Below, piece after piece: positions 1 to 64,000 of a DNA stretch of 64,000 bases. A program made the position numbers and the translations under genes. Numbering within the stretch: the first letter of the stretch is position 1; every line of letters begins with the position of its first letter. Source of the stretch: Paractinoplanes abujensis (GTDB lineage Bacteria > Actinomycetota > Actinomycetes > Mycobacteriales > Micromonosporaceae); NCBI RefSeq assembly GCF_014204895.1, contig NZ_JACHMF010000001.1, positions 1,302,001 through 1,366,000 of the forward strand. The letters run 5' to 3'. A model generated the notes under the pieces. It was given only the letters and a program-made list of their open reading frames with translations, had not been told where the DNA came from and ran no database searches.

Positions 1-467
1 GGGTCGCCGTCGATGGTCACCAGCGGCACGTCGCCGGGCAGGGCGGCCAGGGCGGGGCCGGCGCCGGCGACGGGCGCGATCACGACCAGGCCGGCCACCC
101 GCTGGTCGAGGTGGCGTTCGACGGCGTCGGCGATCGACCGCTCGTCGAGGTTGCGCACGCTGCCCACGTTGACCGCGAACCCGGTGGCCTGCGCCGCCTC
201 CTCGAACGCGGTCAGCATCGAGGCCGGCCCGTACAGGGAGGAATTCTGCGCGACGACGCCGATCACCTTGGAGGTGCCGGTGACCAGGGCGCGGGCGGCC
301 CGGTCGGGCCGGTAGCCGAGCTCGGCGATCGCGGCCTGGACCTTGAGGCGGGTCTGCTCGCTGACGTTGGGGTGCTCGTTGAGCACGCGCGACACCGTCT
401 GATGGGACACCCCCGCCAGCCGGGCGACGTCCATCATGCCCGGCGGCCGACCACGTTTGACGCTCAT
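1..467 (-). CDS. LacI-family transcriptional regulator, 3' end cut by the window edge
   Basis: The N-terminal 155 residues are visible. They begin with a LacI-type helix-turn-helix (MMDVARLAGVSHQTVSRVLN, about residues 11-30) and the hinge region (ELGYRPDRAARAL), then enter the periplasmic-binding-protein-like effector domain (VIGVVAQNSSLYGP). The ATG at 467 places the helix-turn-helix ten residues in, as is normal for the family, although no strong ribosome-binding site precedes it. The C-terminal half of the sensor domain lies outside the window. Its target is unknown. The next gene upstream is a secreted cutinase-like hydrolase transcribed in the same direction, but a strong hairpin separates them, so a shared transcript is unlikely. 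Confidence 0.9.
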   Translation of the reverse strand, partial: MSVKRGRPPGMMDVARLAGVSHQTVSRVLNEHPNVSEQTRLKVQAAIAELGYRPDRAARALVTGTSKVIGVVAQNSSLYGPASMLTAFEEAAQATGFAVNVGSVRNLDERSIADAVERHLDQRVAGLVVIAPVAGAGPALAALPGDVPLVTIDGD

Positions 468-491
468 CCGCGGCAGGATAGCCGCACGAGG

Positions 492-517
492 CCGGCCGGC
501 GGGGATCCGCCGGCCGG
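492..517 (-). terminator. GC-rich hairpin downstream of the cutinase-like gene
   Basis: Perfect 11-bp inverted repeat, CCGGCCGGCGG and its complement, around a GGAT loop. It starts 11 bp beyond the stop of the secreted hydrolase gene and ends before the LacI start. There is no T-tract, which is common for actinobacterial terminators. It is the only strong structure in this 60-bp gap. Confidence 0.6.
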
Positions 518-527
518 TCGCGCCGGG

Positions 528-1400
528 TCAGACGAGGGGACAGGTGTTGCGGTAGTCCGAGATGGAGGTGCTCGCCGGGCCCGGGCAGATGAACTGGTCG
601 TAGCGGGTGTCGTTGTCGACGAAGCGCTTCAGCCAGGCCACCGCGAGGCGGGCGGTGAACGTGTTGACGGTCTGCGGGAAGAAGTGCGAGGCGTTGTTGA
701 GCTCCAGGTACGCCTTCTCCGAGGCCGACGGGATGCTGTTGTAGAACGGGATCGAATGCGACGCGACGGGTGCGACGGTGTCGCTCTCGCCGCCGATGAT
801 CAGGGTCGGCACCCGCAGCGTGGACCAGGTCTTGGTCGTGTTCCACGGGGCCAGCGGCACCGCCGCCTGCAGCGACGGGCGGGTGCGGGCGGCCTCGAGG
901 CTCCCGCCGCCACCCATCGAGTGACCGGCCACGGCCAGCCGGGTGGTGTCGATGCGCGATCGCACCGAGCTCGACCGGGTCAGGTAGTCGAGCGCGGCCA
1001 GCAGCTGGTCGCCGCGCGAGCCGGGCTGGTCGTAGATGGTGTTGGTCTCGATGCCGATCACCACGAAGCCGTGCGACGCGATGCGCGGGCCCAGCCACGA
1101 CAGGCTCGACCAGCGGGCGGTGAAGCCGGGGGAGATGGCGACCGCTCCGAAGGTGCCGTCGCTGGTGGTCGTCGGGTAGTAGATCGTGCCGCCCCCGAAA
1201 CCGGTGACCAGCGAGGACACGTTCTCGGTGGCCACGCTGTAGGGTCCGCGGCTCGCGTCGAGCGCGGCGGTGGTGGGGGCCGGGCCCCGCTCGTACGGGT
1301 TGGCGGCGGCCTGGGCGGGCGCCGCGCCCAGCCCGACGGCCAGTGCCGCGGCCGCGGCCAGCGCGAGGACGAATCGGCGTGGTTTGCGAAGTTGCTGCAC
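528..1400 (-). CDS. Secreted polyester hydrolase of the cutinase / PET-hydrolase family
   Basis: A 290-residue alpha/beta hydrolase with an N-terminal signal peptide (about residues 1-31, ending AQA). The mature part begins NPYERGP and follows the Thermobifida cutinase and leaf-branch-compost cutinase pattern throughout: [56 protein letters not shown], and VDNDTRY near the end. Visible catalytic residues are Ser161, Asp207 and His239. Oxyanion candidates are Phe93 and Met162, the clamp Trp is Trp186, and a C-terminal disulfide is likely between Cys272 and Cys287. The extra active-site disulfide of the Ideonella enzyme is absent, so this is a type I (cutinase-like) member. Known relatives hydrolyse cutin-like and synthetic polyesters outside the cell; activity on PET is inference. 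The GTG start at 1400 has GGGAG upstream. The gene is divergent from the LuxR regulator. Confidence 0.93.
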
Positions 1401-1567
1401 CTGACACGCTCCCGGGGGTGGGGGATTGATGGCGGTCAGTGTTTGTGCGGCTCCGCGCGGTCCGCATCGGTAGAACCACCGGCCTTGTAACAGGCTGGAA
1501 ATTTCATCTGCCGAAAAGTCCGGGTCGATGCCTTCCCCGCCGTGGCCTGCGGCGACAGACTCGCGAC

Positions 1568-4384
1568 ATGGTTAGTGCACGTCAAGTGCAAAATTCCTTC
1601 CCGTACGGCCGGCAGGCACCGCTGTCGGCGATCGGCGAGCTGCTCACGGCCGCGAAGAACGGGCGTGGCGGCGCGCTGGTGCTGGCGGGCGGCCCGGGCG
1701 AGGGCCGCACGACGCTGTTGCGCGCGGCCGGCCCGAGCCCGCTGACGCTTCTCGTCGAGGGGCACGCCGACGAGTCGGGACTCGCGCTGTCCGGGCTCCA
1801 GCGTCTGCTCGAACCCCTGGCCGGGCTCGTCGGAGATCTGCCGGCCCGGCAGCGGGAGCCGCTGGACGACGTGATCGCCGGACGCCCGCCCGCGCCCGGC
1901 CCGCTGACGCTCGGAGTGAGTGTGCTGGCCCTGCTCCGCCGGGCTGCCCGCCGGGGCCCGCTGCTCCTGCTGATCGACGACGCCGACCGCCTCGACCCGC
2001 AGTCGTGGCAGCAGTTCCGCCTGGTCGCTCGTCGCCTGCACAGCCTGCCCGTCGCCGTGCTGGCCACCGTGACCGCCGACGACCGGGGCCTGGCCCTGGC
2101 GACCGGCCTGCCGCTGATCCGGTTGACGCCGTTGGACGAAACCGCGAGCCGGGCTCTGCTGCGCCGCTGCGCGCCCGATCTCGCCCCCGAGGTCGCGGCC
2201 GCCCTGACCGACCTGGCCGCGGGCCATCCCGGCGCCCTGACCGACCTGGCCGGCGCGCTGACCCCGGCCCAGCGGCGCGGCTTCGCTGCCCCACCCTGCG
2301 CTCTGCCACCGGGCAGCACCCTCCGCCGGCACGGCAACGCCCTGATGTCCGTTCTGCCGGCGGTCACCCGCCGCCTGTTGCTCCTGGCCGCCACCGACCC
2401 GGACGCCACGCCGGCCGACCTCGTGAGGGCCGCGAACCTGCGCGTCGATGCCCATCCGAGCGAGCCCGCGCACTCAAGCGAGCCCGCGCACCTGAGCAAG
2501 CCCGCGCAGTCGAGCGACCCCGCGCATCCCGGCGACGACGTGCGCCCACCTGAGCGCGCGACGATGGGCGACGGTGCGCGCCTGGCCGACCTCGAACCCG
2601 CCGAGCGAGCGGGCCTCATCGAGGTGTCGCCGAGCGGCGTCCGGTTCACGCCGGAAGTGCTGCGGACGGTCGTCTACGGCGACGCCCCGATCGCCCTGCG
2701 CCACGAAGCCCACGCGAGCCTGGCCGCTGCCCTGGCGGAGCGTGGTCACCGCCTGGGAGCCCTGCTGCATCGGGCCGCGGTGACCACCGGCGCCGACGAC
2801 GACCTGGCGCGCGACCTGCTCGAAGCGGCCCAGGACGCGCCGTCCCCCGAAGCCTTCCGCGCCCGTCGCTACGCGGCCGGCCTGAGCTCCGATCCGCGGA
2901 CGACAGCCGAGGCCGCGCTGGCCGCCGCCCGCAGCGCCCTGGCCGCGGGCCGTCCGCGCGACGCCGCGCCCCTGCTGCGGCGGGCGGGTCACGCAACCGG
3001 GCAGGCCGTCGTCCGGGCCCGGGCGCGGGCCTTGATCGCCGAGCTGCACGCGCGGGGCGCGCCCGCCGAGTCGCGCGACACGCTGCTCGGCGTGGCCGCG
3101 GAGACGATGTCGACCGACCCCGCGGCCGCCCTCGACGCGCTGGTGGTGGCAGGTGAGGCTTGCGGCCGTACGGGGGAACCGGGTTTGTTTCCTCCACTGG
3201 CGAGACAGGCCGCCGACCGGTGCCGCGACGGCCGCCCGGGCACGGAGCTGGCGGTGCAGCAGGTGCTGGGGGTGGCGGATCTGCTCACCGGCGACGAGGA
3301 GGGTGGTTTCGGGCATCTGCGCGAGGTCGTGCGGCTGGGGGAACGCAGCGGCGACGCGACCGCGCTGATCCGGGCGGCCGACGCGGGCATCGTGGTCGGC
3401 GACGACGACCGGGCCGCGCGGCTGGCCGGGCGGGCCGTGACGCTGGCCCGCGAGATCGGGGACGCGTCGCTGGTGCCGCGGGCGCTCGAGGTGGCCGCGT
3501 ACGCGGAACTGGCCGCGGGCCGCCACGACGCGGCGCACGAGCACGCGCTGGACGGGGCCGCGACCGCCCGCCACAGCGACCTGGCCGACGCCCACCTGGC
3601 CCTGCTCGGGTTGCTGGCCGCGTTCCGGGGTGACGCCGCGACGGCCCGCGAGCATGCCGCGGGGTCGCCGCTGGAGGACTGGTCGGAGGCGCTGCTCGAC
3701 CTGGTCGAGGGGGAACCGGCTCGCGCGGCTCAGCGGCTGGTGCGGGTGGCCCGTACGGGATCGATGGTCTTGCGGGTGGCCGTGGCCCCGCACCTGGTCG
3801 AGACCACCGGCGCCGGCAACGACGTCTTCGACCGGTGGGCCGGGCGGACCGGACGGCCCGGCTGGCTGGCGCTGCGCGGCCGCTGCCGGGCGCTGACCGA
3901 CATCGCGGCCGCCGACGACTGGTTCCGCGAGGCGCTGGGCTGGCACGAACGCGACGCCGACGGCGGGTACGCGCGGGCCCACACCCAGTTGCTCTACGGC
4001 CGGCACCTGCGCCGCCGGCGCCGCCCGGCCGAGGCGCGCGAGCATCTGCGCCGGGCCGTGGAGACGTTCCGCCGTTTCGACGCCGGTCCCTGGGCCGGGC
4101 TGGCCGCCCGGGAGCTGCGGGCGGCGGGGGAGCGGATCGGCCCGGTGGGCCGCGCCCCGCTCACCGCCCAGCAGGAGCGGATCGCGGAGCTGGTGGCCGA
4201 GGGGGCGACCAACCGTGAGGTGGCCCAGCAGCTGCACCTGAGCCCCCGCACGATCGATCATCACCTGCGCAACGTGTTCGCCCGGCTCGGCGTGCGGTCG
4301 CGCACCGAACTGGCCCGCCTAGATCTTTTCCACGGTGACCGGGGTGACCAGTTTGCGATCCCGGTCGCCGACCACGCGCAGTGA
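1568..4384 (+). CDS. Large LuxR-family (LAL-type) ATPase transcriptional regulator
   Basis: A 938-residue protein from the ATG at 1568; an upstream in-frame ATG at 1439 is unlikely because the added residues look non-coding. An AAA/NACHT-like ATPase domain starts near residue 20 ([13 protein letters not shown]) with a Walker A-like GGPGEGRTT at about 41-49, where the usual Lys is Arg. A Walker B-like LLLIDDADR lies near residue 137. A low-complexity Ser-Glu-Pro-Ala-His stretch occurs at about 297-320. Helical, TPR-like repeats follow, then a C-terminal LuxR helix-turn-helix at about 865-915 ([25 protein letters not shown]). The last ~22 residues run past the normal family end into the antisense of the GH3 gene, a 66-bp tail-to-tail overlap. 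Target genes are unknown; the divergent cutinase-like gene is the obvious candidate. Confidence 0.88.
2456..2525 (+). repeat. Four imperfect 18-bp in-frame tandem repeats inside the LuxR gene
   Basis: Four copies of an 18-bp unit (core GAGCCCGCGCACCTGAGC) encode a Ser-Glu-Pro-Ala-His-Ser-like hexapeptide. They lie between the ATPase and helical parts, probably as a flexible linker. The period is a multiple of three, so copy-number changes would keep the frame. Confidence 0.75.
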
Positions 4385-6670
4385 GCCGGTCAGCCGCACC
4401 CGGCCCGTGAGCGGCAGGTCGGCCGCGGACGTGCCGACCAGCACGTCCAGGTCGCCGGGTTCGACGATCCGGGAGAGGTCGCGCCCGGTGAAGGCCGTCC
4501 GGTCGGCGTGCACCGTGAAGGTCACGTCCTTGGCCTCGCCCGCCTCCAGTGGCACCCGCACGAACCCGGTCAGCTGCTTCACCGGCCGGGTCACCTGGGC
4601 CACCAGGTCCTTCAGGTACAGCTGCACGACCTCGTCACCGGCGCGCGAGCCGGTGTTGCGCACCCGTACGGTCACCATGAACTCGCCGTCGGTCGGCACC
4701 TCGGCCGCACTGATCCGCAGGTCGTCCACCTCGAAGGTGGTGTAGGAGCGGCCGTGCCCGAAGGCGTACAGCGGCGCCGGGTCCAGGTTGCTCACGCCCG
4801 TGTTCTCGGCGCCCAGCGAGGGCAGCAGGTAGGTGCTGGGCTGGCCGCCCGGGTGCCGCGGGATCTGCACGGGCAGCTTGCCGCCCGGGTTGACGCGGCC
4901 GGTCAGCACGCCCGCGATCGCGGCCGCGCCCTCCTCGCCCGGCATGAACGCCTGCACCAGCCCGGCCGCGCGGGAGGCGAACTTCCCGAGCGCGTACGGG
5001 CGTCCGGAGACCACGACCACGACGACCGGCTTGCCCGTGGCCAGCAGTTCCTCGATCAGCTCGGCCTGCACGCCGGGCAGTGTGAGGTCCTCGGCGTCGC
5101 AGCCCTCGCCCGAGGTGCCGTGCCCGAACAGGCCGGCCAGGTCGCCCACCATCGCCACGGTCACGTCGGCACCGCGGGCCGCCTCGACCGCAGCCGCGAA
5201 ACCGCTCCGGTCGTCGCCGATCACCGCGCAGCCCTGTTCGTGCACGACCTCGGTGCCGGAAAGGGCAGACTTCAGCGCGTCGACGGTGGTTGGCACGTCG
5301 ATGCCGAGCCCGGCGTCCGGATACCGCGGCAGCACGTGGTTGGGGAAGGCGTAGCAACCCATGAACGTACGGGGGTCGGCCGCGGCCGGCCCGACGACGG
5401 CCACCGTGCCGAGGCCCGCGGCCAGCGGCAGGGCCGTGCCCGCGTCGAGCAGCACGATCGAGCGTTCGGCCATCTCGCGGGCCAGCGCGCGGTTCGCCGC
5501 GGAGTCGAGCTCGGTGCTTTCGGCGGCCGCGACGGATTTCTCGGGCGTCCAGCCGGCGTCCAGCAGGCCCAGCTCGACCTTCTGGGTCAACACGCGGCGG
5601 GCGGCCCGGTCGATCAGCTCCTCGCTCGCCTTGCCGATCAGGCCGGGGCCGAAGCCCAGCGTGTCGGGCAGTTCGACGTCGATGCCCGCGGTCAGCGACT
5701 GCAGGCCGGCGTCGTCCATGTCCTCGGCCACGTGGTGGGTGCTGGCCAGGAACGGCACCGCCCAGTAGTCGGAGACGACCGTGCCGGTGAAGCCCCAGCG
5801 GTCGCGCAGCAGCTCGGTGAACAGCCACGGGTCGGCCACCGCGGGCAGGCCGTCGATGTCCGAGTAGGAGTTCATCACCGACCCGGCCCCGGCCTCGCGG
5901 ATCGCGGTCTCGAACGTCGGCAGGATGACGTCGAGCAGCTCGCGCCGGCCCATCGGCACCGGGCCGTGGTTGCGGGCGCCGCGCGACGCCGAGTACCCGG
6001 CGAAGTGCTTGAGCGTCGCGATCACGCCGGAGCTCTGCAGACCCCGGACGTAGCCCGCGCCCAGCAGCGCCACCAGGTACGGGTCCTCGCCGATGGTCTC
6101 CTCGACCCGGCCCCAGCGGTAGTCGCGCACCACGTCGAGCACAGGGGACAGGCCCTGGTGCACGCCCACGGCGGCCATGTCACGGCCGATCGCGGCGGCC
6201 ATCCGCTCGACCAGGTCGGGGTCGAAGGTGGCGCCCCAGGCGATCGCGGCCGGATAGACCGTGGCGCCGAAGGTGGTGAACCCGGTCAGGCACTCCTCGT
6301 GCACGATGGCGGGAATCCTCAAGCGCGAGTTGGCCAGGACGATGTGCTGCTGACGAACGACCTCGGCGGCGCCTTGGACGGCAGTGAGGGGGTAGCTTCC
6401 GTAGACGCGGGTCAGGTGCCCGAGCCCGTCCCGGCTGGCCTCTTCCAGGGGTATCGTGCCAGAAGCCGCGAAAACGTCCTGCATAGGAGCGACGTTGAGG
6501 GTCTCGTCGGGGTCGGTCTGCTCGTCGTCCTGCATGTCGTTGCCGACCCAGCGGCTGCCCAGCTGGCCGAGCTTCTCCTCGGGAGTCATCGCGGCGAGCA
6601 GCGCGTCGACGCGTTCGGCGACGGGTAGCGCCGGGTCCTGCCATGGCTTGTGTGCCGGTTCTGTCGTCAC
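4319..6670 (-). CDS. Glycoside hydrolase family 3 beta-glycosidase (beta-glucosidase or beta-xylosidase)
   Basis: A 783-residue, cytoplasmic (no signal peptide) GH3 enzyme with the usual three parts: a TIM barrel (about 10-370), an alpha/beta sandwich (about 395-610, with the HGTSGEG loop) and a C-terminal fibronectin-III-like domain (about 665-755). The KHFAGY motif lies at 221-226, and the nucleophile is predicted to be Asp301 in VVSDYW. The GTG start has a good GAGGAG ribosome-binding site. It is divergent from the ABC transporter genes and shares palindromic sites with them, so it probably cleaves oligosaccharides imported by that system. The layout resembles the Streptomyces bxl (beta-xylosidase) locus. 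Substrate (xylo- versus gluco-oligosaccharide) cannot be read from the sequence. Confidence 0.93.
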   Translation of the reverse strand: MTTEPAHKPWQDPALPVAERVDALLAAMTPEEKLGQLGSRWVGNDMQDDEQTDPDETLNVAPMQDVFAASGTIPLEEASRDGLGHLTRVYGSYPLTAVQGAAEVVRQQHIVLANSRLRIPAIVHEECLTGFTTFGATVYPAAIAWGATFDPDLVERMAAAIGRDMAAVGVHQGLSPVLDVVRDYRWGRVEETIGEDPYLVALLGAGYVRGLQSSGVIATLKHFAGYSASRGARNHGPVPMGRRELLDVILPTFETAIREAGAGSVMNSYSDIDGLPAVADPWLFTELLRDRWGFTGTVVSDYWAVPFLASTHHVAEDMDDAGLQSLTAGIDVELPDTLGFGPGLIGKASEELIDRAARRVLTQKVELGLLDAGWTPEKSVAAAESTELDSAANRALAREMAERSIVLLDAGTALPLAAGLGTVAVVGPAAADPRTFMGCYAFPNHVLPRYPDAGLGIDVPTTVDALKSALSGTEVVHEQGCAVIGDDRSGFAAAVEAARGADVTVAMVGDLAGLFGHGTSGEGCDAEDLTLPGVQAELIEELLATGKPVVVVVVSGRPYALGKFASRAAGLVQAFMPGEEGAAAIAGVLTGRVNPGGKLPVQIPRHPGGQPSTYLLPSLGAENTGVSNLDPAPLYAFGHGRSYTTFEVDDLRISAAEVPTDGEFMVTVRVRNTGSRAGDEVVQLYLKDLVAQVTRPVKQLTGFVRVPLEAGEAKDVTFTVHADRTAFTGRDLSRIVEPGDLDVLVGTSAADLPLTGRVRLTGSLRVVGDRDRKLVTPVTVEKI

Positions 6671-6716
6671 GACGCGACTCCTCAGTGGTTCCTGGGTAGT
6701 TCCTGGGTTACGGTTC

Positions 6717-6727
6717 CGAAACTTTCA
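6717..6727. promoter_or_regulatory. LacI-type operator candidate, GH3 side
   Basis: CGAAACTTTCA, one base from the perfect palindrome CGAAACTTTCG found upstream of the LacI gene at 11198. It lies 47 bp upstream of the GH3 start, where repressor binding would cover the promoter. Confidence 0.65.
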
Positions 6728-6866
6728 GTGTTTGTACAGCGCAAGTTTTCGGTGCCGGGTGATCTTAAGCAGGCTCTGCGGGCTGGTCGGGATCGCGTCC
6801 ACTCTCCTCATGGGAGCGCGACCACAGCAAGACCCTTGACATGATCAAGCCGAAACCCTACGTTAA

Positions 6867-6877
6867 CGAAACCTCGT
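6867..6877. promoter_or_regulatory. Degenerate LacI-type operator candidate
   Basis: CGAAACCTCGT keeps the left half-site CGAAAC but the right half only partly. It lies between the GH3 and transporter promoters. It is supported mainly by its neighbours at 6717 and 6898. Confidence 0.35.
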
Positions 6878-6897
6878 GTTAATTTGCGGTTGTCGAG

Positions 6898-6908
6898 CGA
6901 AAGTTGCA
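6898..6908. promoter_or_regulatory. LacI-type operator candidate, transporter side
   Basis: CGAAAGTTGCA matches the left half and centre of the CGAAANTTTCG palindrome. It is 80 bp upstream of the binding-protein start, so one regulator could control both divergent arms. Confidence 0.5.
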
Positions 6909-6987
6909 GCCTCTGTGACGCGGACGACCACTACCACGGCGATTCTCTCGCTGCCACCGACGGCGGCACTCGAGTACGGAGATCAGC

Positions 6988-8334
6988 GTGACCTATAACC
7001 CGATGTCCCGGCGGAACTTCCTCGGCCTCGCCGCGGGTGCGGCCGGCGCCGCGGCGCTCGCCGCCTGCGGCAGCTCCGGCCCCGAAAACAGTGGTGGCGG
7101 AAGCACCAGCGGCGGTGGCAGCGGCGGCGGCGCCAGCTACTGGTCGCTCAGCGGCCCGCCCGGCGAGCCGGTTCGCAAGGCCTCGATCAAGCGCTTCAAC
7201 GACGCGAACTCGGGCTCCAAGATCGAAGAGTTCTACTACCAGAACGACGCGTACAAGCAGAAGATCAAGACGGCCCTGGGCGCGAACCAGGCCCCGACGA
7301 TGATCTGGGGCTGGGGCGGCGGCGGCCTCAAGGAGTACGTCAACGCCAACCAGGTCGAGGACCTGACCGACTGGTTCGGCCAGAACGCCGCGGTCAAGGA
7401 CAAGATCCTGCCGTCGTCGTTCGGCGCGGCCACGGTCAACGGCAAGATCTACGCGATGCCGATCGAGACCGTGCAGCCGATCGTGCTCTTCTACAACAAG
7501 AAGGTCTTCGACCGCGTCGGCGTAAAGCCCCCGCAGTCGTGGGGCGAGATCATGGCCCTGGTGCCGAAGTTCAACGCGGCCAAGGTCGCGCCGTTCTCGC
7601 TGGCCGGCCAGTCTCGCTGGACCAACATGATGTGGCTGGAGTTCCTCCTCGACCGTACGGCGGGCTCCGAGGTCTTCGACCGCGTGTTCGCCGGCGAGAA
7701 GGGCGCGTGGAGCGACCCGGCCGTGCTCGACATGCTCACCAAGATCCAGGACCTGGTGAAGGCGAACGGCTTCCAGAAGGGCTTCTCGTCCACGGCGGCC
7801 GACTCCAACGCCGACCAGGCGCTGCTCTACACGGGCAAGGCCGCCATGATGCTGCACGGCTCCTGGTCGTACGGCATCCAGACCGCCCAGGGTGGCAACT
7901 TCGTCAAGGACGGCGGCCTGGGCTGGATGAACTTCCCGGCGGTCGAGGGCGGCCAGGGCGACCCGAGCAACACGGTCGGCAACCCCGGTCAGTACCTGTC
8001 GATCTCGTCCAAGGCCTCGGCCGAGGCGAAGGAGACGGCGAAGAAGTTCTTCTCCACCACGCTGGTCGACGACGCGGAGAAGGAGGCCTGGGTCAAGTCC
8101 GGCGGCGTGCCCGTGCTGAAGGGCAGCGAGAGCCTGTTCACCGGCGCTGACGCCCAGTTCCTCAAGGACATGGCCGGCATCGCCAACGGCGCCAAGACCT
8201 TCGCGCAGTCGTGGGACCAGGCGCTCAGCCCGACCGCGGCCGAGACCCTGCTCGACAACATCGCCAAGCTGTTCCAGCTGCAGGTCAGCCCGCAGCAGTG
8301 GGTCGACGCCATGAACGGAGTCATCGGCAAGTGA
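6988..8334 (+). CDS. Sugar ABC transporter substrate-binding lipoprotein
   Basis: A 448-residue extracellular solute-binding protein (family 1 type). The N-terminus has a twin-arginine-like SRRNFLGLAAG and a lipobox ending LAAC (Cys about residue 27), followed by a Gly/Ser-rich linker, so it is a membrane-anchored lipoprotein. The body shows the usual carbohydrate-binding pattern, including AMPIETVQPIVLFYNKKVFDRVG and a C-terminal LFQLQVSPQQWVDAMN helix. GTG start at 6988, with GGAGA upstream. It is the first gene of a three-gene operon with two permeases (4-bp overlap, then a 1-bp gap). With the GH3 enzyme it probably captures beta-linked oligosaccharides. Confidence 0.94.
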   Translation: MTYNPMSRRNFLGLAAGAAGAAALAACGSSGPENSGGGSTSGGGSGGGASYWSLSGPPGEPVRKASIKRFNDANSGSKIEEFYYQNDAYKQKIKTALGANQAPTMIWGWGGGGLKEYVNANQVEDLTDWFGQNAAVKDKILPSSFGAATVNGKIYAMPIETVQPIVLFYNKKVFDRVGVKPPQSWGEIMALVPKFNAAKVAPFSLAGQSRWTNMMWLEFLLDRTAGSEVFDRVFAGEKGAWSDPAVLDMLTKIQDLVKANGFQKGFSSTAADSNADQALLYTGKAAMMLHGSWSYGIQTAQGGNFVKDGGLGWMNFPAVEGGQGDPSNTVGNPGQYLSISSKASAEAKETAKKFFSTTLVDDAEKEAWVKSGGVPVLKGSESLFTGADAQFLKDMAGIANGAKTFAQSWDQALSPTAAETLLDNIAKLFQLQVSPQQWVDAMNGVIGK

Positions 8335-9254
8335 CCGCGATCGCTCCGCCCGTCGTACGGACGAAGGAGCCCACCAGGTCCAGCGGCGGGCGGAGCGGTT
8401 CCGTCCTCTGGATGGCGCTGCCGGCCTTTGTGTGGTTCACGTTGTTCGGCATCGTGCCGCTGCTGGGTGTGGTCGCGCTCAGCTTCACTACCTGGAACGG
8501 CATCGGCGAGATCGTGCCGTCCGGCTTGGACAGCTGGACGGCGACGCTCAAGGACCCGGGCCTGCCGAACGCGCTCTGGGTCACGTTCCTGATCATGGCG
8601 TTGTCGTGGGCCGTGCAGACTCCGATGTCCATTCTGCTCGGTGTCTTCCTGGCCACCAGCAAGCGTTACCGTGAGTTCCTGGCCGTGCTCTTCTTCATCC
8701 CTCTGCTGCTCAGCTCGGCCGCCATCGCCATCACGTACAAGGCGCTGCTCGACCCGAGCTTCGGCCTCGGCAGCGGCCTGGGCGTGGAGTGGCTCAACCA
8801 GGACTGGCTCGGCAGCTCGACGCTGGCCATGGGCGTGCTGATCTTCATCGTGTCCTGGCAGTTCATCCCGTTCCACACGCTGATCTACCAGGGTGCGGTC
8901 CGGCAGATCCCGACCAGCATGTACGAGGCGTCGCAGATCGACGGGGCCGGCCGTGTGCGGCAGTTCCTGTCGATCACGCTGCCCCAGCTCAAATACACGA
9001 TCATCACCTCGTCGACGTTGATGGTCGTGGGGTCGCTGACCTTCTTCGACCTCATCTACGTGCTGACCGGCGGCGGCCCCGGTGACTCCACCCGGGCGCT
9101 CGCGCTGCTCATGTACAAACAGGGTTTCCAGGCCAACCTCATGGGTCCGGCCAGTGCCATCGCCGTGATCCTGGTCCTGGTCGGCCTCGGGTTGTCGTTG
9201 CTGCTGCGGCGGCTCGGCGGCCGGGGCGACGAGAGCCAGCTGGAAGGAGCCTGA
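8331..9254 (+). CDS. Sugar ABC transporter permease (MalF/UgpA type)
   Basis: A 307-residue permease starting at the GTG that overlaps the binding-protein stop (GTGA). It has about six membrane segments; the first is near residues 25-48 and the last ends near residue 300. The EAA loop that contacts the ATPase reads MYEASQIDGAGRVRQF, followed by LPQLKYT. An upstream in-frame ATG at 8211 would overlap the binding protein by 124 bp and adds non-permease sequence, so it was not used. No ATPase gene is present in the operon, which fits actinobacterial sugar importers served by a shared MsiK-type ATPase. Confidence 0.94.
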   Translation: MTAIAPPVVRTKEPTRSSGGRSGSVLWMALPAFVWFTLFGIVPLLGVVALSFTTWNGIGEIVPSGLDSWTATLKDPGLPNALWVTFLIMALSWAVQTPMSILLGVFLATSKRYREFLAVLFFIPLLLSSAAIAITYKALLDPSFGLGSGLGVEWLNQDWLGSSTLAMGVLIFIVSWQFIPFHTLIYQGAVRQIPTSMYEASQIDGAGRVRQFLSITLPQLKYTIITSSTLMVVGSLTFFDLIYVLTGGGPGDSTRALALLMYKQGFQANLMGPASAIAVILVLVGLGLSLLLRRLGGRGDESQLEGA

Positions 9255-9255
9255 G

Positions 9256-10152
9256 TTGGCCACCGTGACCGACCATCGGCCGTCGGCGCCGACCGTCTCC
9301 GGCACCCCCGGCGGCACCCGCAAGCGGTCCAAGATCCTGCAGTTCAACTGGATCGGCGGCGGGCTGAGCTGGATCTGGCTGTTCATCGTGATGCTACCGA
9401 TCTACTGGATCATCATCACGAGCTTCAAGACCCAGGACACGTACTTCATCACCAACCCCCTGGCCCCGCCCAGCGACTTCTCGTTCGCCAACTACAAGAC
9501 GGTCATCGAGTCCGACGTCGCGCGGTACTTCATCAACAGTGTGATCGTCACGGCCGGCGCGATCGTCCCCGCCGTGCTGATCAGCTTCATGGCGGCGTAC
9601 GCGATCGTCCGTGGCGCCGGTAGCCGCGTGCTGCGCCTCATGAACGGCGTGTTCGTGATGGGCCTGGCGATCCCGCTGCAGGCGGTGATCATCCCGGTCT
9701 ACCTGATCATCATCCGGCTCCAGATGTACGACACCCTGGCCGCGATCATCATGCCGTCGATCGCGTTCGCCATCCCCCTGTCCGTGCTCGTGCTGTCGAA
9801 CTTCATCCGCGACGTCCCGAAGGAACTCTTCGAGTCGATGCGAATGGACGGGGCCAGCGAGTGGGGCACCCTGTGGCGCCTGGCGTTCCCGCTGACCCGC
9901 CCCGCGCTGGTCACGGTCACGATCTACAACGCGCTCGGCATCTGGAACGGCTTCCTGCTGCCGCTCGTGCTCACCCAGAGCCCCGACAACCGGACGATCC
10001 CGCTCGCCCTGGCCGACTTCTCGGGCCAGTTCGGCGTCAACGTCCCCGCGATCGCCGCCTCGGTCACGTTGACCACGCTGCCGATCGTGATCCTGTACGC
10101 CGTGGGGCGCCGCCAGCTCCTGAGTGGTCTGACGGCGGGCTTCAGCAAGTAG
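9256..10152 (+). CDS. Sugar ABC transporter permease (MalG/UgpE type)
   Basis: A 298-residue inner-membrane permease with about six membrane segments. Its EAA loop, LFESMRMDGASEWGTLWRLAFP, is in the second half, as expected for a MalG-type partner. The TTG start at 9256 is preceded by a strong GGAAGGAG site and lies one base after the previous stop. It forms the channel with the preceding MalF-type subunit. The gene ends 3 bp before the convergent LacI regulator. Confidence 0.94.
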   Translation: MATVTDHRPSAPTVSGTPGGTRKRSKILQFNWIGGGLSWIWLFIVMLPIYWIIITSFKTQDTYFITNPLAPPSDFSFANYKTVIESDVARYFINSVIVTAGAIVPAVLISFMAAYAIVRGAGSRVLRLMNGVFVMGLAIPLQAVIIPVYLIIIRLQMYDTLAAIIMPSIAFAIPLSVLVLSNFIRDVPKELFESMRMDGASEWGTLWRLAFPLTRPALVTVTIYNALGIWNGFLLPLVLTQSPDNRTIPLALADFSGQFGVNVPAIAASVTLTTLPIVILYAVGRRQLLSGLTAGFSK

Positions 10153-10155
10153 AGG

Positions 10156-11166
10156 TCAGAGCCTCCGGGTGGACTCGCGAACGACCAGTTCGGTCGCCAG
10201 CTCCACCCGGGGGGTTTCGATGGGCTCGCCCCGCGACAGTCGCAGGACCGTCCGCGCGGCGAGCCCGCCCATGTCGGCCAGCGGCTGCCGTACGGTGGTC
10301 AGCGGCGGTGACGACCAGCGCGCCTCGGGCAGGTCGTCGAAACCCACCACGCTCAGGTCGTCGGGCACCCGGATGCCGCGCAGCCGGGCCGCCTCGTAGA
10401 CACCCAGCGCCATCTGATCGCTCGAGGCGAAGATCGCGGTCGGCCGGTCGTCGCGGTCGAGCAGCCGCTGAGCCGCCGCGAAGCCGCCCTCGTGGCTGAA
10501 ATCGCCCGGCTCGACCAGCCTACGGTCGACCCGCAGGCCGGCCGACTCCAGCGCAGCCCGGTAACCGTCCAGCCGGGCCCGGCTGCAGAGCAGGCTGCGC
10601 GGGCCCTCGACCAGCCCGATGCGGGTGTGACCGAGCGAGATCAGATGCTCGGTGGCGCTGCGGCCGCCCGACCAGTTCGTCGCGCCGATCGTCGGCACGT
10701 CGGCCGCCGCCCCACCGGCCGGGTCGATGATCACCATCGGCACGTTGAGCCGGTGCAGCTCGGTGTAGACCGGGCCGGCCCCGTCCGAGATCACCAGCAC
10801 CACGCCGTCGGACTGGCGGGAGCGCAGATTCTGCAGCCACTGCCGGGTCGACGCGGTGCGCCGGTGCACGGCCGAGATGACGGTGCCGATGCCGGCCGCG
10901 TGGGTGACCTCCTCGACGCCGCGGATCAACTCGACCGCCCACGGGCTGTCCAGATCGTGGAAGACGAGGTCGATCAGGCCCGCGCGCAGCGGCTGGCGAG
11001 AGTTTCGAGGGCGGTAGTCGTGCTCGCGGAGCAGGTGCTCGATGCGGTCGCGGGTCTCCGGCGACACGTCCGTCCGCCCGTTGAGCACTCGCGACACCGT
11101 GGGCACGGAAACCCCGGCCGCCTCGGCGATGGTCGCGATAGTGACTCGTCTTCCGCCCGCGGCCAT
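10156..11166 (-). CDS. LacI-family repressor of the GH3/ABC sugar locus
   Basis: A 336-residue LacI regulator from the ATG at 11166, preceded by GAGGAGAG. The helix-turn-helix is at about 8-27 (VTIATIAEAAGVSVPTVSRVLN), followed by the hinge (LREHDYRPRNSRQ) and a full periplasmic-binding-like sensor domain with SDQMALGVYEAARLRG and VVGFDDLPEA. A perfect 11-bp palindrome lies 32 bp upstream of its own start, and variants lie in the GH3/transporter promoter region, so autoregulation and control of the whole locus are likely. The inducer would be the imported oligosaccharide. An alternative GTG a few codons upstream is less well placed. Confidence 0.93.
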   Translation of the reverse strand: MAAGGRRVTIATIAEAAGVSVPTVSRVLNGRTDVSPETRDRIEHLLREHDYRPRNSRQPLRAGLIDLVFHDLDSPWAVELIRGVEEVTHAAGIGTVISAVHRRTASTRQWLQNLRSRQSDGVVLVISDGAGPVYTELHRLNVPMVIIDPAGGAAADVPTIGATNWSGGRSATEHLISLGHTRIGLVEGPRSLLCSRARLDGYRAALESAGLRVDRRLVEPGDFSHEGGFAAAQRLLDRDDRPTAIFASSDQMALGVYEAARLRGIRVPDDLSVVGFDDLPEARWSSPPLTTVRQPLADMGGLAARTVLRLSRGEPIETPRVELATELVVRESTRRL

Positions 11167-11197
11167 ACGACTCTCCTCGTTCACCCTGCCCTCGCCC

Positions 11198-11208
11198 CGA
11201 AACTTTCG
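11198..11208. promoter_or_regulatory. Perfect CGAAACTTTCG palindrome upstream of the LacI gene
   Basis: An 11-bp palindrome with a single central base (CGAAA-C-TTTCG), 32 bp upstream of the LacI start. It is the best copy of the motif also found at 6717 and 6898. Xylan and beta-xyloside regulators of Streptomyces are reported to use a CGAA-N-TTCG core (from memory). A second, unrelated TTCCGGA-rich stretch follows at 11209-11224. Confidence 0.7.
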
Positions 11209-11299
11209 TTCCGGAGTTCCGGAAGTATTGCACATTCCGCGGCTGATAAGGGCACGTGCACACGTCTGATATTGGCGGCCCCGGGGTAAGGCGTGTCTC

Positions 11300-13411
11300 A
11301 TGCCTCTCATCGCCGGTCGATACCGCCTGGGCGAGACCCTGGGCGAGGGCGGAATGGGGAAGGTGTGGAAGGCCCGCGACGAGGTGCTGGAACGCGACGT
11401 CGCGGTCAAGGAGATCCTGCTGCCGGACGAGGTCGGCCAAGTCCAACGCCGTACGCTCCGGGAAGCCCGCGCCGCGGCCCGGCTCGGCCACCCGAACGTG
11501 GTGCAGATCTTCGACGTCTTCGAGGTGGACGGTCGCACCTGGATCGTCATGGAGTACGTGCCGTCGCGCTCGCTGCAGGACGTGCTGCGCGCCGACGGGC
11601 CGATCGACCCGCGCCGGGCCGCCCGCATCGGCCTCGACCTGCTGGCCGCCCTGCGCGCCGCGCACGCCGCCGGGGTCGACCACCGCGACGTGAAACCGGC
11701 CAACGTCCTGCTCGCCGACGACGGCCGCGTGCTGCTCACCGACTTCGGCATCGCCACCATCGAGGGCGACAGCCTGATCAGCAGCTCCGACATGCTGCTG
11801 GGTTCGCCCGAATACATGTCACCCGAGCGCGCCAAGTACGGCACGGCCGGGATGGGGGCCGACCTGTGGTCGCTCGGGGCCACCCTGTACGCGGCCGTGG
11901 AGGGGCGCTCGCCGTTCCGCCGGGGCAACGCGCTGGCCACGCTGACCGCCCTGGCCGCCGACGAACCCGATCCGCCCCGGCGGGCGGGCGCGCTGGAACC
12001 GCTGCTCCTCGGCCTGCTGCGCAAGGACCCGGCCGAGCGCCTCGACGCGGCCGCCGTCGAACACGGGCTGCGAGCGGCACTGGCGGGGGCGTATGGTCAC
12101 GCCCTGGTTCCCGCACGGGATGCCGTCACCACGGCGGACCTGACGCTGCCGTCCGCGTCCGCGGCCGCCGCTGTCCTGCCCCCAGCCGCCGACTCCGCCG
12201 CCGACGCCCGGGTGTCACCCCCGGTCGCCGACTCCGCCGCCGACGCCCGGGTGTCACCTTCAGCCGCCGACGACTCGTCTTTGGCCGGCCGGGACGCGTC
12301 CACGAGCAACGACGACTCAACTGCGGGCGGCGGGGTCGGGTCCACGGGCATCGACGACTCGTCCGCGGACGATGCTGCCTCGCGCGCCGGCGCTGACGTC
12401 GCACCCGAGGGTGCCGATGTCTCACCTGCGGACGCGGCTGTTCCGGCTGCGGCGGCCGTTCCCGCGCAGCGGTCCGCTGCCGATGGTGCCGGCGGTGGTA
12501 CGCCTGCGGACGGTTCGCGTGCGGCGGCTGCTCCCGCTGTTCCCGCGCAGCGGTCCGCTGCCGATGGTGCCGGCGGTGGCACGCCTGCGGACGGTTCGCG
12601 TGCGGCGGCTGCTCCCGCTGTTCCCGCGCAGCGGTCCGCTCCGCGTTACGCCGCCGGGGACGCCCCAGCCCCCGCCCCCGTGCCCGCGGATCGGCCGGCC
12701 CGGTCCGGGCGGCGCTGGATCGGGCTCGCCTCGGTGGCTGTCCTTGCGCTGCTGGCGGCCGTCGTCTGGGTCGTGACCCGCCCCGACGGCGACGGCACCC
12801 CGCAGGGCTCCGGTGCCCCTGCCGCGTCCGCCCCGGCCGCCTCCGCCTCCGCCCCGGCGCAGCCCTCGGCCACGCCGTCCGCCGCGGTCACCACAACCAG
12901 CCGCTCCATCCCACCCAGCACCGCGGCCACGACCGCCGCGCCGCCGGATTCGCCGGGGTCGTCGGAACTGCCCGCTCTGCCGGACGGCTGGCGCGACTAC
13001 CGGGACCGTACGGGGTTCGCGGTTTACGTCCCCGAGGGCTGGACCCGCTCGGTCGAGCGCGGCATCGTCTACTTCCGAGGCGACGCCCGGGTGCTGGGCA
13101 TCGACCAGACCAAGAAGCCGGCCCCCGACCCGGTCGCGGACTGGCGGGGTAAGGCCGATTACCGGGTGGGCCGGGGCGACTTCCCCTCGTACCGCGAGAT
13201 CGGCATCGACGAGGTCGACTACTTCACCAAGGCGGCCGACTGGGAGTTCACGTTCACCCGCAACGGCGTGCGTCAGCACGTCAACAACCGCGGGGTGATC
13301 ACCGGGCCGAAGCAGGCGTACGGCTTCTACTGGCAGACCCGCGACGCCGAATGGGCCGACCGCAAGGACGACCTGCAATTGATCTTCGACAGCTTCCGCC
13401 CGGCCGGCTGA
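11300..13411 (+). CDS. Membrane-anchored Ser/Thr protein kinase (PknB-like)
   Basis: A 703-residue kinase. The cytoplasmic catalytic domain spans about 1-265: glycine loop GETLGEGGMGKV (about 11-22), Lys in AVKEIL, catalytic loop HRDVKPANVLL, DFGIA, and GSPEYMSPE at the P+1 loop. A long Ala/Pro/Ser/Asp-rich linker (about 266-470) contains exact DNA repeats. One transmembrane helix lies at about 473-493 (GLASVAVLALLAAVVWVV). The extracellular part has a Pro/Ser/Thr-rich stalk, then a compact domain at about 555-703 with no PASTA repeats, whose ligand is unknown. It presumably senses an external signal and phosphorylates cytoplasmic proteins on Ser/Thr. No partner gene is adjacent. Confidence 0.93.
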   Translation: MPLIAGRYRLGETLGEGGMGKVWKARDEVLERDVAVKEILLPDEVGQVQRRTLREARAAARLGHPNVVQIFDVFEVDGRTWIVMEYVPSRSLQDVLRADGPIDPRRAARIGLDLLAALRAAHAAGVDHRDVKPANVLLADDGRVLLTDFGIATIEGDSLISSSDMLLGSPEYMSPERAKYGTAGMGADLWSLGATLYAAVEGRSPFRRGNALATLTALAADEPDPPRRAGALEPLLLGLLRKDPAERLDAAAVEHGLRAALAGAYGHALVPARDAVTTADLTLPSASAAAAVLPPAADSAADARVSPPVADSAADARVSPSAADDSSLAGRDASTSNDDSTAGGGVGSTGIDDSSADDAASRAGADVAPEGADVSPADAAVPAAAAVPAQRSAADGAGGGTPADGSRAAAAPAVPAQRSAADGAGGGTPADGSRAAAAPAVPAQRSAPRYAAGDAPAPAPVPADRPARSGRRWIGLASVAVLALLAAVVWVVTRPDGDGTPQGSGAPAASAPAASASAPAQPSATPSAAVTTTSRSIPPSTAATTAAPPDSPGSSELPALPDGWRDYRDRTGFAVYVPEGWTRSVERGIVYFRGDARVLGIDQTKKPAPDPVADWRGKADYRVGRGDFPSYREIGIDEVDYFTKAADWEFTFTRNGVRQHVNNRGVITGPKQAYGFYWQTRDAEWADRKDDLQLIFDSFRPAG
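12458..12640 (+). repeat. 81-bp in-frame tandem repeat in the kinase linker
   Basis: Two near-identical 81-bp units (12458-12538 and 12539-12619) and a 21-bp partial third copy (12620-12640). Each encodes 27 residues of the linker, starting VPAQRSAADGAGGG. Only about one base differs between the full units (GGTGGTACG versus GGTGGCACG), so the duplication is recent or kept uniform by conversion. A separate short repeat (SAADARVSP twice) occurs at 12189-12257. Confidence 0.9.
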
Positions 13412-13417
13412 CGTCGA

Positions 13418-13990
13418 TCAGGCCGACCGCAGTCCGTCGACCAGGAGGGCGGTCATGCGCCGGCCGTAGCCGGGCGCCTCGTCGGGCCGGGGCGCGCAGA
13501 GCTTCGCGACCGCGTACAGCAGGTCTTGAGGGCTCACGCCGGCCCGGATCGCACCCGCCGCGACCGCCCTGTCGAGCAGGGACCCGAGCGCCGGTCCCAG
13601 CTTGGCCATGAAGAAGCCGGAGAGGCCCTCGTATGCGGGGTCGCCGGAATGCAGCGCCGACGCGAAGCCGCGTTTCGTCGCGACGAACGTCGCCAGCCGA
13701 TCGAGCCATCGGGCCAGGGCCTCCCCGGGTTCGTACTCGGCGGCGAGTGCGGGAGCGGCCTCGGCGCAGGCGTCGATCTCGCGCTCGATCACCGCCTTGA
13801 TCAGGTCGGAGCGTTGCGGAAAATGCCGGTACAGCGTGCCCACCCCGACGCCGGCCAGGTCGGTGATCTCCTTCGCGGGGGCGTCCACGCCTGACGTGCC
13901 GAAGACCGTCTTCGCCGCGTCGAGCAACGCCTCGACGTTGCGCCGGGCGTCGGTCCGCTTCCGGCGCGGGGCCGCAGTGCTCTCCGTCAC
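13418..13990 (-). CDS. TetR-family transcriptional repressor
   Basis: A 190-residue TetR regulator from the GTG at 13990, preceded by GAGGAGGAG. The N-terminal helix-turn-helix domain covers about 15-65 (NVEALLDAAKTVFG, then GVGVGTLYRHFPQRSDLIKAV). The rest is the helical ligand-binding domain with SGDPAYEGLSGFFMAKLGPALGSLL. It is divergent from an aldo/keto reductase, and the gap holds two identical palindromes, so it very likely represses that gene and itself. The inducer is unknown. It converges on the kinase gene with a 6-bp gap. Confidence 0.93.
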   Translation of the reverse strand: MTESTAAPRRKRTDARRNVEALLDAAKTVFGTSGVDAPAKEITDLAGVGVGTLYRHFPQRSDLIKAVIEREIDACAEAAPALAAEYEPGEALARWLDRLATFVATKRGFASALHSGDPAYEGLSGFFMAKLGPALGSLLDRAVAAGAIRAGVSPQDLLYAVAKLCAPRPDEAPGYGRRMTALLVDGLRSA

Positions 13991-14023
13991 GCCTACTCCT
14001 CCTCGCTGGTCCTTCTTGCAGAT

Positions 14024-14039
14024 CCGGAAAGCCTTTCCG
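14024..14039. promoter_or_regulatory. TetR operator, copy 1
   Basis: CCGGAAAGCCTTTCCG, a palindrome of form CGGAAA-N3-TTTCCG, 34 bp upstream of the TetR start. Confidence 0.75.
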
Positions 14040-14046
14040 TATAGTT

Positions 14047-14062
14047 CCGGAAAGCCTTTCCG
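14047..14062. promoter_or_regulatory. TetR operator, copy 2
   Basis: An exact second copy of CCGGAAAGCCTTTCCG, 23 bp downstream (start to start) and 31 bp before the aldo/keto reductase start. About two helical turns separate the copies, which would allow two TetR dimers on one face of the DNA. Confidence 0.75.
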
Positions 14063-14092
14063 CTTTGGCGACTCTATCGTGAGGAGACACAG

Positions 14093-15115
14093 ATGCACTA
14101 CCGCACCCTGGGCCGGACCGGGATCAAAGTCAGTCCGTACGGGCTCGGCGCGCTCATGTTCGCCACCCAGGTCGGCAACCCCGACCCCGGCGACTCGATC
14201 CGTGTGATCCACAAGGCGCTCGACGCCGGACTCAACCTGATCGACACCTCGGACGCGTACGGCGACTCGGAGGAGGTCGTGGGCCGCGCTCTGAAGGGCC
14301 GGCGGGACACCGTCGTGCTCGCCACGAAGTTCGGCCGCCCGGCCGGCGCCGACCCCAACCAGCAGGGCGGCTCCCGGCGCTGGATCATGACCGCGGTCGA
14401 GAACTCCCTGCGCCGCCTGCAGACCGACCACATCGACCTCTACCAGCTGCATGTGCTCGACCCCGAGACCGACCTGGAGGAGACGCTCTCCGCGCTGACC
14501 GACCTCATCCGTACGGGCAAAGTGCGGGCGATCGGTTCCTCCAACACACCCGCCACCGGCATCGTCGACGCCCAGTGGGTCTCGGAACGCCGCGGACTGG
14601 CCCGCCTCCACACCGAACAGCTGCCGTACTCGATCCTCAACCGCGCCAACGAGAACGACGTGCTCCCGACCGCACAACGCCACGGCCTCGGCACGCTGGT
14701 GTGGGGGCCGCTCGCGCAGGGCATGCTGACCGGCCGGGTCCGCCGGGAGCAGCGCAACGACCTGAGCCGGGCCCGCTTCTTCCAGCACCTCAGCGACGAG
14801 CGCCGCATCGACGTCGTCGAGCAGCTCCTCCCGCTCGCCCGGGAGGCCGGCCTGCCGCTGACCCACCTGGCCATGGCCTTCACCATCGCGCACCCCGGCG
14901 TCACCACGGCATTGCTCGGCGCCCGTACGCTCGACCAGCTCGACAACCTGCTCGAAGGTGTCGGCGTGGCCCTGTCGGAAGAGCTCCTCGACCGCATCGA
15001 CGAGATCGTCCCACCCGGCACCGACGTGACCCGCCTTGATCAGGCTTATCAGCCCCCGTCCCAGCGCGACCCCCAGCTGCGCCGCCGCCCTCTCACCAAC
15101 CGCAGCGCCGCCTGA
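14093..15115 (+). CDS. Aldo/keto reductase
   Basis: A 340-residue NADPH-dependent (beta/alpha)8-barrel reductase. The catalytic tetrad is visible as Asp51, Tyr56, Lys79 (ATKFGR) and His120 (LYQLHVLD). Late motifs are IGSSNTPA, EQLPYSILNR and the C-terminal TALLGARTLDQLDNLL, which resemble the YghZ/general-stress AKR group. The ATG at 14093 follows GAGGAGAC. It is under apparent TetR control through two operators. The substrate is unknown; carbonyl or xenobiotic aldehyde reduction is usual for this class. Confidence 0.93.
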   Translation: MHYRTLGRTGIKVSPYGLGALMFATQVGNPDPGDSIRVIHKALDAGLNLIDTSDAYGDSEEVVGRALKGRRDTVVLATKFGRPAGADPNQQGGSRRWIMTAVENSLRRLQTDHIDLYQLHVLDPETDLEETLSALTDLIRTGKVRAIGSSNTPATGIVDAQWVSERRGLARLHTEQLPYSILNRANENDVLPTAQRHGLGTLVWGPLAQGMLTGRVRREQRNDLSRARFFQHLSDERRIDVVEQLLPLAREAGLPLTHLAMAFTIAHPGVTTALLGARTLDQLDNLLEGVGVALSEELLDRIDEIVPPGTDVTRLDQAYQPPSQRDPQLRRRPLTNRSAA

Positions 15116-15378
15116 CCCGGCACGGCTCAACTCAAGCCGTCAACGGGGCTACTGCTGGTCGTCGGGCGCGATCTCCTGTCCGCATTCGCCCCGCGCCGGT
15201 CAAGCCTCGCGCTCCTTCTCGCCCGCACCGGTGGCAACACACGGGGATCACCCGGCCGGGGCCGACGCGATCCGCAACGCCGCTCCGCCCGTCACCGAAC
15301 TGCTGGCTCGCTACGTCCCGAGAAGAGCCGGGCGGCGCAGACGGGCAGGAGCCGGTCGATGAAGGTCCGATGCCGTCC

Positions 15379-15692
15379 GAGACGAGCCCGGCCGCCGCGT
15401 CCTGATGGCGTCCGAGACGGGCCTGCTGCGTGTCTTGGTGCGGTTCGAGACGGGCCTGCTGCCGTGTCTTGGTGCGGTTCGAGACGGGCCTGCTGCCGTG
15501 TCTTGGTGCGGTTCGAGACGGGCCTGCTGCCGTGTCTTGGTGCCGTTCGGGACGAGGCCTGCTGTGTCCTGATGCGGTCCGGGACGGGGCCTGCTGTGTC
15601 CTGATGCGGTTCGGGACGGGGCCTGCTGCCGTGTCCTGATGCTGTTCGAAGACGAGACCCGCTGCCGTGTCCTGATGCCCAAAGCGATCGGC
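15379..15692. repeat. Tandem array of about nine 31-34 bp units
   Basis: Units beginning GAGACGGGCCTGCTGCCGTG, or a close variant, start near 15379, 15414, 15447, 15481, 15515, 15549, 15580, 15613 and 15647. The three central copies are spaced exactly 34 bp and are almost identical; the outer ones diverge and lose a few bases. Units abut directly, so there are no spacers. Confidence 0.85.
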
Positions 15693-15713
15693 CGCCGGGG
15701 CGGCACATCTTCT

Positions 15714-15729
15714 GGCTAGCCTCCTAGGA
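15714..15729. repeat. 16-bp direct repeat, left copy
   Basis: GGCTAGCCTCCTAGGA, repeated exactly at 15959-15974, 245 bp away. Each copy holds two CTAG words, inside the palindromes GGCTAGCC and CCTAGG. Confidence 0.85.
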
Positions 15730-15861
15730 CGCCGTTGTTCGACCCCTCCCGTCGGCGGCAGGGCGTCCGCTGCGCGCTAGTCAGAACAGGACGAATCGGG
15801 CGGAAATCGCGCCGAACGGCCAGCCGCCGCGAAGCGCGACAAAGGCGGCCAGCCGCGCGAG

Positions 15862-15952
15862 CAGTTCGCGAAAGCAGTTCCCGGAAGCAGTTCGCGGAAG
15901 CAGTTGGCGGAAGCAGTTGGCGGAAGCAGTTGGCGGAAGCAGTTGGCGGAAG
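15862..15952. repeat. 13-bp tandem array, seven copies
   Basis: Seven adjacent copies of CAGTTGGCGGAAG (the first three with one or two changes), starting at 15862, 15875, 15888, 15901, 15914, 15927 and 15940. The last four are identical. The array ends 6 bp before the right copy of the 16-bp direct repeat. Confidence 0.9.
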
Positions 15953-15958
15953 CATTCA

Positions 15959-15974
15959 GGCTAGCCTCCTAGGA
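15959..15974. repeat. 16-bp direct repeat, right copy
   Basis: GGCTAGCCTCCTAGGA, identical to 15714-15729. The two copies bracket 229 bp that end in the 13-bp array. Confidence 0.85.
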
Positions 15975-15991
15975 TGCCTTAGGCGCTGTGC

Positions 15992-16070
15992 CGGCGGGTG
16001 CTGTCCGAACGAGCGGTGTGGGCGGGTGCTGTCCGAAACGAGCGGTGTGGGCGGTGCCGTCCGAGCGTGG
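15992..16070. repeat. 29-bp tandem repeat, 2.6 copies
   Basis: Units of the form GGGTGCTGTCCGAACGAGCG start near 15995, 16024 and, partly, 16052. They immediately precede the MocR-type gene's 3' end. Confidence 0.75.
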
Positions 16071-16104
16071 TGCGGGAGTGGATGCGTTTGCCGGTGGGCG
16101 GATG

Positions 16105-17427
16105 TCAGCGGGTCACCGACAGGGCGTGGGAGCGGGCGGCGTCGGCCAGGTGGGCCGCCACGGCTTCGTGGTCGGTGGTGATCAGGCCGACGGTCACGCG
16201 GAGGTGGGGGGTGCCCGGCCCGGCGGTGAAGGCTCGGCCCGCGGCTGCCGCCAGGCCGTTGCTGGCCAGGGAGATGAGGGCGGCGGCTTCGTCGGCTACG
16301 GGGAGCCACAGGTTGATGCCGTCGCCGGGGGGCAGGTGGATGCCGTGGGTGGCCAGGGCGGTGACGGTCAGGTGGCGGCGGCGGGCGTATTCGGTGCGGG
16401 CGGCCGTCACCGCGGCCACCGACTGCGGGTCGGTGAGCAGGGTCAGCAGCAGGTGTTGCAGGAGCCTGCTGGTCCAGCCCTGGCCGAGCAGGCGGCGTTC
16501 GAGGACGGGGTCGAGCACCGCGGCGGGCGCCGACACCGCGGCCAGGCGCAGGTCGGGGCCGTGGGACTTGGAGAAGCTGTGCACGTGGACCGTCTGCCGC
16601 GGCAGGTGGGAGCCCAGCGAGTGCAGGGCGGCCGAGGACACGTCGCCGGCTGAGTCGTCTTCCACGATGTGCACGTGCGGGGTTTCGGCGAGGACTGCGG
16701 CGAGTGCGGAGGCCCGGCTGGGTGACCAGGAGGCGCCGGTGGGGTTGAGGGCCCGTGGCTGGAGGAAGACTGCCGCCGGGCGCTGGGTCAGGGCCGCCGA
16801 CAGGGATTCCGGGAGCAGGCCTTCGGCGTCGGTGGCGGCCGGGATTGCCTGGACGCCGAGGGAGTCCAGCAGGTCGAGCAGTGGCGGGAAGCACGGGTTC
16901 TCGACCACCACGCGGTCGCCCAGGCGCAGCAGCGACGACGCGACGTGGTCGATAGCGTCCATCGCACCGTCGAAGACGGCGAGCCTCTCGAAGCCGTACG
17001 GCCAACGCTCGCGCAGCAGGGCGGCCAGCTCGGGCAGCACCGGTTCGTCGAGGTAGCTGGTCGGTGCGGGGGAGAGGCCGGCCAGCGCGGGCAGCGACGG
17101 CAGCAGGCGCGGGTCGGGTACGCCGGTGGACAGGTCGAGCGCGAAGCCGGAGCGCCCGCGCAGGGCAGCCCGGTAGCGGCCCGGCCCGTCGGCCCGGGAC
17201 GTGGCGACGATCGTGCCGCGACGTCCGTCGGTCTGGATGGTTCCGGCCCGGCGCAGCAGCTGCCAGGCTGCGCTGACCGTGGTGGGCGACATCCGCAGTT
17301 CAAGAGCCACCGCCCGTACGGGGGGAAGCTTGCTGCCGGGCAGCAGGACGCCGTCACCGACCGCGCGCCCCACGGCGTCGGCCAGACCACGTGCGGAGAT
17401 TTCTTCCAGGTGCAGGGACGAAAGCAA
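16105..17427 (-). CDS. MocR/GabR-type regulator (GntR helix-turn-helix fused to aminotransferase fold)
   Basis: A 440-residue protein. A GntR winged helix lies at about 10-80 (GLADAVGRAVGDGVLLPGSKLPPVRAVALELRMSPTTVSAAWQLLRRAG), linked to a fold-type-I aminotransferase domain (about 95-435). PLP would bind Lys in HSFSKSHGPDLR; VVVENPCFPP and HIVEDDSAGD are also typical of the family. Such proteins bind PLP and an amino-acid effector but usually regulate rather than transaminate. The TTG at 17427 is the only usable start in frame. It is divergent from mmsA and lies at the head of the amine-catabolism genes, so it is probably their activator. A 7-bp-arm palindrome lies in the gap. Confidence 0.9.
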   Translation of the reverse strand: MLSSLHLEEISARGLADAVGRAVGDGVLLPGSKLPPVRAVALELRMSPTTVSAAWQLLRRAGTIQTDGRRGTIVATSRADGPGRYRAALRGRSGFALDLSTGVPDPRLLPSLPALAGLSPAPTSYLDEPVLPELAALLRERWPYGFERLAVFDGAMDAIDHVASSLLRLGDRVVVENPCFPPLLDLLDSLGVQAIPAATDAEGLLPESLSAALTQRPAAVFLQPRALNPTGASWSPSRASALAAVLAETPHVHIVEDDSAGDVSSAALHSLGSHLPRQTVHVHSFSKSHGPDLRLAAVSAPAAVLDPVLERRLLGQGWTSRLLQHLLLTLLTDPQSVAAVTAARTEYARRRHLTVTALATHGIHLPPGDGINLWLPVADEAAALISLASNGLAAAAGRAFTAGPGTPHLRVTVGLITTDHEAVAAHLADAARSHALSVTR

Positions 17428-17464
17428 GCCTTCAGTCCGATCAAGGGCGGAGGTGGGGAGGCGG

Positions 17465-17485
17465 ACGTACTTTGTGACAGTACGT
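17465..17485. promoter_or_regulatory. Inverted repeat between the MocR gene and mmsA
   Basis: ACGTACT-TTGTGAC-AGTACGT: perfect 7-bp arms with a 7-bp spacer, 44 bp upstream of mmsA and 38 bp upstream of the MocR start. It is the only strong symmetry in the 101-bp divergent gap and is the best candidate for the MocR binding site. Confidence 0.6.
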
Positions 17486-17528
17486 TCTGAGCATTGTTCG
17501 GTCCATAGGTGTTACGTAATCTCCGACC

Positions 17529-19012
<1,484 letters not shown>

Positions 19013-19016
<4 letters not shown>

Positions 19017-20350
19017 CCGCGCAGACCGTACGCGGGGACGACCGCGCTCATGTGTTCCACTCCTGGTCGGCCCAGGGCCTGATCGATCCGCTGCCCGTCG
19101 AAGGCGCTCTCGGCTCGTACTTCTGGGACTACGACGGCCACCGGTTTCTCGACTTCTCGTCGCAGCTGGTCAACGTCAACATCGGACACCAGCATCCGCG
19201 GCTGGTGGCGGCGATCCAGGAGCAGGCGGCCAAGCTGTGCACGATCCAACCGGCGTTCGCCAACGACAAGCGCGGCGAGGCGGCCCGCCTCATCAGCGAG
19301 CTGGCGCCGGGCACTCTCAACAGGGTGTTCTTCACCAACGGCGGCGCCGAGGCCAACGAGAACGCGATCCGGCTGGCCCGCGGTCACACGGGCCGGCCGA
19401 AGGTGCTGTCGACGTACCGGAGCTATCACGGCGGGACGACGACGGCGATCGCGGCCACCGGCGACCCGCGCCGCTGGGCCAACGAGGGCACGGCGGTGGG
19501 GCTGGTGCACTTCTGGGGTCCGTACCCGTACCGGTCGCCCTTCTTCTCCGACAGTGCGGAGCAGGAGACCGAGCGGGCGCTGAAGCATCTGCGCGACACG
19601 ATCGTCTTCGAGGGCGCGGGCACGATCGCCGCCGTGCTGCTGGAGACGGTGGTCGGCACCAACGGCATCCTCGTGCCGCCGCCGGGCTATCTGCGCGGCG
19701 TCCGGGAGATCTGCGACGAATTCGGGATCGTGTTCATCGCGGACGAGGTGATGGCCGGCTTCGGTCGCTGCGGCGAGTGGTTCGCCGTCGACCGCTGGGG
19801 CGTCACCCCCGATCTGATCACCTTCGCCAAGGGGGTCAACTCGGGTTATCTGCCGCTGGGCGGGGTCGTCATCTCGGACGAGATCGCCGAGACGTTCCGG
19901 GAGCGGCCGTTCCCCGGTGGGCTGACGTATTCGGGCCATCCGCTGGCTTGCGCGTCGGCCGTCGCCTCGATTGAGATCTTCAAGGAGGAGGGGATCGTCG
20001 AGCACGCGCGGGCGATCGGCGACGACGTGATCGCGCCGGGGCTGGCCGCCCTGGCCGCCAAGCACCCGAGCGTGGGGGAGGTCCGCGGGCTGGGGGTGTT
20101 CTGGGCGATCGAGCTGGTGCGCGACCGGGCCACCCGTGAGCCGCTTGTGCCGTTCAACGCCGCGGGCGCGGCCGCCGGGCCGATGAACGAGCTGGCCGCG
20201 GCGTGCAAGGAGCGCGGGCTGTGGCCGTTCACGCACTTCAATCGGGTGCACGTCGCGCCGCCGTGCACGGTCACCGCCGACGAGGTGCGCGAGGGTCTGT
20301 CGATCCTCGACGATGCCCTGTCGGTGGCCGACAAGTATTACGCGGGTTGA
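19013..20350 (+). CDS. Class III omega-amino-acid aminotransferase
   Basis: A 445-residue PLP enzyme starting at the ATG of an ATGA overlap with mmsA. Key motifs: FFTNGGAEANENAIRLAR (about 106-123), YRSYHGGTTTA, the PLP-ring Asp244 in IADEVMAGFGR, and the PLP Lys273 in TFAKGVNSGYLPLGG. The length and motifs suit the taurine/beta-alanine:pyruvate aminotransferase branch. Coupling to a CoA-acylating semialdehyde dehydrogenase suggests beta-alanine or a similar beta-amino acid as donor, with pyruvate as probable acceptor. Exact substrate is not decidable here. Confidence 0.9.
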
Positions 20351-20509
20351 CGCGGGATTGCGTAGCTGCGACTGGCGTTGAGCGCCGATTCCGTTTCAAG
20401 TTTGGAAATTAGTTTCGGATTCCCTTGTCTTCCGTCCTTCGCGTGTGTCAAGGTCTCGCAGTCGTTTCTGTGGGAGCTGTCACAAGCCCTCAATCGGAGG
20501 TCCTATTCC

Positions 20510-21946
20510 GTGAGCGTCGCGCTGCCCGTTCTGCGTAACTTCGTCGGTGGCGAATACACCGAGACCGCAGATGGTGTCACCTCGCAGGTGATCGACCCGA
20601 GCACCGGGGAGGCGTACGCGCTGGCACCGGTCTCCTCCGAGCGGGACGTCGACGTGGCGATGGCGGCGGCGGACAAGGGCTTCGAGGCCTGGCGCGACGC
20701 GACCCCGGCGGAACGGCAGCGCGCGATGCTGCGGATCGCCGACGCGATCGAGGCACGGGCCGACGAGATCATCGCGGCCGAGTGCCGGAACACGGGCAAG
20801 CCGGTCGAGGCGACCCGGGCCGAGGAGATGGGTCCGCTGCTCGACGAGCTGCGCTTCTTCGCCGGCGCGGCGCGGATCCTGGAAGGCAAGTCCGCGGGGG
20901 AGTATCTGCGCGACCACACGTCCTACGTGCGGCGCGAGCCGATCGGCGTGTGCGCGCAGATCACCCCGTGGAACTATCCGATGGTCATGGCGGTGTGGAA
21001 GTTCGCGCCGGCGATCGCGGCGGGCAACGCCGTCGTGCTCAAGCCGTCGGACACCACCCCGGTCAGCACGCTGCTGCTGGCCGAGATCGCCGCCGAGTTC
21101 CTGCCGCCGGGCGTGCTCAACGTGGTCTGCGGCGACCGCGACACCGGCCGGGCCGTGGTCGCGCACCCGGCCCCGCAGCTCGTCTCGATCACCGGCTCGA
21201 CCCGGGCCGGCATGGAGGTCGCGGTCGCGGCGGCCGCCGACCTCAAGCGGGCCCACCTCGAGCTGGGCGGCAAGGCGCCGGTCATCGTGTTCGACGACGC
21301 CGACATCGCCGCCACCGCCCGGGCCGTGGCCGAAGCCGGCTACTTCAACGCCGGGCAGGACTGCACCGCGGCCACCCGGGTGCTCGTGCACGGCCGGGTC
21401 GCCTCCGACTTCACTGCCGCGCTGGCCGAGGCGGCCCGCAACACCCGCGTCGGCGGGCCCGACGACACCGAGGCGTTCTTCGGCCCGGTCAACAACGCCG
21501 CCCAGCTGGCCCGGGTGCAGGGCTTCCTCGACCGCGCGCCCGGCCACGCGAGCATCGTGGCCGGCGGCAAGCGGATCGGCGAGCGTGGCTACTTCCTCGA
21601 GCCGACGGTCGTGGCCGGGTTGCAGCAGCGCGACGAGATGATTCAGGACGAGGTGTTCGGCCCGGTCATCACGGTGCAGTCGTTCGACGACGAGGACGCC
21701 GCGGTGCGGTGGGCCAACGATGTGCGCTTCGGGCTCAGCGCCAGCGTCTGGACGCAGAACCACGGCCGTGCCATGCGGGTCTCGCGGCGGCTGGACTTCG
21801 GCGCCGTCTGGATCAACACTCACCTGCCGTTCGTGTCGGAGATGCCGCATGGGGGCTTCGGCCACTCCGGCTACGGCAAAGATCTTTCGATGTACGGATT
21901 CGAGGAGTACACCCGGATCAAGCATGTGATGAGCTACCTCGGCTGA
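20510..21946 (+). CDS. Gamma-aminobutyraldehyde dehydrogenase (PatD-like), copy 1
   Basis: A 478-residue NAD(P)-dependent aldehyde dehydrogenase. Glu251 in HLELGGKAPV and Cys285 in NAGQDCTAATR form the catalytic pair; TPWNYPMVMAVWKFAPAIAAGN is typical of the family. The AGQDCTAATR signature and the C-terminal MPHGGFGHSGYGKDLSMYGFEEYTRIKHVM match aminobutyraldehyde dehydrogenases (PatD/PuuC type), which make GABA from 4-aminobutanal. The GTG at 20510 follows CGGAGG by eight bases; an upstream ATG at 20378 adds poorly coding sequence. It precedes the Pot-type transporter by 28 bp. A close paralogue lies at 46039-47469. Confidence 0.93.
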   Translation: MSVALPVLRNFVGGEYTETADGVTSQVIDPSTGEAYALAPVSSERDVDVAMAAADKGFEAWRDATPAERQRAMLRIADAIEARADEIIAAECRNTGKPVEATRAEEMGPLLDELRFFAGAARILEGKSAGEYLRDHTSYVRREPIGVCAQITPWNYPMVMAVWKFAPAIAAGNAVVLKPSDTTPVSTLLLAEIAAEFLPPGVLNVVCGDRDTGRAVVAHPAPQLVSITGSTRAGMEVAVAAAADLKRAHLELGGKAPVIVFDDADIAATARAVAEAGYFNAGQDCTAATRVLVHGRVASDFTAALAEAARNTRVGGPDDTEAFFGPVNNAAQLARVQGFLDRAPGHASIVAGGKRIGERGYFLEPTVVAGLQQRDEMIQDEVFGPVITVQSFDDEDAAVRWANDVRFGLSASVWTQNHGRAMRVSRRLDFGAVWINTHLPFVSEMPHGGFGHSGYGKDLSMYGFEEYTRIKHVMSYLG

Positions 21947-21974
21947 CCGCCCCCACATTAGACAGAGGAACGCC

Positions 21975-23126
21975 ATGAGCACCCCCCAGCACAGCGCCGT
22001 ACGCACCCGGCCGGCGGCCGGTGACACGCCGGCGATCGAGTTCGTCGGCGTGAACAAGAACTACCTGTCGCACGGCGAGACGGTGCCCGCCGTCAAGCGG
22101 ACCGACCTGGCGATCAGCCAGGGCGAGTTCTTCTCGCTGCTGGGCCCGTCGGGCTGCGGCAAGACCACGACGATGCGCATGATCGCCGGTTTCGAGGAAC
22201 CCACCGCGGGTCAGGTGCTGCTCGACGGCAAGGACGTCACGGGAGTCGCGGCCAACAAGCGTGACGTCAACATGGTGTTCCAGTCGTACGCGCTGTTCCC
22301 GCACCTGAACACGTACCAGAACGTCGCCTTCGGCCTGGAGCGCCGGAAGGTGGGCAAGAGCGAGATCGGCCGCCGGGTCGGCGAGATCCTCGAGATCGTG
22401 TCGCTGACCGGCATGGAGAAGCGCTCGCCCAAGGAGATGTCGGGCGGTCAGCAGCAGCGCGTCGCGCTGGCCCGGGCGCTGGTCAACCGGCCGCGGGCGT
22501 TGCTGCTGGACGAGCCGCTGGGCGCCCTCGACCTCAAGCTGCGCCAGCAGATGCAGATCGAGCTCAAGCGCATCCAGCGCGAGGTCGGCATCACCTTCGT
22601 CTACGTCACCCACGACCAGGGGGAGGCGCTGACGATGTCGGACCGGATCGCCGTCATGAACGCGGGCGTGATCGAGCAGCTGGGCTCTCCGCGCGAGATC
22701 TACGAGCGGCCGGCGACCCGGTTCGTGGCCGGCTTCATCGGCACGTCGAACATCGTCGACGGCCACGTGGAGCGGGTCGAGGGCGGGTTGGCCCTGCTCA
22801 GCTACACGACGCAGGACAGGGTGGTCGTGCCGGTGGGGCCGTCGGCGCGCACGGGGGACAAGCTGGAGGTGTCGATCCGTCCGGAAAAGATCGACTTGCA
22901 CCGGGGGGTGCCGCCGGTCACCGCCACCGGTGGCAGTGTGCTCTCCGGCACAGTGACCGAGGTCGTTTATCACGGAACCTCAACGAATTACACCGTAGCC
23001 ACCGCGGCCGGCGCGGACTTTACTGTCTTCGATCAAAATGCATCGAACGCCGAGGATCTTGCTGTCCGCGGTGATCGTGTCTACCTCACCTGGGCCCCCC
23101 AGCACTCATATCTGATCGGAGTCTGA
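21975..23126 (+). CDS. potA: Polyamine ABC transporter ATP-binding protein
   Basis: A 383-residue ATPase. Walker A GPSGCGKTT at 57-65, Q-loop in VFQSYALFPH (about 101-110), signature SGGQQQR at 156-162, Walker B LLLDEP at 176-181, switch His213 in VTHDQ. The C-terminal TOBE-like region (about 240-383) is usual for the PotA/spermidine-putrescine group. The ATG follows GAGGAAC. The next gene begins at the base after the stop, so potA-potD-potB-potC form one operon, in which the neighbouring dehydrogenase and oxidoreductase also appear to be transcribed. It powers import of a di- or polyamine. Confidence 0.95.
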   Translation: MSTPQHSAVRTRPAAGDTPAIEFVGVNKNYLSHGETVPAVKRTDLAISQGEFFSLLGPSGCGKTTTMRMIAGFEEPTAGQVLLDGKDVTGVAANKRDVNMVFQSYALFPHLNTYQNVAFGLERRKVGKSEIGRRVGEILEIVSLTGMEKRSPKEMSGGQQQRVALARALVNRPRALLLDEPLGALDLKLRQQMQIELKRIQREVGITFVYVTHDQGEALTMSDRIAVMNAGVIEQLGSPREIYERPATRFVAGFIGTSNIVDGHVERVEGGLALLSYTTQDRVVVPVGPSARTGDKLEVSIRPEKIDLHRGVPPVTATGGSVLSGTVTEVVYHGTSTNYTVATAAGADFTVFDQNASNAEDLAVRGDRVYLTWAPQHSYLIGV

Positions 23127-24380
23127 ATGTCCGCGTCGAATTTCTCCGACCCCTCCCTCCTCCGTGGTCTGACCCAGCGTCGCTTCGGCCGTCGGGACGC
23201 GCTTCGGCTCTCCGGACTGGCCGCCCTGGGCGGCGCCCTCGCCGCCTGCGGCGTCCAAGGACAGGGCACGCAGGCGCCGGCCAGCGCCGAGCCCGACGCC
23301 GTGGCCAAGTTCTGGAACGGCAAGGTCAAGAACGGTTCGATGAAGTTCGCGGGCTGGCCGCTCTACATGGACCCCAAGCAGCCCGAGCTCAAGAAGTTCA
23401 CCCAGCAGACCGGCATCACGGTCAAGTACGACGAGGTCATCCAGGAGATGGGCCCCTGGTTCGCCAAGGTGCAGCCGCAGCTGTCGGCGGGCCAGTCCAT
23501 CGGGTACGACCTGATGGTCATCACGAACAGCTTCCAGTTCACGCAGTTCCGCGACTCGGGCTTCCTGGCCCCGCTCGACCACGCGAAGCTGCCGAACTAC
23601 GCCAAGAACGCCGGCGCCGCGTACAAGAAGGAAGCCTTCGACCCGGGCAACGCCTACTCGGTTCCGTGGGCCTCGGGCATGACCGGCATCGCCTACGACA
23701 TCAACAAGACCGGCCGCGAGATCACCAAGCTGGCCGACCTGTGGGACCCGAAGTTCAAGGGCAAGGTCGGCATGTTCTCCGACATCCAGGAACTCGGCAA
23801 CTTCGGCCTGCTGTCGCTGAACCTCGACCCGGCCACGTCCACCGCCGCCGACTGGCAGAAGGCCGCCGACCACCTGCGGAAGCAGAAGGACGCGGGCATC
23901 GTCCGCAACTACTACGACCAGGGCTACATCGACGCGCTCGGCAACGGCGAGGTCTGGCTCACCCAGGCCTGGTCGGGCGACATCTTCCAGAAGAACATCT
24001 CCGACGGCACCGACTTCCGGTTCGTGATCCCCGAGGAGGGCGGCACGATCTGGACCGACAACATGACCATCCCGGTCACCGCCGAGAACCCGGTCGACGC
24101 GCTCATGCTGATGGACTTCTTCTACGAGGTCGAGACCGCCGCAACGCTCGCCGAGTACATCAACTACGTCTGCCCGGTGCCCGCCGCGCAGCCGGCCATC
24201 CGCGCCCACGCCGGCAAGGCGACCGGTGAGGACAAGGACGCCCTGCTCGACGTCGCGGACTCCAAGCTGGTCTTCCCGACCAAGGCGGAGTACGACAAGC
24301 TGCACTACTACGTAGCGTTCGAGGCCACGAGCGAGCAGCAGAAGTTCCAGAAGACCTTCGAACCTATCGTGCTGGGATGA
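23127..24380 (+). CDS. potD: Polyamine ABC transporter substrate-binding lipoprotein
   Basis: A 417-residue PotD/PotF-like binding protein. The N-terminus carries a twin-arginine-like RRFGRRDALRL and a lipobox with Cys (GALAAC, about residue 38), so it is exported and lipid-anchored. Mature features include the domain start MKFAGWPLYMDPKQPELKKF, the acidic-aromatic polyamine-site region VPWASGMTGIAYD, and EGGTIWTDNMTIP. The TGAATG junction puts its start directly after potA. The acidic and aromatic pattern fits putrescine or spermidine, but the ligand is inferred from the catabolic neighbours. Confidence 0.93.
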   Translation: MSASNFSDPSLLRGLTQRRFGRRDALRLSGLAALGGALAACGVQGQGTQAPASAEPDAVAKFWNGKVKNGSMKFAGWPLYMDPKQPELKKFTQQTGITVKYDEVIQEMGPWFAKVQPQLSAGQSIGYDLMVITNSFQFTQFRDSGFLAPLDHAKLPNYAKNAGAAYKKEAFDPGNAYSVPWASGMTGIAYDINKTGREITKLADLWDPKFKGKVGMFSDIQELGNFGLLSLNLDPATSTAADWQKAADHLRKQKDAGIVRNYYDQGYIDALGNGEVWLTQAWSGDIFQKNISDGTDFRFVIPEEGGTIWTDNMTIPVTAENPVDALMLMDFFYEVETAATLAEYINYVCPVPAAQPAIRAHAGKATGEDKDALLDVADSKLVFPTKAEYDKLHYYVAFEATSEQQKFQKTFEPIVLG

Positions 24381-24381
24381 C

Positions 24382-25245
24382 ATGAACCGCGTCAAAAACA
24401 AGATCGCGCCCTACCTGCTGGTTCTGCCGGGCGGGCTGTGGTTGCTGGTCTTCTTCGCGGTGCCGATGGTCGCGATGTTGTCGCTCTCCCTCCAGGAGGG
24501 CGACATCGTCCACGGCTACCGCTTCACCGGGCACTGGCAGACGTACACGGAGGCCATCTCCGCGTACGACACGCAGATCATCCGGTCGCTCCTCTACGGC
24601 GCCATCGCCACCGTCGTGCTGATCGCGCTGGCCTTCCCGATGGCGTACTGGATCGCCTTCTACGGCGGACGGCGCAAACCGACGTACCTGTTCCTGGTCC
24701 TGCTGCCGTTCTTCGTCTCGTTCGTGCTGCGCACCATCTCGTGGCGGCAGATCCTGACCGACGAGGGTCCGCTGCTGTCCCCGCTGCGCAGTGCCGGGCT
24801 GATCGACCAGTCGTTCCACATCCTCGGCACGCCGTTCGCGGTGATCGCCGGGCTGGTCTACAACTTCCTGCCGTTCATGGTGCTGCCGATCTACGTGGCG
24901 CTGGAACGCATCGACCCGCGCGTGGTCGAGGCGGCGCGGGACCTGTACGCCAACCCGGCCACCGCGTTCCGCAAAGTGGTCTTCCCGCTCGCCCTGCCCG
25001 GTGTCTTCGCCGGCGTGCTGATGACGTTCGTGCCGGCCAGCTCCGACTACGTCAACTCGGAGGTGCTGGGCAGCGCCGACACCACGATGATCGGGCAGGT
25101 CATCCAGACCCAGTTCCTCGAGAACTCCGACTACCCGACCGCCTCGGCGCTCTCCTTCGTGCTGATGCTCGTGCTGCTGATCGGCGTTTTCACGTACGCC
25201 CGCATCCTCGGCACCGAGGACGTCATGAAGGTGGCCGCCCGATGA
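24382..25245 (+). CDS. potB: Polyamine ABC transporter permease
   Basis: A 287-residue inner-membrane protein with about six helices, the first at about 10-33 (YLLVLPGGLWLLVFFAVPMV). The EAA loop reads VEAARDLYANPATAFRKVVFPLALPG. The ATG at 24382 is one base after the potD stop, and its stop overlaps potC by 4 bp. It forms the translocation pore with PotC. Confidence 0.93.
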   Translation: MNRVKNKIAPYLLVLPGGLWLLVFFAVPMVAMLSLSLQEGDIVHGYRFTGHWQTYTEAISAYDTQIIRSLLYGAIATVVLIALAFPMAYWIAFYGGRRKPTYLFLVLLPFFVSFVLRTISWRQILTDEGPLLSPLRSAGLIDQSFHILGTPFAVIAGLVYNFLPFMVLPIYVALERIDPRVVEAARDLYANPATAFRKVVFPLALPGVFAGVLMTFVPASSDYVNSEVLGSADTTMIGQVIQTQFLENSDYPTASALSFVLMLVLLIGVFTYARILGTEDVMKVAAR

Positions 25246-26102
25246 CCGCACCGACGCTCGACCGCCACCGGCAGTCCACGCAGGTCGAGGAGGCCGCGCG
25301 GATCAAGCCGAAGCGCCGGATCACCGGGCCCGGCCTGCTGCACGCGTGGACCTGGCTGATCATCGCGTGGCTGATCCTGCCGATCATCGTGATGATCGCG
25401 TTCGGCTTCAACGACACCCCGGGCCGCTACAACCAGACCTGGGTCGGCTTCACGTTCAAGTGGTACGGGCGGCTGTTCGAGTACTCGGACCTGACCGGCG
25501 CCCTGATCACGTCGATCCTCATCGCGATCGTGGCCAGCCTGCTCTCCGGGGCGCTGGGCACGGGCATCGGCTACGCGCTGGGCCGCTACCGCTTCCGCGG
25601 CTCCGGCTCGCTCAACCTGATCATGTTCGCCACGATGTCCTCGCCCGAGCTGATCATGGGGGCGTCGCTGCTCAGCCTGTTCGTCTCGGCGGGCGCCGGC
25701 CTGGGCCCGGTGACGATCACGATCGCGCACGTGATGTTCTCGATCTCGTTCGTCGCCGTCGTCGTGCGGGCCCGGGTGATGACTTTGGACCGCTCGATCG
25801 AGGAGGCCGCGGCCGACCTCGGCGCGAGCCCGTGGACCACGTTCTGGAAGGTCACCTTCCCGATCATCCTGCCCGCGGTCTTCTCCGGTGTGCTGCTGGC
25901 GTTCGCTCTGTCCATCGACGACTTCATCGTCACCGCCTTCACGGCGGGCACCACCAAGACGTTCCCGCTGTGGATCTGGGGCGCCACCCGCGTCGGCATC
26001 CCGCCGCAGGTCAACGTCATGGGCACGCTCATCTTCGCGGTCGGCGTGTTCTTCGCGCTGCTCGCCAACATCCGATCGTCGAGCAAGGGTAAGCGGGATT
26101 GA
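25242..26102 (+). CDS. potC: Polyamine ABC transporter permease
   Basis: A 286-residue permease starting at an ATGA overlap with potB. An N-terminal cytoplasmic stretch of about 35 residues precedes the first helix (AWTWLIIAWLILPIIVMIAFG). The EAA loop is IEEAAADLGASPWTTFWKVTFP, followed by SIDDFIVTAFTAG, both typical of PotC. The FAD oxidoreductase begins 6 bp later, so import and oxidation are probably co-expressed. Confidence 0.93.
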   Translation: MTAPTLDRHRQSTQVEEAARIKPKRRITGPGLLHAWTWLIIAWLILPIIVMIAFGFNDTPGRYNQTWVGFTFKWYGRLFEYSDLTGALITSILIAIVASLLSGALGTGIGYALGRYRFRGSGSLNLIMFATMSSPELIMGASLLSLFVSAGAGLGPVTITIAHVMFSISFVAVVVRARVMTLDRSIEEAAADLGASPWTTFWKVTFPIILPAVFSGVLLAFALSIDDFIVTAFTAGTTKTFPLWIWGATRVGIPPQVNVMGTLIFAVGVFFALLANIRSSSKGKRD

Positions 26103-26108
26103 TAACTC

Positions 26109-27479
26109 GTGCCTTCCGCCTTGAAGGACGCACTGACTGAGCCGTTCTGGCTCACCCAGGCGGGGGCTCCGGCTCCCGCCGACCCGCTCGACGGGCTCGG
26201 CACCGCGGATCTGGCGGTGGTCGGGGCCGGCTACAGCGGACTGTGGACGGCCCTGATGGCCAAGGAACGCGACCCCGGCCGCGACGTCGTGGTGATCGAG
26301 GCGGGCACCGCGGGCTGGGCCGCCTCGGGCCGCAACGGCGGGTTCTGCTCGGCGTCGCTGACCCACGGCTACGCCAACGGCGCCGGGCGTTTCCCGGACG
26401 AGATCGACGAGCTCGAGAAGCTGGGCCGGCAGAACCTGGACGAGATCGAGGCGACCGTCGCGCGCTACGGTATCGACTGCGACTTCTCCCGTACGGGGGA
26501 GCTCAGCGTGGCCACCGAGGACTGGCAGCTGGCCGGGATGCGCGCGGAACTGCGGCCCGGCTTCGGCCTGCTCGACCGTGAGCAGGTGCGGGCCGAGGTC
26601 GACTCCCCGACGTACGTGGGTGGGGTCTGGGACCGCGACGGCTGCGCGATGATCGACCCCGCCCGGCTCGTGTGGGGCCTGCGCGCGGCCTGCTTGTCGC
26701 TGGGCGTGCGCTTCTACGAGCAGTCACCCGTGGACCGCATCACCCGGCACGGCGCCGGAATGCGGCTGCACACGTGGCGCGGCCGCCTCGACGCCGCCCG
26801 GGTCGCGCTGGCCACCGGCGCCCACGGCCGGCTGCTGCGCCGGCTGGGCCACTTCGTGGTTCCGGTCTACGACTACGCGCTGATGACCGAGCCGCTCTCG
26901 CCGTCGCAGCTGGCCGCGATCGGCTGGCGGCACCGGCAGGGCGTCGGCGACGCGGCCAACCAGTTCCACTATTACCGGCTGAGCGCCGACAACCGCATCC
27001 TCTGGGGCGGCTACGACGCGGTCTACTACAACGGCGGCCGGATCGACCCGTCGCACGACCAGCGTGAGGCCACCTTCGCGCTTTTGGCCGAGCATTTCTT
27101 CACCACGTTCCCGCAGCTCGAAGGTCTGCGCTTCACCCACAAGTGGGGCGGCGTGATCGACACGTGCAGCCGCTTCAGCAGCTTCTTCGGCACGGCCCAC
27201 GGCGGCCGGGTGGCGTACGCGGCCGGCTACACCGGCCTGGGCGTGGGCGCCACCCGCTTCGGCGCGAACGTCATGCTGGACCTGCTCACCGGCGAACGCA
27301 CCGAACGCACGTCGCTGAAAATGGTGCGCAGCAAGCCGGTCCCGTTCCCGCCGGAGCCGGTGCGATCGGGCGTCATCCAGCTCACCCGCTGGTCGATAGC
27401 CCAGGCCGACCGCAACGCGGGCCGCCGCAACCTGTGGCTGCGCACCCTCGACAAGGTCGGCCTGGGCTTCGACTCCTGA
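26109..27479 (+). CDS. FAD-dependent amine oxidoreductase (PuuB/DadA type)
   Basis: A 456-residue DAO-fold flavoprotein. The FAD-binding GxGxxG is in LAVVGAGYSGLWTALMAKERDPGRDVVVIEAG (about 36-67), followed by the ASGRNGGFCS motif typical of gamma-glutamylputrescine oxidase and related enzymes, and late KWGGVIDTCSRFSSFFG and GYTGLGVGATRFGANVMLDLL. The GTG at 26109 lies 6 bp after potC. It probably oxidises the imported amine, or its gamma-glutamyl form, to an aminoaldehyde for the PatD-like enzyme. No gamma-glutamyl-polyamine ligase gene lies in the window. A more distant homologue is at 42862-44124. Confidence 0.9.
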   Translation: MPSALKDALTEPFWLTQAGAPAPADPLDGLGTADLAVVGAGYSGLWTALMAKERDPGRDVVVIEAGTAGWAASGRNGGFCSASLTHGYANGAGRFPDEIDELEKLGRQNLDEIEATVARYGIDCDFSRTGELSVATEDWQLAGMRAELRPGFGLLDREQVRAEVDSPTYVGGVWDRDGCAMIDPARLVWGLRAACLSLGVRFYEQSPVDRITRHGAGMRLHTWRGRLDAARVALATGAHGRLLRRLGHFVVPVYDYALMTEPLSPSQLAAIGWRHRQGVGDAANQFHYYRLSADNRILWGGYDAVYYNGGRIDPSHDQREATFALLAEHFFTTFPQLEGLRFTHKWGGVIDTCSRFSSFFGTAHGGRVAYAAGYTGLGVGATRFGANVMLDLLTGERTERTSLKMVRSKPVPFPPEPVRSGVIQLTRWSIAQADRNAGRRNLWLRTLDKVGLGFDS

Positions 27480-27514
27480 CGATTGGTGACCTTGGGCCGG
27501 GGTGGACTAACCTC

Positions 27515-27522
27515 TTAGCTAA
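27515..27522. promoter_or_regulatory. TTAGCTAA palindrome in the antitoxin promoter
   Basis: A perfect 8-bp AT-rich palindrome, with the direct repeat CTAACC either side (27507-27512, 27519-27524). It lies 17 bp before the antitoxin start and is a likely site for the autoregulation normal in Phd-type modules. Confidence 0.4.
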
Positions 27523-27538
27523 CCGCGGAGGTGACGCT

Positions 27539-27829
27539 GTGCCGGCTGAGTTCAACGTGCCCAAGGTCGAGGTTCACCTCGAGACCGAGGGAGTCCACTT
27601 CAACATGCACGAGGCCAAGACTCATCTGTCCCGGATCATCGAGCGCGTGGAGCGGGGCGAGGAGATCTTCATCGACCGGGCCGGCGTTCCCGTGGCCAAG
27701 GTGGTGCCGCTGGTGCGCCGGGTCGATCGGGTGGGCCTCGGCTCGCTGGCCGGGCAGGTCGACCTCGCCGGCGACTGGGATTCGCCCGCCACCAACGCGG
27801 CGATCGCCGACGATTTCGGGATCGGCTGA
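27539..27829 (+). CDS. Type II antitoxin, Phd/YefM family
   Basis: A 96-residue protein from the GTG at 27539, with GGAGG eight bases upstream. The Phd/YefM core VHFNMHEAKTHLSRIIERVERGEEIFIDRAGVPVAKVVPL occupies about residues 18-57; the C-terminal part would bind the toxin. Its stop overlaps the next start (TGATG), the translational coupling usual in toxin-antitoxin pairs. It presumably neutralises the PIN-domain protein and represses the pair through the AT-rich promoter. Confidence 0.9.
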   Translation: MPAEFNVPKVEVHLETEGVHFNMHEAKTHLSRIIERVERGEEIFIDRAGVPVAKVVPLVRRVDRVGLGSLAGQVDLAGDWDSPATNAAIADDFGIG

Positions 27830-28203
27830 TGGGCCTGCTGCTCGACACTCACGTCGCGCTCTGGGCCATCACCGGCGACCCGGCGCTGGGCGAGGATCTG
27901 CTCGATCGGCTGCGTCACGACCCCGACATCTTCCTGTCCCCGGTCTCCCTGTGGGAGATCTCGATCAAGCAGGCCGCGGGCAAGCTCGGCGGCCCGCCCG
28001 ACCTCGCCGAGCGCGTCCGCGACCTCGGTTTCCGGGAGTTGCCGGTCACCCACCCCCATACGATCGCGGCGGGGCGGCTGCCGCCGCATCACCGCGACCC
28101 GTTCGACCGCCTGCTGATCGCCCAGGCCCGCGTCGACGGTCTGACCCTGGCCACCCGCGACGCTGCGCTGAGCCGATACGACGTCGAGCTTCTGAAGGTG
28201 TGA
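27829..28203 (+). CDS. vapC: PIN-domain toxin (VapC-like ribonuclease)
   Basis: A 124-residue PIN-domain protein. Acidic metal-binding residues are visible: Asp6 in LLLDTHVALW, Glu in SLWEISIKQ (about residue 44), Asp in DPFDRLLIAQA (about 90-93) and Asp in LATRDAALSRYDV (about 107). These match VapC-type Mg-dependent RNases that cleave tRNA or rRNA. It overlaps the antitoxin gene by one base. The module sits between the polyamine operon and gabT, with no mobile element next to it. Confidence 0.9.
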   Translation: MGLLLDTHVALWAITGDPALGEDLLDRLRHDPDIFLSPVSLWEISIKQAAGKLGGPPDLAERVRDLGFRELPVTHPHTIAAGRLPPHHRDPFDRLLIAQARVDGLTLATRDAALSRYDVELLKV

Positions 28204-28209
28204 GCGGGG

Positions 28210-29634
28210 TCAGAGGGCGACGCCGGTCAGGACCGTGACGCGGGGCTCGGTGTAGTCGTCCATGGCGCTGGCCACGCCCTCGCGGCCGGAGCCGCTGGCC
28301 TTGACCCCGCCGTACGGCATCTGGTCGGCTCGGAAGCTGGGGACGTCGCCGATGACGACGCCCCCGACGCGCAGGCGGCGGGAGGCCTCGAAGACCAGGT
28401 CGAGGCGCCGGGTGAAGACGCCCGCCTGCAGACCGAAGGCGCTGTCGTTGATGGCGTCGAAGCCGGCGTCGTCGGAGTCGACGGGGGTCAGCACGAGCAC
28501 GGGGCCGAAGACCTCGTCCGCGGTGACCTTGGCGTCGGCGGGGACGTCGGTCAGCACTGTGGGGGCGATCGTCGTGCCTTCACGGGTGCCGCCGGTCAGC
28601 ACACGGGCCCCGGCGGTCACGGCCTCGGCGATCCACTGCTCGATGCGCTCGGCGGCCGCCTCGTTGACGACCGGGCCGACGTCGGTGGCCTCGTCGCGCG
28701 GATCCCCCGTACGCAGCGCCGACACGGCCTCGAGAAGCAGGGGGGTGAACGCCTCCAGGTGGTCCCGGTGCACCAGCACCCGCTGCACGGCGATGCAGCT
28801 CTGCCCGGCCTGGTAGTTGCCGAACGTGGCGATCCGCTGGGCCGCGAAACCCAGGTCGTCCCAGTCCCGGCAGACCAGCGCGGCCGCGTTGCCGCCCAGT
28901 TCCAGTGTCACGTGTTTGCGGGGCACGGCGTCCTGGATGAGCGCGCCGACCGGGCCGCTGCCGGTGAACGACACCACGGGCAGGCGCGGGTCGGCGACCA
29001 GGGCGGCCATCCGCTCGTTGGGCACCGGCAGGATCGAGAACATCCCGTACGGCAGGTCGAGCCCGGCCATGATCTCGCCCAGCAGCAGGGCCGTCAGGGG
29101 CGTGGCGGGCGCCGGCTTGAGCACGATCGGGGCGCCGACGGCGAGAGCGGGCGCGACCTTGTGGGCGACCAGGTTGAGCGGGAAGTTGAACGGCGCGATG
29201 CCCAGCACCGGGCCGCGCGGCACCCGGCGGACCAGGGCGATGCGCCCGGCCGCGGCGGGGTCGGTGTCCAGCCGCTGCAGCTCGCCGGAGAAGCGGCGGG
29301 CCTCCTCGGCGGCCCAGCGGAACGTGGACACGGCCCGCGCCACCTCGGCCCGGGCCCACTTGATCGGTTTGCCGTTCTCGGCGGTGATCAGGGCCGCGAC
29401 CTCGGCCGCGCGCCGGCCGAGCTGCCGGCTGATCTCGTCCAGCGCGCCGGCCCGCTCGGCGGCGGTCAGGGCGGCGGCCGGGCCGGTGGCCGCGACCGCG
29501 GCGGCGACGGCCTCCTCGACCTGGTCGGCGGTGGCGTTCGCGGTCTCGCCCACCACCTGCGTGTCGTACGGGTGACGCACGGTGAGGGCGTCGGCGCTGG
29601 TGGCCGGCTTCCCGGCGACGAAGAAGGGGATCAC
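28210..29634 (-). CDS. Aldehyde dehydrogenase, semialdehyde type (GabD-like role)
   Basis: A 474-residue dehydrogenase from the GTG at 29634. Visible are APFNFPLNLVAHKVAPALA, Glu245 in VTLELGGNA and Cys280 in YQAGQSCIAVQR. The end is QMPYGGVKASGSGREGVASAMDDYTEPRVTVL. The general pattern is that of glyceraldehyde/lactaldehyde and succinate-semialdehyde dehydrogenases. Divergence from gabT makes succinate semialdehyde the likely substrate, completing GABA to succinate, but the motifs do not prove this. A longer upstream open frame would overlap the gabT coding region and is not likely. It converges with the toxin gene (6-bp gap). Confidence 0.88.
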   Translation of the reverse strand: MIPFFVAGKPATSADALTVRHPYDTQVVGETANATADQVEEAVAAAVAATGPAAALTAAERAGALDEISRQLGRRAAEVAALITAENGKPIKWARAEVARAVSTFRWAAEEARRFSGELQRLDTDPAAAGRIALVRRVPRGPVLGIAPFNFPLNLVAHKVAPALAVGAPIVLKPAPATPLTALLLGEIMAGLDLPYGMFSILPVPNERMAALVADPRLPVVSFTGSGPVGALIQDAVPRKHVTLELGGNAAALVCRDWDDLGFAAQRIATFGNYQAGQSCIAVQRVLVHRDHLEAFTPLLLEAVSALRTGDPRDEATDVGPVVNEAAAERIEQWIAEAVTAGARVLTGGTREGTTIAPTVLTDVPADAKVTADEVFGPVLVLTPVDSDDAGFDAINDSAFGLQAGVFTRRLDLVFEASRRLRVGGVVIGDVPSFRADQMPYGGVKASGSGREGVASAMDDYTEPRVTVLTGVAL

Positions 29635-29740
29635 GAACCGGAGCGTACCCGCAGATGTAACACGGAAATAGTTGTCGGGGCTCTTGCATGCGACGGAATC
29701 GGTGAAATGATCGGGTCCACAAGCCTGAAGGAGTTGAGTC

Positions 29741-31030
29741 ATGCCCACGTCGGCCGAGTTGCACAAGCGCCGGGCCGCGGTCGTCGCCCGCGGGGTCAGC
29801 AGCATGGTCCCGTCCTACGTGAGCAGCGCCGCCGGCGGCACGATGACCGATGTGGACGGGCGCGAGTGGATCGACTTCGCCGCGGGCATCGCCGTCACGA
29901 ACGTCGGCAACGCCGCGCCCAAGGTCGTCGCGGCGGTCCAGGCTCAGGTCGAGCGTTTCACCCACACCTGCTTCATGATCGCGCCGTACGAGCAGTACGT
30001 GGCGGTCTGCGAGGAGCTGGCGGCGCTCACACCGGGTGACTACGAGAAGCGCTCGGCGCTGTTCAACTCGGGCGCCGAGGCCGTCGAGAACGCCGTGAAG
30101 ATCGCCCGGCACGCCACCGGGCGGCAGGCCGTCGTCGTGTTCGACCACGCTTACCACGGCCGCACCAACCTGACGATGGCGCTGACCGCGAAGGTCATGC
30201 CGTACAAGCAGGGCTTCGGCCCGTTCGCGGGCGAGATCTACCGCGTGCCGATGTCCTACCCGCTGCGCGACGGCCGCAGCGGGGCGCAGGCGGCGGCGTA
30301 CGCGATCGGCCAGATCGAGAAGACGGTCGGCGCGAGCAACGTGGCCGCCGTGCTGATCGAACCCGTGCAGGGTGAGGGCGGTTTCATCGTGCCCGCCGAA
30401 GGGTTTCTGCCGGCTGTCGCGGCGTGGAGCAAGGCGGCCGGCGCCGTGTTCATCGCCGACGAGATCCAGACGGGCTTCTGCCGTACGGGGGAATGGTTCG
30501 CCTCTTCGCACGAGGGTGTCGAGCCGGATCTGATCACCACCGCCAAGGGCATCGCCGGGGGACTGCCGCTGGCTGCGGTCACCGGACGGGCCGAGATCAT
30601 GGACGCCGTGCACCCGGGTGGGCTCGGGGGCACGTACGGGGGAAATCCGATCGCCTGCGCCGCCGCGCTGGCCTCCATCGAGACCATGCGTGAGCTCGAC
30701 CTGGCCGCCGCCGCCCGTCGCATCGAGACGATCGCGCGGCCCCGGCTGGAGGCCCTCGCGGCCAAGCACCCGGCGATCGCCGAGGTGCGCGGCCGCGGCG
30801 CGATGCTCGCCCTCGAGGTCGTGATACCCGGCGAGGACGGCCCGGCAGGCCCGGCGCCGGACGCCGCAGCCACCGCCGCGGTCGCCAAGGCCGCGCACGA
30901 GCTGGGCCTGCTGCTGCTCACCTGTGGCACCTACGGCAACGTGATCCGGCTGCTGCCGCCGCTGATCATCTCCGACGAGGAGCTCGATCGCGGACTCACG
31001 CTGCTCGACCAAGCCTTCTCCGTCCTTTAA
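29741..31030 (+). CDS. gabT: 4-aminobutyrate aminotransferase
   Basis: A 429-residue class III aminotransferase closely matching GabT: DFAAGIAVTNVGNAAPKVV, FNSGAEAVENAVKIAR, the PLP-ring Asp240 in IADEIQTGFCRTGEWFA, and the PLP Lys269 in TTAKGIAGGLPLAAVTGR. It transfers the amino group of GABA to 2-oxoglutarate, giving succinate semialdehyde. The ATG follows AAGGAG. The 106-bp divergent gap with the dehydrogenase contains the promoter. The next aminotransferase gene follows 20 bp downstream in the same direction. Confidence 0.94.
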   Translation: MPTSAELHKRRAAVVARGVSSMVPSYVSSAAGGTMTDVDGREWIDFAAGIAVTNVGNAAPKVVAAVQAQVERFTHTCFMIAPYEQYVAVCEELAALTPGDYEKRSALFNSGAEAVENAVKIARHATGRQAVVVFDHAYHGRTNLTMALTAKVMPYKQGFGPFAGEIYRVPMSYPLRDGRSGAQAAAYAIGQIEKTVGASNVAAVLIEPVQGEGGFIVPAEGFLPAVAAWSKAAGAVFIADEIQTGFCRTGEWFASSHEGVEPDLITTAKGIAGGLPLAAVTGRAEIMDAVHPGGLGGTYGGNPIACAAALASIETMRELDLAAAARRIETIARPRLEALAAKHPAIAEVRGRGAMLALEVVIPGEDGPAGPAPDAAATAAVAKAAHELGLLLLTCGTYGNVIRLLPPLIISDEELDRGLTLLDQAFSVL

Positions 31031-31050
31031 AGAAAACCAGGAGCCCCCCG

Positions 31051-32433
31051 TTGAGCGACCTCCAGTCACCCGACTACGAAAAGCTGTCCGGCGCCGCCCG
31101 CGACCACCTGTGGATGCACTTCACCCGGCTGTCGTCCTACCAGAAGGCCGAAGTCCCGATGATCGTGCGCGGCGACGGCTGCTACATCTGGGACTCCGCC
31201 GGCCGCCGCTACCTGGACGGCCTGTCCGCGCTGTTCGTGGTGCAGACCGGGCACGGCCGTCAGGAACTGGCCGAGGCCGCCGCCAAGCAGGCCGGTGAAC
31301 TGGCCTACTTCCCGATCTGGTCGTACGCGCACCCCAAGGCCGTCGAACTGGCCGCGCGGCTGGCCGACCTGACGCCGGGCGACCTCAACCGGGTCTTCTT
31401 CACCACCGGCGGCTCCGAGGCCGTCGAATCGGCGTGGAAGCTGGCCCGCTCGTACTTCAAGCGCACCGGCAAGCCGACCAAGACCAAGGTGCTCTCCCGC
31501 AACATCGCCTACCACGGCACCTCGATGGGCGCCCTGTCGATCACCGGCATCCCCGCGCTCAAGCAGGACTTCGAGCCGCTGGTGCCGTCGACGTTCCGGG
31601 TGCCCAACACCAACTACTACCGCCGGCCCGACGAGAACATGTCGCTCGAGGAGTTCGGCGTGTGGGCGGCCGACCGGATCGCCGAGGCCATCGAGTTCGA
31701 GGGCCCTGACACGGTGGCCGCGGTGTTCCTGGAGCCGGTGCAGAACGCGGGCGGCTGCTTCCCGCCCCCGCCCGGCTACTTCCAGCGGGTCCGCGAGATC
31801 TGCGACCGCTACGACGTGCTGATGGTTTCCGACGACGTGATCAGCGGCTTCGGTCGCCTCGGCGAGTACTTCGGCGGTCAGCGGTACGGCTACACGCCCG
31901 ACATCATCACGGTGGCCAAGGGCCTGACCAGTGGTTACGTGCCGCTGGGGGCGATGATCGCGTCGGAGCGGCTGGCCGAACCGTTCCTCGAGGGCACCAA
32001 CTGGTTCGCGCACGGCATCACGTACGGCGGTCACCCGGTCGGCTCGGCGGTGGCCCTGGCGAACCTCGACATCATGGAACGCGAGAACCTCAACCAGCAC
32101 GTCCGCGACAACAGCGAGCTGTTCCGGTCCTACCTGGACAGGCTCAGCGACCTGCCGATCGTCGGCGACGTGCGCGGTGACGGCTACTTCTTCGGCCTGG
32201 AACTGGTCAAGGACAAGGCCACCAAGGAGACGTTCAACGAGGAGGAGTCGGAGCGGCTGCTGCGCGGCTTCCTGTCCTCCGCGCTGTTCGCGGCCGGGCT
32301 CTACTGCCGCGCCGACGACCGGGGCGACCCGGTGATCCAGCTCGCGCCGCCGCTGATCGCGGGCGAGCAGCAGTTCGCCGAGATCGAGCAGATCCTGCGC
32401 TCGGTGCTGACGGAGGCCGCCAACCTGCTTTGA
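31051..32433 (+). CDS. Class III aminotransferase (putrescine/omega-amine:pyruvate type)
   Basis: A 460-residue PLP enzyme starting at TTG with CAGGAG upstream. Motifs: LFVVQTGHGRQELAEAA, FFTTGGSEAVESAWKLAR, NIAYHGTSMGALSITGIPALKQDFEPL, the PLP-ring Asp261 in VSDDVISGFGRLGEYFG and the PLP Lys290 in TVAKGLTSGYVPLGAM. The length and W-rich start (DHLWMHFTRL) fit the putrescine/omega-amine:pyruvate branch. It probably deaminates the diamine directly, giving an alternative entry to the FAD oxidase route. A strong hairpin follows the stop. Confidence 0.9.
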   Translation: MSDLQSPDYEKLSGAARDHLWMHFTRLSSYQKAEVPMIVRGDGCYIWDSAGRRYLDGLSALFVVQTGHGRQELAEAAAKQAGELAYFPIWSYAHPKAVELAARLADLTPGDLNRVFFTTGGSEAVESAWKLARSYFKRTGKPTKTKVLSRNIAYHGTSMGALSITGIPALKQDFEPLVPSTFRVPNTNYYRRPDENMSLEEFGVWAADRIAEAIEFEGPDTVAAVFLEPVQNAGGCFPPPPGYFQRVREICDRYDVLMVSDDVISGFGRLGEYFGGQRYGYTPDIITVAKGLTSGYVPLGAMIASERLAEPFLEGTNWFAHGITYGGHPVGSAVALANLDIMERENLNQHVRDNSELFRSYLDRLSDLPIVGDVRGDGYFFGLELVKDKATKETFNEEESERLLRGFLSSALFAAGLYCRADDRGDPVIQLAPPLIAGEQQFAEIEQILRSVLTEAANLL

Positions 32434-32442
32434 CGAAGGGGC

Positions 32443-32482
32443 GCCGGGCCGCCACGGGGAAGATCCCCCGGGGCGGCCCGGC
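32443..32482. terminator. Bidirectional terminator between convergent genes
   Basis: Outer arms GCCGGGCCGCC (32443-32453) and GGCGGCCCGGC (32472-32482) are perfectly complementary, with an inner CGGGG/CCCC stem. It sits 10 bp after the aminotransferase stop and 5 bp from the convergent CU044_5270 gene end, so it can serve both. Confidence 0.75.
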
Positions 32483-32486
32483 CACG

Positions 32487-33533
32487 TCACGGCCGATCGC
32501 CGATGTCGTCCACCACGGCCTGGGTGAGCATGAGCTCCTGGGAGTACACGACGGCGTCGAGGGGATTGCCGGCCAGGCGCCGCCCCACACCGGGCACCAG
32601 CCCATCGCTTCGCGTCGGGTAGGGCGAGGCCTTGGTCCGGCCCGGCGCCGGTTCCACTGACGGCTTCTCACCGGCCGGCACGGCGCGCACCGCCTGCGCC
32701 CCGGCGTAGCGCCCGGTCCCCGGATCGAACAGGAGGTCGGTCGAGACCTGGTGCTCGCGGTTGCGCACGACCACCAGGCGACGGCCGTCCACGGTCGTCT
32801 CGCCGACACTGACCGGCAGGGCCGCCATCGTCCGGAACAGTCCGCGCACCCGGTCGGCCGGGGTGTAGACGTCGGTGTAGAAGGCCAAAACGAGCCCCTT
32901 CCAGACTTTCAGGTCGTCGGACTCGAGCACGTTGCCCTTGCGGTCGGTGACGAGAGCGGCGCGGATCGCCGCCGGGTCGGTGGGCCCGCCGACCAAGTCC
33001 CTCAGGCCGGTCCCGGCGGGGATGCCCTTCGTCACCCGGCCGGCTTGTTCCCGGGCCCGGACCTCGGCCAGCCGTTCCGGGTCCGGCTTCCCGTCGTCAC
33101 ACAGCTCGAAGGCGGTGAAGCGGGTGTTGACGTCGTACCAGTTCTCGCAGGTCCGCACGTAGATCAGCCCGTCCCGCTCCCGCTGCACGGTCCGTTCGGT
33201 CCACCAGGTCACCTGTCCCTTGCGGAACGCGAGCGGCTCCGCCGTCACCGCCCGGTCGCGCAACTCGCCGATCACCCGGGTCACCGTCTCGCGGTCGGAG
33301 GTGAAGGCCGGCTGCGACACCGTACGGGGTCGCAAGAGGAAGAATCCGGCGCCGACCAGGGCCATGACGGCCGCGGCGGCGGTGATCGGCACCCAGAGGC
33401 GGCGGGTGGAGCGGCGCGGCGCGGGCCGGGCGGCGATCTTGTGCCACACCCGCGCGACGGCCTCGTCGGACGGTTCGGCCACGCCGGGCGGCAGCTCGCG
33501 GACGGCGATCAGGTCGGGATCCGTACGGCTCAT
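32487..33533 (-). CDS. CU044_5270-like membrane protein, probable anti-sigma partner
   Basis: A 348-residue protein with a ~45-residue cytoplasmic N-terminus (DEAVARVWHKIAARPAPRRSTRR), one membrane helix at about 47-67 (VPITAAAAVMALVGAGFFLL) and an extracellular remainder. Its start overlaps the ECF sigma gene by 4 bp, and this order (sigma, then membrane protein) is typical of the actinobacterial CU044_5270 family. An anti-sigma or signal-sensing role is inference from that coupling; no zinc-binding anti-sigma motif is visible. Confidence 0.8.
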   Translation of the reverse strand: MSRTDPDLIAVRELPPGVAEPSDEAVARVWHKIAARPAPRRSTRRLWVPITAAAAVMALVGAGFFLLRPRTVSQPAFTSDRETVTRVIGELRDRAVTAEPLAFRKGQVTWWTERTVQRERDGLIYVRTCENWYDVNTRFTAFELCDDGKPDPERLAEVRAREQAGRVTKGIPAGTGLRDLVGGPTDPAAIRAALVTDRKGNVLESDDLKVWKGLVLAFYTDVYTPADRVRGLFRTMAALPVSVGETTVDGRRLVVVRNREHQVSTDLLFDPGTGRYAGAQAVRAVPAGEKPSVEPAPGRTKASPYPTRSDGLVPGVGRRLAGNPLDAVVYSQELMLTQAVVDDIGDRP

Positions 33534-34054
33534 CGGTTGTCCTCCTCGCTCAACGCCGCCTTGACCTTGGCCCGCGCACGGTGCAGGGACGACTGCACCG
33601 AACCGAGCGGAATCTCCAACGCGGCCGCGATCTCCGCGTACTCCAGCTCGGCCACGGCGTACAGCATCAACACGTCCCGCTGCCGGCGCGGCAGTTTCGC
33701 CAGCACCGCCGGCAAACGCGCCACCTCACGCTGCGCGTCGACCCGGTGCGCGGCGGCCTCGTCGTGTCCCGCGTCCGGAACGAGCGCGACCTGCCGGAGG
33801 GCCCGGACCTCTTCCCGTACGTGCCGGCGCAGCAGCCGCGTGGCGATGCCGTACAACCAGGGCAGCAGCTCACCCCGCGCCGGATCGAACCGGTGCCGCC
33901 GCTCGTGCGCCACCAGGAACGTCTCGGCCACCACGTCCTCGGCGAGCTGCGGCCCGACCCGTCTCGTGCAATATCGCAGCAGCTCGCGGGCATGCCGGCC
34001 GAACATCCCGGCCAGATCATCGGCCCCCGCGGCCGCCGTCGTCGGCGATCTCAT
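33530..34054 (-). CDS. ECF RNA polymerase sigma factor
   Basis: A 174-residue sigma-70-family protein. Region 2 covers about 18-85 (MFGRHARELLRYCTRRVGPQLAEDVVAETFLVAHERRHRFDP, GELLPWLYGIATRLLRRHVREE). Region 4 covers about 120-170 (LPRRQRDVLMLYAVAELEYAEIAAALEIPLGSVQSSLHRARAKVKAAL). It is followed by its coupled membrane partner with an ATGA overlap. The target promoters are unknown. Confidence 0.94.
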   Translation of the reverse strand: MRSPTTAAAGADDLAGMFGRHARELLRYCTRRVGPQLAEDVVAETFLVAHERRHRFDPARGELLPWLYGIATRLLRRHVREEVRALRQVALVPDAGHDEAAAHRVDAQREVARLPAVLAKLPRRQRDVLMLYAVAELEYAEIAAALEIPLGSVQSSLHRARAKVKAALSEEDNR

Positions 34055-34091
34055 ACCTCTACTTGCCGCGGAGGGCCATCCATGTTCCCCG

Positions 34092-35276
34092 TTACGCCTC
34101 AGTTGTTCGCAACGCGCCCCGGCGCTGCTGCCACATGCCCGCCAGCACGGTGGCGACCAGCATAATCGTGACGGCGACGACGGCCAGGATCGGTTCCAGC
34201 GACTCGTATAAGCCGAGCGCGGCCACGAACGGGATGACCGCGGTCGGCCAGGGCCAGGCGGCGTGCCAGCGGCCCGACGTGCCCCACATGACCACGGCCA
34301 AGCCGGCCAGGTAGAGGGCGACGCCGCCGTGCAGAGCCCAGCGGCCGGACGGGTCGAGCGCGCCCGCGGGATGCACGATGAACTGCTCGATCCCGACAGC
34401 CGCGATGGCCAAGCCGACGATCAGCGGCAGATGGCCGTAGATGTAGGCGTCGGCCACCCCGTTCTCCACGTCCTCACCGTCCTCGACCAGCTCCTTCTTG
34501 CCGGCCGCGCCGCCCAGGTCGAAATAGATCCACCACAGGCCGGCCACCGCGGCGAAGGCGACCAGTGCCGACACCACCGACGCGGCCTCCCAGTGCTGCT
34601 CGTGCACCCCCACGGCCACCGACCGCACCGACTCGCCCAGCACCAGGATCACGAACAGGGCGAACCGCTCGGGCAGGTGCTCCAGGTGCAGCGGGGTCTT
34701 GTCGCCGAGTCGCGTGGCCACCAGCGGCGCGACCGCCTCGACCAGGATGCTGGCCGCCCACAGCACGTAGCGGGCCGTGCCGTGCAGGGGGAGCGAGACC
34801 GCCCACAGCACCGACGACGCGGCGGCCCCGGCGATGTAGATGGCGATCGTGTGGCGTGCGTCGGGCACGTGACGCCAGGCCCGGGCGTACAGGAGCAGCA
34901 GGATGACCCGGGTGGCCAGGAAGCACAACGCGAACTGGGTGCCCTCGCTGCTGGTCGCGCCCTGGGCGGCCGCCGCCATGCCGATCACCGCGCCCGCCGC
35001 GCCCAGCTTGGCCAGCCGGTAGACGACGTCGTTGGTGTCGAACCGGTTGGCGTACAGCGTGGTGGTCACCCACGACCACCACGTCACCACCAGCAGCGCG
35101 GCGAAGATCGAGGCGCCACCCAGGCTGAGGTTGCCCGCGAAGGACTGGGCCAGCTGATCGACCACCAGCACGTACGCCAGGTCGAAGAAGAGCTCCAGGC
35201 GCGAGGCCCCCCGCTGCGGCTCGGTGCGCAGCTTGGGCGGCCGGATCAGCGGCGCGGGCCGGTCATCTGTTGTCAC
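34092..35276 (-). CDS. LtrA-family membrane protein
   Basis: A 394-residue integral membrane protein with about ten hydrophobic helices. The family opening SRLELFFDLAYVLVVDQLAQSFAGNLS is at about 25-51, and the middle motif ERFALFVILVLGESV (about 203-217) is diagnostic of low-temperature-requirement protein A. Biochemical function is not established for the family. The GTG start at 35276 is chosen because the arrangement MTTDDRPAPLIRPPKLRTEPQRGASRLELFFD is normal for it. Confidence 0.92.
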   Translation of the reverse strand: MTTDDRPAPLIRPPKLRTEPQRGASRLELFFDLAYVLVVDQLAQSFAGNLSLGGASIFAALLVVTWWSWVTTTLYANRFDTNDVVYRLAKLGAAGAVIGMAAAAQGATSSEGTQFALCFLATRVILLLLYARAWRHVPDARHTIAIYIAGAAASSVLWAVSLPLHGTARYVLWAASILVEAVAPLVATRLGDKTPLHLEHLPERFALFVILVLGESVRSVAVGVHEQHWEAASVVSALVAFAAVAGLWWIYFDLGGAAGKKELVEDGEDVENGVADAYIYGHLPLIVGLAIAAVGIEQFIVHPAGALDPSGRWALHGGVALYLAGLAVVMWGTSGRWHAAWPWPTAVIPFVAALGLYESLEPILAVVAVTIMLVATVLAGMWQQRRGALRTTEA

Positions 35277-35462
35277 GCGCCCGCTGTTCCCCGGACACCG
35301 CCCTTTTACGCAGTTTCTCGGCCGCGTTCATCAATGAGTCGACAGGGGCCGGGGTCATGCCGGGGGAGGGGAGGACCGCCTGACCTGCCCCACCACCCAC
35401 CCCGACCGCTGCCCACAACGAACACCGGCGATCGCGCCTCCCGCCAGGGCTCGCCGGGCAGG
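35277..35462. other. Intergenic region without a convincing gene
   Basis: A 186-bp gap. It holds a 10-bp inverted repeat with a long loop (TGACCTGCCC at 35381, GGGCAGGTCA at 35456), the second arm reaching into the esterase stop codon. A 31-codon open frame (35263-35358, minus) lacks a ribosome-binding site and was not called. Confidence 0.6.
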
Positions 35463-36713
35463 TCAGCGCACCTGCTCGGCCATCCACTGCCAGATGTGCT
35501 GCCCGTTGCGCGCCGGGTCGTTGCGCGCCACGTAGATCCACGACCAGTGGCCGGGGAACTGGTAGCCGTTCCACACGACGGTGTCGTACAGGGTCAGCAA
35601 AGATCCTCCGATCAGGTCGTGGGCGTGGATCGTGTTGGGCTCGGGCGGCACCGTCGTGTCGTCGCGCGAGGTCACCAGCCAGGTCGGCGTGGTGATGGCG
35701 GCCAGTTCGGCGTCGGTGATCAGGCGGCCGCCGCCGGGCTGCAGGGACTGCACGACGCCGCAGATGGGCACGGACGCCGCGAACAGTTCCGGGTACGCGA
35801 CTGTCATCTCCATCGACATGTAGCCGCCGTTGCTGCAGCCGACGACGTAGATGCGCGACGGGTCGACGTGGTGGCGCCGTACGACGTCCCGGATGATGTC
35901 GCGGATCTGGGGCGCGAAGCGGGGGCCGTCCTCCATCCAGAAGGACTGGCTCTGCGGGGCCACCACGTAGGCGCCGTCGAAAATGCGTTGGGCTTCCCGG
36001 GTGGCGAAGCCGAGCGCGCCGCGGTTGGCCCGCAGCTGGGTTTCGTTGTCGTAGTAGTTGTCGGGCAGCGACGCGCCTTCACCGCCGCCGTGCAGCCACA
36101 CCACCAGTGGCCGCCGGCCCCGGGCCCGCGACGGGGAGTAGAGCCGGTATTTCATGCCGGAGCGCGCGATGCCGTAGCCGAACGCGTCGACCTCCGGGTT
36201 GGCCAGCCGGCCCTGGCGGAAGCCGGTGATGGTGAGCGGGCGGCCGCCGCGCAGCGTCAGCGGGGTGTTCTGGGTGATCGTGTAGTCCAGGTTCAGCCGT
36301 ACGTTGCGACCTCTGCTCGCGATGTAGCCGAGCGTGCCGCCGCCCGTCTGCCCTTCCGCGTACGCCAGGTCGAGCACGATGTCGCCGTGCCGGTCCACGC
36401 GGGCCGCGGTGACCGCGCGGTCCAGGTCGTACTCGCTGAAGATCTGGTCGCCGGGGGCGATGGGGATCGGGCTCGTGGCTTTGGCGTGCACGGTGAACGT
36501 GCCCGGGGTCAGGCCGGCCGGGTCGACGCGGCCGAGCCGGGACGTGTGCAGGGTGACCGAGGTGACCTGTTCGCCGCCGTCGAGCACCTGGGCGTCGAGG
36601 GTGAACCGGACCCGGACCGCGGCACCCGCGTGGGCCGCGACGGGCAGGGCGAGACCGGCGGCGGCGCCCGCGCCCGCGGCGAGGACGGTGCGACGACTGA
36701 TCGGCGTGGCCAT
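35463..36713 (-). CDS. Secreted esterase/peptidase of the PHB-depolymerase-like alpha/beta-hydrolase group
   Basis: A 416-residue exported protein with a Tat-like signal (SRRTVLAAGAGAAAG, cleaved near residue 29). An N-terminal beta-rich domain (about 32-175) precedes the hydrolase (about 185-416). Catalytic candidates are Ser294 in VGCSNGGYMS, Asp351/352 in SRDDTTVP and His389 in GHWSW; the oxyanion loop is WLHGGGEGA. This two-domain form is often annotated as prolyl-oligopeptidase-like or COG4099-type peptidase; it may equally be a polyester or carbohydrate esterase. The ATG at 36713 has GGAG upstream. Confidence 0.88.
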   Translation of the reverse strand: MATPISRRTVLAAGAGAAAGLALPVAAHAGAAVRVRFTLDAQVLDGGEQVTSVTLHTSRLGRVDPAGLTPGTFTVHAKATSPIPIAPGDQIFSEYDLDRAVTAARVDRHGDIVLDLAYAEGQTGGGTLGYIASRGRNVRLNLDYTITQNTPLTLRGGRPLTITGFRQGRLANPEVDAFGYGIARSGMKYRLYSPSRARGRRPLVVWLHGGGEGASLPDNYYDNETQLRANRGALGFATREAQRIFDGAYVVAPQSQSFWMEDGPRFAPQIRDIIRDVVRRHHVDPSRIYVVGCSNGGYMSMEMTVAYPELFAASVPICGVVQSLQPGGGRLITDAELAAITTPTWLVTSRDDTTVPPEPNTIHAHDLIGGSLLTLYDTVVWNGYQFPGHWSWIYVARNDPARNGQHIWQWMAEQVR

Positions 36714-36753
36714 GGGGACTCCTCTGTTTCGGCTTCCTTACGACCTCATTACA

Positions 36754-36771
36754 GTGATGTCGGTCTATCAC
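36754..36771. promoter_or_regulatory. GTGAT-N8-ATCAC inverted repeat
   Basis: Perfect 5-bp arms, 40 bp before the esterase start and 28 bp before the divergent membrane-protein start. It could be an operator for either gene. It also overlaps an alternative in-frame ATG (36757) of the membrane protein. Confidence 0.35.
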
Positions 36772-36798
36772 GAAGCGTGCATCCTCCACAATGATCGT

Positions 36799-38391
36799 GT
36801 GAACGTCGACCTTCTGGTGAGAGCCACAGCCCCCGTACGCCTGCACAACGAGACGATCGAGGGTGTGCTCGACCTGGCCGACCTCGTGCTCGAGCACCCG
36901 GTCACGTTCGACAACTGCACGTTCACCGAGGTCCCGGTTCTGGACGGGCTGACCGTCCCGGCGCTGCGGCTCACCGGCTGCCACCTGCCGGGCCTGCGCG
37001 CCGACCGGTTGCAGGTGGCGCGCGATCTGACCTTGACCGGCTCGGTGTTCTCGGGGACGTGCCGCCTGCGTGACGCCGGCGCGGGCACGCTCGATCTCGC
37101 CGGCGTGCAGGTGACCCCGCACGGGTATCAGCCCCTCGACGCAGCCCCGGGTGACGCGGTCCCGCCCGAGTACCTGGCCGTCGACGCCCGCGGCGCCCGG
37201 ATCGGCGGCGACCTCACCGCGGCCGGGCTGACCTGGAAGGGTGCGCTGCTGCTGGGGCTGGCCCGGATCGACGGCATGCTCGTGCTGACGGGCGCGGCCG
37301 GCGAACTGGTGCACGCGCCCAGCCTGACCGCGCGGGGCCTGTACGCCACCGAAGGACTGTTCACGGCGCTCAACCTGCCCGCCGCCACCGTGGACGGTCC
37401 ACTCGAACTGCCCCGGGCCGAGCTGGCCGAGCTGGGTGCGTGGGGCCTGACCGTGGCCGGGTCCGTCGTGCTGGCCGACGCCCGCGTAGCTGGGACCGTC
37501 AACCTGCAGGGCGCCGAGCTGCGGGCCGGCTTCCACGCGTCGGGGCTGGTGGCGGGGAGCCTGCAAGCCAGCCGGGCCGACATCCGGGGTGACTGCGTGC
37601 TGGCCGGCGCCCGCTTCGCCGGCCTGGTCACCATGCGCGGCACGCGGGTGGGCGGCACGGTCGTGCTGCGTGACACCGAGCTCGGCGAGGACGGGGGTGT
37701 GTCGCTCAAGGCGGACGGGCTGGTCGCCTTCGAGCTGCTGCTGGAGTGCGCGACCCCGCCCGGCCACGTCGACCTGCGGCACGCCACCGTCGAGGTGCTG
37801 GCCGACGCGGCGACGGCCTGGCCCGCGCGACCGGTGCTGACCGACTTCGCGTATCGGCAGCTGCGGCGGGACGTCCCGGTCGCGCAACGGCTGGAGGTGC
37901 TGCGGCGGGCCACGCCGTCGGTGGAACCTCAGCCGTACGAGCAGTTGGCCCTGGCCTATCGCGCCGCGGGCCGGGAACGGCAGGCGCGCCGGGTGTTGCG
38001 CGAGAAGCTGCGCCGCGAGTCGCGCGCCGGTGGTCTGCCGGGCCGGCTCTGGGGGCGGGTGCAAGACCTTTCCATCGGGTACGGGTATCAGCCCGGCCGG
38101 GCCGCGGCCATCTTCGCCGTCCTGCTGCTGGCCGGCACGGGCTGGTTCGCCACGGCGGCGTCCTGCGCGGGGGCGGCGGGCCTGTGCCCGGTGAAGGCCG
38201 ACGAGCATCCGGGGTGGGACCCGTTCCTGTATTCGCTCGACCTGCTGGTGCCGCTGATCGACCTGGGCCACGAGAAGGCGTGGGACCCGCTCGGCGCGGA
38301 CAAGGTCGTGGCGGTGGCCCTGATAGTCAGCGGCTGGGTCTTCGCCTCGGTGGTGGTGGCAGCCGCGGGCCGAGCCCTGAGCCGGTCGTAA
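36799..38391 (+). CDS. Beta-helix-like membrane protein with two C-terminal helices
   Basis: A 530-residue protein. Residues ~10-340 show ~20-residue periodic L/V and D/G/A patterns (DGPLELPRAELAELGAWGLTVAGSVVLADARVAGTVNLQGAEL), like a pentapeptide or right-handed beta-helix. A charged helical stretch (about 345-425) follows, then two membrane helices near 433-455 (AAIFAVLLLAGTGWFATAASC) and 500-525. Between them lies WDPFLYSLDLLVPLIDLGHEKAW, conserved in a family of actinobacterial membrane proteins that is sometimes annotated as membrane-associated oxidoreductase; I see no redox motif. GTG 36799 is preferred; ATG 36757 is also in frame. Neither has a clear ribosome-binding site. Confidence 0.8.
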   Translation: MNVDLLVRATAPVRLHNETIEGVLDLADLVLEHPVTFDNCTFTEVPVLDGLTVPALRLTGCHLPGLRADRLQVARDLTLTGSVFSGTCRLRDAGAGTLDLAGVQVTPHGYQPLDAAPGDAVPPEYLAVDARGARIGGDLTAAGLTWKGALLLGLARIDGMLVLTGAAGELVHAPSLTARGLYATEGLFTALNLPAATVDGPLELPRAELAELGAWGLTVAGSVVLADARVAGTVNLQGAELRAGFHASGLVAGSLQASRADIRGDCVLAGARFAGLVTMRGTRVGGTVVLRDTELGEDGGVSLKADGLVAFELLLECATPPGHVDLRHATVEVLADAATAWPARPVLTDFAYRQLRRDVPVAQRLEVLRRATPSVEPQPYEQLALAYRAAGRERQARRVLREKLRRESRAGGLPGRLWGRVQDLSIGYGYQPGRAAAIFAVLLLAGTGWFATAASCAGAAGLCPVKADEHPGWDPFLYSLDLLVPLIDLGHEKAWDPLGADKVVAVALIVSGWVFASVVVAAAGRALSRS

Positions 38392-38476
38392 TCCTGAGCC
38401 GGGCGTGGCGCGGTCCGGCGGTGCCGGGCGGCCGCAACCCCGGGGCGCAACCCTGAGTCGGGCGCGCCGGGCCGCG

Positions 38477-39463
38477 TCATGTGGTCGAGTCGCGTTCGAT
38501 GACTCGCCAGGCGTCGCGCTGGGAGGACGCCGCTTCGCCCAGGGCCGCTGCCGCGCAAGCCGCCCCCTGGGAGCGCAACGACTGCGCGACAGTCGTCAAC
38601 CCCGCCGTCGTGGCCAGCGCCGAGTCGTCCCACCCGGCGACCCGCGCCGACGGCAGGGCCAGCCGGGCCGCGTGGGCCATCGGGTCGTTCATGGCGGCCA
38701 CCGCGTCGATGTCCGGCGCCGCCGACAGCAGCAACTCCATCACCCGCCGCGCCTCGGCCTCGTCGTTGGTGCGGCACACCCCGACCGGCACCGAGTTCCA
38801 ATCCAGACCGAGTTCCACGACGGCGTCCCGGTAGCCGTCCAGCCGGTCGCGCGTCACCGGGTAGGCGGCCGCGGAAAGGCCGGCCGTGACGAACGTGTCC
38901 CGCGCCCGGTCGACCGGGAAGCTCAGCACCGCGGGCCGCCCCGCGCCGGCGAAGACCACCAGCCCCACCGCGCGGGCCGCCGCCCGGTTGTCGATGGTGA
39001 ACGACCCGCCGTGCACGATCACCGGCCGCCCCGAGCCGCGCGCCGCCGTCAGCACCGGATCGTCGTCGGTGGTGGTCCACACGACGTAGCCGTCGACGGC
39101 CGCCGCGGCCACCCGATCGGGATCGTCGGGCCCGGCCCCGGTCGGCACGATCAGCATGCCGTACCCCCGGTCGGCGCACACCTCGGCGATCCCGGCCAGG
39201 AACTCGACGGCTTGCGGGTTGTCGAACGCGTACGTCAGGTGCTCGCCCAGCACCACCCCCAGCGTGCGCGTCGCTCCGTAGCGCAGGGAGCGCGCGCTCG
39301 GGTCGGGCCCGCCGTAGCCGAGCCGGGCCGCCGCCGCGAGCACGGCCTCCCGGGTCTCGGCGGACACCCGCTGCGGCCGGTTGTACGTGTACGAAACGGT
39401 CATCGGCGACACCCCGGCCGCACGGGCCACGTCCGTCATGGTCACCCGGCGCCGCTGTTGCAT
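38477..39463 (-). CDS. LacI-family repressor of the adjacent MFS transporter
   Basis: A 328-residue LacI regulator. The helix-turn-helix is RVTMTDVARAAGVSPMTVSYTYNRPQRVSAETREAV (about 6-40). The YTYNRP after the recognition helix replaces the common RVLNG and marks a subfamily often beside MFS genes. A sensor domain follows (NPQAVEFLAGIAEVCADRGYGMLIVPTGA, MNDPMAHAARL, GWDDSALATTAGLTTVAQ). It is divergent from the transporter with only 30 bp between, and that gap holds a palindrome. Confidence 0.93.
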   Translation of the reverse strand: MQQRRRVTMTDVARAAGVSPMTVSYTYNRPQRVSAETREAVLAAAARLGYGGPDPSARSLRYGATRTLGVVLGEHLTYAFDNPQAVEFLAGIAEVCADRGYGMLIVPTGAGPDDPDRVAAAAVDGYVVWTTTDDDPVLTAARGSGRPVIVHGGSFTIDNRAAARAVGLVVFAGAGRPAVLSFPVDRARDTFVTAGLSAAAYPVTRDRLDGYRDAVVELGLDWNSVPVGVCRTNDEAEARRVMELLLSAAPDIDAVAAMNDPMAHAARLALPSARVAGWDDSALATTAGLTTVAQSLRSQGAACAAAALGEAASSQRDAWRVIERDSTT

Positions 39464-39477
39464 CCCCGGATTCTATC

Positions 39478-39493
39478 TGTGTAGCGTTACACA
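39478..39493. promoter_or_regulatory. LacI operator abutting the MFS start codon
   Basis: TGTGTAGCGTTACACA: perfect 6-bp arms with a 4-bp centre. Its last base is directly followed by the ATG of the MFS gene at 39494. It also lies 14 bp from the LacI start, so one bound dimer would block both genes. Confidence 0.75.
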
Positions 39494-40633
39494 ATGCTGA
39501 AAACAGCGGCCTACGCGGTCTTCGCGGCGTTCGGCGCCTTCTGGGGCACCTGGGGCGCGGCCATCCCCCGCATCCGGGAGCAGGCCGCCCTCGACGACGC
39601 CCAGCTCGGCACGGCCCTGCTGTTCGTCAGCGCCGGCGCCCTGCCCGCGATGCTGCTGACCGGCCGCGCCCTCGACCGCTGGGGCCTGCGCTGCGCGGCC
39701 TACCTGCTGGCCGCGCTGGGCGGGGCCGGCGTGATCGCCGCCGCCACCGGTCACGGCCTGGTCAGCCTGGCCGCCGGGCTGGTCCTCGTCGGCATGACCA
39801 GCGGCGCGGCCGACGTCGCGGCCAACTCGGTCGCGGGCCGGGCCGAGCAGCTCACCGGCCGCCCCGTCATCACCCGGGGCGGCGGCGTCTTCTCCGTCGG
39901 CGTCGTCGGGGCCAGCCTCGGCACCGGCGCCGCCTACGCCCTCGGCGTCCCCGTCTGGGTCCCGTTCGCCGCGGTGCTGCTGCTCTGCGTGGCGGCCGGC
40001 GCCCTCGTGCACGTCCGCCTCCCGTCCGGAGCCGTCGCGCCCGGCCGGAGCGACAACCCTTCCCCTCGTCCGCCGTTGGCCCCGCTGCTGCTCCTCGGCG
40101 CGCTCGGCGCCCTGGGTTACGCGAGCGAAAACGCGCACCAGAGCTGGAGCGCGGTCTTCCTGGAGGACGTGCTGTCGGCCGCGGCCGGACTGAGCGCCAT
40201 CGCCCCCGCCGCGTTCGCCGCCGTCGCCGCGGCCACCCGCTTCACCATCAGCGCGCTGAGCCCGGCCCACGCCCGTACGGTCGTGATCGCCGGCGCGGTC
40301 GTGGCCGCCGCGGGTGCCGCCGTCCTGGCCGCCGCCCCGTCGATCCCGGTCGCGCTGGCCGGCCTGGTGCTGGCCGCCGCCGGCACCGCCACGTTGTCCC
40401 CGACCCTGTTCAGCATCGTTTCGCGCAACGTCGACGAGTCCGCCCGTGGCCGTGCCACCGCGATCGTCACCGTCGTGTCGTACCTGGGCTTCCTGCTCGG
40501 CCCGGTCTACGTCGGCTACTGGTCGTCCGCCACCGGACTGCGCGGCGCCATGCTGGCCGTCGGCGCGCTCGGCGTCACCCTGGCCGCACTGGCCCTGCCC
40601 CTGATCAGAATGAGCCGCTACCGGGTTCGGTAA
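39494..40633 (+). CDS. Major facilitator superfamily transporter
   Basis: A 379-residue membrane protein with about twelve helices and almost no cytoplasmic ends. The start MLKTAAYAVFAAFGAFWGTWGAAIPRIREQ enters helix 1 at once. The loop GRALDRWGLR between helices 2 and 3 is the MFS GxxxDRxGRR-like motif. The profile resembles sugar or drug effluxers of the YbjJ/fucose-permease-like group. Substrate unknown. With no ribosome-binding site and an operator touching the ATG, the mRNA may be leaderless. It is regulated by the divergent LacI protein. Confidence 0.9.
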   Translation: MLKTAAYAVFAAFGAFWGTWGAAIPRIREQAALDDAQLGTALLFVSAGALPAMLLTGRALDRWGLRCAAYLLAALGGAGVIAAATGHGLVSLAAGLVLVGMTSGAADVAANSVAGRAEQLTGRPVITRGGGVFSVGVVGASLGTGAAYALGVPVWVPFAAVLLLCVAAGALVHVRLPSGAVAPGRSDNPSPRPPLAPLLLLGALGALGYASENAHQSWSAVFLEDVLSAAAGLSAIAPAAFAAVAAATRFTISALSPAHARTVVIAGAVVAAAGAAVLAAAPSIPVALAGLVLAAAGTATLSPTLFSIVSRNVDESARGRATAIVTVVSYLGFLLGPVYVGYWSSATGLRGAMLAVGALGVTLAALALPLIRMSRYRVR

Positions 40634-40642
40634 GTTCTCCGG

Positions 40643-41467
40643 GTGAACCAACCGCGGCTGCATGTGGGATGTGCGCAGTGGACACACAAGGCGTGGCCGG
40701 TGTCGGGCGCCGAGAAGCTGCGGTCGTACGCGGAATGGTGCAACGCCGTCGAAGGCAACACGACCTTCTACGCCACGCCGTCCCGCGAGACCGTCGCCGG
40801 CTGGGCCGATCAGACCCCCGAGGATTTCCGGTTCGTCCTCAAGTTTCCCCGCAAGGTCACCCACGAGGAGCGGCTCCGCACCAGCGGGGACGAGGCCCGC
40901 CGGATCTTCCTCGAGGCGATCGAGCCGCTGGGCCCCCGGATCCACGCCCTGTGGGTGCAGCTGCCGGCGAGCTTCGGCCCGTCCGACCTGCCCACGCTGG
41001 ACGATTTCCTCCGCCGTCAGCCGACCGCCTACCGCTACGCCGTCGAGGTGCGCCACCCCGCCTTCGCCGACGACCCCCGCCCGCTCCACCAGGTCCTGAC
41101 CGCGGCCGGGGCCGAGCTGGTGCCCTTCGACACGAGCGTCATGTTCGCGAGCCCGCCCACCAGCGACGGCGAGCGTGACGCGTGGTCCAGGAAACCCCGC
41201 CTGCCCGTACGCCCCCACGCCCTCACCGACTTTCCCGTGGTGCGCTACTTGGGCCGCGACGACCCCACCCGTACGGTCGAGGGCTGGCAACGCTGGCTCC
41301 CGGTGATCGCGCGCTGGTTGCGGGAGGGCCGCTCGCCCACCGTCTTCGTGCACACGCCCGACAACGTCGAGGCCCCGGCCCTGGCCCGCCGCCTGCACGC
41401 CGAGGTGGCCGCGCTCGTGCCCGGCCTCGTGCCGCTGCCCGAGCCGCAACCGACCACCCTGTTCTGA
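40643..41467 (+). CDS. DUF72 (YecE-like) protein
   Basis: A 274-residue protein with the DUF72 TIM-barrel pattern: LHVGCAQWTHKAW at the start, NAVEGNTTFYATPSRETVAGWADQTPEDFRFVLKFPRKVTHE, and VRHPAF, then FVHTPDNVEAPALARRLH at the end. Its biochemical role is not known. GTG start 9 bp after the MFS stop, in the same direction, so possibly co-transcribed. Confidence 0.9.
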   Translation: MNQPRLHVGCAQWTHKAWPVSGAEKLRSYAEWCNAVEGNTTFYATPSRETVAGWADQTPEDFRFVLKFPRKVTHEERLRTSGDEARRIFLEAIEPLGPRIHALWVQLPASFGPSDLPTLDDFLRRQPTAYRYAVEVRHPAFADDPRPLHQVLTAAGAELVPFDTSVMFASPPTSDGERDAWSRKPRLPVRPHALTDFPVVRYLGRDDPTRTVEGWQRWLPVIARWLREGRSPTVFVHTPDNVEAPALARRLHAEVAALVPGLVPLPEPQPTTLF

Positions 41468-41539
41468 TCGGATCCGGCCCGGATTGTCGGGCGCCCGGCG
41501 GCCGCGGTGCAGCAGGGTTGATCGCGAAGGGAGGCCATC

Positions 41540-42400
41540 GTGATCGCGGCCCTCAACCACCTGACCGAGCTGATCGAGGCCGGTGAGCTCGACGTGGCCG
41601 CGGCCGCCCGCAGCCTCGGCACCACCGAATACCACCTGCGGCGCATGTTCTCGTCGCTGGCCGGGATGTCGTTGTCGGAGTACGTACGCCGGCGCCGCAT
41701 GACGACGGCCGCGGCCGACGTCGTGCGGGGGGCCGAGGACCTGCTCACCATCGCGGTGCGGCACGGCTACGGCTCGGCCGAGGCGTTCGGCCGGGCGTTC
41801 CGGGCGGTGCACGGCGCGAGTCCCGGTGAGGTCCGCCGCGACGGTGGTCCCCTTCGCACCCAACCGCAGCTCAGGTTTCGCCTGACCGTCGAAGGAGGCA
41901 CCCCCATGGACACCCGGATCGCCGATCGTCCCGCGCTTCGCCTGATCGGGCACGCCGTACGCGTCCCGCTCATTCACGAGGGCGTGAACCCGCACATCCA
42001 GCAGCACATCGCGTCGCTGCCCGCCGAGGCGCACGCCCGCCTCAAGGCGCTGGGCAACACCGACCCGGCGGGCCTGCTGGCCGTCACCGACGACACCGCC
42101 CCCGACGCGGCCGAGGGCAGCGAGCTGACCTACCTGCACGGCGTGGCCGTCACCGGTGACACCACCGCCCCGGCCGGGCTCGACACCATCGACGTCCCGG
42201 CGGGCCGGTGGGCGGTGTTCCGCAGCAGCGGCGCCTACCCGGCGGCGCTGCAGGCCACGTGGGCGGCGACCGCGGGTGAGTGGTTACCGTCCAACCCGTG
42301 GCGGCTGCGTCCGGGGCCGTCGATCGTCGCCTTCGTCGAGCGGCCGGCCGATTTCAGCACCGCGGTCACCGACCTGTGGTTGCCGGTCGAGCCGGCTTGA
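41540..42400 (+). CDS. AraC-family regulator with GyrI-like effector domain
   Basis: A 286-residue two-domain regulator. An AraC double helix-turn-helix spans about 1-100 (LIEAGELDVAAAARSLGTTEYHLRRMFSSLAGMSLSEYVRRRRM; HGYGSAEAFGRAFRAVHGASPGEVRRDG). A GyrI-like/SOUL-type ligand domain spans about 125-286 (RIADRPALRLIGHAVRVPLIHEG, VTGDTTAPAGLDTIDVPAGRWAVFRSSGAYPAALQATW). Such proteins sense small hydrophobic or cationic compounds and act on nearby genes. The GTG follows GGGAGG. The target is unclear, as only gene remnants follow. Confidence 0.92.
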   Translation: MIAALNHLTELIEAGELDVAAAARSLGTTEYHLRRMFSSLAGMSLSEYVRRRRMTTAAADVVRGAEDLLTIAVRHGYGSAEAFGRAFRAVHGASPGEVRRDGGPLRTQPQLRFRLTVEGGTPMDTRIADRPALRLIGHAVRVPLIHEGVNPHIQQHIASLPAEAHARLKALGNTDPAGLLAVTDDTAPDAAEGSELTYLHGVAVTGDTTAPAGLDTIDVPAGRWAVFRSSGAYPAALQATWAATAGEWLPSNPWRLRPGPSIVAFVERPADFSTAVTDLWLPVEPA

Positions 42401-42404
42401 CACC

Positions 42405-42560
42405 GATGAGTCCGGGCCTCCCGCGTGGTTGCTGCCCCGGGTCGAGGCGAGCGGCGGCCGGGTGCTCGGCCCGACCGGCGACATGCCGTGGGGTCAGTGG
42501 GTCGCCCACGTCCACGACCCCGACGGCAACCTGGTCAACCTCACCGCGACGCTTGCGTGA
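42405..42560 (+). pseudogene. C-terminal remnant of a VOC/glyoxalase-like protein
   Basis: A ~50-codon fragment with LPRVEASGGRVLGPTGDMPWGQWVAHVHDPDGNLVNLTATL, which is the last beta-alpha-beta module and metal-site region of vicinal-oxygen-chelate proteins, ending in a proper stop. No start codon or N-terminal part precedes it; it begins just after the AraC-GyrI stop. It is probably a deletion relic. Confidence 0.7.
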
Positions 42561-42821
42561 GCCCGATCGGTGCCGCAGGGACACCCCTGGCGAGTGGCGT
42601 AGGTGGCCCGGTAGTCGGCGGCGAAGCGGCTCGGGTCGAGGTAGCCCCAGCGGCGGCCGTGACCGTGGCGCCCTCGGTGGGGTCGGCGGCCAGCAGGTTG
42701 TGGTGGGCGCGGTCGAGGCGGGCCGGCGCAGGTAGGCCATCGGCGTGGTGTCAAGGTGGCGGCGGAACGCGGCCTGCAGCGCGCGCGAGGTGATCCGGGC
42801 CGCCTCGGCTATCCACATCGC
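42560..42821 (-). pseudogene. Frameshifted remnant of an AraC-family regulator C-terminus
   Basis: Two minus-strand frames together give an AraC DNA-binding domain: IAEAARITSRALQAAFRRHLDTTPMAYLRR in one frame (42818 downward), then WGYLDPSRFAADYRATYATRQG in another after at least one frameshift. The N-terminal sensor domain is missing. It converges on the VOC fragment, so this 400-bp stretch looks like a scar of gene loss. Confidence 0.75.
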
Positions 42822-42861
42822 GCCGTTTCGGCCCGGAAACGGAAGTGACTGTGCCGGCGCG

Positions 42862-44124
42862 TCAGCGCGCCGGGGCCGGATGTTTCTCCCAGGCGTCGCG
42901 CAGGGTGGTCGCCCGCAGTCCCGCGTTGATGCCCAGCCAGCGGATCGGCTCGGGTTCCCAGCGCCGGGAGCGGTGGCCCACCCAGGGCAGCCCGGTCCGT
43001 TCGGTCTCGTGCCCGGCGATCAGGTCGGCCAGGGTGCGCCCGGCCAGGTTGGCCGCGGCCACGCCGTCCCCGACGTAGCCACCGGCCCAGGCCACGCCGT
43101 CGCGCAGTCCGACGCTGGGCATCCAGTCGCGCGGGATGCCCAGCGGGCCGCCCCACCGGTACGCGATCCCGGGCCGGATCCGGAACATGTCGGCCAGGGT
43201 CTCCCGCAGGCTGTCGAAGACCGCCGGCACCTGGTCGTACGAGGGTTCGATGCGCGACCCGAAGTGGTAGGGCGCGCCGCGGCCACCGAACGCGAGCCGG
43301 TCGTCCGCCGTCCGCTGGCCGTAGATGATCATGTGCCGTTCGTCGGTGAAGGTCTCGCGCCGGGCCAGGCCGATCCGCTCCCAGTCGGAAGCGGGCAGCG
43401 GCTCGGTCGCGATCATCAGCGAGTAGACCGGGGCCAGCGCGCGCCGATGCCCGGACAGCTGGGCCGTGTAGCCCTCGAGCGCCCGCACCACCGTCCCCGC
43501 CGTGACAGTGCCGTGGTCGGTCACCACCGAGCCGCGCGACAGTGACAACACGCGTGTGCCCTCATAGACCGCGACGCCGCGCTGCAATACCGCATCAAGA
43601 AGGCCGCGCACGAGCCGCGCCGGATGCAAGGCGGCGCAGTCCGGGCTGTAGACCCCGCCCAGCACGTCGGTAGCGTTGCAGATGGCGGCCGCGGCGGAGC
43701 GGGACAGGAAGCCGGGGGAGCGCCGAGCCCGCCGCAGCTGCGCGGGGGACCGGGCCAGCGAGATCGTCCCGCCTTTGGCGTAGTCGCAGTCGATGCCCAC
43801 CCGTCCGACCTCGTCGACGGCGTCCGCCAGTGCGGCATGCATCGCCCGCGCTCGATCGGCGCCGTACCGGCGCGCGAGTTTGGCCTCGCTCACCGGGAAC
43901 AGCCCCGAGGCCCACCCGCCGTTGCGGCCCGACGCGCCGAACCCGCAGTACGACGCCTCCAGCACCGCGATCGACAGTGAGGGCGCGAGCTGCGACAGGT
44001 AGTAGGCCGTCCACAGTCCGGTGTAGCCGCCCCCGGCGATCGCCACGTCGTACGACCGGTCGCCCGGCAGCGGCGGCCGCGGCACGATCGGGTCGAGCGT
44101 GCTCAGCCAGAAGGACGGGATCAT
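42862..44124 (-). CDS. FAD-dependent amine/amino-acid oxidoreductase (DadA/PuuB type)
   Basis: A 420-residue flavoprotein with GxGxxG in VAIAGGGYTGLWTAYYLSQLAPSLSIAVLEAS, FGASGRNGGWASGLFP, and late WGGPLGIPRDWMPSVGLRDGVAWAGGYVGDGVAAANLAGRTLADL. The ATG at 44124 is chosen: it overlaps the lrp stop (ATGA) and has GGGGA upstream; a GTG 12 bp earlier is also possible. It is co-transcribed behind an Lrp regulator and lies by a PatD-like dehydrogenase, so an amine such as a polyamine or lysine derivative is the probable substrate. Confidence 0.88.
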   Translation of the reverse strand: MIPSFWLSTLDPIVPRPPLPGDRSYDVAIAGGGYTGLWTAYYLSQLAPSLSIAVLEASYCGFGASGRNGGWASGLFPVSEAKLARRYGADRARAMHAALADAVDEVGRVGIDCDYAKGGTISLARSPAQLRRARRSPGFLSRSAAAAICNATDVLGGVYSPDCAALHPARLVRGLLDAVLQRGVAVYEGTRVLSLSRGSVVTDHGTVTAGTVVRALEGYTAQLSGHRRALAPVYSLMIATEPLPASDWERIGLARRETFTDERHMIIYGQRTADDRLAFGGRGAPYHFGSRIEPSYDQVPAVFDSLRETLADMFRIRPGIAYRWGGPLGIPRDWMPSVGLRDGVAWAGGYVGDGVAAANLAGRTLADLIAGHETERTGLPWVGHRSRRWEPEPIRWLGINAGLRATTLRDAWEKHPAPAR

Positions 44125-44579
44125 CGAGTTCCCCACGCGTACGTCTGTTTGGCCAGCTTGAGATACATGAAGGTCTCGCAGGCGATGACGCCCTGGACCG
44201 ACCGGACCTTCTCGTTGAGCAGGTCGAGCAGGTGCTCGTCGTCGGTGCAGACCAGCTCGACCAGCAGGTCGAAGCCGCCGGCGCAGATCACCACGTAGTC
44301 GACTTCGGGGATCGCGGCGATCTCGTCGGCGATGGCGCGCAGGTCGCCGTTCACCTTGAGGCCGACCATCGCCTGCCGCGCGAAGCCGAGCGTGAGCGGG
44401 TCGGTCACCGCCACGATCTGCATCAGGTCGCCGTCGAGCAGGCGCTGCACCCGCTGCCGGACCGCCGCCTCGGAGAGGCCGATCGTCTTCGCCAGTGTCG
44501 CGTAGGACATCCGCCCGTCGCGCTGCAGGTGCTCGATGATCTGCTTGTTGATGTCGTCGAGTGCCACGTCCGCCGTCAC
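44121..44579 (-). CDS. Lrp/AsnC-family transcriptional regulator
   Basis: A 152-residue regulator from the GTG at 44579. The helix-turn-helix domain covers about 8-60 (LDDINKQIIEHLQRDGRMSYATLAKTIGLSEAAVRQRVQRLL). The RAM ligand domain follows (RQAMVGLKVNGDLRAIADEIAAIPEVDYVVICAGGFDLLVELVCTDDEHLLDLL). An upstream ATG near 44684 would add ~35 residues, but their codon third positions are far less GC-rich than the rest, so that stretch is probably promoter. It is divergent from the saccharopine-dehydrogenase-like gene and co-transcribed with the FAD oxidoreductase; it probably controls both arms in response to an amino acid. Confidence 0.9.
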   Translation of the reverse strand: MTADVALDDINKQIIEHLQRDGRMSYATLAKTIGLSEAAVRQRVQRLLDGDLMQIVAVTDPLTLGFARQAMVGLKVNGDLRAIADEIAAIPEVDYVVICAGGFDLLVELVCTDDEHLLDLLNEKVRSVQGVIACETFMYLKLAKQTYAWGTR

Positions 44580-44795
44580 GCCGCGATTCTTCCCGCCGGG
44601 CAGGTCGACGGCAATCGAATCACTCGTCCGGTTTGCGGCCGTCGATGGAATCCGCACCGGAACGTCCCCCTCACTGTCTGCCATCACCTGCGTTTATCGC
44701 AGAGTTGATCGCTCTTGACAAGTTTTTCAGTGGCGTCAAGGCTCGTGGCGCACGGTTTCAGTGCCGGAACCCCTCGGAACGAAAGGTCCACCCCC
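44580..44795. promoter_or_regulatory. Divergent promoter region of the lrp and saccharopine-dehydrogenase-like genes
   Basis: A 216-bp interval with lower GC than its neighbours. The AT-rich part (about 44690-44745, including TTGACA at 44715) is the likely promoter core for the rightward gene. No clean palindrome was found. Confidence 0.5.
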
Positions 44796-46001
44796 ATGCG
44801 CATCCTCGCCGTCGGAGCGGGCGGTGTCGGATCCGCCGCCGCGCTGATCGCGGCCCGCCGCGACTTCTTCGACCTGTTCGTCGTGGCCGACTACGATCTC
44901 GGCCGCGCTGAGAAGGCGGCCGGCTTGACGAACGACGCCCGATTCGTCCCCGCGAAGATCGACGCGTCCAGTGCGGAAGCGGTCGCCGCACTCTGCCGCG
45001 AACACGAGATCACCCACGTCTTCAACGCCGTCGACCCGCGCTTCGTCATGCCGGTCTTCGACGGTGCCGCGGCCGCCGGGGCGCACTACCTCGACATGGC
45101 GATGTCGCTGTCGAAACCGCACCCCGTTTCCCCGTACGAGCAAACCGGGGTGAAACTGGGTGACGACCAGTTCGCGGCGGCCGGATCATGGGCGGCCGCG
45201 AACCGGTTGGCGCTGGTCGGCATCGGAGTGGAGCCCGGCCTGTCGGACATCTTCGCGAAGTACGCCGCCGAGCACCTGTTCACCGAGATCGACGAGATCG
45301 GTGTGCGGGACGGGGCGAACCTGGTCGTCGAGGGTTACGACTTCGCACCGTCGTTCTCGGTGTGGACGACCATCGAGGAGTGCCTGAACCCGCCGGTCAT
45401 CTACGAGCGCGACCGCGGCTGGTACACGACCGAGCCGTTCGCCGAGCCCGAAGTGTTCGACTTCCCCGGCGGCATCGGGCCGGTCGAGTGCGTGCACGTC
45501 GAGCACGAGGAGGTGCTGCTGATCCCGCGCTGGGTCGAGGCCCGCAAGGTCACCTTCAAGTACGGGCTGGGCACCGAGTTCATCGATGTGCTCAAGACGC
45601 TGCGCAAGCTGGGTCTGGACAAGACGGATCCGGTACGGGTCAAGGGTGTCGACGTCTCCCCGCGGGACGTCGTCGCGGCCGCGCTGCCCGACCCGGCCTC
45701 GCTGGGCGACCGGATGACGGGCAAGACCTGCGCCGGTACGTGGGTGACGGGCACCGGCAAGGACGGCCGGCCGCGCGAGGTGTACCTGTATCACCTGGTC
45801 GACAACGAGTGGTCGATGCGCGAGTACGGCGCCCAGGCCGTCGTGTGGCAGACCGCGGTCAACCCGGTCGTCGCCCTCGAACTGCTCGCCGACGGCACGT
45901 GGACCGGCGTGGGCGTCCTGGGCCCGGAGGCCTTCGACCCCGTGCCCTTTTTGGACAAGCTGGTCGAGTACGGCTCGCCCTGGGACCTGCAGGAGCGATA
46001 G
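44796..46001 (+). CDS. Saccharopine dehydrogenase / carboxynorspermidine-synthase-like oxidoreductase
   Basis: A 401-residue NAD(P)-dependent protein from the ATG at 44796 (GAAAGG upstream). The Rossmann motif is RILAVGAGGVGSAAALIAARRDFF at the N-terminus. Saccharopine-family signatures follow: FNAVDPRFVMPVFDGAAAAGAHYLDMAMS, GIGVEPGLSDIFAKYAAEHLF and EECLNPPVIYE. Family members join or split an amino acid and a carbonyl (lysine with 2-oxoglutarate, or diaminopropane with aspartate semialdehyde). Placement among amine-catabolic genes suggests a lysine or polyamine derivative; the exact reaction is not decidable. Confidence 0.88.
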   Translation: MRILAVGAGGVGSAAALIAARRDFFDLFVVADYDLGRAEKAAGLTNDARFVPAKIDASSAEAVAALCREHEITHVFNAVDPRFVMPVFDGAAAAGAHYLDMAMSLSKPHPVSPYEQTGVKLGDDQFAAAGSWAAANRLALVGIGVEPGLSDIFAKYAAEHLFTEIDEIGVRDGANLVVEGYDFAPSFSVWTTIEECLNPPVIYERDRGWYTTEPFAEPEVFDFPGGIGPVECVHVEHEEVLLIPRWVEARKVTFKYGLGTEFIDVLKTLRKLGLDKTDPVRVKGVDVSPRDVVAAALPDPASLGDRMTGKTCAGTWVTGTGKDGRPREVYLYHLVDNEWSMREYGAQAVVWQTAVNPVVALELLADGTWTGVGVLGPEAFDPVPFLDKLVEYGSPWDLQER

Positions 46002-46008
46002 GGGAAGC

Positions 46009-46030
46009 GGGGCCGCCCGCCAGCGGCCCC
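46009..46030. terminator. Hairpin between convergent genes
   Basis: Perfect 8-bp stem GGGGCCGC/GCGGCCCC with a 6-base loop, 8 bp after the saccharopine-dehydrogenase-like stop and 9 bp before the convergent dehydrogenase stop. It can terminate in both directions. Confidence 0.7.
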
Positions 46031-46038
46031 ACGCCTGT

Positions 46039-47469
46039 CTACAGAGCGTGCATCACGTGCTTGATGCGGGTGTAGTCCTCCAGGCCGTACACGGAGAGGT
46101 CCTTGCCGTGGCCGGAGTGCTTGAAGCCGCCGTGCGGCATCTCGGCCACCAGCGGGATGTGGCAGTTGACCCACACGCAGCCGAAGTCGAGGCGCTGGGT
46201 CATCCGCATCGCGCGGGCGTGGTCCTTGGTCCAGACCGACGAGGCCAGGCCGTACTCGACGCCGTTGGCCCAGGCCACCGCCTCGTCCTCGTCGCTGAAC
46301 TGCTGGACCGTGATGACCGGCCCGAAGATCTCGTCCTGCACCGCCTCGTCCGTCTGCTTGAGACCGGAGACGACCGTGGGCGCGTAGTAGAAGCCGCGGT
46401 CACCCACCCGCACACCGCCCGCGTCGAGCGCCGCGTGGTCGGGCAGCCGGTCGACGAAACCGGAGACCCGCTCGAACTGGCGGCTGTTGTTGAGCGGGCC
46501 GAACAGCACGTCCTCGTCGTCGGCGGCGCCGGTCTTGGTGTTCTTGGCCTGCTCGGCCAGCGCGGCCACGAAGTCGCTGTAGACCCGGGGCGAGGCCAGC
46601 ACGCGGGTGGCCGCGGTGCAGTCCTGGCCGGCGTTGAAGTAGCCGCCCACGGCGATCGCCTCGGCCGCGGCCGCGATGTCGGCGTCGTCGAAGACCACGA
46701 CCGGGGCCTTGCCGCCCAGCTCCAGGTGGGTGCGCTTGAGGTCGGCGGAGGCGGCCGACGCGACCTCCATGCCCGCCCGGACCGAGCCGGTGATCGACAC
46801 CATCTGCGGCGTCTTGTGGGTGACCAGCGCGCGGCCGGTGTCGCGGTCGCCGACGACGACGTTGAGCACGCCCGGCGGCAGGAACTCGGCGGCGATCTCG
46901 GCCAGCATGACCGTGGTGACGGGGGTGGTGTCGGACGGCTTGAGCACGACCGTGTTGCCGGCCGCGATCGCCGGCGCGAGCTTCCACACAGCCATCATCA
47001 GCGGGTAGTTCCACGGCGTGACCTGCGCGCACACGCCGACCGGCTCGCGCCGCACGTAGCTCTCGAAGCCCTGCAGGTATTGCCCGGCCGAACGGCCCTC
47101 GAGCAGCCGGGCGGCGCCCGCGAAGAACCGGATCTGGTCGACCGCCGGGGGCAGCTCCTCGCTCGCGGTCAGGCCCAGCGGCTTGCCCGTGTTCTGCGAC
47201 TCCGCCTTGACCAGCTCGCCGGCCCGCGCCTCGATGGCGTCGGCGAACTTGAGCAGGGCCTGCTGCCGCTCGCTGGGGGTGGTGTTGCGCCACTTCTCGA
47301 ACGCGGCCGAGGCGGCGCCCATCGCCTTGTCGACGTCGGCCTCGCCGGACACCGGGGCCGACGCGAACACCTCGCCGGTGGCCGGGTCGATCAGGTCCTC
47401 GTAGCGGCCGTCGGCGGGCGCGGCCGACTCGCCACCGATGAAGTTGTGCAGCACGGTCTTCGCGGTCAC
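46039..47469 (-). CDS. Gamma-aminobutyraldehyde dehydrogenase (PatD-like), copy 2
   Basis: A 476-residue aldehyde dehydrogenase closely similar to the one at 20510-21946 along its length. Glu250 in HLELGGKAPV and Cys284 in NAGQDCTAATR are the catalytic pair; the end EMPHGGFKHSGHGKDLSVYGLEDYTRIKHVM matches the aminobutyraldehyde group. The GTG at 47469 is used. It lies behind the second FAD oxidoreductase/Lrp set, so the two PatD-like enzymes probably serve different amines or conditions. Confidence 0.93.
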   Translation of the reverse strand: MTAKTVLHNFIGGESAAPADGRYEDLIDPATGEVFASAPVSGEADVDKAMGAASAAFEKWRNTTPSERQQALLKFADAIEARAGELVKAESQNTGKPLGLTASEELPPAVDQIRFFAGAARLLEGRSAGQYLQGFESYVRREPVGVCAQVTPWNYPLMMAVWKLAPAIAAGNTVVLKPSDTTPVTTVMLAEIAAEFLPPGVLNVVVGDRDTGRALVTHKTPQMVSITGSVRAGMEVASAASADLKRTHLELGGKAPVVVFDDADIAAAAEAIAVGGYFNAGQDCTAATRVLASPRVYSDFVAALAEQAKNTKTGAADDEDVLFGPLNNSRQFERVSGFVDRLPDHAALDAGGVRVGDRGFYYAPTVVSGLKQTDEAVQDEIFGPVITVQQFSDEDEAVAWANGVEYGLASSVWTKDHARAMRMTQRLDFGCVWVNCHIPLVAEMPHGGFKHSGHGKDLSVYGLEDYTRIKHVMHAL

Positions 47470-47578
47470 GCGGTCTCCAGACGCAGGATCTCACTGTTTG
47501 GCTGCCATCCTGCCACTGATTCCGTAGCAGGCAAGAGTTCGGCCTCAGCTCCGGCGGCACCCGGCCGAACCGGAGAAA

Positions 47579-50065
47579 GTGGGGCCGACAGCGGGCGCGA
47601 CCGGTGCGGACGGCCGGCTGACCGACGCCGCCCGGCTGCAGCGGCTGCGCGGCACCGGCATGCTCGACGGCCGCACCTATCCCTCGCTCGACCGTCTGGC
47701 CCGGGCCGCCGCCCATCAGCTGCGCGCGCCGCGGGCGCTGGTGTCGCTGGTCGGTTCGGAGCGGCGCCGCGTCGTGGGGCATTCGGGTCCGCCGCCCGAG
47801 CGCACCTTCTGCCCGATCGTGGTGGACACCGACGCGCCCCTGATGATCAGTGACGCCCGCGCCGACGACCGGGTCAGCGGGCATCCGGCGCTGGAGGACG
47901 GCGTCGTCGCGTACGCGGGCTTCCCGATCCGCAGTCCCGACGGTTACCCGCTGGGCGCGTTCGGCGTGCTGGACGACCGGCCCCGCGACTGGGAACCCCG
48001 CGAGCTGCTGCTGATCGAGGACCTGGCGGGCGCGGCCGAGACCGAGATCGCCTTGCGGGCCCGGGAACGCGCACTGGCGCTGACCGCGGACCGGCTGCGC
48101 GGGATGCTGGCCAACGCCCCCGACGCGCACGTGGCGATCGACGCGTACGGGGTGGTGACCGGCTGGAACTCCGCCGCCGAGCAGCTGTTCGGATACCCCG
48201 GGAGCCAGGCCGTGGGGCGCCCGGTGGCCGACCTCATCATCCCGGAGCGGTTCGCGGCGGCCCACGCGGCGGGCCTGGCCCGGATGCACAGCGGCGGCTC
48301 CTCCACGATCATGGGCCGGCGCTTCGAGCTGGTCGCCCGCAACCGCGCCGGCGCCGAGTTCGGCGTCGAGATGAGCCTGATGCAGATCCACGGCGGCTTC
48401 CACGCGTTCCTGCACGACATCACCGACCGGCAGGCCGAGCGCCGTCAGCTCGAACACGAGCGGGCATTCCTGCAGGCCCTGCTGGACAGCCTGGACACCG
48501 GGGTCGGCGCGTGCGACGAGGACGGCCGGCTGACCCTGTTCAACCAGGCGCTGCGCGACATCCACCGGCGCGGGGTGAGCGAGGACCTGCCCGCCGAGGA
48601 CTGGTCCCGCGCCTACGACATGTACGGGCCGGACGGGCGCACGCCGTTGCGCACCGACGAGATCCCGCTGATCAAGGCGCACGCGGGGGAGCGGGTGGAC
48701 GGGGCCGAGATGGTGATCGCGCCGCCGGGCGGGCCGGCTCGCCGTTTCCACGCCAACGCGCGCCCGCTGGAGACCCCGGACGGCCGCCGGCTGGGCGCCG
48801 TGGTGGCCATGCACGACATCACCGAGCAGCGCCGCCTGGAGACGTTCCGCGAGCTGCGGCTGGCCGTCGCGCGCGGGCTGGCCGACTCGCACAGCGCGGG
48901 CGAGGCCGCCGACCGTACGGTGGCCGCGGTCGGCGCCGGGCTGGGCTGGGCCCTGGGCGAGTTCTGGCAGGCCGACGACCTGTCCGGCACGATCGTGCGG
49001 GTCGGCAACTGGGCCGCGCCCGGCCACGGCGTCAAGGACCGGCCCCCGCTGGTGCGGCGCGGCGTCGGGATCGCCGGGCGGGTCTGGGAGAGCGGCGGCG
49101 AGCTGTGGATCCCCGAGGTGCTCGACGACCCCCGGACGGTGCTCAAAGCGGCCCAGGTGCGGGCGGCCGGGCTGCACAGTGCGATCGGCGTGCCCGTGCG
49201 GTCGGACCAGAGGATTCTCGGCGTGCTGCTGTTCTTCACGGCCGTGCCGCTGGAACCCGACCCGGAGATCCTCGACCTGCTCGACGGCGTGTGCGCGCAC
49301 CTGGGCCGGCACATGGAACGCCGCCGGGCCGAGGAGCTGGCCCTGAGCCTGGCCGCCACCCAGGCCCGGCTGGCCGCCAACCGCGAGGAGATGGTCGGCA
49401 TGGTCAGCCACGAGCTGCGCAACCCGCTCGGGGCGATCCGCAGCTACAGCGAGACCCTGCTCGACGACCCCCACCTCAGCGACGAGCAGCGGCACCTGGC
49501 CGAGGTGATCGACCGGCGCTCGGCGCACATGCAGCACCTCGTGGACGACCTGCTCGACCTGGCCCGGCTCGAGGCGGGCCAGCTGCACATCGACCCGCAG
49601 CCGATCTCCGCGGCCCGGCTGGTGCGCGAGGCGGTGCAGGCGCAGCAGCCCGCGGCCGCCGCCAAAGGTCTGACGCTGACGATGGAGGTGCCGCGCCACC
49701 TGCCCGTGCACGCCGACCCCGTACGGCTGCGGCAGGTCCTCGACAACCTGGTGACCAACGCGGTCAAGTACACGCCCGGCGGCGGCACGGTCGCGGTCAC
49801 CGCGCACCTGACCGCGGGCGAGGAGGGCGACGCGGTCATCGAGGTCGCCGACACCGGCATCGGGGTGCCCCCCGACGAGTACGACCGCCTGTTCGACCGC
49901 TTCTTCCGGGCCAGCAACGCCGTGCGCAACGGCACCAAGGGCACCGGGCTCGGCCTGGCCATCACCAAGGCCATCGTCGACGCCCACGGGGGCTCAGTGT
50001 CGGCCGCTCCCGTCCCCGCCGGCGGGAGCGTCTTCGCCGTCACCCTGCCCGTCGCCGCCGACTGA
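47579..50065 (+). CDS. Soluble GAF/PAS sensor histidine kinase
   Basis: An 828-residue kinase without membrane helices. Order: GAF (about 30-155), PAS (about 175-285, ANAPDAHVAIDAYGVVTGWNSAAEQLFGY), a second PAS (about 300-425), GAF (about 435-580), HisKA with His611 in MVSHELRNPLGAIRSYSE, and HATPase_c (about 700-825; DNLVTNAVKYTPGGG, ADTGIGVPP, GTGLGLAIT). Multiple cytosolic sensor modules suggest redox, light or small-ligand input. No response regulator gene is adjacent. GTG start with GGAG close upstream. The 3' end overlaps a small antisense gene by 72 bp. Confidence 0.93.
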   Translation: MGPTAGATGADGRLTDAARLQRLRGTGMLDGRTYPSLDRLARAAAHQLRAPRALVSLVGSERRRVVGHSGPPPERTFCPIVVDTDAPLMISDARADDRVSGHPALEDGVVAYAGFPIRSPDGYPLGAFGVLDDRPRDWEPRELLLIEDLAGAAETEIALRARERALALTADRLRGMLANAPDAHVAIDAYGVVTGWNSAAEQLFGYPGSQAVGRPVADLIIPERFAAAHAAGLARMHSGGSSTIMGRRFELVARNRAGAEFGVEMSLMQIHGGFHAFLHDITDRQAERRQLEHERAFLQALLDSLDTGVGACDEDGRLTLFNQALRDIHRRGVSEDLPAEDWSRAYDMYGPDGRTPLRTDEIPLIKAHAGERVDGAEMVIAPPGGPARRFHANARPLETPDGRRLGAVVAMHDITEQRRLETFRELRLAVARGLADSHSAGEAADRTVAAVGAGLGWALGEFWQADDLSGTIVRVGNWAAPGHGVKDRPPLVRRGVGIAGRVWESGGELWIPEVLDDPRTVLKAAQVRAAGLHSAIGVPVRSDQRILGVLLFFTAVPLEPDPEILDLLDGVCAHLGRHMERRRAEELALSLAATQARLAANREEMVGMVSHELRNPLGAIRSYSETLLDDPHLSDEQRHLAEVIDRRSAHMQHLVDDLLDLARLEAGQLHIDPQPISAARLVREAVQAQQPAAAAKGLTLTMEVPRHLPVHADPVRLRQVLDNLVTNAVKYTPGGGTVAVTAHLTAGEEGDAVIEVADTGIGVPPDEYDRLFDRFFRASNAVRNGTKGTGLGLAITKAIVDAHGGSVSAAPVPAGGSVFAVTLPVAAD

Positions 50066-50218
50066 CTTCTTGGTGGCGGCGCCGAAAGAGATCGCGAATG
50101 CCGTCCCGATCGAGATCCCGAAGATCAGCCCCACGATCGCCCCGTCGAACATGAGCAGGCCGATCGCGCAGCCGACGGCCAAACCGGCGCCCCAGGCCCA
50201 AGCCGGGATACCCCACAT
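49994..50218 (-). CDS. Small two-helix membrane protein
   Basis: A 74-residue protein. Two hydrophobic helices lie at about 5-21 (PAWAWGAGLAVGCAIGL) and 24-46 (FDGAIVGLIFGISIGTAFAISFG), with a Gly/Asp-rich charged tail. The ATG at 50218 has a good GGAG site. Its last 24 codons overlap the histidine-kinase 3' end on the other strand. No known function; glycine-rich helices may oligomerise. Confidence 0.65.
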   Translation of the reverse strand: MWGIPAWAWGAGLAVGCAIGLLMFDGAIVGLIFGISIGTAFAISFGAATKKSVGGDGQGDGEDAPAGGDGSGRH

Positions 50219-50327
50219 GTCACTCCACTACCCGGGAGCACCGCGGGATAAGCGTTTCGCGACGAACAGGGTCGTCCGGCGGCAATGATCGTTAAGAGTT
50301 CCGACATCACATGAGGGGGACAGGAAC

Positions 50328-50873
50328 ATGCGGGCGCTGGTGCGGGTCGTCATCGCTGGGGCGGTCGTGGCCGCCGGACTCGCGACGGGCGGGCCCGCGA
50401 ACGCGGCGGTGACGTACGACCCGGAGACCAAGAAGGGCTACGTCGCGAAGACCGACCTGCTCAAGGCCTTCGGCTGGACCGAGGCGACGCTCAACGCCAA
50501 GGCGGCCGGGATCGTCTTCAACCACGACTTCTGGACCGACGACACCTACACGGTGACCTGCGGCAAACGGACGTTCGCGCTGGTGCACCACCGCGAGTTC
50601 GGCCGCTACGAGCTGTTCGACGCGGCGATCACCGGCAAACGGGCCCGCGGCGCCCAGGGGTACGCGGCCACGGTGACCGGCTTCTGGGTGACCGGCCCCC
50701 GCTTCGGCATCTCGGGCACCACCGTGGGCCCCGCGCCCGGTCAGCCGTGCCCCGACGACGCCAAGAGCAAGGTCACGAAGGCCAAGCTCACGGCGACGTC
50801 GAAGGGCTGGGCGCTGCAGGTCAGCTCGGGCGAGCTGAGCCGCCGGCTGCGAACCGGTTCGGCGCCGGCCTAG
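50328..50873 (+). CDS. Secreted hypothetical protein
   Basis: A 181-residue protein with a signal peptide (about 1-27, ending PANA). The mature part has VTYDPETKKGYVAKTDLLKAFGWTEATLNAKAAGIVFNH and two Cys (about 78 and 141). I recognise no family. The ATG follows GAGGGGGACAGG. Its stop shares a CTAG with the convergent F420-type gene. Confidence 0.85.
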   Translation: MRALVRVVIAGAVVAAGLATGGPANAAVTYDPETKKGYVAKTDLLKAFGWTEATLNAKAAGIVFNHDFWTDDTYTVTCGKRTFALVHHREFGRYELFDAAITGKRARGAQGYAATVTGFWVTGPRFGISGTTVGPAPGQPCPDDAKSKVTKAKLTATSKGWALQVSSGELSRRLRTGSAPA

Positions 50874-51739
50874 CGGAACTGCGGGACCAGCTCCTCGGCC
50901 AGGCGCAGCAGCGGGGCGTGGTCGTAGGCGACCCGCGGGACGTAGAAGATCACATAGTCCGCGCCCGCCTCGGCCACCCGCTCGACCCGGGCGATCGTGT
51001 CGGCCGTGGACTCGGTCAGGTCCAGCTCGATGGTCGTCGACTTGGTGATCGCGGCGTAGTCGCGGCCCAGGCGGTCGCAGTGCTCGCGGAGCACGCCCAG
51101 CTTGTGCCGCACGACCTCGGGGTCGCCGCCGCCCACGTTGCAGCCGTCGGCGTACTGCGCGACCAGCTTCAGCGTCACCTTCTCGCCGCCCCCGCCGAGC
51201 CAGAAGTCGGGCTTGCGCCGCGGCTGGTTGATCGGCTCGTCGATCGAGTAGTGCTTGCCCCGGAACGCGGGCCGGTCCTCGGTCCACATCTTGTGCACGA
51301 TCTCGACGGCCTCACGGAACTCGCTCATCCGCTGCGGCACGTCCTTCCACTCGTAGCCGTAGGCCTTCCACTCGTGCTCGTACCAGCCGGCGCCCAGCCC
51401 GGCGATCAGCCGGCCGTGCGACGCCACGTCGACCGTGGACGCGATCTTGGCGTACAGGGAAGGCTGGCGGTAGCCGTTGCAGCCGACCATCTGACCGATG
51501 CGGACCCGGCTGGTGTCGCGGGCCAGTGTCGACGTGGCCGTCCAGCACTCGAAGACGCTGTTCAGCGTGGGTTCGGGCACCGTGTGGAAGTGGTCGTAGA
51601 GCCAGATCGCGTCCCACGGGCCGGCGTCGGCGACCCGGGCCACCTCGGTCATCGCCTCGTACTGCTCGACCGGGTCGGCGATCTCGACCAGGTCCATCTT
51701 CCAGCCCTGCGGCACGAACACCCCGAAACGTACGCTCAT
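50870..51739 (-). CDS. F420-dependent luciferase-like oxidoreductase
   Basis: A 289-residue TIM-barrel LLM-class protein: RFGVFVPQGWKMDL, GPWDAIWLYDHFHTVPEPTLNSVFECWTATSTLA, RVRIGQMVGCNGYRQPSLYAKIASTVDVASHGRLIAGLGAGWYEHEWKAYGYEW, and LGGGGEKVTLKLVAQYADGCN. This fits the actinobacterial subgroup that uses coenzyme F420 rather than FMN; the substrate is not evident. Tail-to-tail with the secreted protein (4-bp CTAG overlap) and divergent from the FtsX-like permease pair. Confidence 0.92.
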   Translation of the reverse strand: MSVRFGVFVPQGWKMDLVEIADPVEQYEAMTEVARVADAGPWDAIWLYDHFHTVPEPTLNSVFECWTATSTLARDTSRVRIGQMVGCNGYRQPSLYAKIASTVDVASHGRLIAGLGAGWYEHEWKAYGYEWKDVPQRMSEFREAVEIVHKMWTEDRPAFRGKHYSIDEPINQPRRKPDFWLGGGGEKVTLKLVAQYADGCNVGGGDPEVVRHKLGVLREHCDRLGRDYAAITKSTTIELDLTESTADTIARVERVAEAGADYVIFYVPRVAYDHAPLLRLAEELVPQFR

Positions 51740-51825
51740 GGCCTCAACCTAATCGACGCTTGGCAAACTTCGCCCACAGGTCCAGAGTGTCGGGAGATCG
51801 CGCAGCACGGGGGAAGCAGGATCGG

Positions 51826-54771
51826 ATGTACTACATAGCTCTGGGCGCCGTCCGCCGGCGTTCCGGGCCGGCATCGCTGTTGGCCCTGCTCGCCGCGCTG
51901 CTGGCGACCGGGGCGAGCTGCGCTGCGTGGTACGGGCTGAGCGTCGCCTCGCAATCGGCGGGGGCGGAGGCCACCCGGTCGCCGGTCGCGGAGCGGATCA
52001 TCGAGGTGCGGCAGGCCGGGGAGAGCAGCGACGACCCGCGCGGCGCCCTCGACACGTTCGCCACGACCGTACGGGGTCTGCTGCCCGTGCCGTCGGGAAC
52101 GCCGGTGCTCGGCGTGGTGGCCGAGGCGACGTACGTCTACCCGGGCCGGGGCGGGGCGTCGACCGGGCTGCCGGTCGCGTACCGGGACGGGTTCTGCGAG
52201 CACGTGCGGCTGACCGGCGCGTGCCCGGCCACCGCGAACGAGGCCGTGATCAGCGCCGACACCGCGCGCCGGCTCAAGCTCAGGACCGGCGACACGTTCC
52301 GGGTGCGCGCGGCCACCTCGCGGTCGATCCCGATCGCGTACCGGGTGACCGGCGTCTACGAGCACGCCGAGCCGGGCAGCGCGTACTGGAGCAGCAAGCT
52401 CTTCCGGGCCCAGGGCTCCCTCGACCCGCTGTTCACGTCGCTCGACTCGTTCCGTGACCCGTTGCTGGTGCGCCAGACGTACGTGTGGGATCTCGACGTG
52501 CCGCTGCCCCTGCTGCGCGGCGACGGCGCGTACGACCTGAACGGTCTGGTCAACGAGGCCGCGCCGAGCTTCGCGGCGGCCCGGCTGCAACTGTCCGCGC
52601 CGACCGGCAAGCTGGTCGACCGGGTCCGCGAGGAGCGGCTGGAGGTGGCCGGGGGAGTCGCCGTCGGGATGGGGCAGCTGGCCCTGCTCGGCTGGTTCGC
52701 GATCGCGCTGGCGGGCCGCTACACGGGCCGCGAGCGCCGCGAGGACGCCGGGCTGCTCAAGCTGCGCGGCAGCACCTCCCGCGGCATTCTGCGCCTCGCG
52801 CTGGGCCAGCATCTGCTGCCGCTGGCCGCGGGTGGGCTGGCCGGGTGGGTGGCCGGCTTCCTTCTCGCCTGGCCCCTGGCGGGCGCGCTCCCGGTGACCG
52901 TCGAGCTGTGGGCGGCCCTGCTGCTCTCGTTCGGCCTGGTGGTCGTCACCCTGGGGATCGCCCTGCTCGTGCTGCTGGCGGTGGACGCGCTGCAGCAACG
53001 GGCCCCCGTCGCGGCGCTGTTGCGGCGGGTGCCGTCGGCGCGGCGGGACTGGCGTTCCGGCGTGGTCGACCTGGCCCTGGTCGCGCTGGCCGCGGGGGCC
53101 GTCTACCAGGCCCGTACGAGCGGCAGCGGTCTCGGCCTCGTCGCGCCCGCGCTGGTCGCGCTGGCCGTGGGGTTGCTGCTGGCCCGGTTGCTGCGGTCGC
53201 TGGCCGACCGGGTGGGCGCGGCGGCGCTGCGGGCGGGCCGGATCCGGCTCGGGCTCACCGCCGTCCGGGTGTCCCGCCAGCCCGGCACCGACCGCGTGTT
53301 CGCCCTGATCGTGGTCTCGGTCGCGATGATGGCGCTGACGCTGGGCACGTTCGCGGGCCTGCGCACCGAGCAGGCCGACCGCGCCCGCGTCGAGCTGGGC
53401 GCGCCCCGGGTGCTCACGGTCTCCGCCGCCACCCGGACAGAGCTGCTGTACGCCGTGCGCCGCGCCGACCCCGAGGGCCGGTACGCCATGGCCGCCGTCG
53501 TCGACACCACGGGCACTCCGCCCGTGCTGGCCGTGGACAGCGCCCGCCTGGGCGCCGTGGCCACCTGGCGTCCCGAGTACGGCCCGGTCACGGCGCTGAC
53601 CACCACTCCCGTTCCCACGGCGCTGCCCCTGATCACCGGCGACCGGCTCACCGTGGCCGTGACCAGCCGCCGCACCACCACGACCCTGCTCGGCGCGACC
53701 CTGCAGCACGAGGGCACCGGCGAGCCGGTACGGGTCGAGTTCAGGGGCATCCGCGCCGGAGCGGGCACGGCCTCGGCCGCGGTGCCGCGCTGCGCCACGG
53801 CCCCCGGGTGCCGGCTCGTCGGCTGGGAGCTCTACACGCCCGAAGGCTCGGACGACGGCTCGGTCACCATCCGCCTGCTCGACCAGCAGAACCCGCGGGC
53901 CACCGTGCTCACCGCCGCCCAGCTGGCCGACGTGCGGAACTGGCGCGGCGATTTCAGCACCCCGGCCGTGCACATCACCGCGGCCGGCGGCGGCCTCACC
54001 CTGCAGACCGTTCCGGCCGGCTCGATCAAGGTCGCGGCGGCCGATGCGCCGCTGCCGCTGCCGCTCGTCATGGCCGGACCGCCCCCGAGCAGCTGGGTCT
54101 TCGAGGACTCGGCGGTGGGCCGGTTCGGCGATCCGGCCACCCCGGTCCGGGTCGCCGCCGCCGCGACCGTGCTGCCGGTGCTCGGTCCGCAGGGTGTGCT
54201 GACCGACCTGGACGCGGCCCGGCGTGTGGCCGGCGACAGCGACCAGGGCGGCACGCTGCAGGTCTGGCTCACCGCCGACGCCCCCGAGTCCGTGGTCGAC
54301 GCCATCGGCCTGCCCGTGCTGGCCGATCGCACGGCCGGCGCCCGGGCTCGCGACCTGGCCGCGGACGCCTCGGTCGTCACCGCGCCGTTCGGACTGTTCA
54401 CGGCGGTCGTGGCCGCGCTGGTCGCGGCGGGTCTGCTCGCGCTGGCCGCCGCCGTGGACCGGGAGGCACAGCTCGAGAACCTGCGCGCGCTGCGGGCGCA
54501 GGGCCTGACCCGGCGTGTCGCGCTCGGCACGACGTACGCGGGGGCGGGCTCGCTGGCCCTGGCCGGGCTGCTCGGCGGGCTGACGGCGGCACTGGCCGCG
54601 CGTCCGATCGCCGCCGTCACCGTGCCCGGCTTCCCGGACGGCTGGCGGGTCGTCCCGCCGCCGGACGCGCTCGGCCCGGCCGCGCTGGCCGCGGCGGCCG
54701 TGGCCGGCCTGATCGTCCTGGGCGCGACGGCCTGGCTGTCGGTCCGCCGGCTGCGGGCGGAGCTCTCATGA
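51826..54771 (+). CDS. Large FtsX-like permease, first of a pair
   Basis: A 981-residue membrane protein from the ATG at 51826 (GGGGGAAGCAGG upstream). An N-terminal helix (LALLAALLATGASCAAWYGL, about 16-35) precedes a big extracellular region. A helix pack lies at about 285-525 (GVAVGMGQLALLGWFAIALAG and several others, with the FtsX-like GLLKLRGSTSRGILRLALG), followed by a second extracellular part and a C-terminal helix set (about 855-975; ENLRALRAQGLTRRVALGTTYAG). Duplicated FtsX folds like this work with a MacB/LolD-type ATPase in lipoprotein or peptide export, but no ATPase gene is beside it. Confidence 0.88.
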   Translation: MYYIALGAVRRRSGPASLLALLAALLATGASCAAWYGLSVASQSAGAEATRSPVAERIIEVRQAGESSDDPRGALDTFATTVRGLLPVPSGTPVLGVVAEATYVYPGRGGASTGLPVAYRDGFCEHVRLTGACPATANEAVISADTARRLKLRTGDTFRVRAATSRSIPIAYRVTGVYEHAEPGSAYWSSKLFRAQGSLDPLFTSLDSFRDPLLVRQTYVWDLDVPLPLLRGDGAYDLNGLVNEAAPSFAAARLQLSAPTGKLVDRVREERLEVAGGVAVGMGQLALLGWFAIALAGRYTGRERREDAGLLKLRGSTSRGILRLALGQHLLPLAAGGLAGWVAGFLLAWPLAGALPVTVELWAALLLSFGLVVVTLGIALLVLLAVDALQQRAPVAALLRRVPSARRDWRSGVVDLALVALAAGAVYQARTSGSGLGLVAPALVALAVGLLLARLLRSLADRVGAAALRAGRIRLGLTAVRVSRQPGTDRVFALIVVSVAMMALTLGTFAGLRTEQADRARVELGAPRVLTVSAATRTELLYAVRRADPEGRYAMAAVVDTTGTPPVLAVDSARLGAVATWRPEYGPVTALTTTPVPTALPLITGDRLTVAVTSRRTTTTLLGATLQHEGTGEPVRVEFRGIRAGAGTASAAVPRCATAPGCRLVGWELYTPEGSDDGSVTIRLLDQQNPRATVLTAAQLADVRNWRGDFSTPAVHITAAGGGLTLQTVPAGSIKVAAADAPLPLPLVMAGPPPSSWVFEDSAVGRFGDPATPVRVAAAATVLPVLGPQGVLTDLDAARRVAGDSDQGGTLQVWLTADAPESVVDAIGLPVLADRTAGARARDLAADASVVTAPFGLFTAVVAALVAAGLLALAAAVDREAQLENLRALRAQGLTRRVALGTTYAGAGSLALAGLLGGLTAALAARPIAAVTVPGFPDGWRVVPPPDALGPAALAAAAVAGLIVLGATAWLSVRRLRAELS

Positions 54772-57700
54772 TCGCCCTGGTGCTGACCATGGTCTGGGCC
54801 CGCCGCGGGCAGGCCGCCGTGGTGGCGTTGCTGGCCATGCTCGGCGTCGCGGCCGCGGTCGCCGCCCCGGCCTACCTGCGCGCGGCCGACCGGGCCGTGG
54901 CCGCGGGCCAGGTCGAGACGGCGGACCCGGACGAGCTGACCATCGCCGTGCGCGCCTTCCAGCTCGACCAGCGCCAGGCCAAGCCCGAAGCCGACCCGGC
55001 CGGCCCCGACCTGGAACAGAGCGGCTCGGCGGTGCTCGGCATGCCGGGCTACGACTACGTGTACTCGGTGGACTATCCGTCCATCGGCATCGAACCCTCG
55101 GTCGCCTACCCGACCCGGTTCGCCTACCGCCAGGGCGTGTGCGATCACGTGGTCATCACCGCCGGCCGGTGCCTGATCGGCGAGGCCGACGTGATCCTGC
55201 CCGAGGCGACCGGCGCGCGGCTGAAACTGGCCCCGGGCGACTCCGTCGAGTTGAGGGCCGCGAAACGGATCGCGCCGCGCGGGCAACCGTCGTTCTTCGC
55301 GCCCGACGGCGATCCGAAACGCTTCCTGATCGCCGGGCTCTACACGGTGCCCGACCAGCAGAACATCTTCTGGGGCGAGCACAACTATTTCGCGCCCCCG
55401 TCCGGCCTGCCCCCGGGGGCCAACCAGCCCGTCTTCGTCACGTCGGCCACGGTGCAGACCATGGACAAGGGCGCCGTCGAGGCCGGTCTCGACGCGTTCC
55501 CCCGCCCCGGTGCGCTCGAGGTCGACAACCTTCCCGCCGTACGGGAGGGCTTGTCCGCCGTCCAAGCCGGCGCGACCTCCCTGGGCGCCGGCATCGAGCT
55601 CCGCAGCGAGCTGCCCGCGCTGCTCGACCGGATCGACTCCGGACGCGAGGCGGGCCACCGCATCGTGCCCGTGCTGGCCGTCGCGCTCGTCCTGCTGGCC
55701 TGCCTCACGATCTTCCTGGCCGTGGGCTACGGCACCGAGGGGCGGCGGCCCGAACTGGCCGTGGTCGCCCTGCGCGGCGCCCGCTGGGGGCAGCGCTGGT
55801 GGCTGGCGACCGGCGAGAACGTGGTGTCGGTTCTGCTCGGTGCCGTCCTGGGCTGCCTGGCCGGGCAACTGCTGGTCAACGCGTTCAGCGCCTACCGCTT
55901 CCCCGGCGTCGGGGCCGACCCCGGCCTCGGCTCGCTGCGCTGGGCCCCCTTGGCCGCGGGCGCCGCCCTGCTCACGGCCGTGCTGGCCGAGCGCCGGCAG
56001 ATCGCCACCCCGGTGGCCGAGCTGCTGCGCCGCGCGCCCGCCGTGCCGAACAGTGCCCGCGCGATCGCCGTCGAGGCCGTCGTCGTGCTCCTGGCCGCAG
56101 TCGCGGTGCTGCAGCTCAGCACGGAACTACGCGGCGTCGGCACCGCAGCGGCCGCCCTCGTGCTGGTGGCCGGTTCGCTGGTCGCCGCGCGGCTGCTGGT
56201 GCCGCTGGCCACGCTGCTGGGCCGCCGGGCGCTGCGGCGCGGCCGGCTCGGCGTGGCCCTGGCCGGCCTGCAGATCTCCCGCCGGCCCGGCGCGGTCCGG
56301 CTCTTCGCGCTGATCACAGCAGCGGTCGCCGTCGTCGGCTACGCCGCCGCGGCGGTTGACGTGGCGGCCCGGGGCCGGGCCGCCGAGTCGGTGATCGGCA
56401 CCGGCGCGGCCCGGGTGCTCGAAGTCGGCCCCACCGGCCGGCAGAACCTGCTGGCCGCGGTGCGCGCCGTCGACCCGGCGGGCACGTTCGCGATGGCCGC
56501 GATGAGGATGCCCGAAGACGGGGGCGCCCCGGCGGCGGTGGCCGTCGACACCTCCCGGCTGGCGGCGGTGGCGGCGTGGCCGGCCGGCGCCCCCGCGGCC
56601 GGCGAGGTCGCGGCGGCCCTGCGCGGCGCGGGCGGCCCACGGGTCGAGGTGCACGGCGCGAAGGTCGCGTTCGACATCACGGCAACGGGTTTCCCGGACG
56701 GAAAGGCGGTCGGGGTCAGCGTGGTGCTGTCACCCCGCACCGGGGGCAACGACGAGATCATCGAGCTCGGCGTCCTGCGGCCCGGCCGCGACACGTACGG
56801 GCAGACCGTGCCCGCCTGCGCCCAGGGCTGCACGCTGAACTCGCTGCGCGTCTACGGCGGCCAGAACACCCTCGACGTGGCCGGCCAGATCACCGTGCAC
56901 GGGCTCAGCGGCGGCGATCCCGGCGACGGCGTGCCGTCCGGCGTGCTCACCGACCCGGCCCGCTGGCGCACCACCGAAGGCGGCCGGCTCGGCCCCGCCG
57001 GCCCCGACGGCCTGCACATCGAGGTGACCTCGCTCAACGGCCTGCCCGCGGGCCTGTTCGTGCTGCCCGCCACGGCCCCCTTCCCGCTCCCGGTGGCCAC
57101 TTCCGGAATCGTCGCCCTGCCCACGGTCACAGGCCTGGACGCCCGCCCGGTGCCGGTCACCGTGACGACGAAACTGCCGGCCGTGCCCGGTGCCGGCTCC
57201 CCGGCCGTGCTGACCGACCTCGACAACGCCGACCACGTCGCCACCGACGGCGCCGCAGTGGGCGGCGGCCTGGTCTGGCTCAACGACAAGGCCCCCGCCG
57301 ACGTCGCCGCCCAACTGGCCGCCCACGGCCTGACGATCACCGCCGACACCCGCGCGGCCCAGATCCGCGCCCGCCTCGACACCCAGGGCCCCGCCATCGC
57401 CCTGTGGTTCTACGTCATCGTCGCGGCCCTGGCCACCGCCCTGGCCGCGGGCGCCCTGACCCTGGCCGCCTCCGTCGACCGCGACCGCCGCGTCGAAGAC
57501 ATGTCGGCGTTGCGCACGCAGGGCCTGACCCGCCAGGCCCTGCGCCAGGCCACCCTGTGGACCTATCCCGTGCTGATAGTCGTCGCCTTGCTGGCCGGGG
57601 TGGGTGTCTCGATGCTGGGCTGGTGGCTGACCGGCTGGGCCTTGCCCCTGGCCGGCCTCACCCCACCGGCCATCCCCCTGGCCGGCTGGCCCCGGCCCCT

Positions 57701-57791
57701 GACCGTCGCCTTCACCGCCACGGCGGCTCTGCTCCTGCTGGCCGGCGTGGCCGTCCTGACCGGCCGCCGCACCCTGCGCCGTATCCGCTGA
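54768..57791 (+). CDS. Large FtsX-like permease, second of a pair
   Basis: A 1007-residue homologue of the preceding protein, starting in an ATGA overlap. It has the same plan: an N-terminal helix (VVALLAMLGVAAAVAAPAYLRAA), a ~280-residue extracellular domain, a helix set at about 300-530 (IVPVLAVALVLLACLTIFLAVGYG, ELAVVALRGARWGQRWWL), a second extracellular domain and C-terminal helices (MSALRTQGLTRQALRQATLW, then WTYPVLIVVALLAGVGVSMLGWWLTG). The two presumably form a heterodimer. The missing ATPase must be encoded elsewhere, if one is used. The following 0.9 kb is a decayed gene. Confidence 0.88.
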   Translation: MIALVLTMVWARRGQAAVVALLAMLGVAAAVAAPAYLRAADRAVAAGQVETADPDELTIAVRAFQLDQRQAKPEADPAGPDLEQSGSAVLGMPGYDYVYSVDYPSIGIEPSVAYPTRFAYRQGVCDHVVITAGRCLIGEADVILPEATGARLKLAPGDSVELRAAKRIAPRGQPSFFAPDGDPKRFLIAGLYTVPDQQNIFWGEHNYFAPPSGLPPGANQPVFVTSATVQTMDKGAVEAGLDAFPRPGALEVDNLPAVREGLSAVQAGATSLGAGIELRSELPALLDRIDSGREAGHRIVPVLAVALVLLACLTIFLAVGYGTEGRRPELAVVALRGARWGQRWWLATGENVVSVLLGAVLGCLAGQLLVNAFSAYRFPGVGADPGLGSLRWAPLAAGAALLTAVLAERRQIATPVAELLRRAPAVPNSARAIAVEAVVVLLAAVAVLQLSTELRGVGTAAAALVLVAGSLVAARLLVPLATLLGRRALRRGRLGVALAGLQISRRPGAVRLFALITAAVAVVGYAAAAVDVAARGRAAESVIGTGAARVLEVGPTGRQNLLAAVRAVDPAGTFAMAAMRMPEDGGAPAAVAVDTSRLAAVAAWPAGAPAAGEVAAALRGAGGPRVEVHGAKVAFDITATGFPDGKAVGVSVVLSPRTGGNDEIIELGVLRPGRDTYGQTVPACAQGCTLNSLRVYGGQNTLDVAGQITVHGLSGGDPGDGVPSGVLTDPARWRTTEGGRLGPAGPDGLHIEVTSLNGLPAGLFVLPATAPFPLPVATSGIVALPTVTGLDARPVPVTVTTKLPAVPGAGSPAVLTDLDNADHVATDGAAVGGGLVWLNDKAPADVAAQLAAHGLTITADTRAAQIRARLDTQGPAIALWFYVIVAALATALAAGALTLAASVDRDRRVEDMSALRTQGLTRQALRQATLWTYPVLIVVALLAGVGVSMLGWWLTGWALPLAGLTPPAIPLAGWPRPLTVAFTATAALLLLAGVAVLTGRRTLRRIR

Positions 57792-58169
57792 CCGCCTTCC
57801 CGGCCGTCTCGAGGTCACCGGGGGCGGGAGCGGCCGCATGGCGTGGGCCGGCCAACGGCGGATGAGTGGCCGTCCCCGATCTTCTGAGCCGCCGCCGGTG
57901 TTCCCTGCCGGCCGAAGCGCCACGGCACCGGCACCAGGCGTCCGGGAAGTCCACCTCGCCAGTTGGTCCTGGTGGCACGAGGCGCTCGGGGCCGAGCCGA
58001 TCGAGCGGCCCAGCGGTCAGGCCGTGCGCGGCCGCCCCGGTCATGGACGCGGCCGTCAAGACCCGATCGATGCCGGCCGCTCCGGCGTCTCGCGCGGCGG
58101 CGCCCGGCTGCCTGCTCGAACCCGCCCCTTGGGCGACCGGTCCTTCGTGCTGCGGTAGGGCCACGCAGC
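57792..58169. other. Gene-free stretch with no recognisable content
   Basis: About 380 bp between the permease and the SARP remnant. All frames are open but none resembles a protein family or shows consistent codon use. It may be the unrecognisable front of the decayed gene that follows. Confidence 0.5.
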
Positions 58170-58725
58170 CTGGTGAAGACCTTGGCCGCCGCCGGGCCTC
58201 AGCCCGGGGCGCCGGCCCCCGGCCGGGCCCTGCACGGCCGCTTCGCCGACGAGCCGGGCGTCGGACCCGGTCAGGATCTGCGCAGCGCGTTCGCGAGTCC
58301 CCGCTCGTGCCCGCGCAGCTCCCGCCGGGCCCGCCGCTGTTCACCGGCCGCACCGACGAGTCGTATCGGCTGGCCGCCTCTCGCAACGCCGGGAGCAGCC
58401 CGCTGGTGGTCGCGCCGGACGGCCCGGCAGCTTGGGCAAATAGGCCCTGGCCTGCGTCGACACCGTCGCGTCCCGGCTTCTCCGGCGGCCGGCTCTATCG
58501 GGACCTGCACGGCAAGCAACCCGCCGCGGCCGTTCGCGCCCTCCTGGACGGGGAGGGCCTGCGCCCACCCCGGCCCGCGAGCACATCGGACGCGCAGGTG
58601 GGCCTGTACCGCAGCCTGACTGCGGATATTGTTCGCCCGCCGTCTGGCGGTGAGCCCGTGGGCGGCGGGCCGGCCGACGAGATCATCGAACTGTGCGGCC
58701 GTTCACCGCCCGGCGGCCTCATGGA
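58170..58725 (+). pseudogene. Decayed SARP/AfsR-type NB-ARC regulator
   Basis: Fragments in order match AfsR/SARP regulators: the end of a bacterial transcriptional-activation domain (GRALHGRFADEPGVGPGQDLRSAF, frame 3), then VPAQLPPGPPLFTGRTDESYRLAA (domain linker and NB-ARC entry), FSGGRLYRDLHGKQPAAAVRALLDGEGLRPP, SDAQVGLYRSLTA, and PADEIIELCGRSPPGGL (late NB-ARC). The P-loop is missing between the second and third pieces, at least one frameshift separates the first, and only about 180 codons remain of a gene usually over 600. It is non-functional. Confidence 0.75.
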
Positions 58726-59573
58726 GCAGGGGTGGGGGAACCGGCCCGGATGGCTTCGGCCACCACGTGGGCGGTGACCTGGCGCAGGTGCTCGACGTCG
58801 ACCTCGGCGTCCAGCTCGCCCGTGGCCAGGGCCACCACCGCGTCGCCGTCGTAGCTGGTGTGAACCGGGTCGAGGGCGCGCGCGAACCCGGTGTGGGCGC
58901 TCCGGGCGAGCAGGTGGCAGTCCTTCTTGCCCAGCTTGGCGTCGGTCAGCACCACCCCGATGGTGGTGTTGGCCGACGGGAACGGCGGCGGCGCGGGGGT
59001 GATGTCGGCCGGTGGGTTCTCGCCGGCGCGGACCACGTCGCCCCAGGCGTTCACCGCGATCACCGCCGCGATCGATGCCGGGCCGGCCCGTCCGCGGGCC
59101 ACGCCGAGACCGCTCGGGACGAGTTCGCCTCGCCACTTCCCGGTCGCCGCGCCCGTGCCCGCGCCCACCCGGCCCGCCGCGAACGGCGCACCCGCCAGGG
59201 CCGATTCGGCGGCCGCGCGCCCGGCTTCGGCGTACGGCGGGGGGTCGGCCACGGCCGCGTCGAACAGGGACAGGCCCACGACGATCGGCACGAGGCCGGC
59301 CGGGGTGGGCAGGCCGAGCCCACGTTCGCGCAGCAGCCGCATCACACCGTCGCCGGCGGCCAGTCCGAACGCGGAGCCGCCGGAGAGCACCACGGCATCG
59401 ACGCGGTCGACCAGCCGTACGGGATCAAGCAACTCGAACTCCCGCGAGGCCGGCGCACCGCCGCGCACCTCGCCCGAACCGACGGTGCCGGGCGGCGGCA
59501 GGATCACGGTGACTCCGGTGCCGTCGCCCGTCCAGTGGCCGGCCCACGCCGACAGAAGCTGGGGTTCGCCCAT
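58719..59573 (-). CDS. P1-family (DmpA-like) self-processing aminopeptidase
   Basis: A 284-residue member of the S58/P1 peptidase group. Signs are VVLSGGSAFGLAAGDGVMRLL (about 61-81), VPIVVGLSLFDA, and the autocleavage region PSANTTIGVVLTDAKLGK, where cleavage before Thr203 would free the N-terminal nucleophile. The C-terminal part AHTGFARALDPVHTSYDGDAVVALATGE is typical. Relatives cleave N-terminal or beta-amino-acid residues from peptides; substrate unknown. The start ATG at 59573 lies in the ~190-bp gap before the FMN reductase. Its 3' end touches the SARP remnant. Confidence 0.88.
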   Translation of the reverse strand: MGEPQLLSAWAGHWTGDGTGVTVILPPPGTVGSGEVRGGAPASREFELLDPVRLVDRVDAVVLSGGSAFGLAAGDGVMRLLRERGLGLPTPAGLVPIVVGLSLFDAAVADPPPYAEAGRAAAESALAGAPFAAGRVGAGTGAATGKWRGELVPSGLGVARGRAGPASIAAVIAVNAWGDVVRAGENPPADITPAPPPFPSANTTIGVVLTDAKLGKKDCHLLARSAHTGFARALDPVHTSYDGDAVVALATGELDAEVDVEHLRQVTAHVVAEAIRAGSPTPAP

Positions 59574-59730
59574 CCACTAATGATCCACCGTCTGGGCGGG
59601 AGCCTCGAAGGGTACGGCTGCCGGCGTCGATCGAGCATCGCGCGTCGTGCGGTTGGCGCGCTCGTCGCAGAACATAATCCTGTGATGCTTCTGACTCCCG
59701 GGGATCGTTGCGGTCGGTGGAGCGTTATTG

Positions 59731-59744
59731 TTTGCGCGAGCAAA
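59731..59744. promoter_or_regulatory. TTTGC-N4-GCAAA inverted repeat upstream of the FMN reductase
   Basis: TTTGCGCGAGCAAA, perfect 5-bp arms, 23 bp before the FMN reductase start and in an AT-rich stretch likely to be the promoter. The form resembles MarR-family sites; no MarR gene is in the window. Confidence 0.45.
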
Positions 59745-59767
59745 TACTTCGTCTCCGAGGGAACAAC

Positions 59768-60337
59768 ATGAGTGAGCTCAACCTGCTGGTCGTCATCGGC
59801 AGCACCCGCCCGGGCCGGATCGGGCCCACGGTCGCCGAGTGGTTCGTCGACGCGGCCAAGGCGCACGGCGGCTTCCAGGTCTCCGTGGCCGACCTCGCCG
59901 AGGAAGATCTGCCCCTGTTCGACGAGCCTCACCACCCCCGGATGCGCAACTACCAGAACGACCACACGAAGCGCTGGAGCGAGAAGGTCGACGCGGCCGA
60001 CGCCATCGTCTTCGTGATCCCGGAATACAACTACGGCCTGGGTGCGGCCTTCAAGAACGCCCTGGACTACCTGCACCACGAGTGGAACTACAAGCCGGCC
60101 AGCGTCGTCAGCTACGGCGGCGTCTCAGCGGGCACGCGCTCGGCCATGGCGCTGACCGGTGCCGCGTACGCGCTGCGTCTTTTCCTCGTGCCGGCCGCGG
60201 TGAACATCCCGTTCGTGCACAGTCTCGTGCACGACGGCCAGTTCCAGCCGAACGACGTCACCACGGCCGCCGCCACCACCATGCTGGACGAACTGGCCCG
60301 GGTGGCCCCGGTGATGCGCCCGCTGCGAAACGCCTGA
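59768..60337 (+). CDS. NADPH-dependent FMN reductase
   Basis: A 189-residue flavodoxin-fold protein from the ATG at 59768 (GAGGGAAC upstream). FMN phosphate loop IGSTRPGRIGPTVAEWF (about 9-25), and PEYNYGLGAAFKNALDYLHHEW (about 81-102), the family signature. It reduces FMN, azo dyes or quinones with NAD(P)H. Regulation may use the inverted repeat just upstream. Confidence 0.92.
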   Translation: MSELNLLVVIGSTRPGRIGPTVAEWFVDAAKAHGGFQVSVADLAEEDLPLFDEPHHPRMRNYQNDHTKRWSEKVDAADAIVFVIPEYNYGLGAAFKNALDYLHHEWNYKPASVVSYGGVSAGTRSAMALTGAAYALRLFLVPAAVNIPFVHSLVHDGQFQPNDVTTAAATTMLDELARVAPVMRPLRNA

Positions 60338-60393
60338 CCGATCATCCGATCGGGGGACGCCTGGCCTTCGAGGCTCGGGGTAAACACGGGCGC

Positions 60394-61239
60394 GTGGAAT
60401 ACATTGCCGCTCGTGAACCCGGGGAGGTGCTCGTGGCCCTCGCCGACGGAACCACCTCGGTGCTCGCGGGCGGTCAGAGCCTCGTCCCCGACATGGTCGA
60501 CGGCCGGGTCCGGCCCCGCCGCCTGGTCGACATCAACCAGGTCAAGGAGTTCGACCGGCTGACCCAGGTGGACGGCACGCTGCGGATCGGCCCGCTCGTC
60601 CGGCACCGCACGTTCGAGTCGGACCGGGTCGGCGGCGGGCTCGGCCTGCTGCTGCGCACAGTCGTGGGCTACATCGGACACCCGCCCGTCCGGGCCCGCG
60701 GCACCGTGCTGGGCAGCCTGACCTACGCCCACCCGGCCGCCGAATGGCCGGCTGTGGCGACGATCCTCGGTGCGCGATTCGAGCTGGCCGGCCCGGACGG
60801 GCGGCGCAGCGTGCTCGCCGAGCATTTCTACACGGGCCCCTTCGAGACCGTACGACGCCCCGAGGAACTGCTGGTCGAGGTGAGCCTGCCTGTGCTGCCC
60901 GCGGGCACCGGCGCCGGGTTCGCCGAGCAGCGGCCGGGCGACGCCCGCTATGCCGAGTCCGCCGCCATGGCCGCCGTGACCGTGCTCGACGGACGCGTCA
61001 CCGGGGCCCTGATCGGCTTGGTCAACGCGGGCCCGTGCCCGGTCCGCGCCCGCACCGCCGAGCAACTGCTGGTCGGCACCGGCTTCTGCGACGCCGACGT
61101 CAAGGCGGCGGCCGAGGCGGCCGCCACCGAGGACGCCACCCTGCGCCACCACCCCGCCGCCGACTGGCCGCGTCACCGGCGCAACCTGGAACGCCTGACC
61201 CGCCGCGCCCTGACCCAGGCCCGCGAAACGCTCACCTGA
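60394..61239 (+). CDS. FAD-binding medium subunit of a molybdenum hydroxylase (CoxM-like), orphan
   Basis: A 281-residue protein from the GTG at 60394. The FAD-binding motif LAGGQSLVPDMVDGRVRPRRLVDINQV (about 28-54) and GTVLGSLTYAHPAAEWPAVATILGA (about 105-129) match CO-dehydrogenase/xanthine-dehydrogenase medium subunits; the second motif usually reads GGSLAHADPAAELP. The large (molybdopterin) and small (2Fe-2S) subunits that normally flank it are absent, so its electron partners are unknown. It lies 56 bp after the FMN reductase. Confidence 0.88.
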   Translation: MEYIAAREPGEVLVALADGTTSVLAGGQSLVPDMVDGRVRPRRLVDINQVKEFDRLTQVDGTLRIGPLVRHRTFESDRVGGGLGLLLRTVVGYIGHPPVRARGTVLGSLTYAHPAAEWPAVATILGARFELAGPDGRRSVLAEHFYTGPFETVRRPEELLVEVSLPVLPAGTGAGFAEQRPGDARYAESAAMAAVTVLDGRVTGALIGLVNAGPCPVRARTAEQLLVGTGFCDADVKAAAEAAATEDATLRHHPAADWPRHRRNLERLTRRALTQARETLT

Positions 61240-61280
61240 CCTGGTCGGCCCGGCGGCCCAGCGGACGGACCGGTGCGCCT

Positions 61281-61299
61281 GATTACCTCGGAGGTAATC
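61281..61299. promoter_or_regulatory. Perfect 19-bp inverted repeat
   Basis: GATTACCTCGGAGGTAATC: 9-bp arms around one base, 34 bp before the DUF1330-like gene. It is the most perfect operator-like sequence in the window. The regulator is not obvious from the neighbours. Confidence 0.7.
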
Positions 61300-61332
61300 G
61301 ACCCGGGCGAGCGTTCACCCCACGATCGGGAG

Positions 61333-61689
61333 ATGACTGCTTATGCGATGGCGCATCTGCGCACCACGTCCAGCCACGGCGACGTGTTCGAGTACATCGA
61401 GCGCATCCAGGACACCATGGACCCGTACGGGGGAAGGTTCGTCGTGCACGGGCCCGAGGTGGAGGTCCTGGAGGGGGAGTGGCCGGGCACCCTCGTGATT
61501 CTCGAGTTTCCTGACCTCGAGGCGGCCCGCGACTGGTATGCGTCGCCCGCCTATCAGGAGATTCTGCCGTTGCGGACGCGGCACATCGAGGGGGACACGC
61601 TGATCTTCGAGGGTGTCGGCCGGGGTTATGACGCTCGGGTCACCGCGGCCGCCCTTCGGGCTGCGGCGGGGGTTAGAGTGCCTCGATAG
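61333..61689 (+). CDS. DUF1330-like small protein
   Basis: A 118-residue ferredoxin-like-fold protein: MTAYAMAHLRTTSSHGDVFEYIERIQDTMDPYGGRFVVHGPEVEVLEG, then WPGTLVILEFPDLEAARDWYASPAYQEILPLRTRHIEGDTLIFEGV. This is the DUF1330/dimeric alpha-beta barrel pattern. Function unknown. The ATG at 61333 begins the normal family N-terminus; an upstream GTG at 61273 would include the 19-bp operator in the coding region and is unlikely. Confidence 0.85.
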   Translation: MTAYAMAHLRTTSSHGDVFEYIERIQDTMDPYGGRFVVHGPEVEVLEGEWPGTLVILEFPDLEAARDWYASPAYQEILPLRTRHIEGDTLIFEGVGRGYDARVTAAALRAAAGVRVPR

Positions 61690-61701
61690 ACATCGATGTC
61701 T
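61688..61701. promoter_or_regulatory. Perfect 14-bp palindrome upstream of the M14 peptidase
   Basis: AGACATCGATGTCT, with outer TCGA on both sides (61683 and 61703). It overlaps the end of the DUF1330-like gene and lies 20 bp before the peptidase start. The shape is like ArsR/SmtB operators, but no such gene is here. Confidence 0.5.
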
Positions 61702-61721
61702 TTCGATCAGGGGGTCCCGCC

Positions 61722-62732
61722 GTGAGATGGAAGCTCGCCGCCGCCACCGCCGTGTTGTTCACCGCCGGCCTGATCGGGGTGCCGGCCGCGGCCCAAGCCG
61801 GTCCGCTCGTGTCCGCCCGGCCCAGCCCGCAGGAGGTGGGCCGCGCGCTCGCCACGCTCGCGCGGGTCAGTGACGGGCGGGTGCGGCTCGGGATCATCGG
61901 GCGCAGCAACGAGGGACGGCCGCTGCGGCTGGCCAGCGTGGGCCACGGCCGGACGCGGCTGCTCTTCGTGACGCAGCAGCACGGTGACGAGCCGCTGGGG
62001 ACACCGGCCGCCGTACGGGCCCTGCGGGAACTGGGGGTGGGCAACAGCGCCTGGCACAAGTGGCTGCGCAGCCGGGTGACGGTCGACGTCGTGGTGCAGG
62101 CCAACCCGGACGGGGCCGTGCGTAACCAGCGCTACAACCACGACCCGGGCGCGGCGGGGGAGTACTCCGAGCCGGGCGTGGGCTACGACATCAACCGGTT
62201 CCACAATCCGCTGACGCCGATCGAGGACAACCCGGTGCCGGAGTCGCGGGCCGTGCTGCGCTACTGGCACAAGACCCACCCGCGGGTGGTCGTCGACTAT
62301 CACATGCAGGGGCGTTACCGGCAGCCCGACGGGCGGGAGACGACCGCGTCCATCCTGTGGCCGACCAGCCCGCTGGTGCAGGGCAAGCCGCTGGACGCCG
62401 CGCGGCGGGTCGCGGTGTTCACCTACGACGCGATGACGGAGCGGGCCGGCGCCGACGTCACGCGGTACCCGGGCGGTGACTACGAGGGCATCGCGCGCAA
62501 CGCGTACGGGATCCTGGGCAGTGCCTCACTGCTGGCCGAGCTGTCCGACCTCCCCGCCGACCAGGTCGAGTTCCAGATCAATTCCGCGTACGTGTCGATG
62601 GTGTCCACGGTTACGGCGGCCGCCGACGGGTCGTTGTGGCGGGTGGATCCGGCGCGGGCCGACACCGTTCCGGCGCGGGGTCCGTCGCTGCCGGGGGCGA
62701 TCTCGACTCTGTCCCGGGCCGACGCCGCCTGA
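61722..62732 (+). CDS. Secreted M14 zinc carboxypeptidase-like protein
   Basis: A 336-residue exported protein (signal peptide about 1-26, ending AQA). Zinc ligands are visible as His87 and Glu90 in QQHGDEPLG and His194 in VDYHMQG. Substrate-site motifs NPDG (128-131) and DINRF (156-160) are also present. The catalytic Glu is probably in SLLAELSDL. The family removes C-terminal residues from peptides or peptidoglycan stems. GTG start; a perfect palindrome precedes it. Confidence 0.9.
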   Translation: MRWKLAAATAVLFTAGLIGVPAAAQAGPLVSARPSPQEVGRALATLARVSDGRVRLGIIGRSNEGRPLRLASVGHGRTRLLFVTQQHGDEPLGTPAAVRALRELGVGNSAWHKWLRSRVTVDVVVQANPDGAVRNQRYNHDPGAAGEYSEPGVGYDINRFHNPLTPIEDNPVPESRAVLRYWHKTHPRVVVDYHMQGRYRQPDGRETTASILWPTSPLVQGKPLDAARRVAVFTYDAMTERAGADVTRYPGGDYEGIARNAYGILGSASLLAELSDLPADQVEFQINSAYVSMVSTVTAAADGSLWRVDPARADTVPARGPSLPGAISTLSRADAA

Positions 62733-62774
62733 CCGGATCACCGTGGCCGGGGCCGGGGGCGCTAAGGTCTCGGC

Positions 62775-63491
62775 ATGGGGCGTGGCGCGAACCTCGGTCT
62801 CGAGCTGAGGGGCGCGCTGCGGGCCTTCGGGTTTCCGCCGGTGTCCAAGGCGCGCTCCGACGGCCTGCTCGCGGTCGGAGGCGACCTCGGGCCCGAGCGG
62901 CTGCTGGTGGCCTACGCGAACGGAATCTTCCCCTGGCCCACGACCGGCTCCAAGGTGCTGCCGTGGTTCTGCCCCAGCCCGCGCACGGTGCTGGTGCCCG
63001 GGCAGATCACGGTGGGCCGCAGTGTGCGCCGGGTGGTGCGCCGCAGGCCGTACACGCTGACCTTCGACCGTGCGTTCCCCGAGGTGATCGAGGCCTGTTC
63101 GGTGGTGCCGCGCGCCGACGACGGCACGTGGATCACACCGGCCATGGTGCAGGGCTACATCCGGCTGCACGAACTCGGGTTCGCGCACTCGGTCGAGGCG
63201 TGGGACGGTGACGAGCTGGTCGGTGGCCTCTACGGGGTGTCGCTGGGCGCGGCCTTCTTCGGCGAGTCGATGTTCCGCCGGGCCTCGGACGCCTCCAAGG
63301 TGGCACTGATCGAGTTGCTCGACCAGTTGCATGCCTGGGACTTCCGGTTCGTCGACTGCCAGATGATGACCCCGCACGTGCGCCGCCTGGGCGCGCAGGA
63401 GTGGGAGATGGACCGCTTCCAGCTGGAGCTGGGCCGGGCACTGGAGCGGGAGACCAGGCGTGGGCCGTGGTCTCCCGCCGCAGCGGACTAG
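62775..63491 (+). CDS. aat: Leucyl/phenylalanyl-tRNA--protein transferase
   Basis: A 238-residue enzyme with the Aat signatures: GLLAVGGDLGPERLLVAYANGIFPWP (about 29-54), WFCPSPRTVLVPGQI, TWITPAMVQGYIRLHELGFAHSVEAWDGDELVGGLYGVSLGAAFFGESMFRRASDASKVAL, and FRFVDCQMMTPHVRRLGAQEW. It adds Leu or Phe to proteins with N-terminal Arg or Lys, marking them for ClpS/ClpAP degradation. Its stop shares a CTAG with the convergent catalase gene. Confidence 0.95.
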   Translation: MGRGANLGLELRGALRAFGFPPVSKARSDGLLAVGGDLGPERLLVAYANGIFPWPTTGSKVLPWFCPSPRTVLVPGQITVGRSVRRVVRRRPYTLTFDRAFPEVIEACSVVPRADDGTWITPAMVQGYIRLHELGFAHSVEAWDGDELVGGLYGVSLGAAFFGESMFRRASDASKVALIELLDQLHAWDFRFVDCQMMTPHVRRLGAQEWEMDRFQLELGRALERETRRGPWSPAAAD

Positions 63492-64000
63492 ATCGTCGCC
63501 GGGAAGCGCGGCCACACGCGGTGCTGAGCCAGCAGCGGCTGCAGCTCGGTAAGCGCCGCCGAACCGGAGTCGGCGCTGATCACACCGGGGGTGCCGGCGA
63601 TGCCGGCCGCGGCCAGCACGTCCACGCCGCCACCCCAGGCCGCGATCGCCTTGGCGTGCCGCCAGGCCTCCTCGACCAGCAGCAGCACCCGCGGGTCGAT
63701 CGTGACCGGGGCGCCGGCGCCGGCCTTGGCGTCGCGGGCCGGGATCGCGTCGGGCGCGGGGGCCGGGGCGCCGGCCAGCAGGATCGCGTCGAACTCGATC
63801 GAGCGGGCGGTGGCGAAGGTGCGCTGCACGGTCACGCCGGCGACCTCACCGCCGTGCGGGGCGATCACCAGCGGCACCATGCCCGCGTTGAAGATCGCCG
63901 TGCGGACCGCGGCCACCCCGTCCAGCCCGGCCGCCGGGTCCACCACGATGCCGATCAGCCGGCCGTCCGCGGGCCACTCGCCGCCGATCTGCGACAGCGC
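63488..64000 (-). CDS. katE: Large-subunit catalase (HPII type), C-terminal domain, 5' end outside the window
   Basis: Only the last ~170 residues are visible. They form the DJ-1/PfpI-like flavodoxin-fold domain found at the C-terminus of clade-II catalases: WPADGRLIGIVVDPAAGLDGVAAVRTAIFNAGMVPLVIAPHGGEV, TFATARSIEFDAILLAGAP, LLLVEEAWRHAKAIAAWGGGVDVLAAAGI and a final HRVWPRFPATI. The frame stays open to the window end. A stand-alone DJ-1-like protein is possible, but the arrangement fits KatE better. Confidence 0.75.
   Translation of the reverse strand, partial: ALSQIGGEWPADGRLIGIVVDPAAGLDGVAAVRTAIFNAGMVPLVIAPHGGEVAGVTVQRTFATARSIEFDAILLAGAPAPAPDAIPARDAKAGAGAPVTIDPRVLLLVEEAWRHAKAIAAWGGGVDVLAAAGIAGTPGVISADSGSAALTELQPLLAQHRVWPRFPATI

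Follow-up and report, generated by a model that had tools for sequence, protein, structure and literature searches.

A cutinase-family esterase gene of Paractinoplanes abujensis, the divergent gene of a LAL-type regulator and a candidate 19-bp operator

The locus and its features

The window, i.e. the whole stretch of 64,000 nucleotides analysed here (contig NZ_JACHMF010000001.1, positions 1,302,001 to 1,366,000 of the forward strand), belongs to a genome of 9.33 Mb present as a single contig. It carries, close to its first position, a gene for a cutinase-like hydrolase and, divergent from it, a gene for a LAL-type regulator. The features dealt with below, in the coordinates of the window, are as follows:

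3-467, minus strand: LacI-family regulator, continuing outside the window (L118 9454-10467; Pfam)
468..526, minus strand: hairpin just past the cutinase stop, possible terminator (fold of 466-530)
528..1400, minus strand: secreted cutinase/PET-hydrolase-like alpha/beta hydrolase of the LipA type (ORF, PF12740, predicted structure)
672..686, minus strand: His239-Phe240-Phe241-Pro242-Gln243, the catalytic His and the clade-marking HFFPQ at subsite II (sequence, alignment)
780..782, minus strand: codon of the catalytic Asp207 (sequence)
840..842, minus strand: codon of Asn187, after the clamp Trp186 (sequence)
918..920, minus strand: codon of the nucleophile Ser161 (sequence)
1122..1124, minus strand: codon of Phe93, oxyanion/clamp position (sequence)
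1308..1400, minus strand: signal peptide, residues about 1-31 (RRFVL...AQA), twin-arginine-like (predicted, by eye)
1464..1482, minus strand: candidate LAL operator CCGGTGGTTCTACCGATGC, with 3 mismatches to the consensus CCGGTGATTTCRCCGATGC (upstream alignment, scans)
1498..1505, no strand assigned: conserved palindrome GAAATTTC of the divergent promoter region (scan of 175 loci)
1568..4384, plus strand: LAL-type LuxR-family regulator, LipR-like by context, divergent from the cutinase (Pfam, linkage)
1576..1590, no strand assigned: TGCAC-N5-GTGCA inverted repeat over the first LAL codons (scan of 175 loci)

The hairpin, with a folding energy of -43.7 kcal/mol (z -3.86; equalled by one of 200 shuffled sequences), separates the cutinase stop from the LacI-family gene, which starts 60 bp further on the same strand. 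A glycoside hydrolase family 3 gene (4319-6670, minus strand) is convergent with the LAL gene.

The cutinase and its probable activity

The reading frame at 528-1400 is genuine, starting with GTG and comprising 290 codons for 290 amino acids according to the ORF list. Its product—referred to here as the cutinase, with residues in precursor numbering—scores 418.7 bits against the Pfam PETase family PF12740, which, compared with the cut-off of 28, makes the family match one beyond chance. The type and the cleavage site of its signal peptide are predicted from the sequence: the alignments of the solved relatives with the cutinase begin at residue 32-33, and a TAT signal has been reported for the Streptomyces coelicolor relative ScLipA (PMC11169514).

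The triad Ser161, Asp207 and His239, with the serine in its GHSMGG context, is invariant across alignment A1. The aromatic clamp, defined as Tyr/Phe-Met-Trp (PMC11219463), is represented by Phe93, Met162 and Trp186, and the subsite II pair of His and Phe (H164/F243 in LCC) is kept as His160 and Phe240. There is one Cys pair, Cys272 and Cys287, predicted to form a disulfide, and no extended beta8-alpha6 loop, the segment from His239 to Cys272 being ungapped against 7YKO, 7YKQ, PET40 and 8EU0. Both the family profile and the fold agree with type I of the Joo classes. The preliminary description, which had assigned the protein to the Thermobifida/LCC-type polyester hydrolases, is thereby confirmed in its family call, and all the residues it named—Phe93, Ser161, Trp186, Asn187, Asp207, His239, Cys272 and Cys287—occupy the positions given for them. 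The mesophilic source it supposed is plausible, as fits the genus Actinoplanes.

The AlphaFold2 model, built from a 32-sequence alignment, has a mean pLDDT of 81.3 and a pTM of 0.79, residues 1-39, 273-275 and 285-290 being poorly modelled. Its top Foldseek match is the Thermomonospora curvata structure 7YKQ (72% identity), followed by ancestral PETases, 1JFR and PET40, and the VIA-align Z scores, over 50 listed entries that include 7YKQ, 8ETX, PET40 and Cut190, range from 42.6 to 39.5. Based on these matches, the cutinase fold is that of the known family. Modelling and alignment had both been proposed as checks in the preliminary description; the former returned the PET-hydrolase/cutinase fold, and the latter, envisaged as pointing possibly to a broader lipase subfamily, found the type I cleft residues kept.

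Concerning its closest relatives, the best named homologues (best 120 of 5753) come from Actinoplanes/Paractinoplanes, among them P0014 of P. brasiliensis, with 92% identity across 90% of the query length; a copy in P. lichenicola (L033) is 93% identical, and the genome itself holds two further close family copies with 66% and 68% identity. The T. curvata hydrolases (7YKO/7YKP/7YKQ) share the fold with 71-72% identity (Foldseek), and F62, S130, D176 and H208 of the Tcur proteins correspond to the cutinase numbering minus 31; their source is thermophilic. In Actinoplanes sp. DH11, the orthologue of the cutinase (L062/L113) is 76-79% identical. The PET-active enzyme DP043 of that strain, the crystal structure of which has been solved (PMC12455559), may well be 9O9W, an alpha/beta-hydrolase of strain DH11 with 54% identity to the cutinase; no identical PDB chain was found among the top matches for the DH11 proteins L113, L114 and L115.

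The cutinase differs from other members of the family just after the catalytic His, having HFFPQ where BhrPETase, TfCut2 and Cut190 have F-A-P-N. Phe241 and Gln243, which were overlooked in the preliminary description, are the real difference of its clade from BhrPETase/LCC, TfCut2 and Cut190, and the alignments identify them (HFFPQ, not HFAPN) as the clade marker, common to the T. curvata structures 7YKO and 7YKQ. The FF doublet is found in 80/80 loci from named genomes; in those of L033-L116 that gave a match (84 loci), it is accompanied by Gln243 in 71 and by Asn in ten.

The cutinase is most likely a serine esterase of the type I PET-hydrolase/cutinase group that is secreted from the cell. 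By analogy with the family, Ser161, His239 and Asp207 would effect hydrolysis via an acyl-enzyme, the oxyanion hole would be formed by the main-chain amides of Phe93 and Met162, and Phe93 and Trp186 would clamp the substrate. The most likely substrates would be extracellular polyesters or lipids of natural origin, synthetic polyesters being attacked promiscuously. Alternatively, it could be a lipase acting on lipids or short esters with practically negligible polyester activity, which we consider rather unlikely. Several of the named close relatives (best 120 of 5753) bear a lipase annotation, and the cutinase stays below the curated cut-off of the NCBIfam BHET hydrolase equivalog NF051441 (482 vs 520 bits), but the type I cleft residues are retained and the model is 72% identical to a structure from T. 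curvata, two hydrolases of which, Tcur1278 and Tcur0390, with F62 in the oxyanion hole, have been reported to hydrolyse PCL and PET nanoparticles (PMC4231364). The Streptomyces lipases point in both directions, S2LipA having roughened PET film, whereas ScLipA and S92LipA had limited to no effect on it (PMC11169514). The lipase from A. mediterranei, in which the residue equivalent to Phe93 is likewise Phe, was described as significantly less active on PET/PLA, its authors suspecting the Phe (PMC7851449); because of this low activity in an enzyme with the same Phe, the PET activity of the cutinase may be weak.

The divergent regulator and the 19-bp element

The LAL gene encodes a protein of 938 amino acids with an AAA_16 domain and a C-terminal GerE (LuxR) domain (Pfam); at E<=1e-10, it has matches at four other places in the genome, the strongest scoring 93 bits compared with 1987 for the protein itself. 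In the same genus, a LAL homologue lies on the divergent side in 18 of the 20 loci with an HFF-type cutinase, in 17 of them within 600 bp, the distances being those between the ends of the aligned stretches. Among the 80 HFF loci of named genomes, the homologue is present in the flank of 42 (within 600 bp in 33) and missing from that of 38, the order in the 42 being divergent in 21, upstream-tandem in 13 and downstream-tandem in eight. No LAL accompanies any of the 15 same-genus paralogue loci, for which about 4.5 kb of either flank was covered. The genomes in which an HFF cutinase has no LAL nearby mostly hold one elsewhere (9/10 tested, E<=1e-40), and so do 5/6 tested of the f31 genomes counted as lacking it; in three of these six (G129, G255 and G281), the LAL is on the same contig, 5-8 kb from the cutinase, and was missed because it lies beyond the 4.5-kb flanks.

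Among the closest known systems is lipA-lipR of Streptomyces, in which LipR has been reported to activate lipA directly via conserved upstream sequences, both in S. exfoliatus and in S. coelicolor (review PMC12134079). In both systems, a secreted lipase of the family is contiguous with a LuxR-family regulator, the two genes being, however, divergent here and joined in the lipAR operon in Streptomyces. The S. exfoliatus lipR has a TTA codon and is bldA-dependent, whereas neither the LAL nor the cutinase gene contains this codon. By context, the cutinase-LAL arrangement can be viewed as the Actinoplanes form of the lipA-lipR pair, with LAL as the putative orthologue of LipR.

The alignment of the upstream regions yielded the 19-bp consensus given above; the element of the cutinase at 1464-1482 has its first base 82 bp before the start codon. 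At up to 3 mismatches and within 350 bp upstream, the element is found in 100/103 HFF-clade loci, which is a description rather than a test, since the consensus was taken from that clade. Outside the clade, it precedes 11/13 cutinase-family loci whose fetched flank holds a LAL and 1/57 of those without (Fisher's exact p 4e-10, relatedness being ignored and 3 of the 57 being repeats); of 2302 control windows taken from these loci, none reaches 3 mismatches and seven reach 4. It should be noted that the scan left out loci for which less than 90 bp of sequence was available upstream, and that nine of the 175 cutinase-match loci repeat another (L164, L165, L176, L033, L036, L035, L050, L062 and L113) and were kept in the linkage, motif and element counts, three of them among the 57 LAL-less loci and none among the 13.

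The sole exception without a flanking LAL, L154 with 3 mismatches, and the weak matches L135 and L140, with 5 mismatches, belong to the three genomes mentioned above with a LAL 5-8 kb away. The elements of these LAL-holding f31 genomes are poor, with 3 to 6 or more mismatches; in G238, the LAL is on another contig, and the cutinase-family gene (L136) does not rank with the better matches. Before the cutinase-family gene of four f41 genomes that lack a LAL (E<=1e-40), the element is missing even when 5 mismatches are allowed. In the genome of P. abujensis, 33 sites were found at up to 3 mismatches, compared with two for the reversed pattern; with 3 mismatches itself, the element of the cutinase is one of these 33, and the candidate therefore rests on homology of position. 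One further such match in the window (29696-29714, minus strand), 80 bp before an ORF of the aldehyde dehydrogenase family, is probably due to chance.

The element was also sought, at up to 1 mismatch, throughout 60 genomes of relatives, giving 32 sites, compared with one for the reversed pattern. An intact cutinase follows 14 of them. One more (L204, G004:C50) stands, itself intact and with a LAL, before a cutinase remnant of residues 242-289, apparently a decayed copy. Eight sites from as many same-genus genomes (L210, L213, L214, L216, L220, L222, L225 and L226) lie 72-76 bp before a gene for a secreted protein, seven of these proteins having 221-224 amino acids and the frame of L214 ending after 87 codons; all four of the eight that were tested belong to Lipase_2 (PF01674, Pfam). 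Four of the lipase sites (L213, L214, L220 and L225) adjoin a LAL homologue, in genomes (G017, G006, G001 and G012) the best cutinase matches of which are 68% identical or less. For eight examined of the remaining nine sites, neither a cutinase nor a class-2 lipase was seen among the downstream ORFs. One of these eight, a one-mismatch element (L228; G005:C14, 136293-136311), is situated beside a LAL homologue with neither gene type recognised and may indicate a third target.

The cutinase is linked to the LAL gene, and the element co-occurs with the regulator. The element is probably the operator of LAL, as judged from sequence comparison, and the divergent LAL would probably bind it at 1464-1482 and activate the cutinase promoter. 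We regard it as unlikely that the element instead serves another regulator or is a promoter core that has travelled with the gene. The evidence of linkage and co-occurrence is correlational, the element is kept in 40/40 scanned HFF loci whose fetched flank lacks a LAL, and the covariation test, in which L113, L062 and identical 200-bp regions were removed (113 to 109), was negative; yet the element accompanies cutinases across different gene orders and is poor or missing upstream of the LAL-free paralogues. That element and regulator form a pair, and that the element is not simply a co-inherited promoter, is indicated best by the lipase sites that adjoin a LAL where the genome has no close cutinase copy.

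The reading of the locus as a secreted cutinase-family esterase governed by a LipR-like LAL through the 19-bp candidate operator is thus one that we hold with good, though not full, confidence. A wider proposal, slightly favoured at present, is that secreted ester hydrolases may be switched throughout the actinomycetes by one LipR-type regulator with one 19-bp operator; the operator would stay with PETase-family cutinases while the gene order around the regulator shifts, and in Actinoplanes genomes lacking the cutinase the regulator could stand beside an unrelated class-2 lipase with the same operator. The regulator with its candidate operator may matter more than the enzyme. According to a Streptomyces study from 2024, the regulation and induction of PET-hydrolysing enzymes are little documented (PMC11169514); the text of that article mentions neither LipR nor LuxR, and a link between LipR and PET hydrolases was not found in the titles or abstract openings of the open-licence PMC articles matched. 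Should the 19-bp element be the LipR site, the native induction of cutinases would be predictable from DNA and directly testable, and the element would offer a sequence handle for co-regulated polymer- or lipid-degrading enzymes. Concerning the own genome, the loci of 20 of the 33 sites were examined, and the 19 besides that of the cutinase had no counterpart of the relatives' class-2 lipase among the longest ORFs starting 20-250 bp downstream, so that no regulon can be named.

Further features were considered, some of which were set aside. A dyad symmetry of the element was opposed by the covariation test, positions 4 and 11 varying the wrong way. The palindrome GAAATTTC is present in 30/41 divergent HFF loci and in 0/134 other loci scanned. 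The TGCAC-N5-GTGCA repeat occurs in 35/41 divergent HFF loci even though their LAL proteins have diverged, compared with 0/63 other HFF and 2/71 non-HFF loci; since it is tied in this way to the divergent order, and overlaps the LAL codons, it was set aside as the operator and is possibly an autoregulatory site. The LacI-type neighbour was rejected as the cutinase regulator, being in the flank of only 8/109 loci (6 genomes, two pairs coming from the same genome); over 155 residues, its homologues are 92-99% identical in L004, L005, L006, L033, L034 and L035 and about 55% identical in L011 and L037.

Positions 93 and 187 and the paralogues

The preliminary description had regarded Phe93 and Asn187 as unusual and the cleft as one that might bind polyester differently from the known PET hydrolases; although Tyr occupies position 93 in LCC variants, TfCut2 and IsPETase, and His follows the clamp Trp in the ancestral PETase 8EU0, the pair is found together in 7YKO, 7YKQ, PET40, 1JFR and Cut190 and is common in relatives, so that the claim of rarity is refuted and a peculiar cleft is hardly credible.

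Among the query and its best 120 of 5753 homologues, position 93 is Phe in 84 and Tyr in 37, and position 187 is Asn in 113, Asp in seven and His in one; these figures, in which the query is counted twice as P0001 is identical to it, describe the close relatives, since only the best 120 were counted. Of 116 loci, some duplicated, 52 have Phe with Asn and 52 Tyr with Asn. Besides HFFPQ, the T. curvata entries 7YKO and 7YKQ, both titled as mutants, share with the cutinase Phe at position 93 and Asn at 187. According to the structure alignments, the same two residues are carried by PET40 (8A2C) and LipA from S. exfoliatus (1JFR), which have the same fold and 65-69% identity and differ from the cutinase at subsite II, with HFAPN and HFTPN, respectively; the latter is presumably the S. 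exfoliatus member of the lipA-lipR lipase family. Cut190 from the thermophilic Saccharomonospora viridis, about 60-62% identical, also differs in having HFAPN for HFFPQ. The report on Cut190 gives F106, the clamp W201 and an engineered N202H directly after it (PMC11219463), from which it follows that the wild type has Phe and Asn. PHL7, efficient on amorphous PET, likewise has Phe (F63), and its F63Y variant was only slightly less active (PMC10076380). The cutinase is an ordinary member of a known family; it adds one Actinoplanes representative to a well-sampled group, and its supposedly odd residues give no ground for priority.

A paralogue in the same genome (L002, C1:6924554-6925387) exhibits PWH and HSAP, i.e. 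His after the clamp Trp and a Ser replacing the subsite II Phe, at the position of S238 in IsPETase, which amounts to a mixed type I/IsPETase-like pattern. Ser at this position is found in 10/15 of the same-genus paralogue loci.
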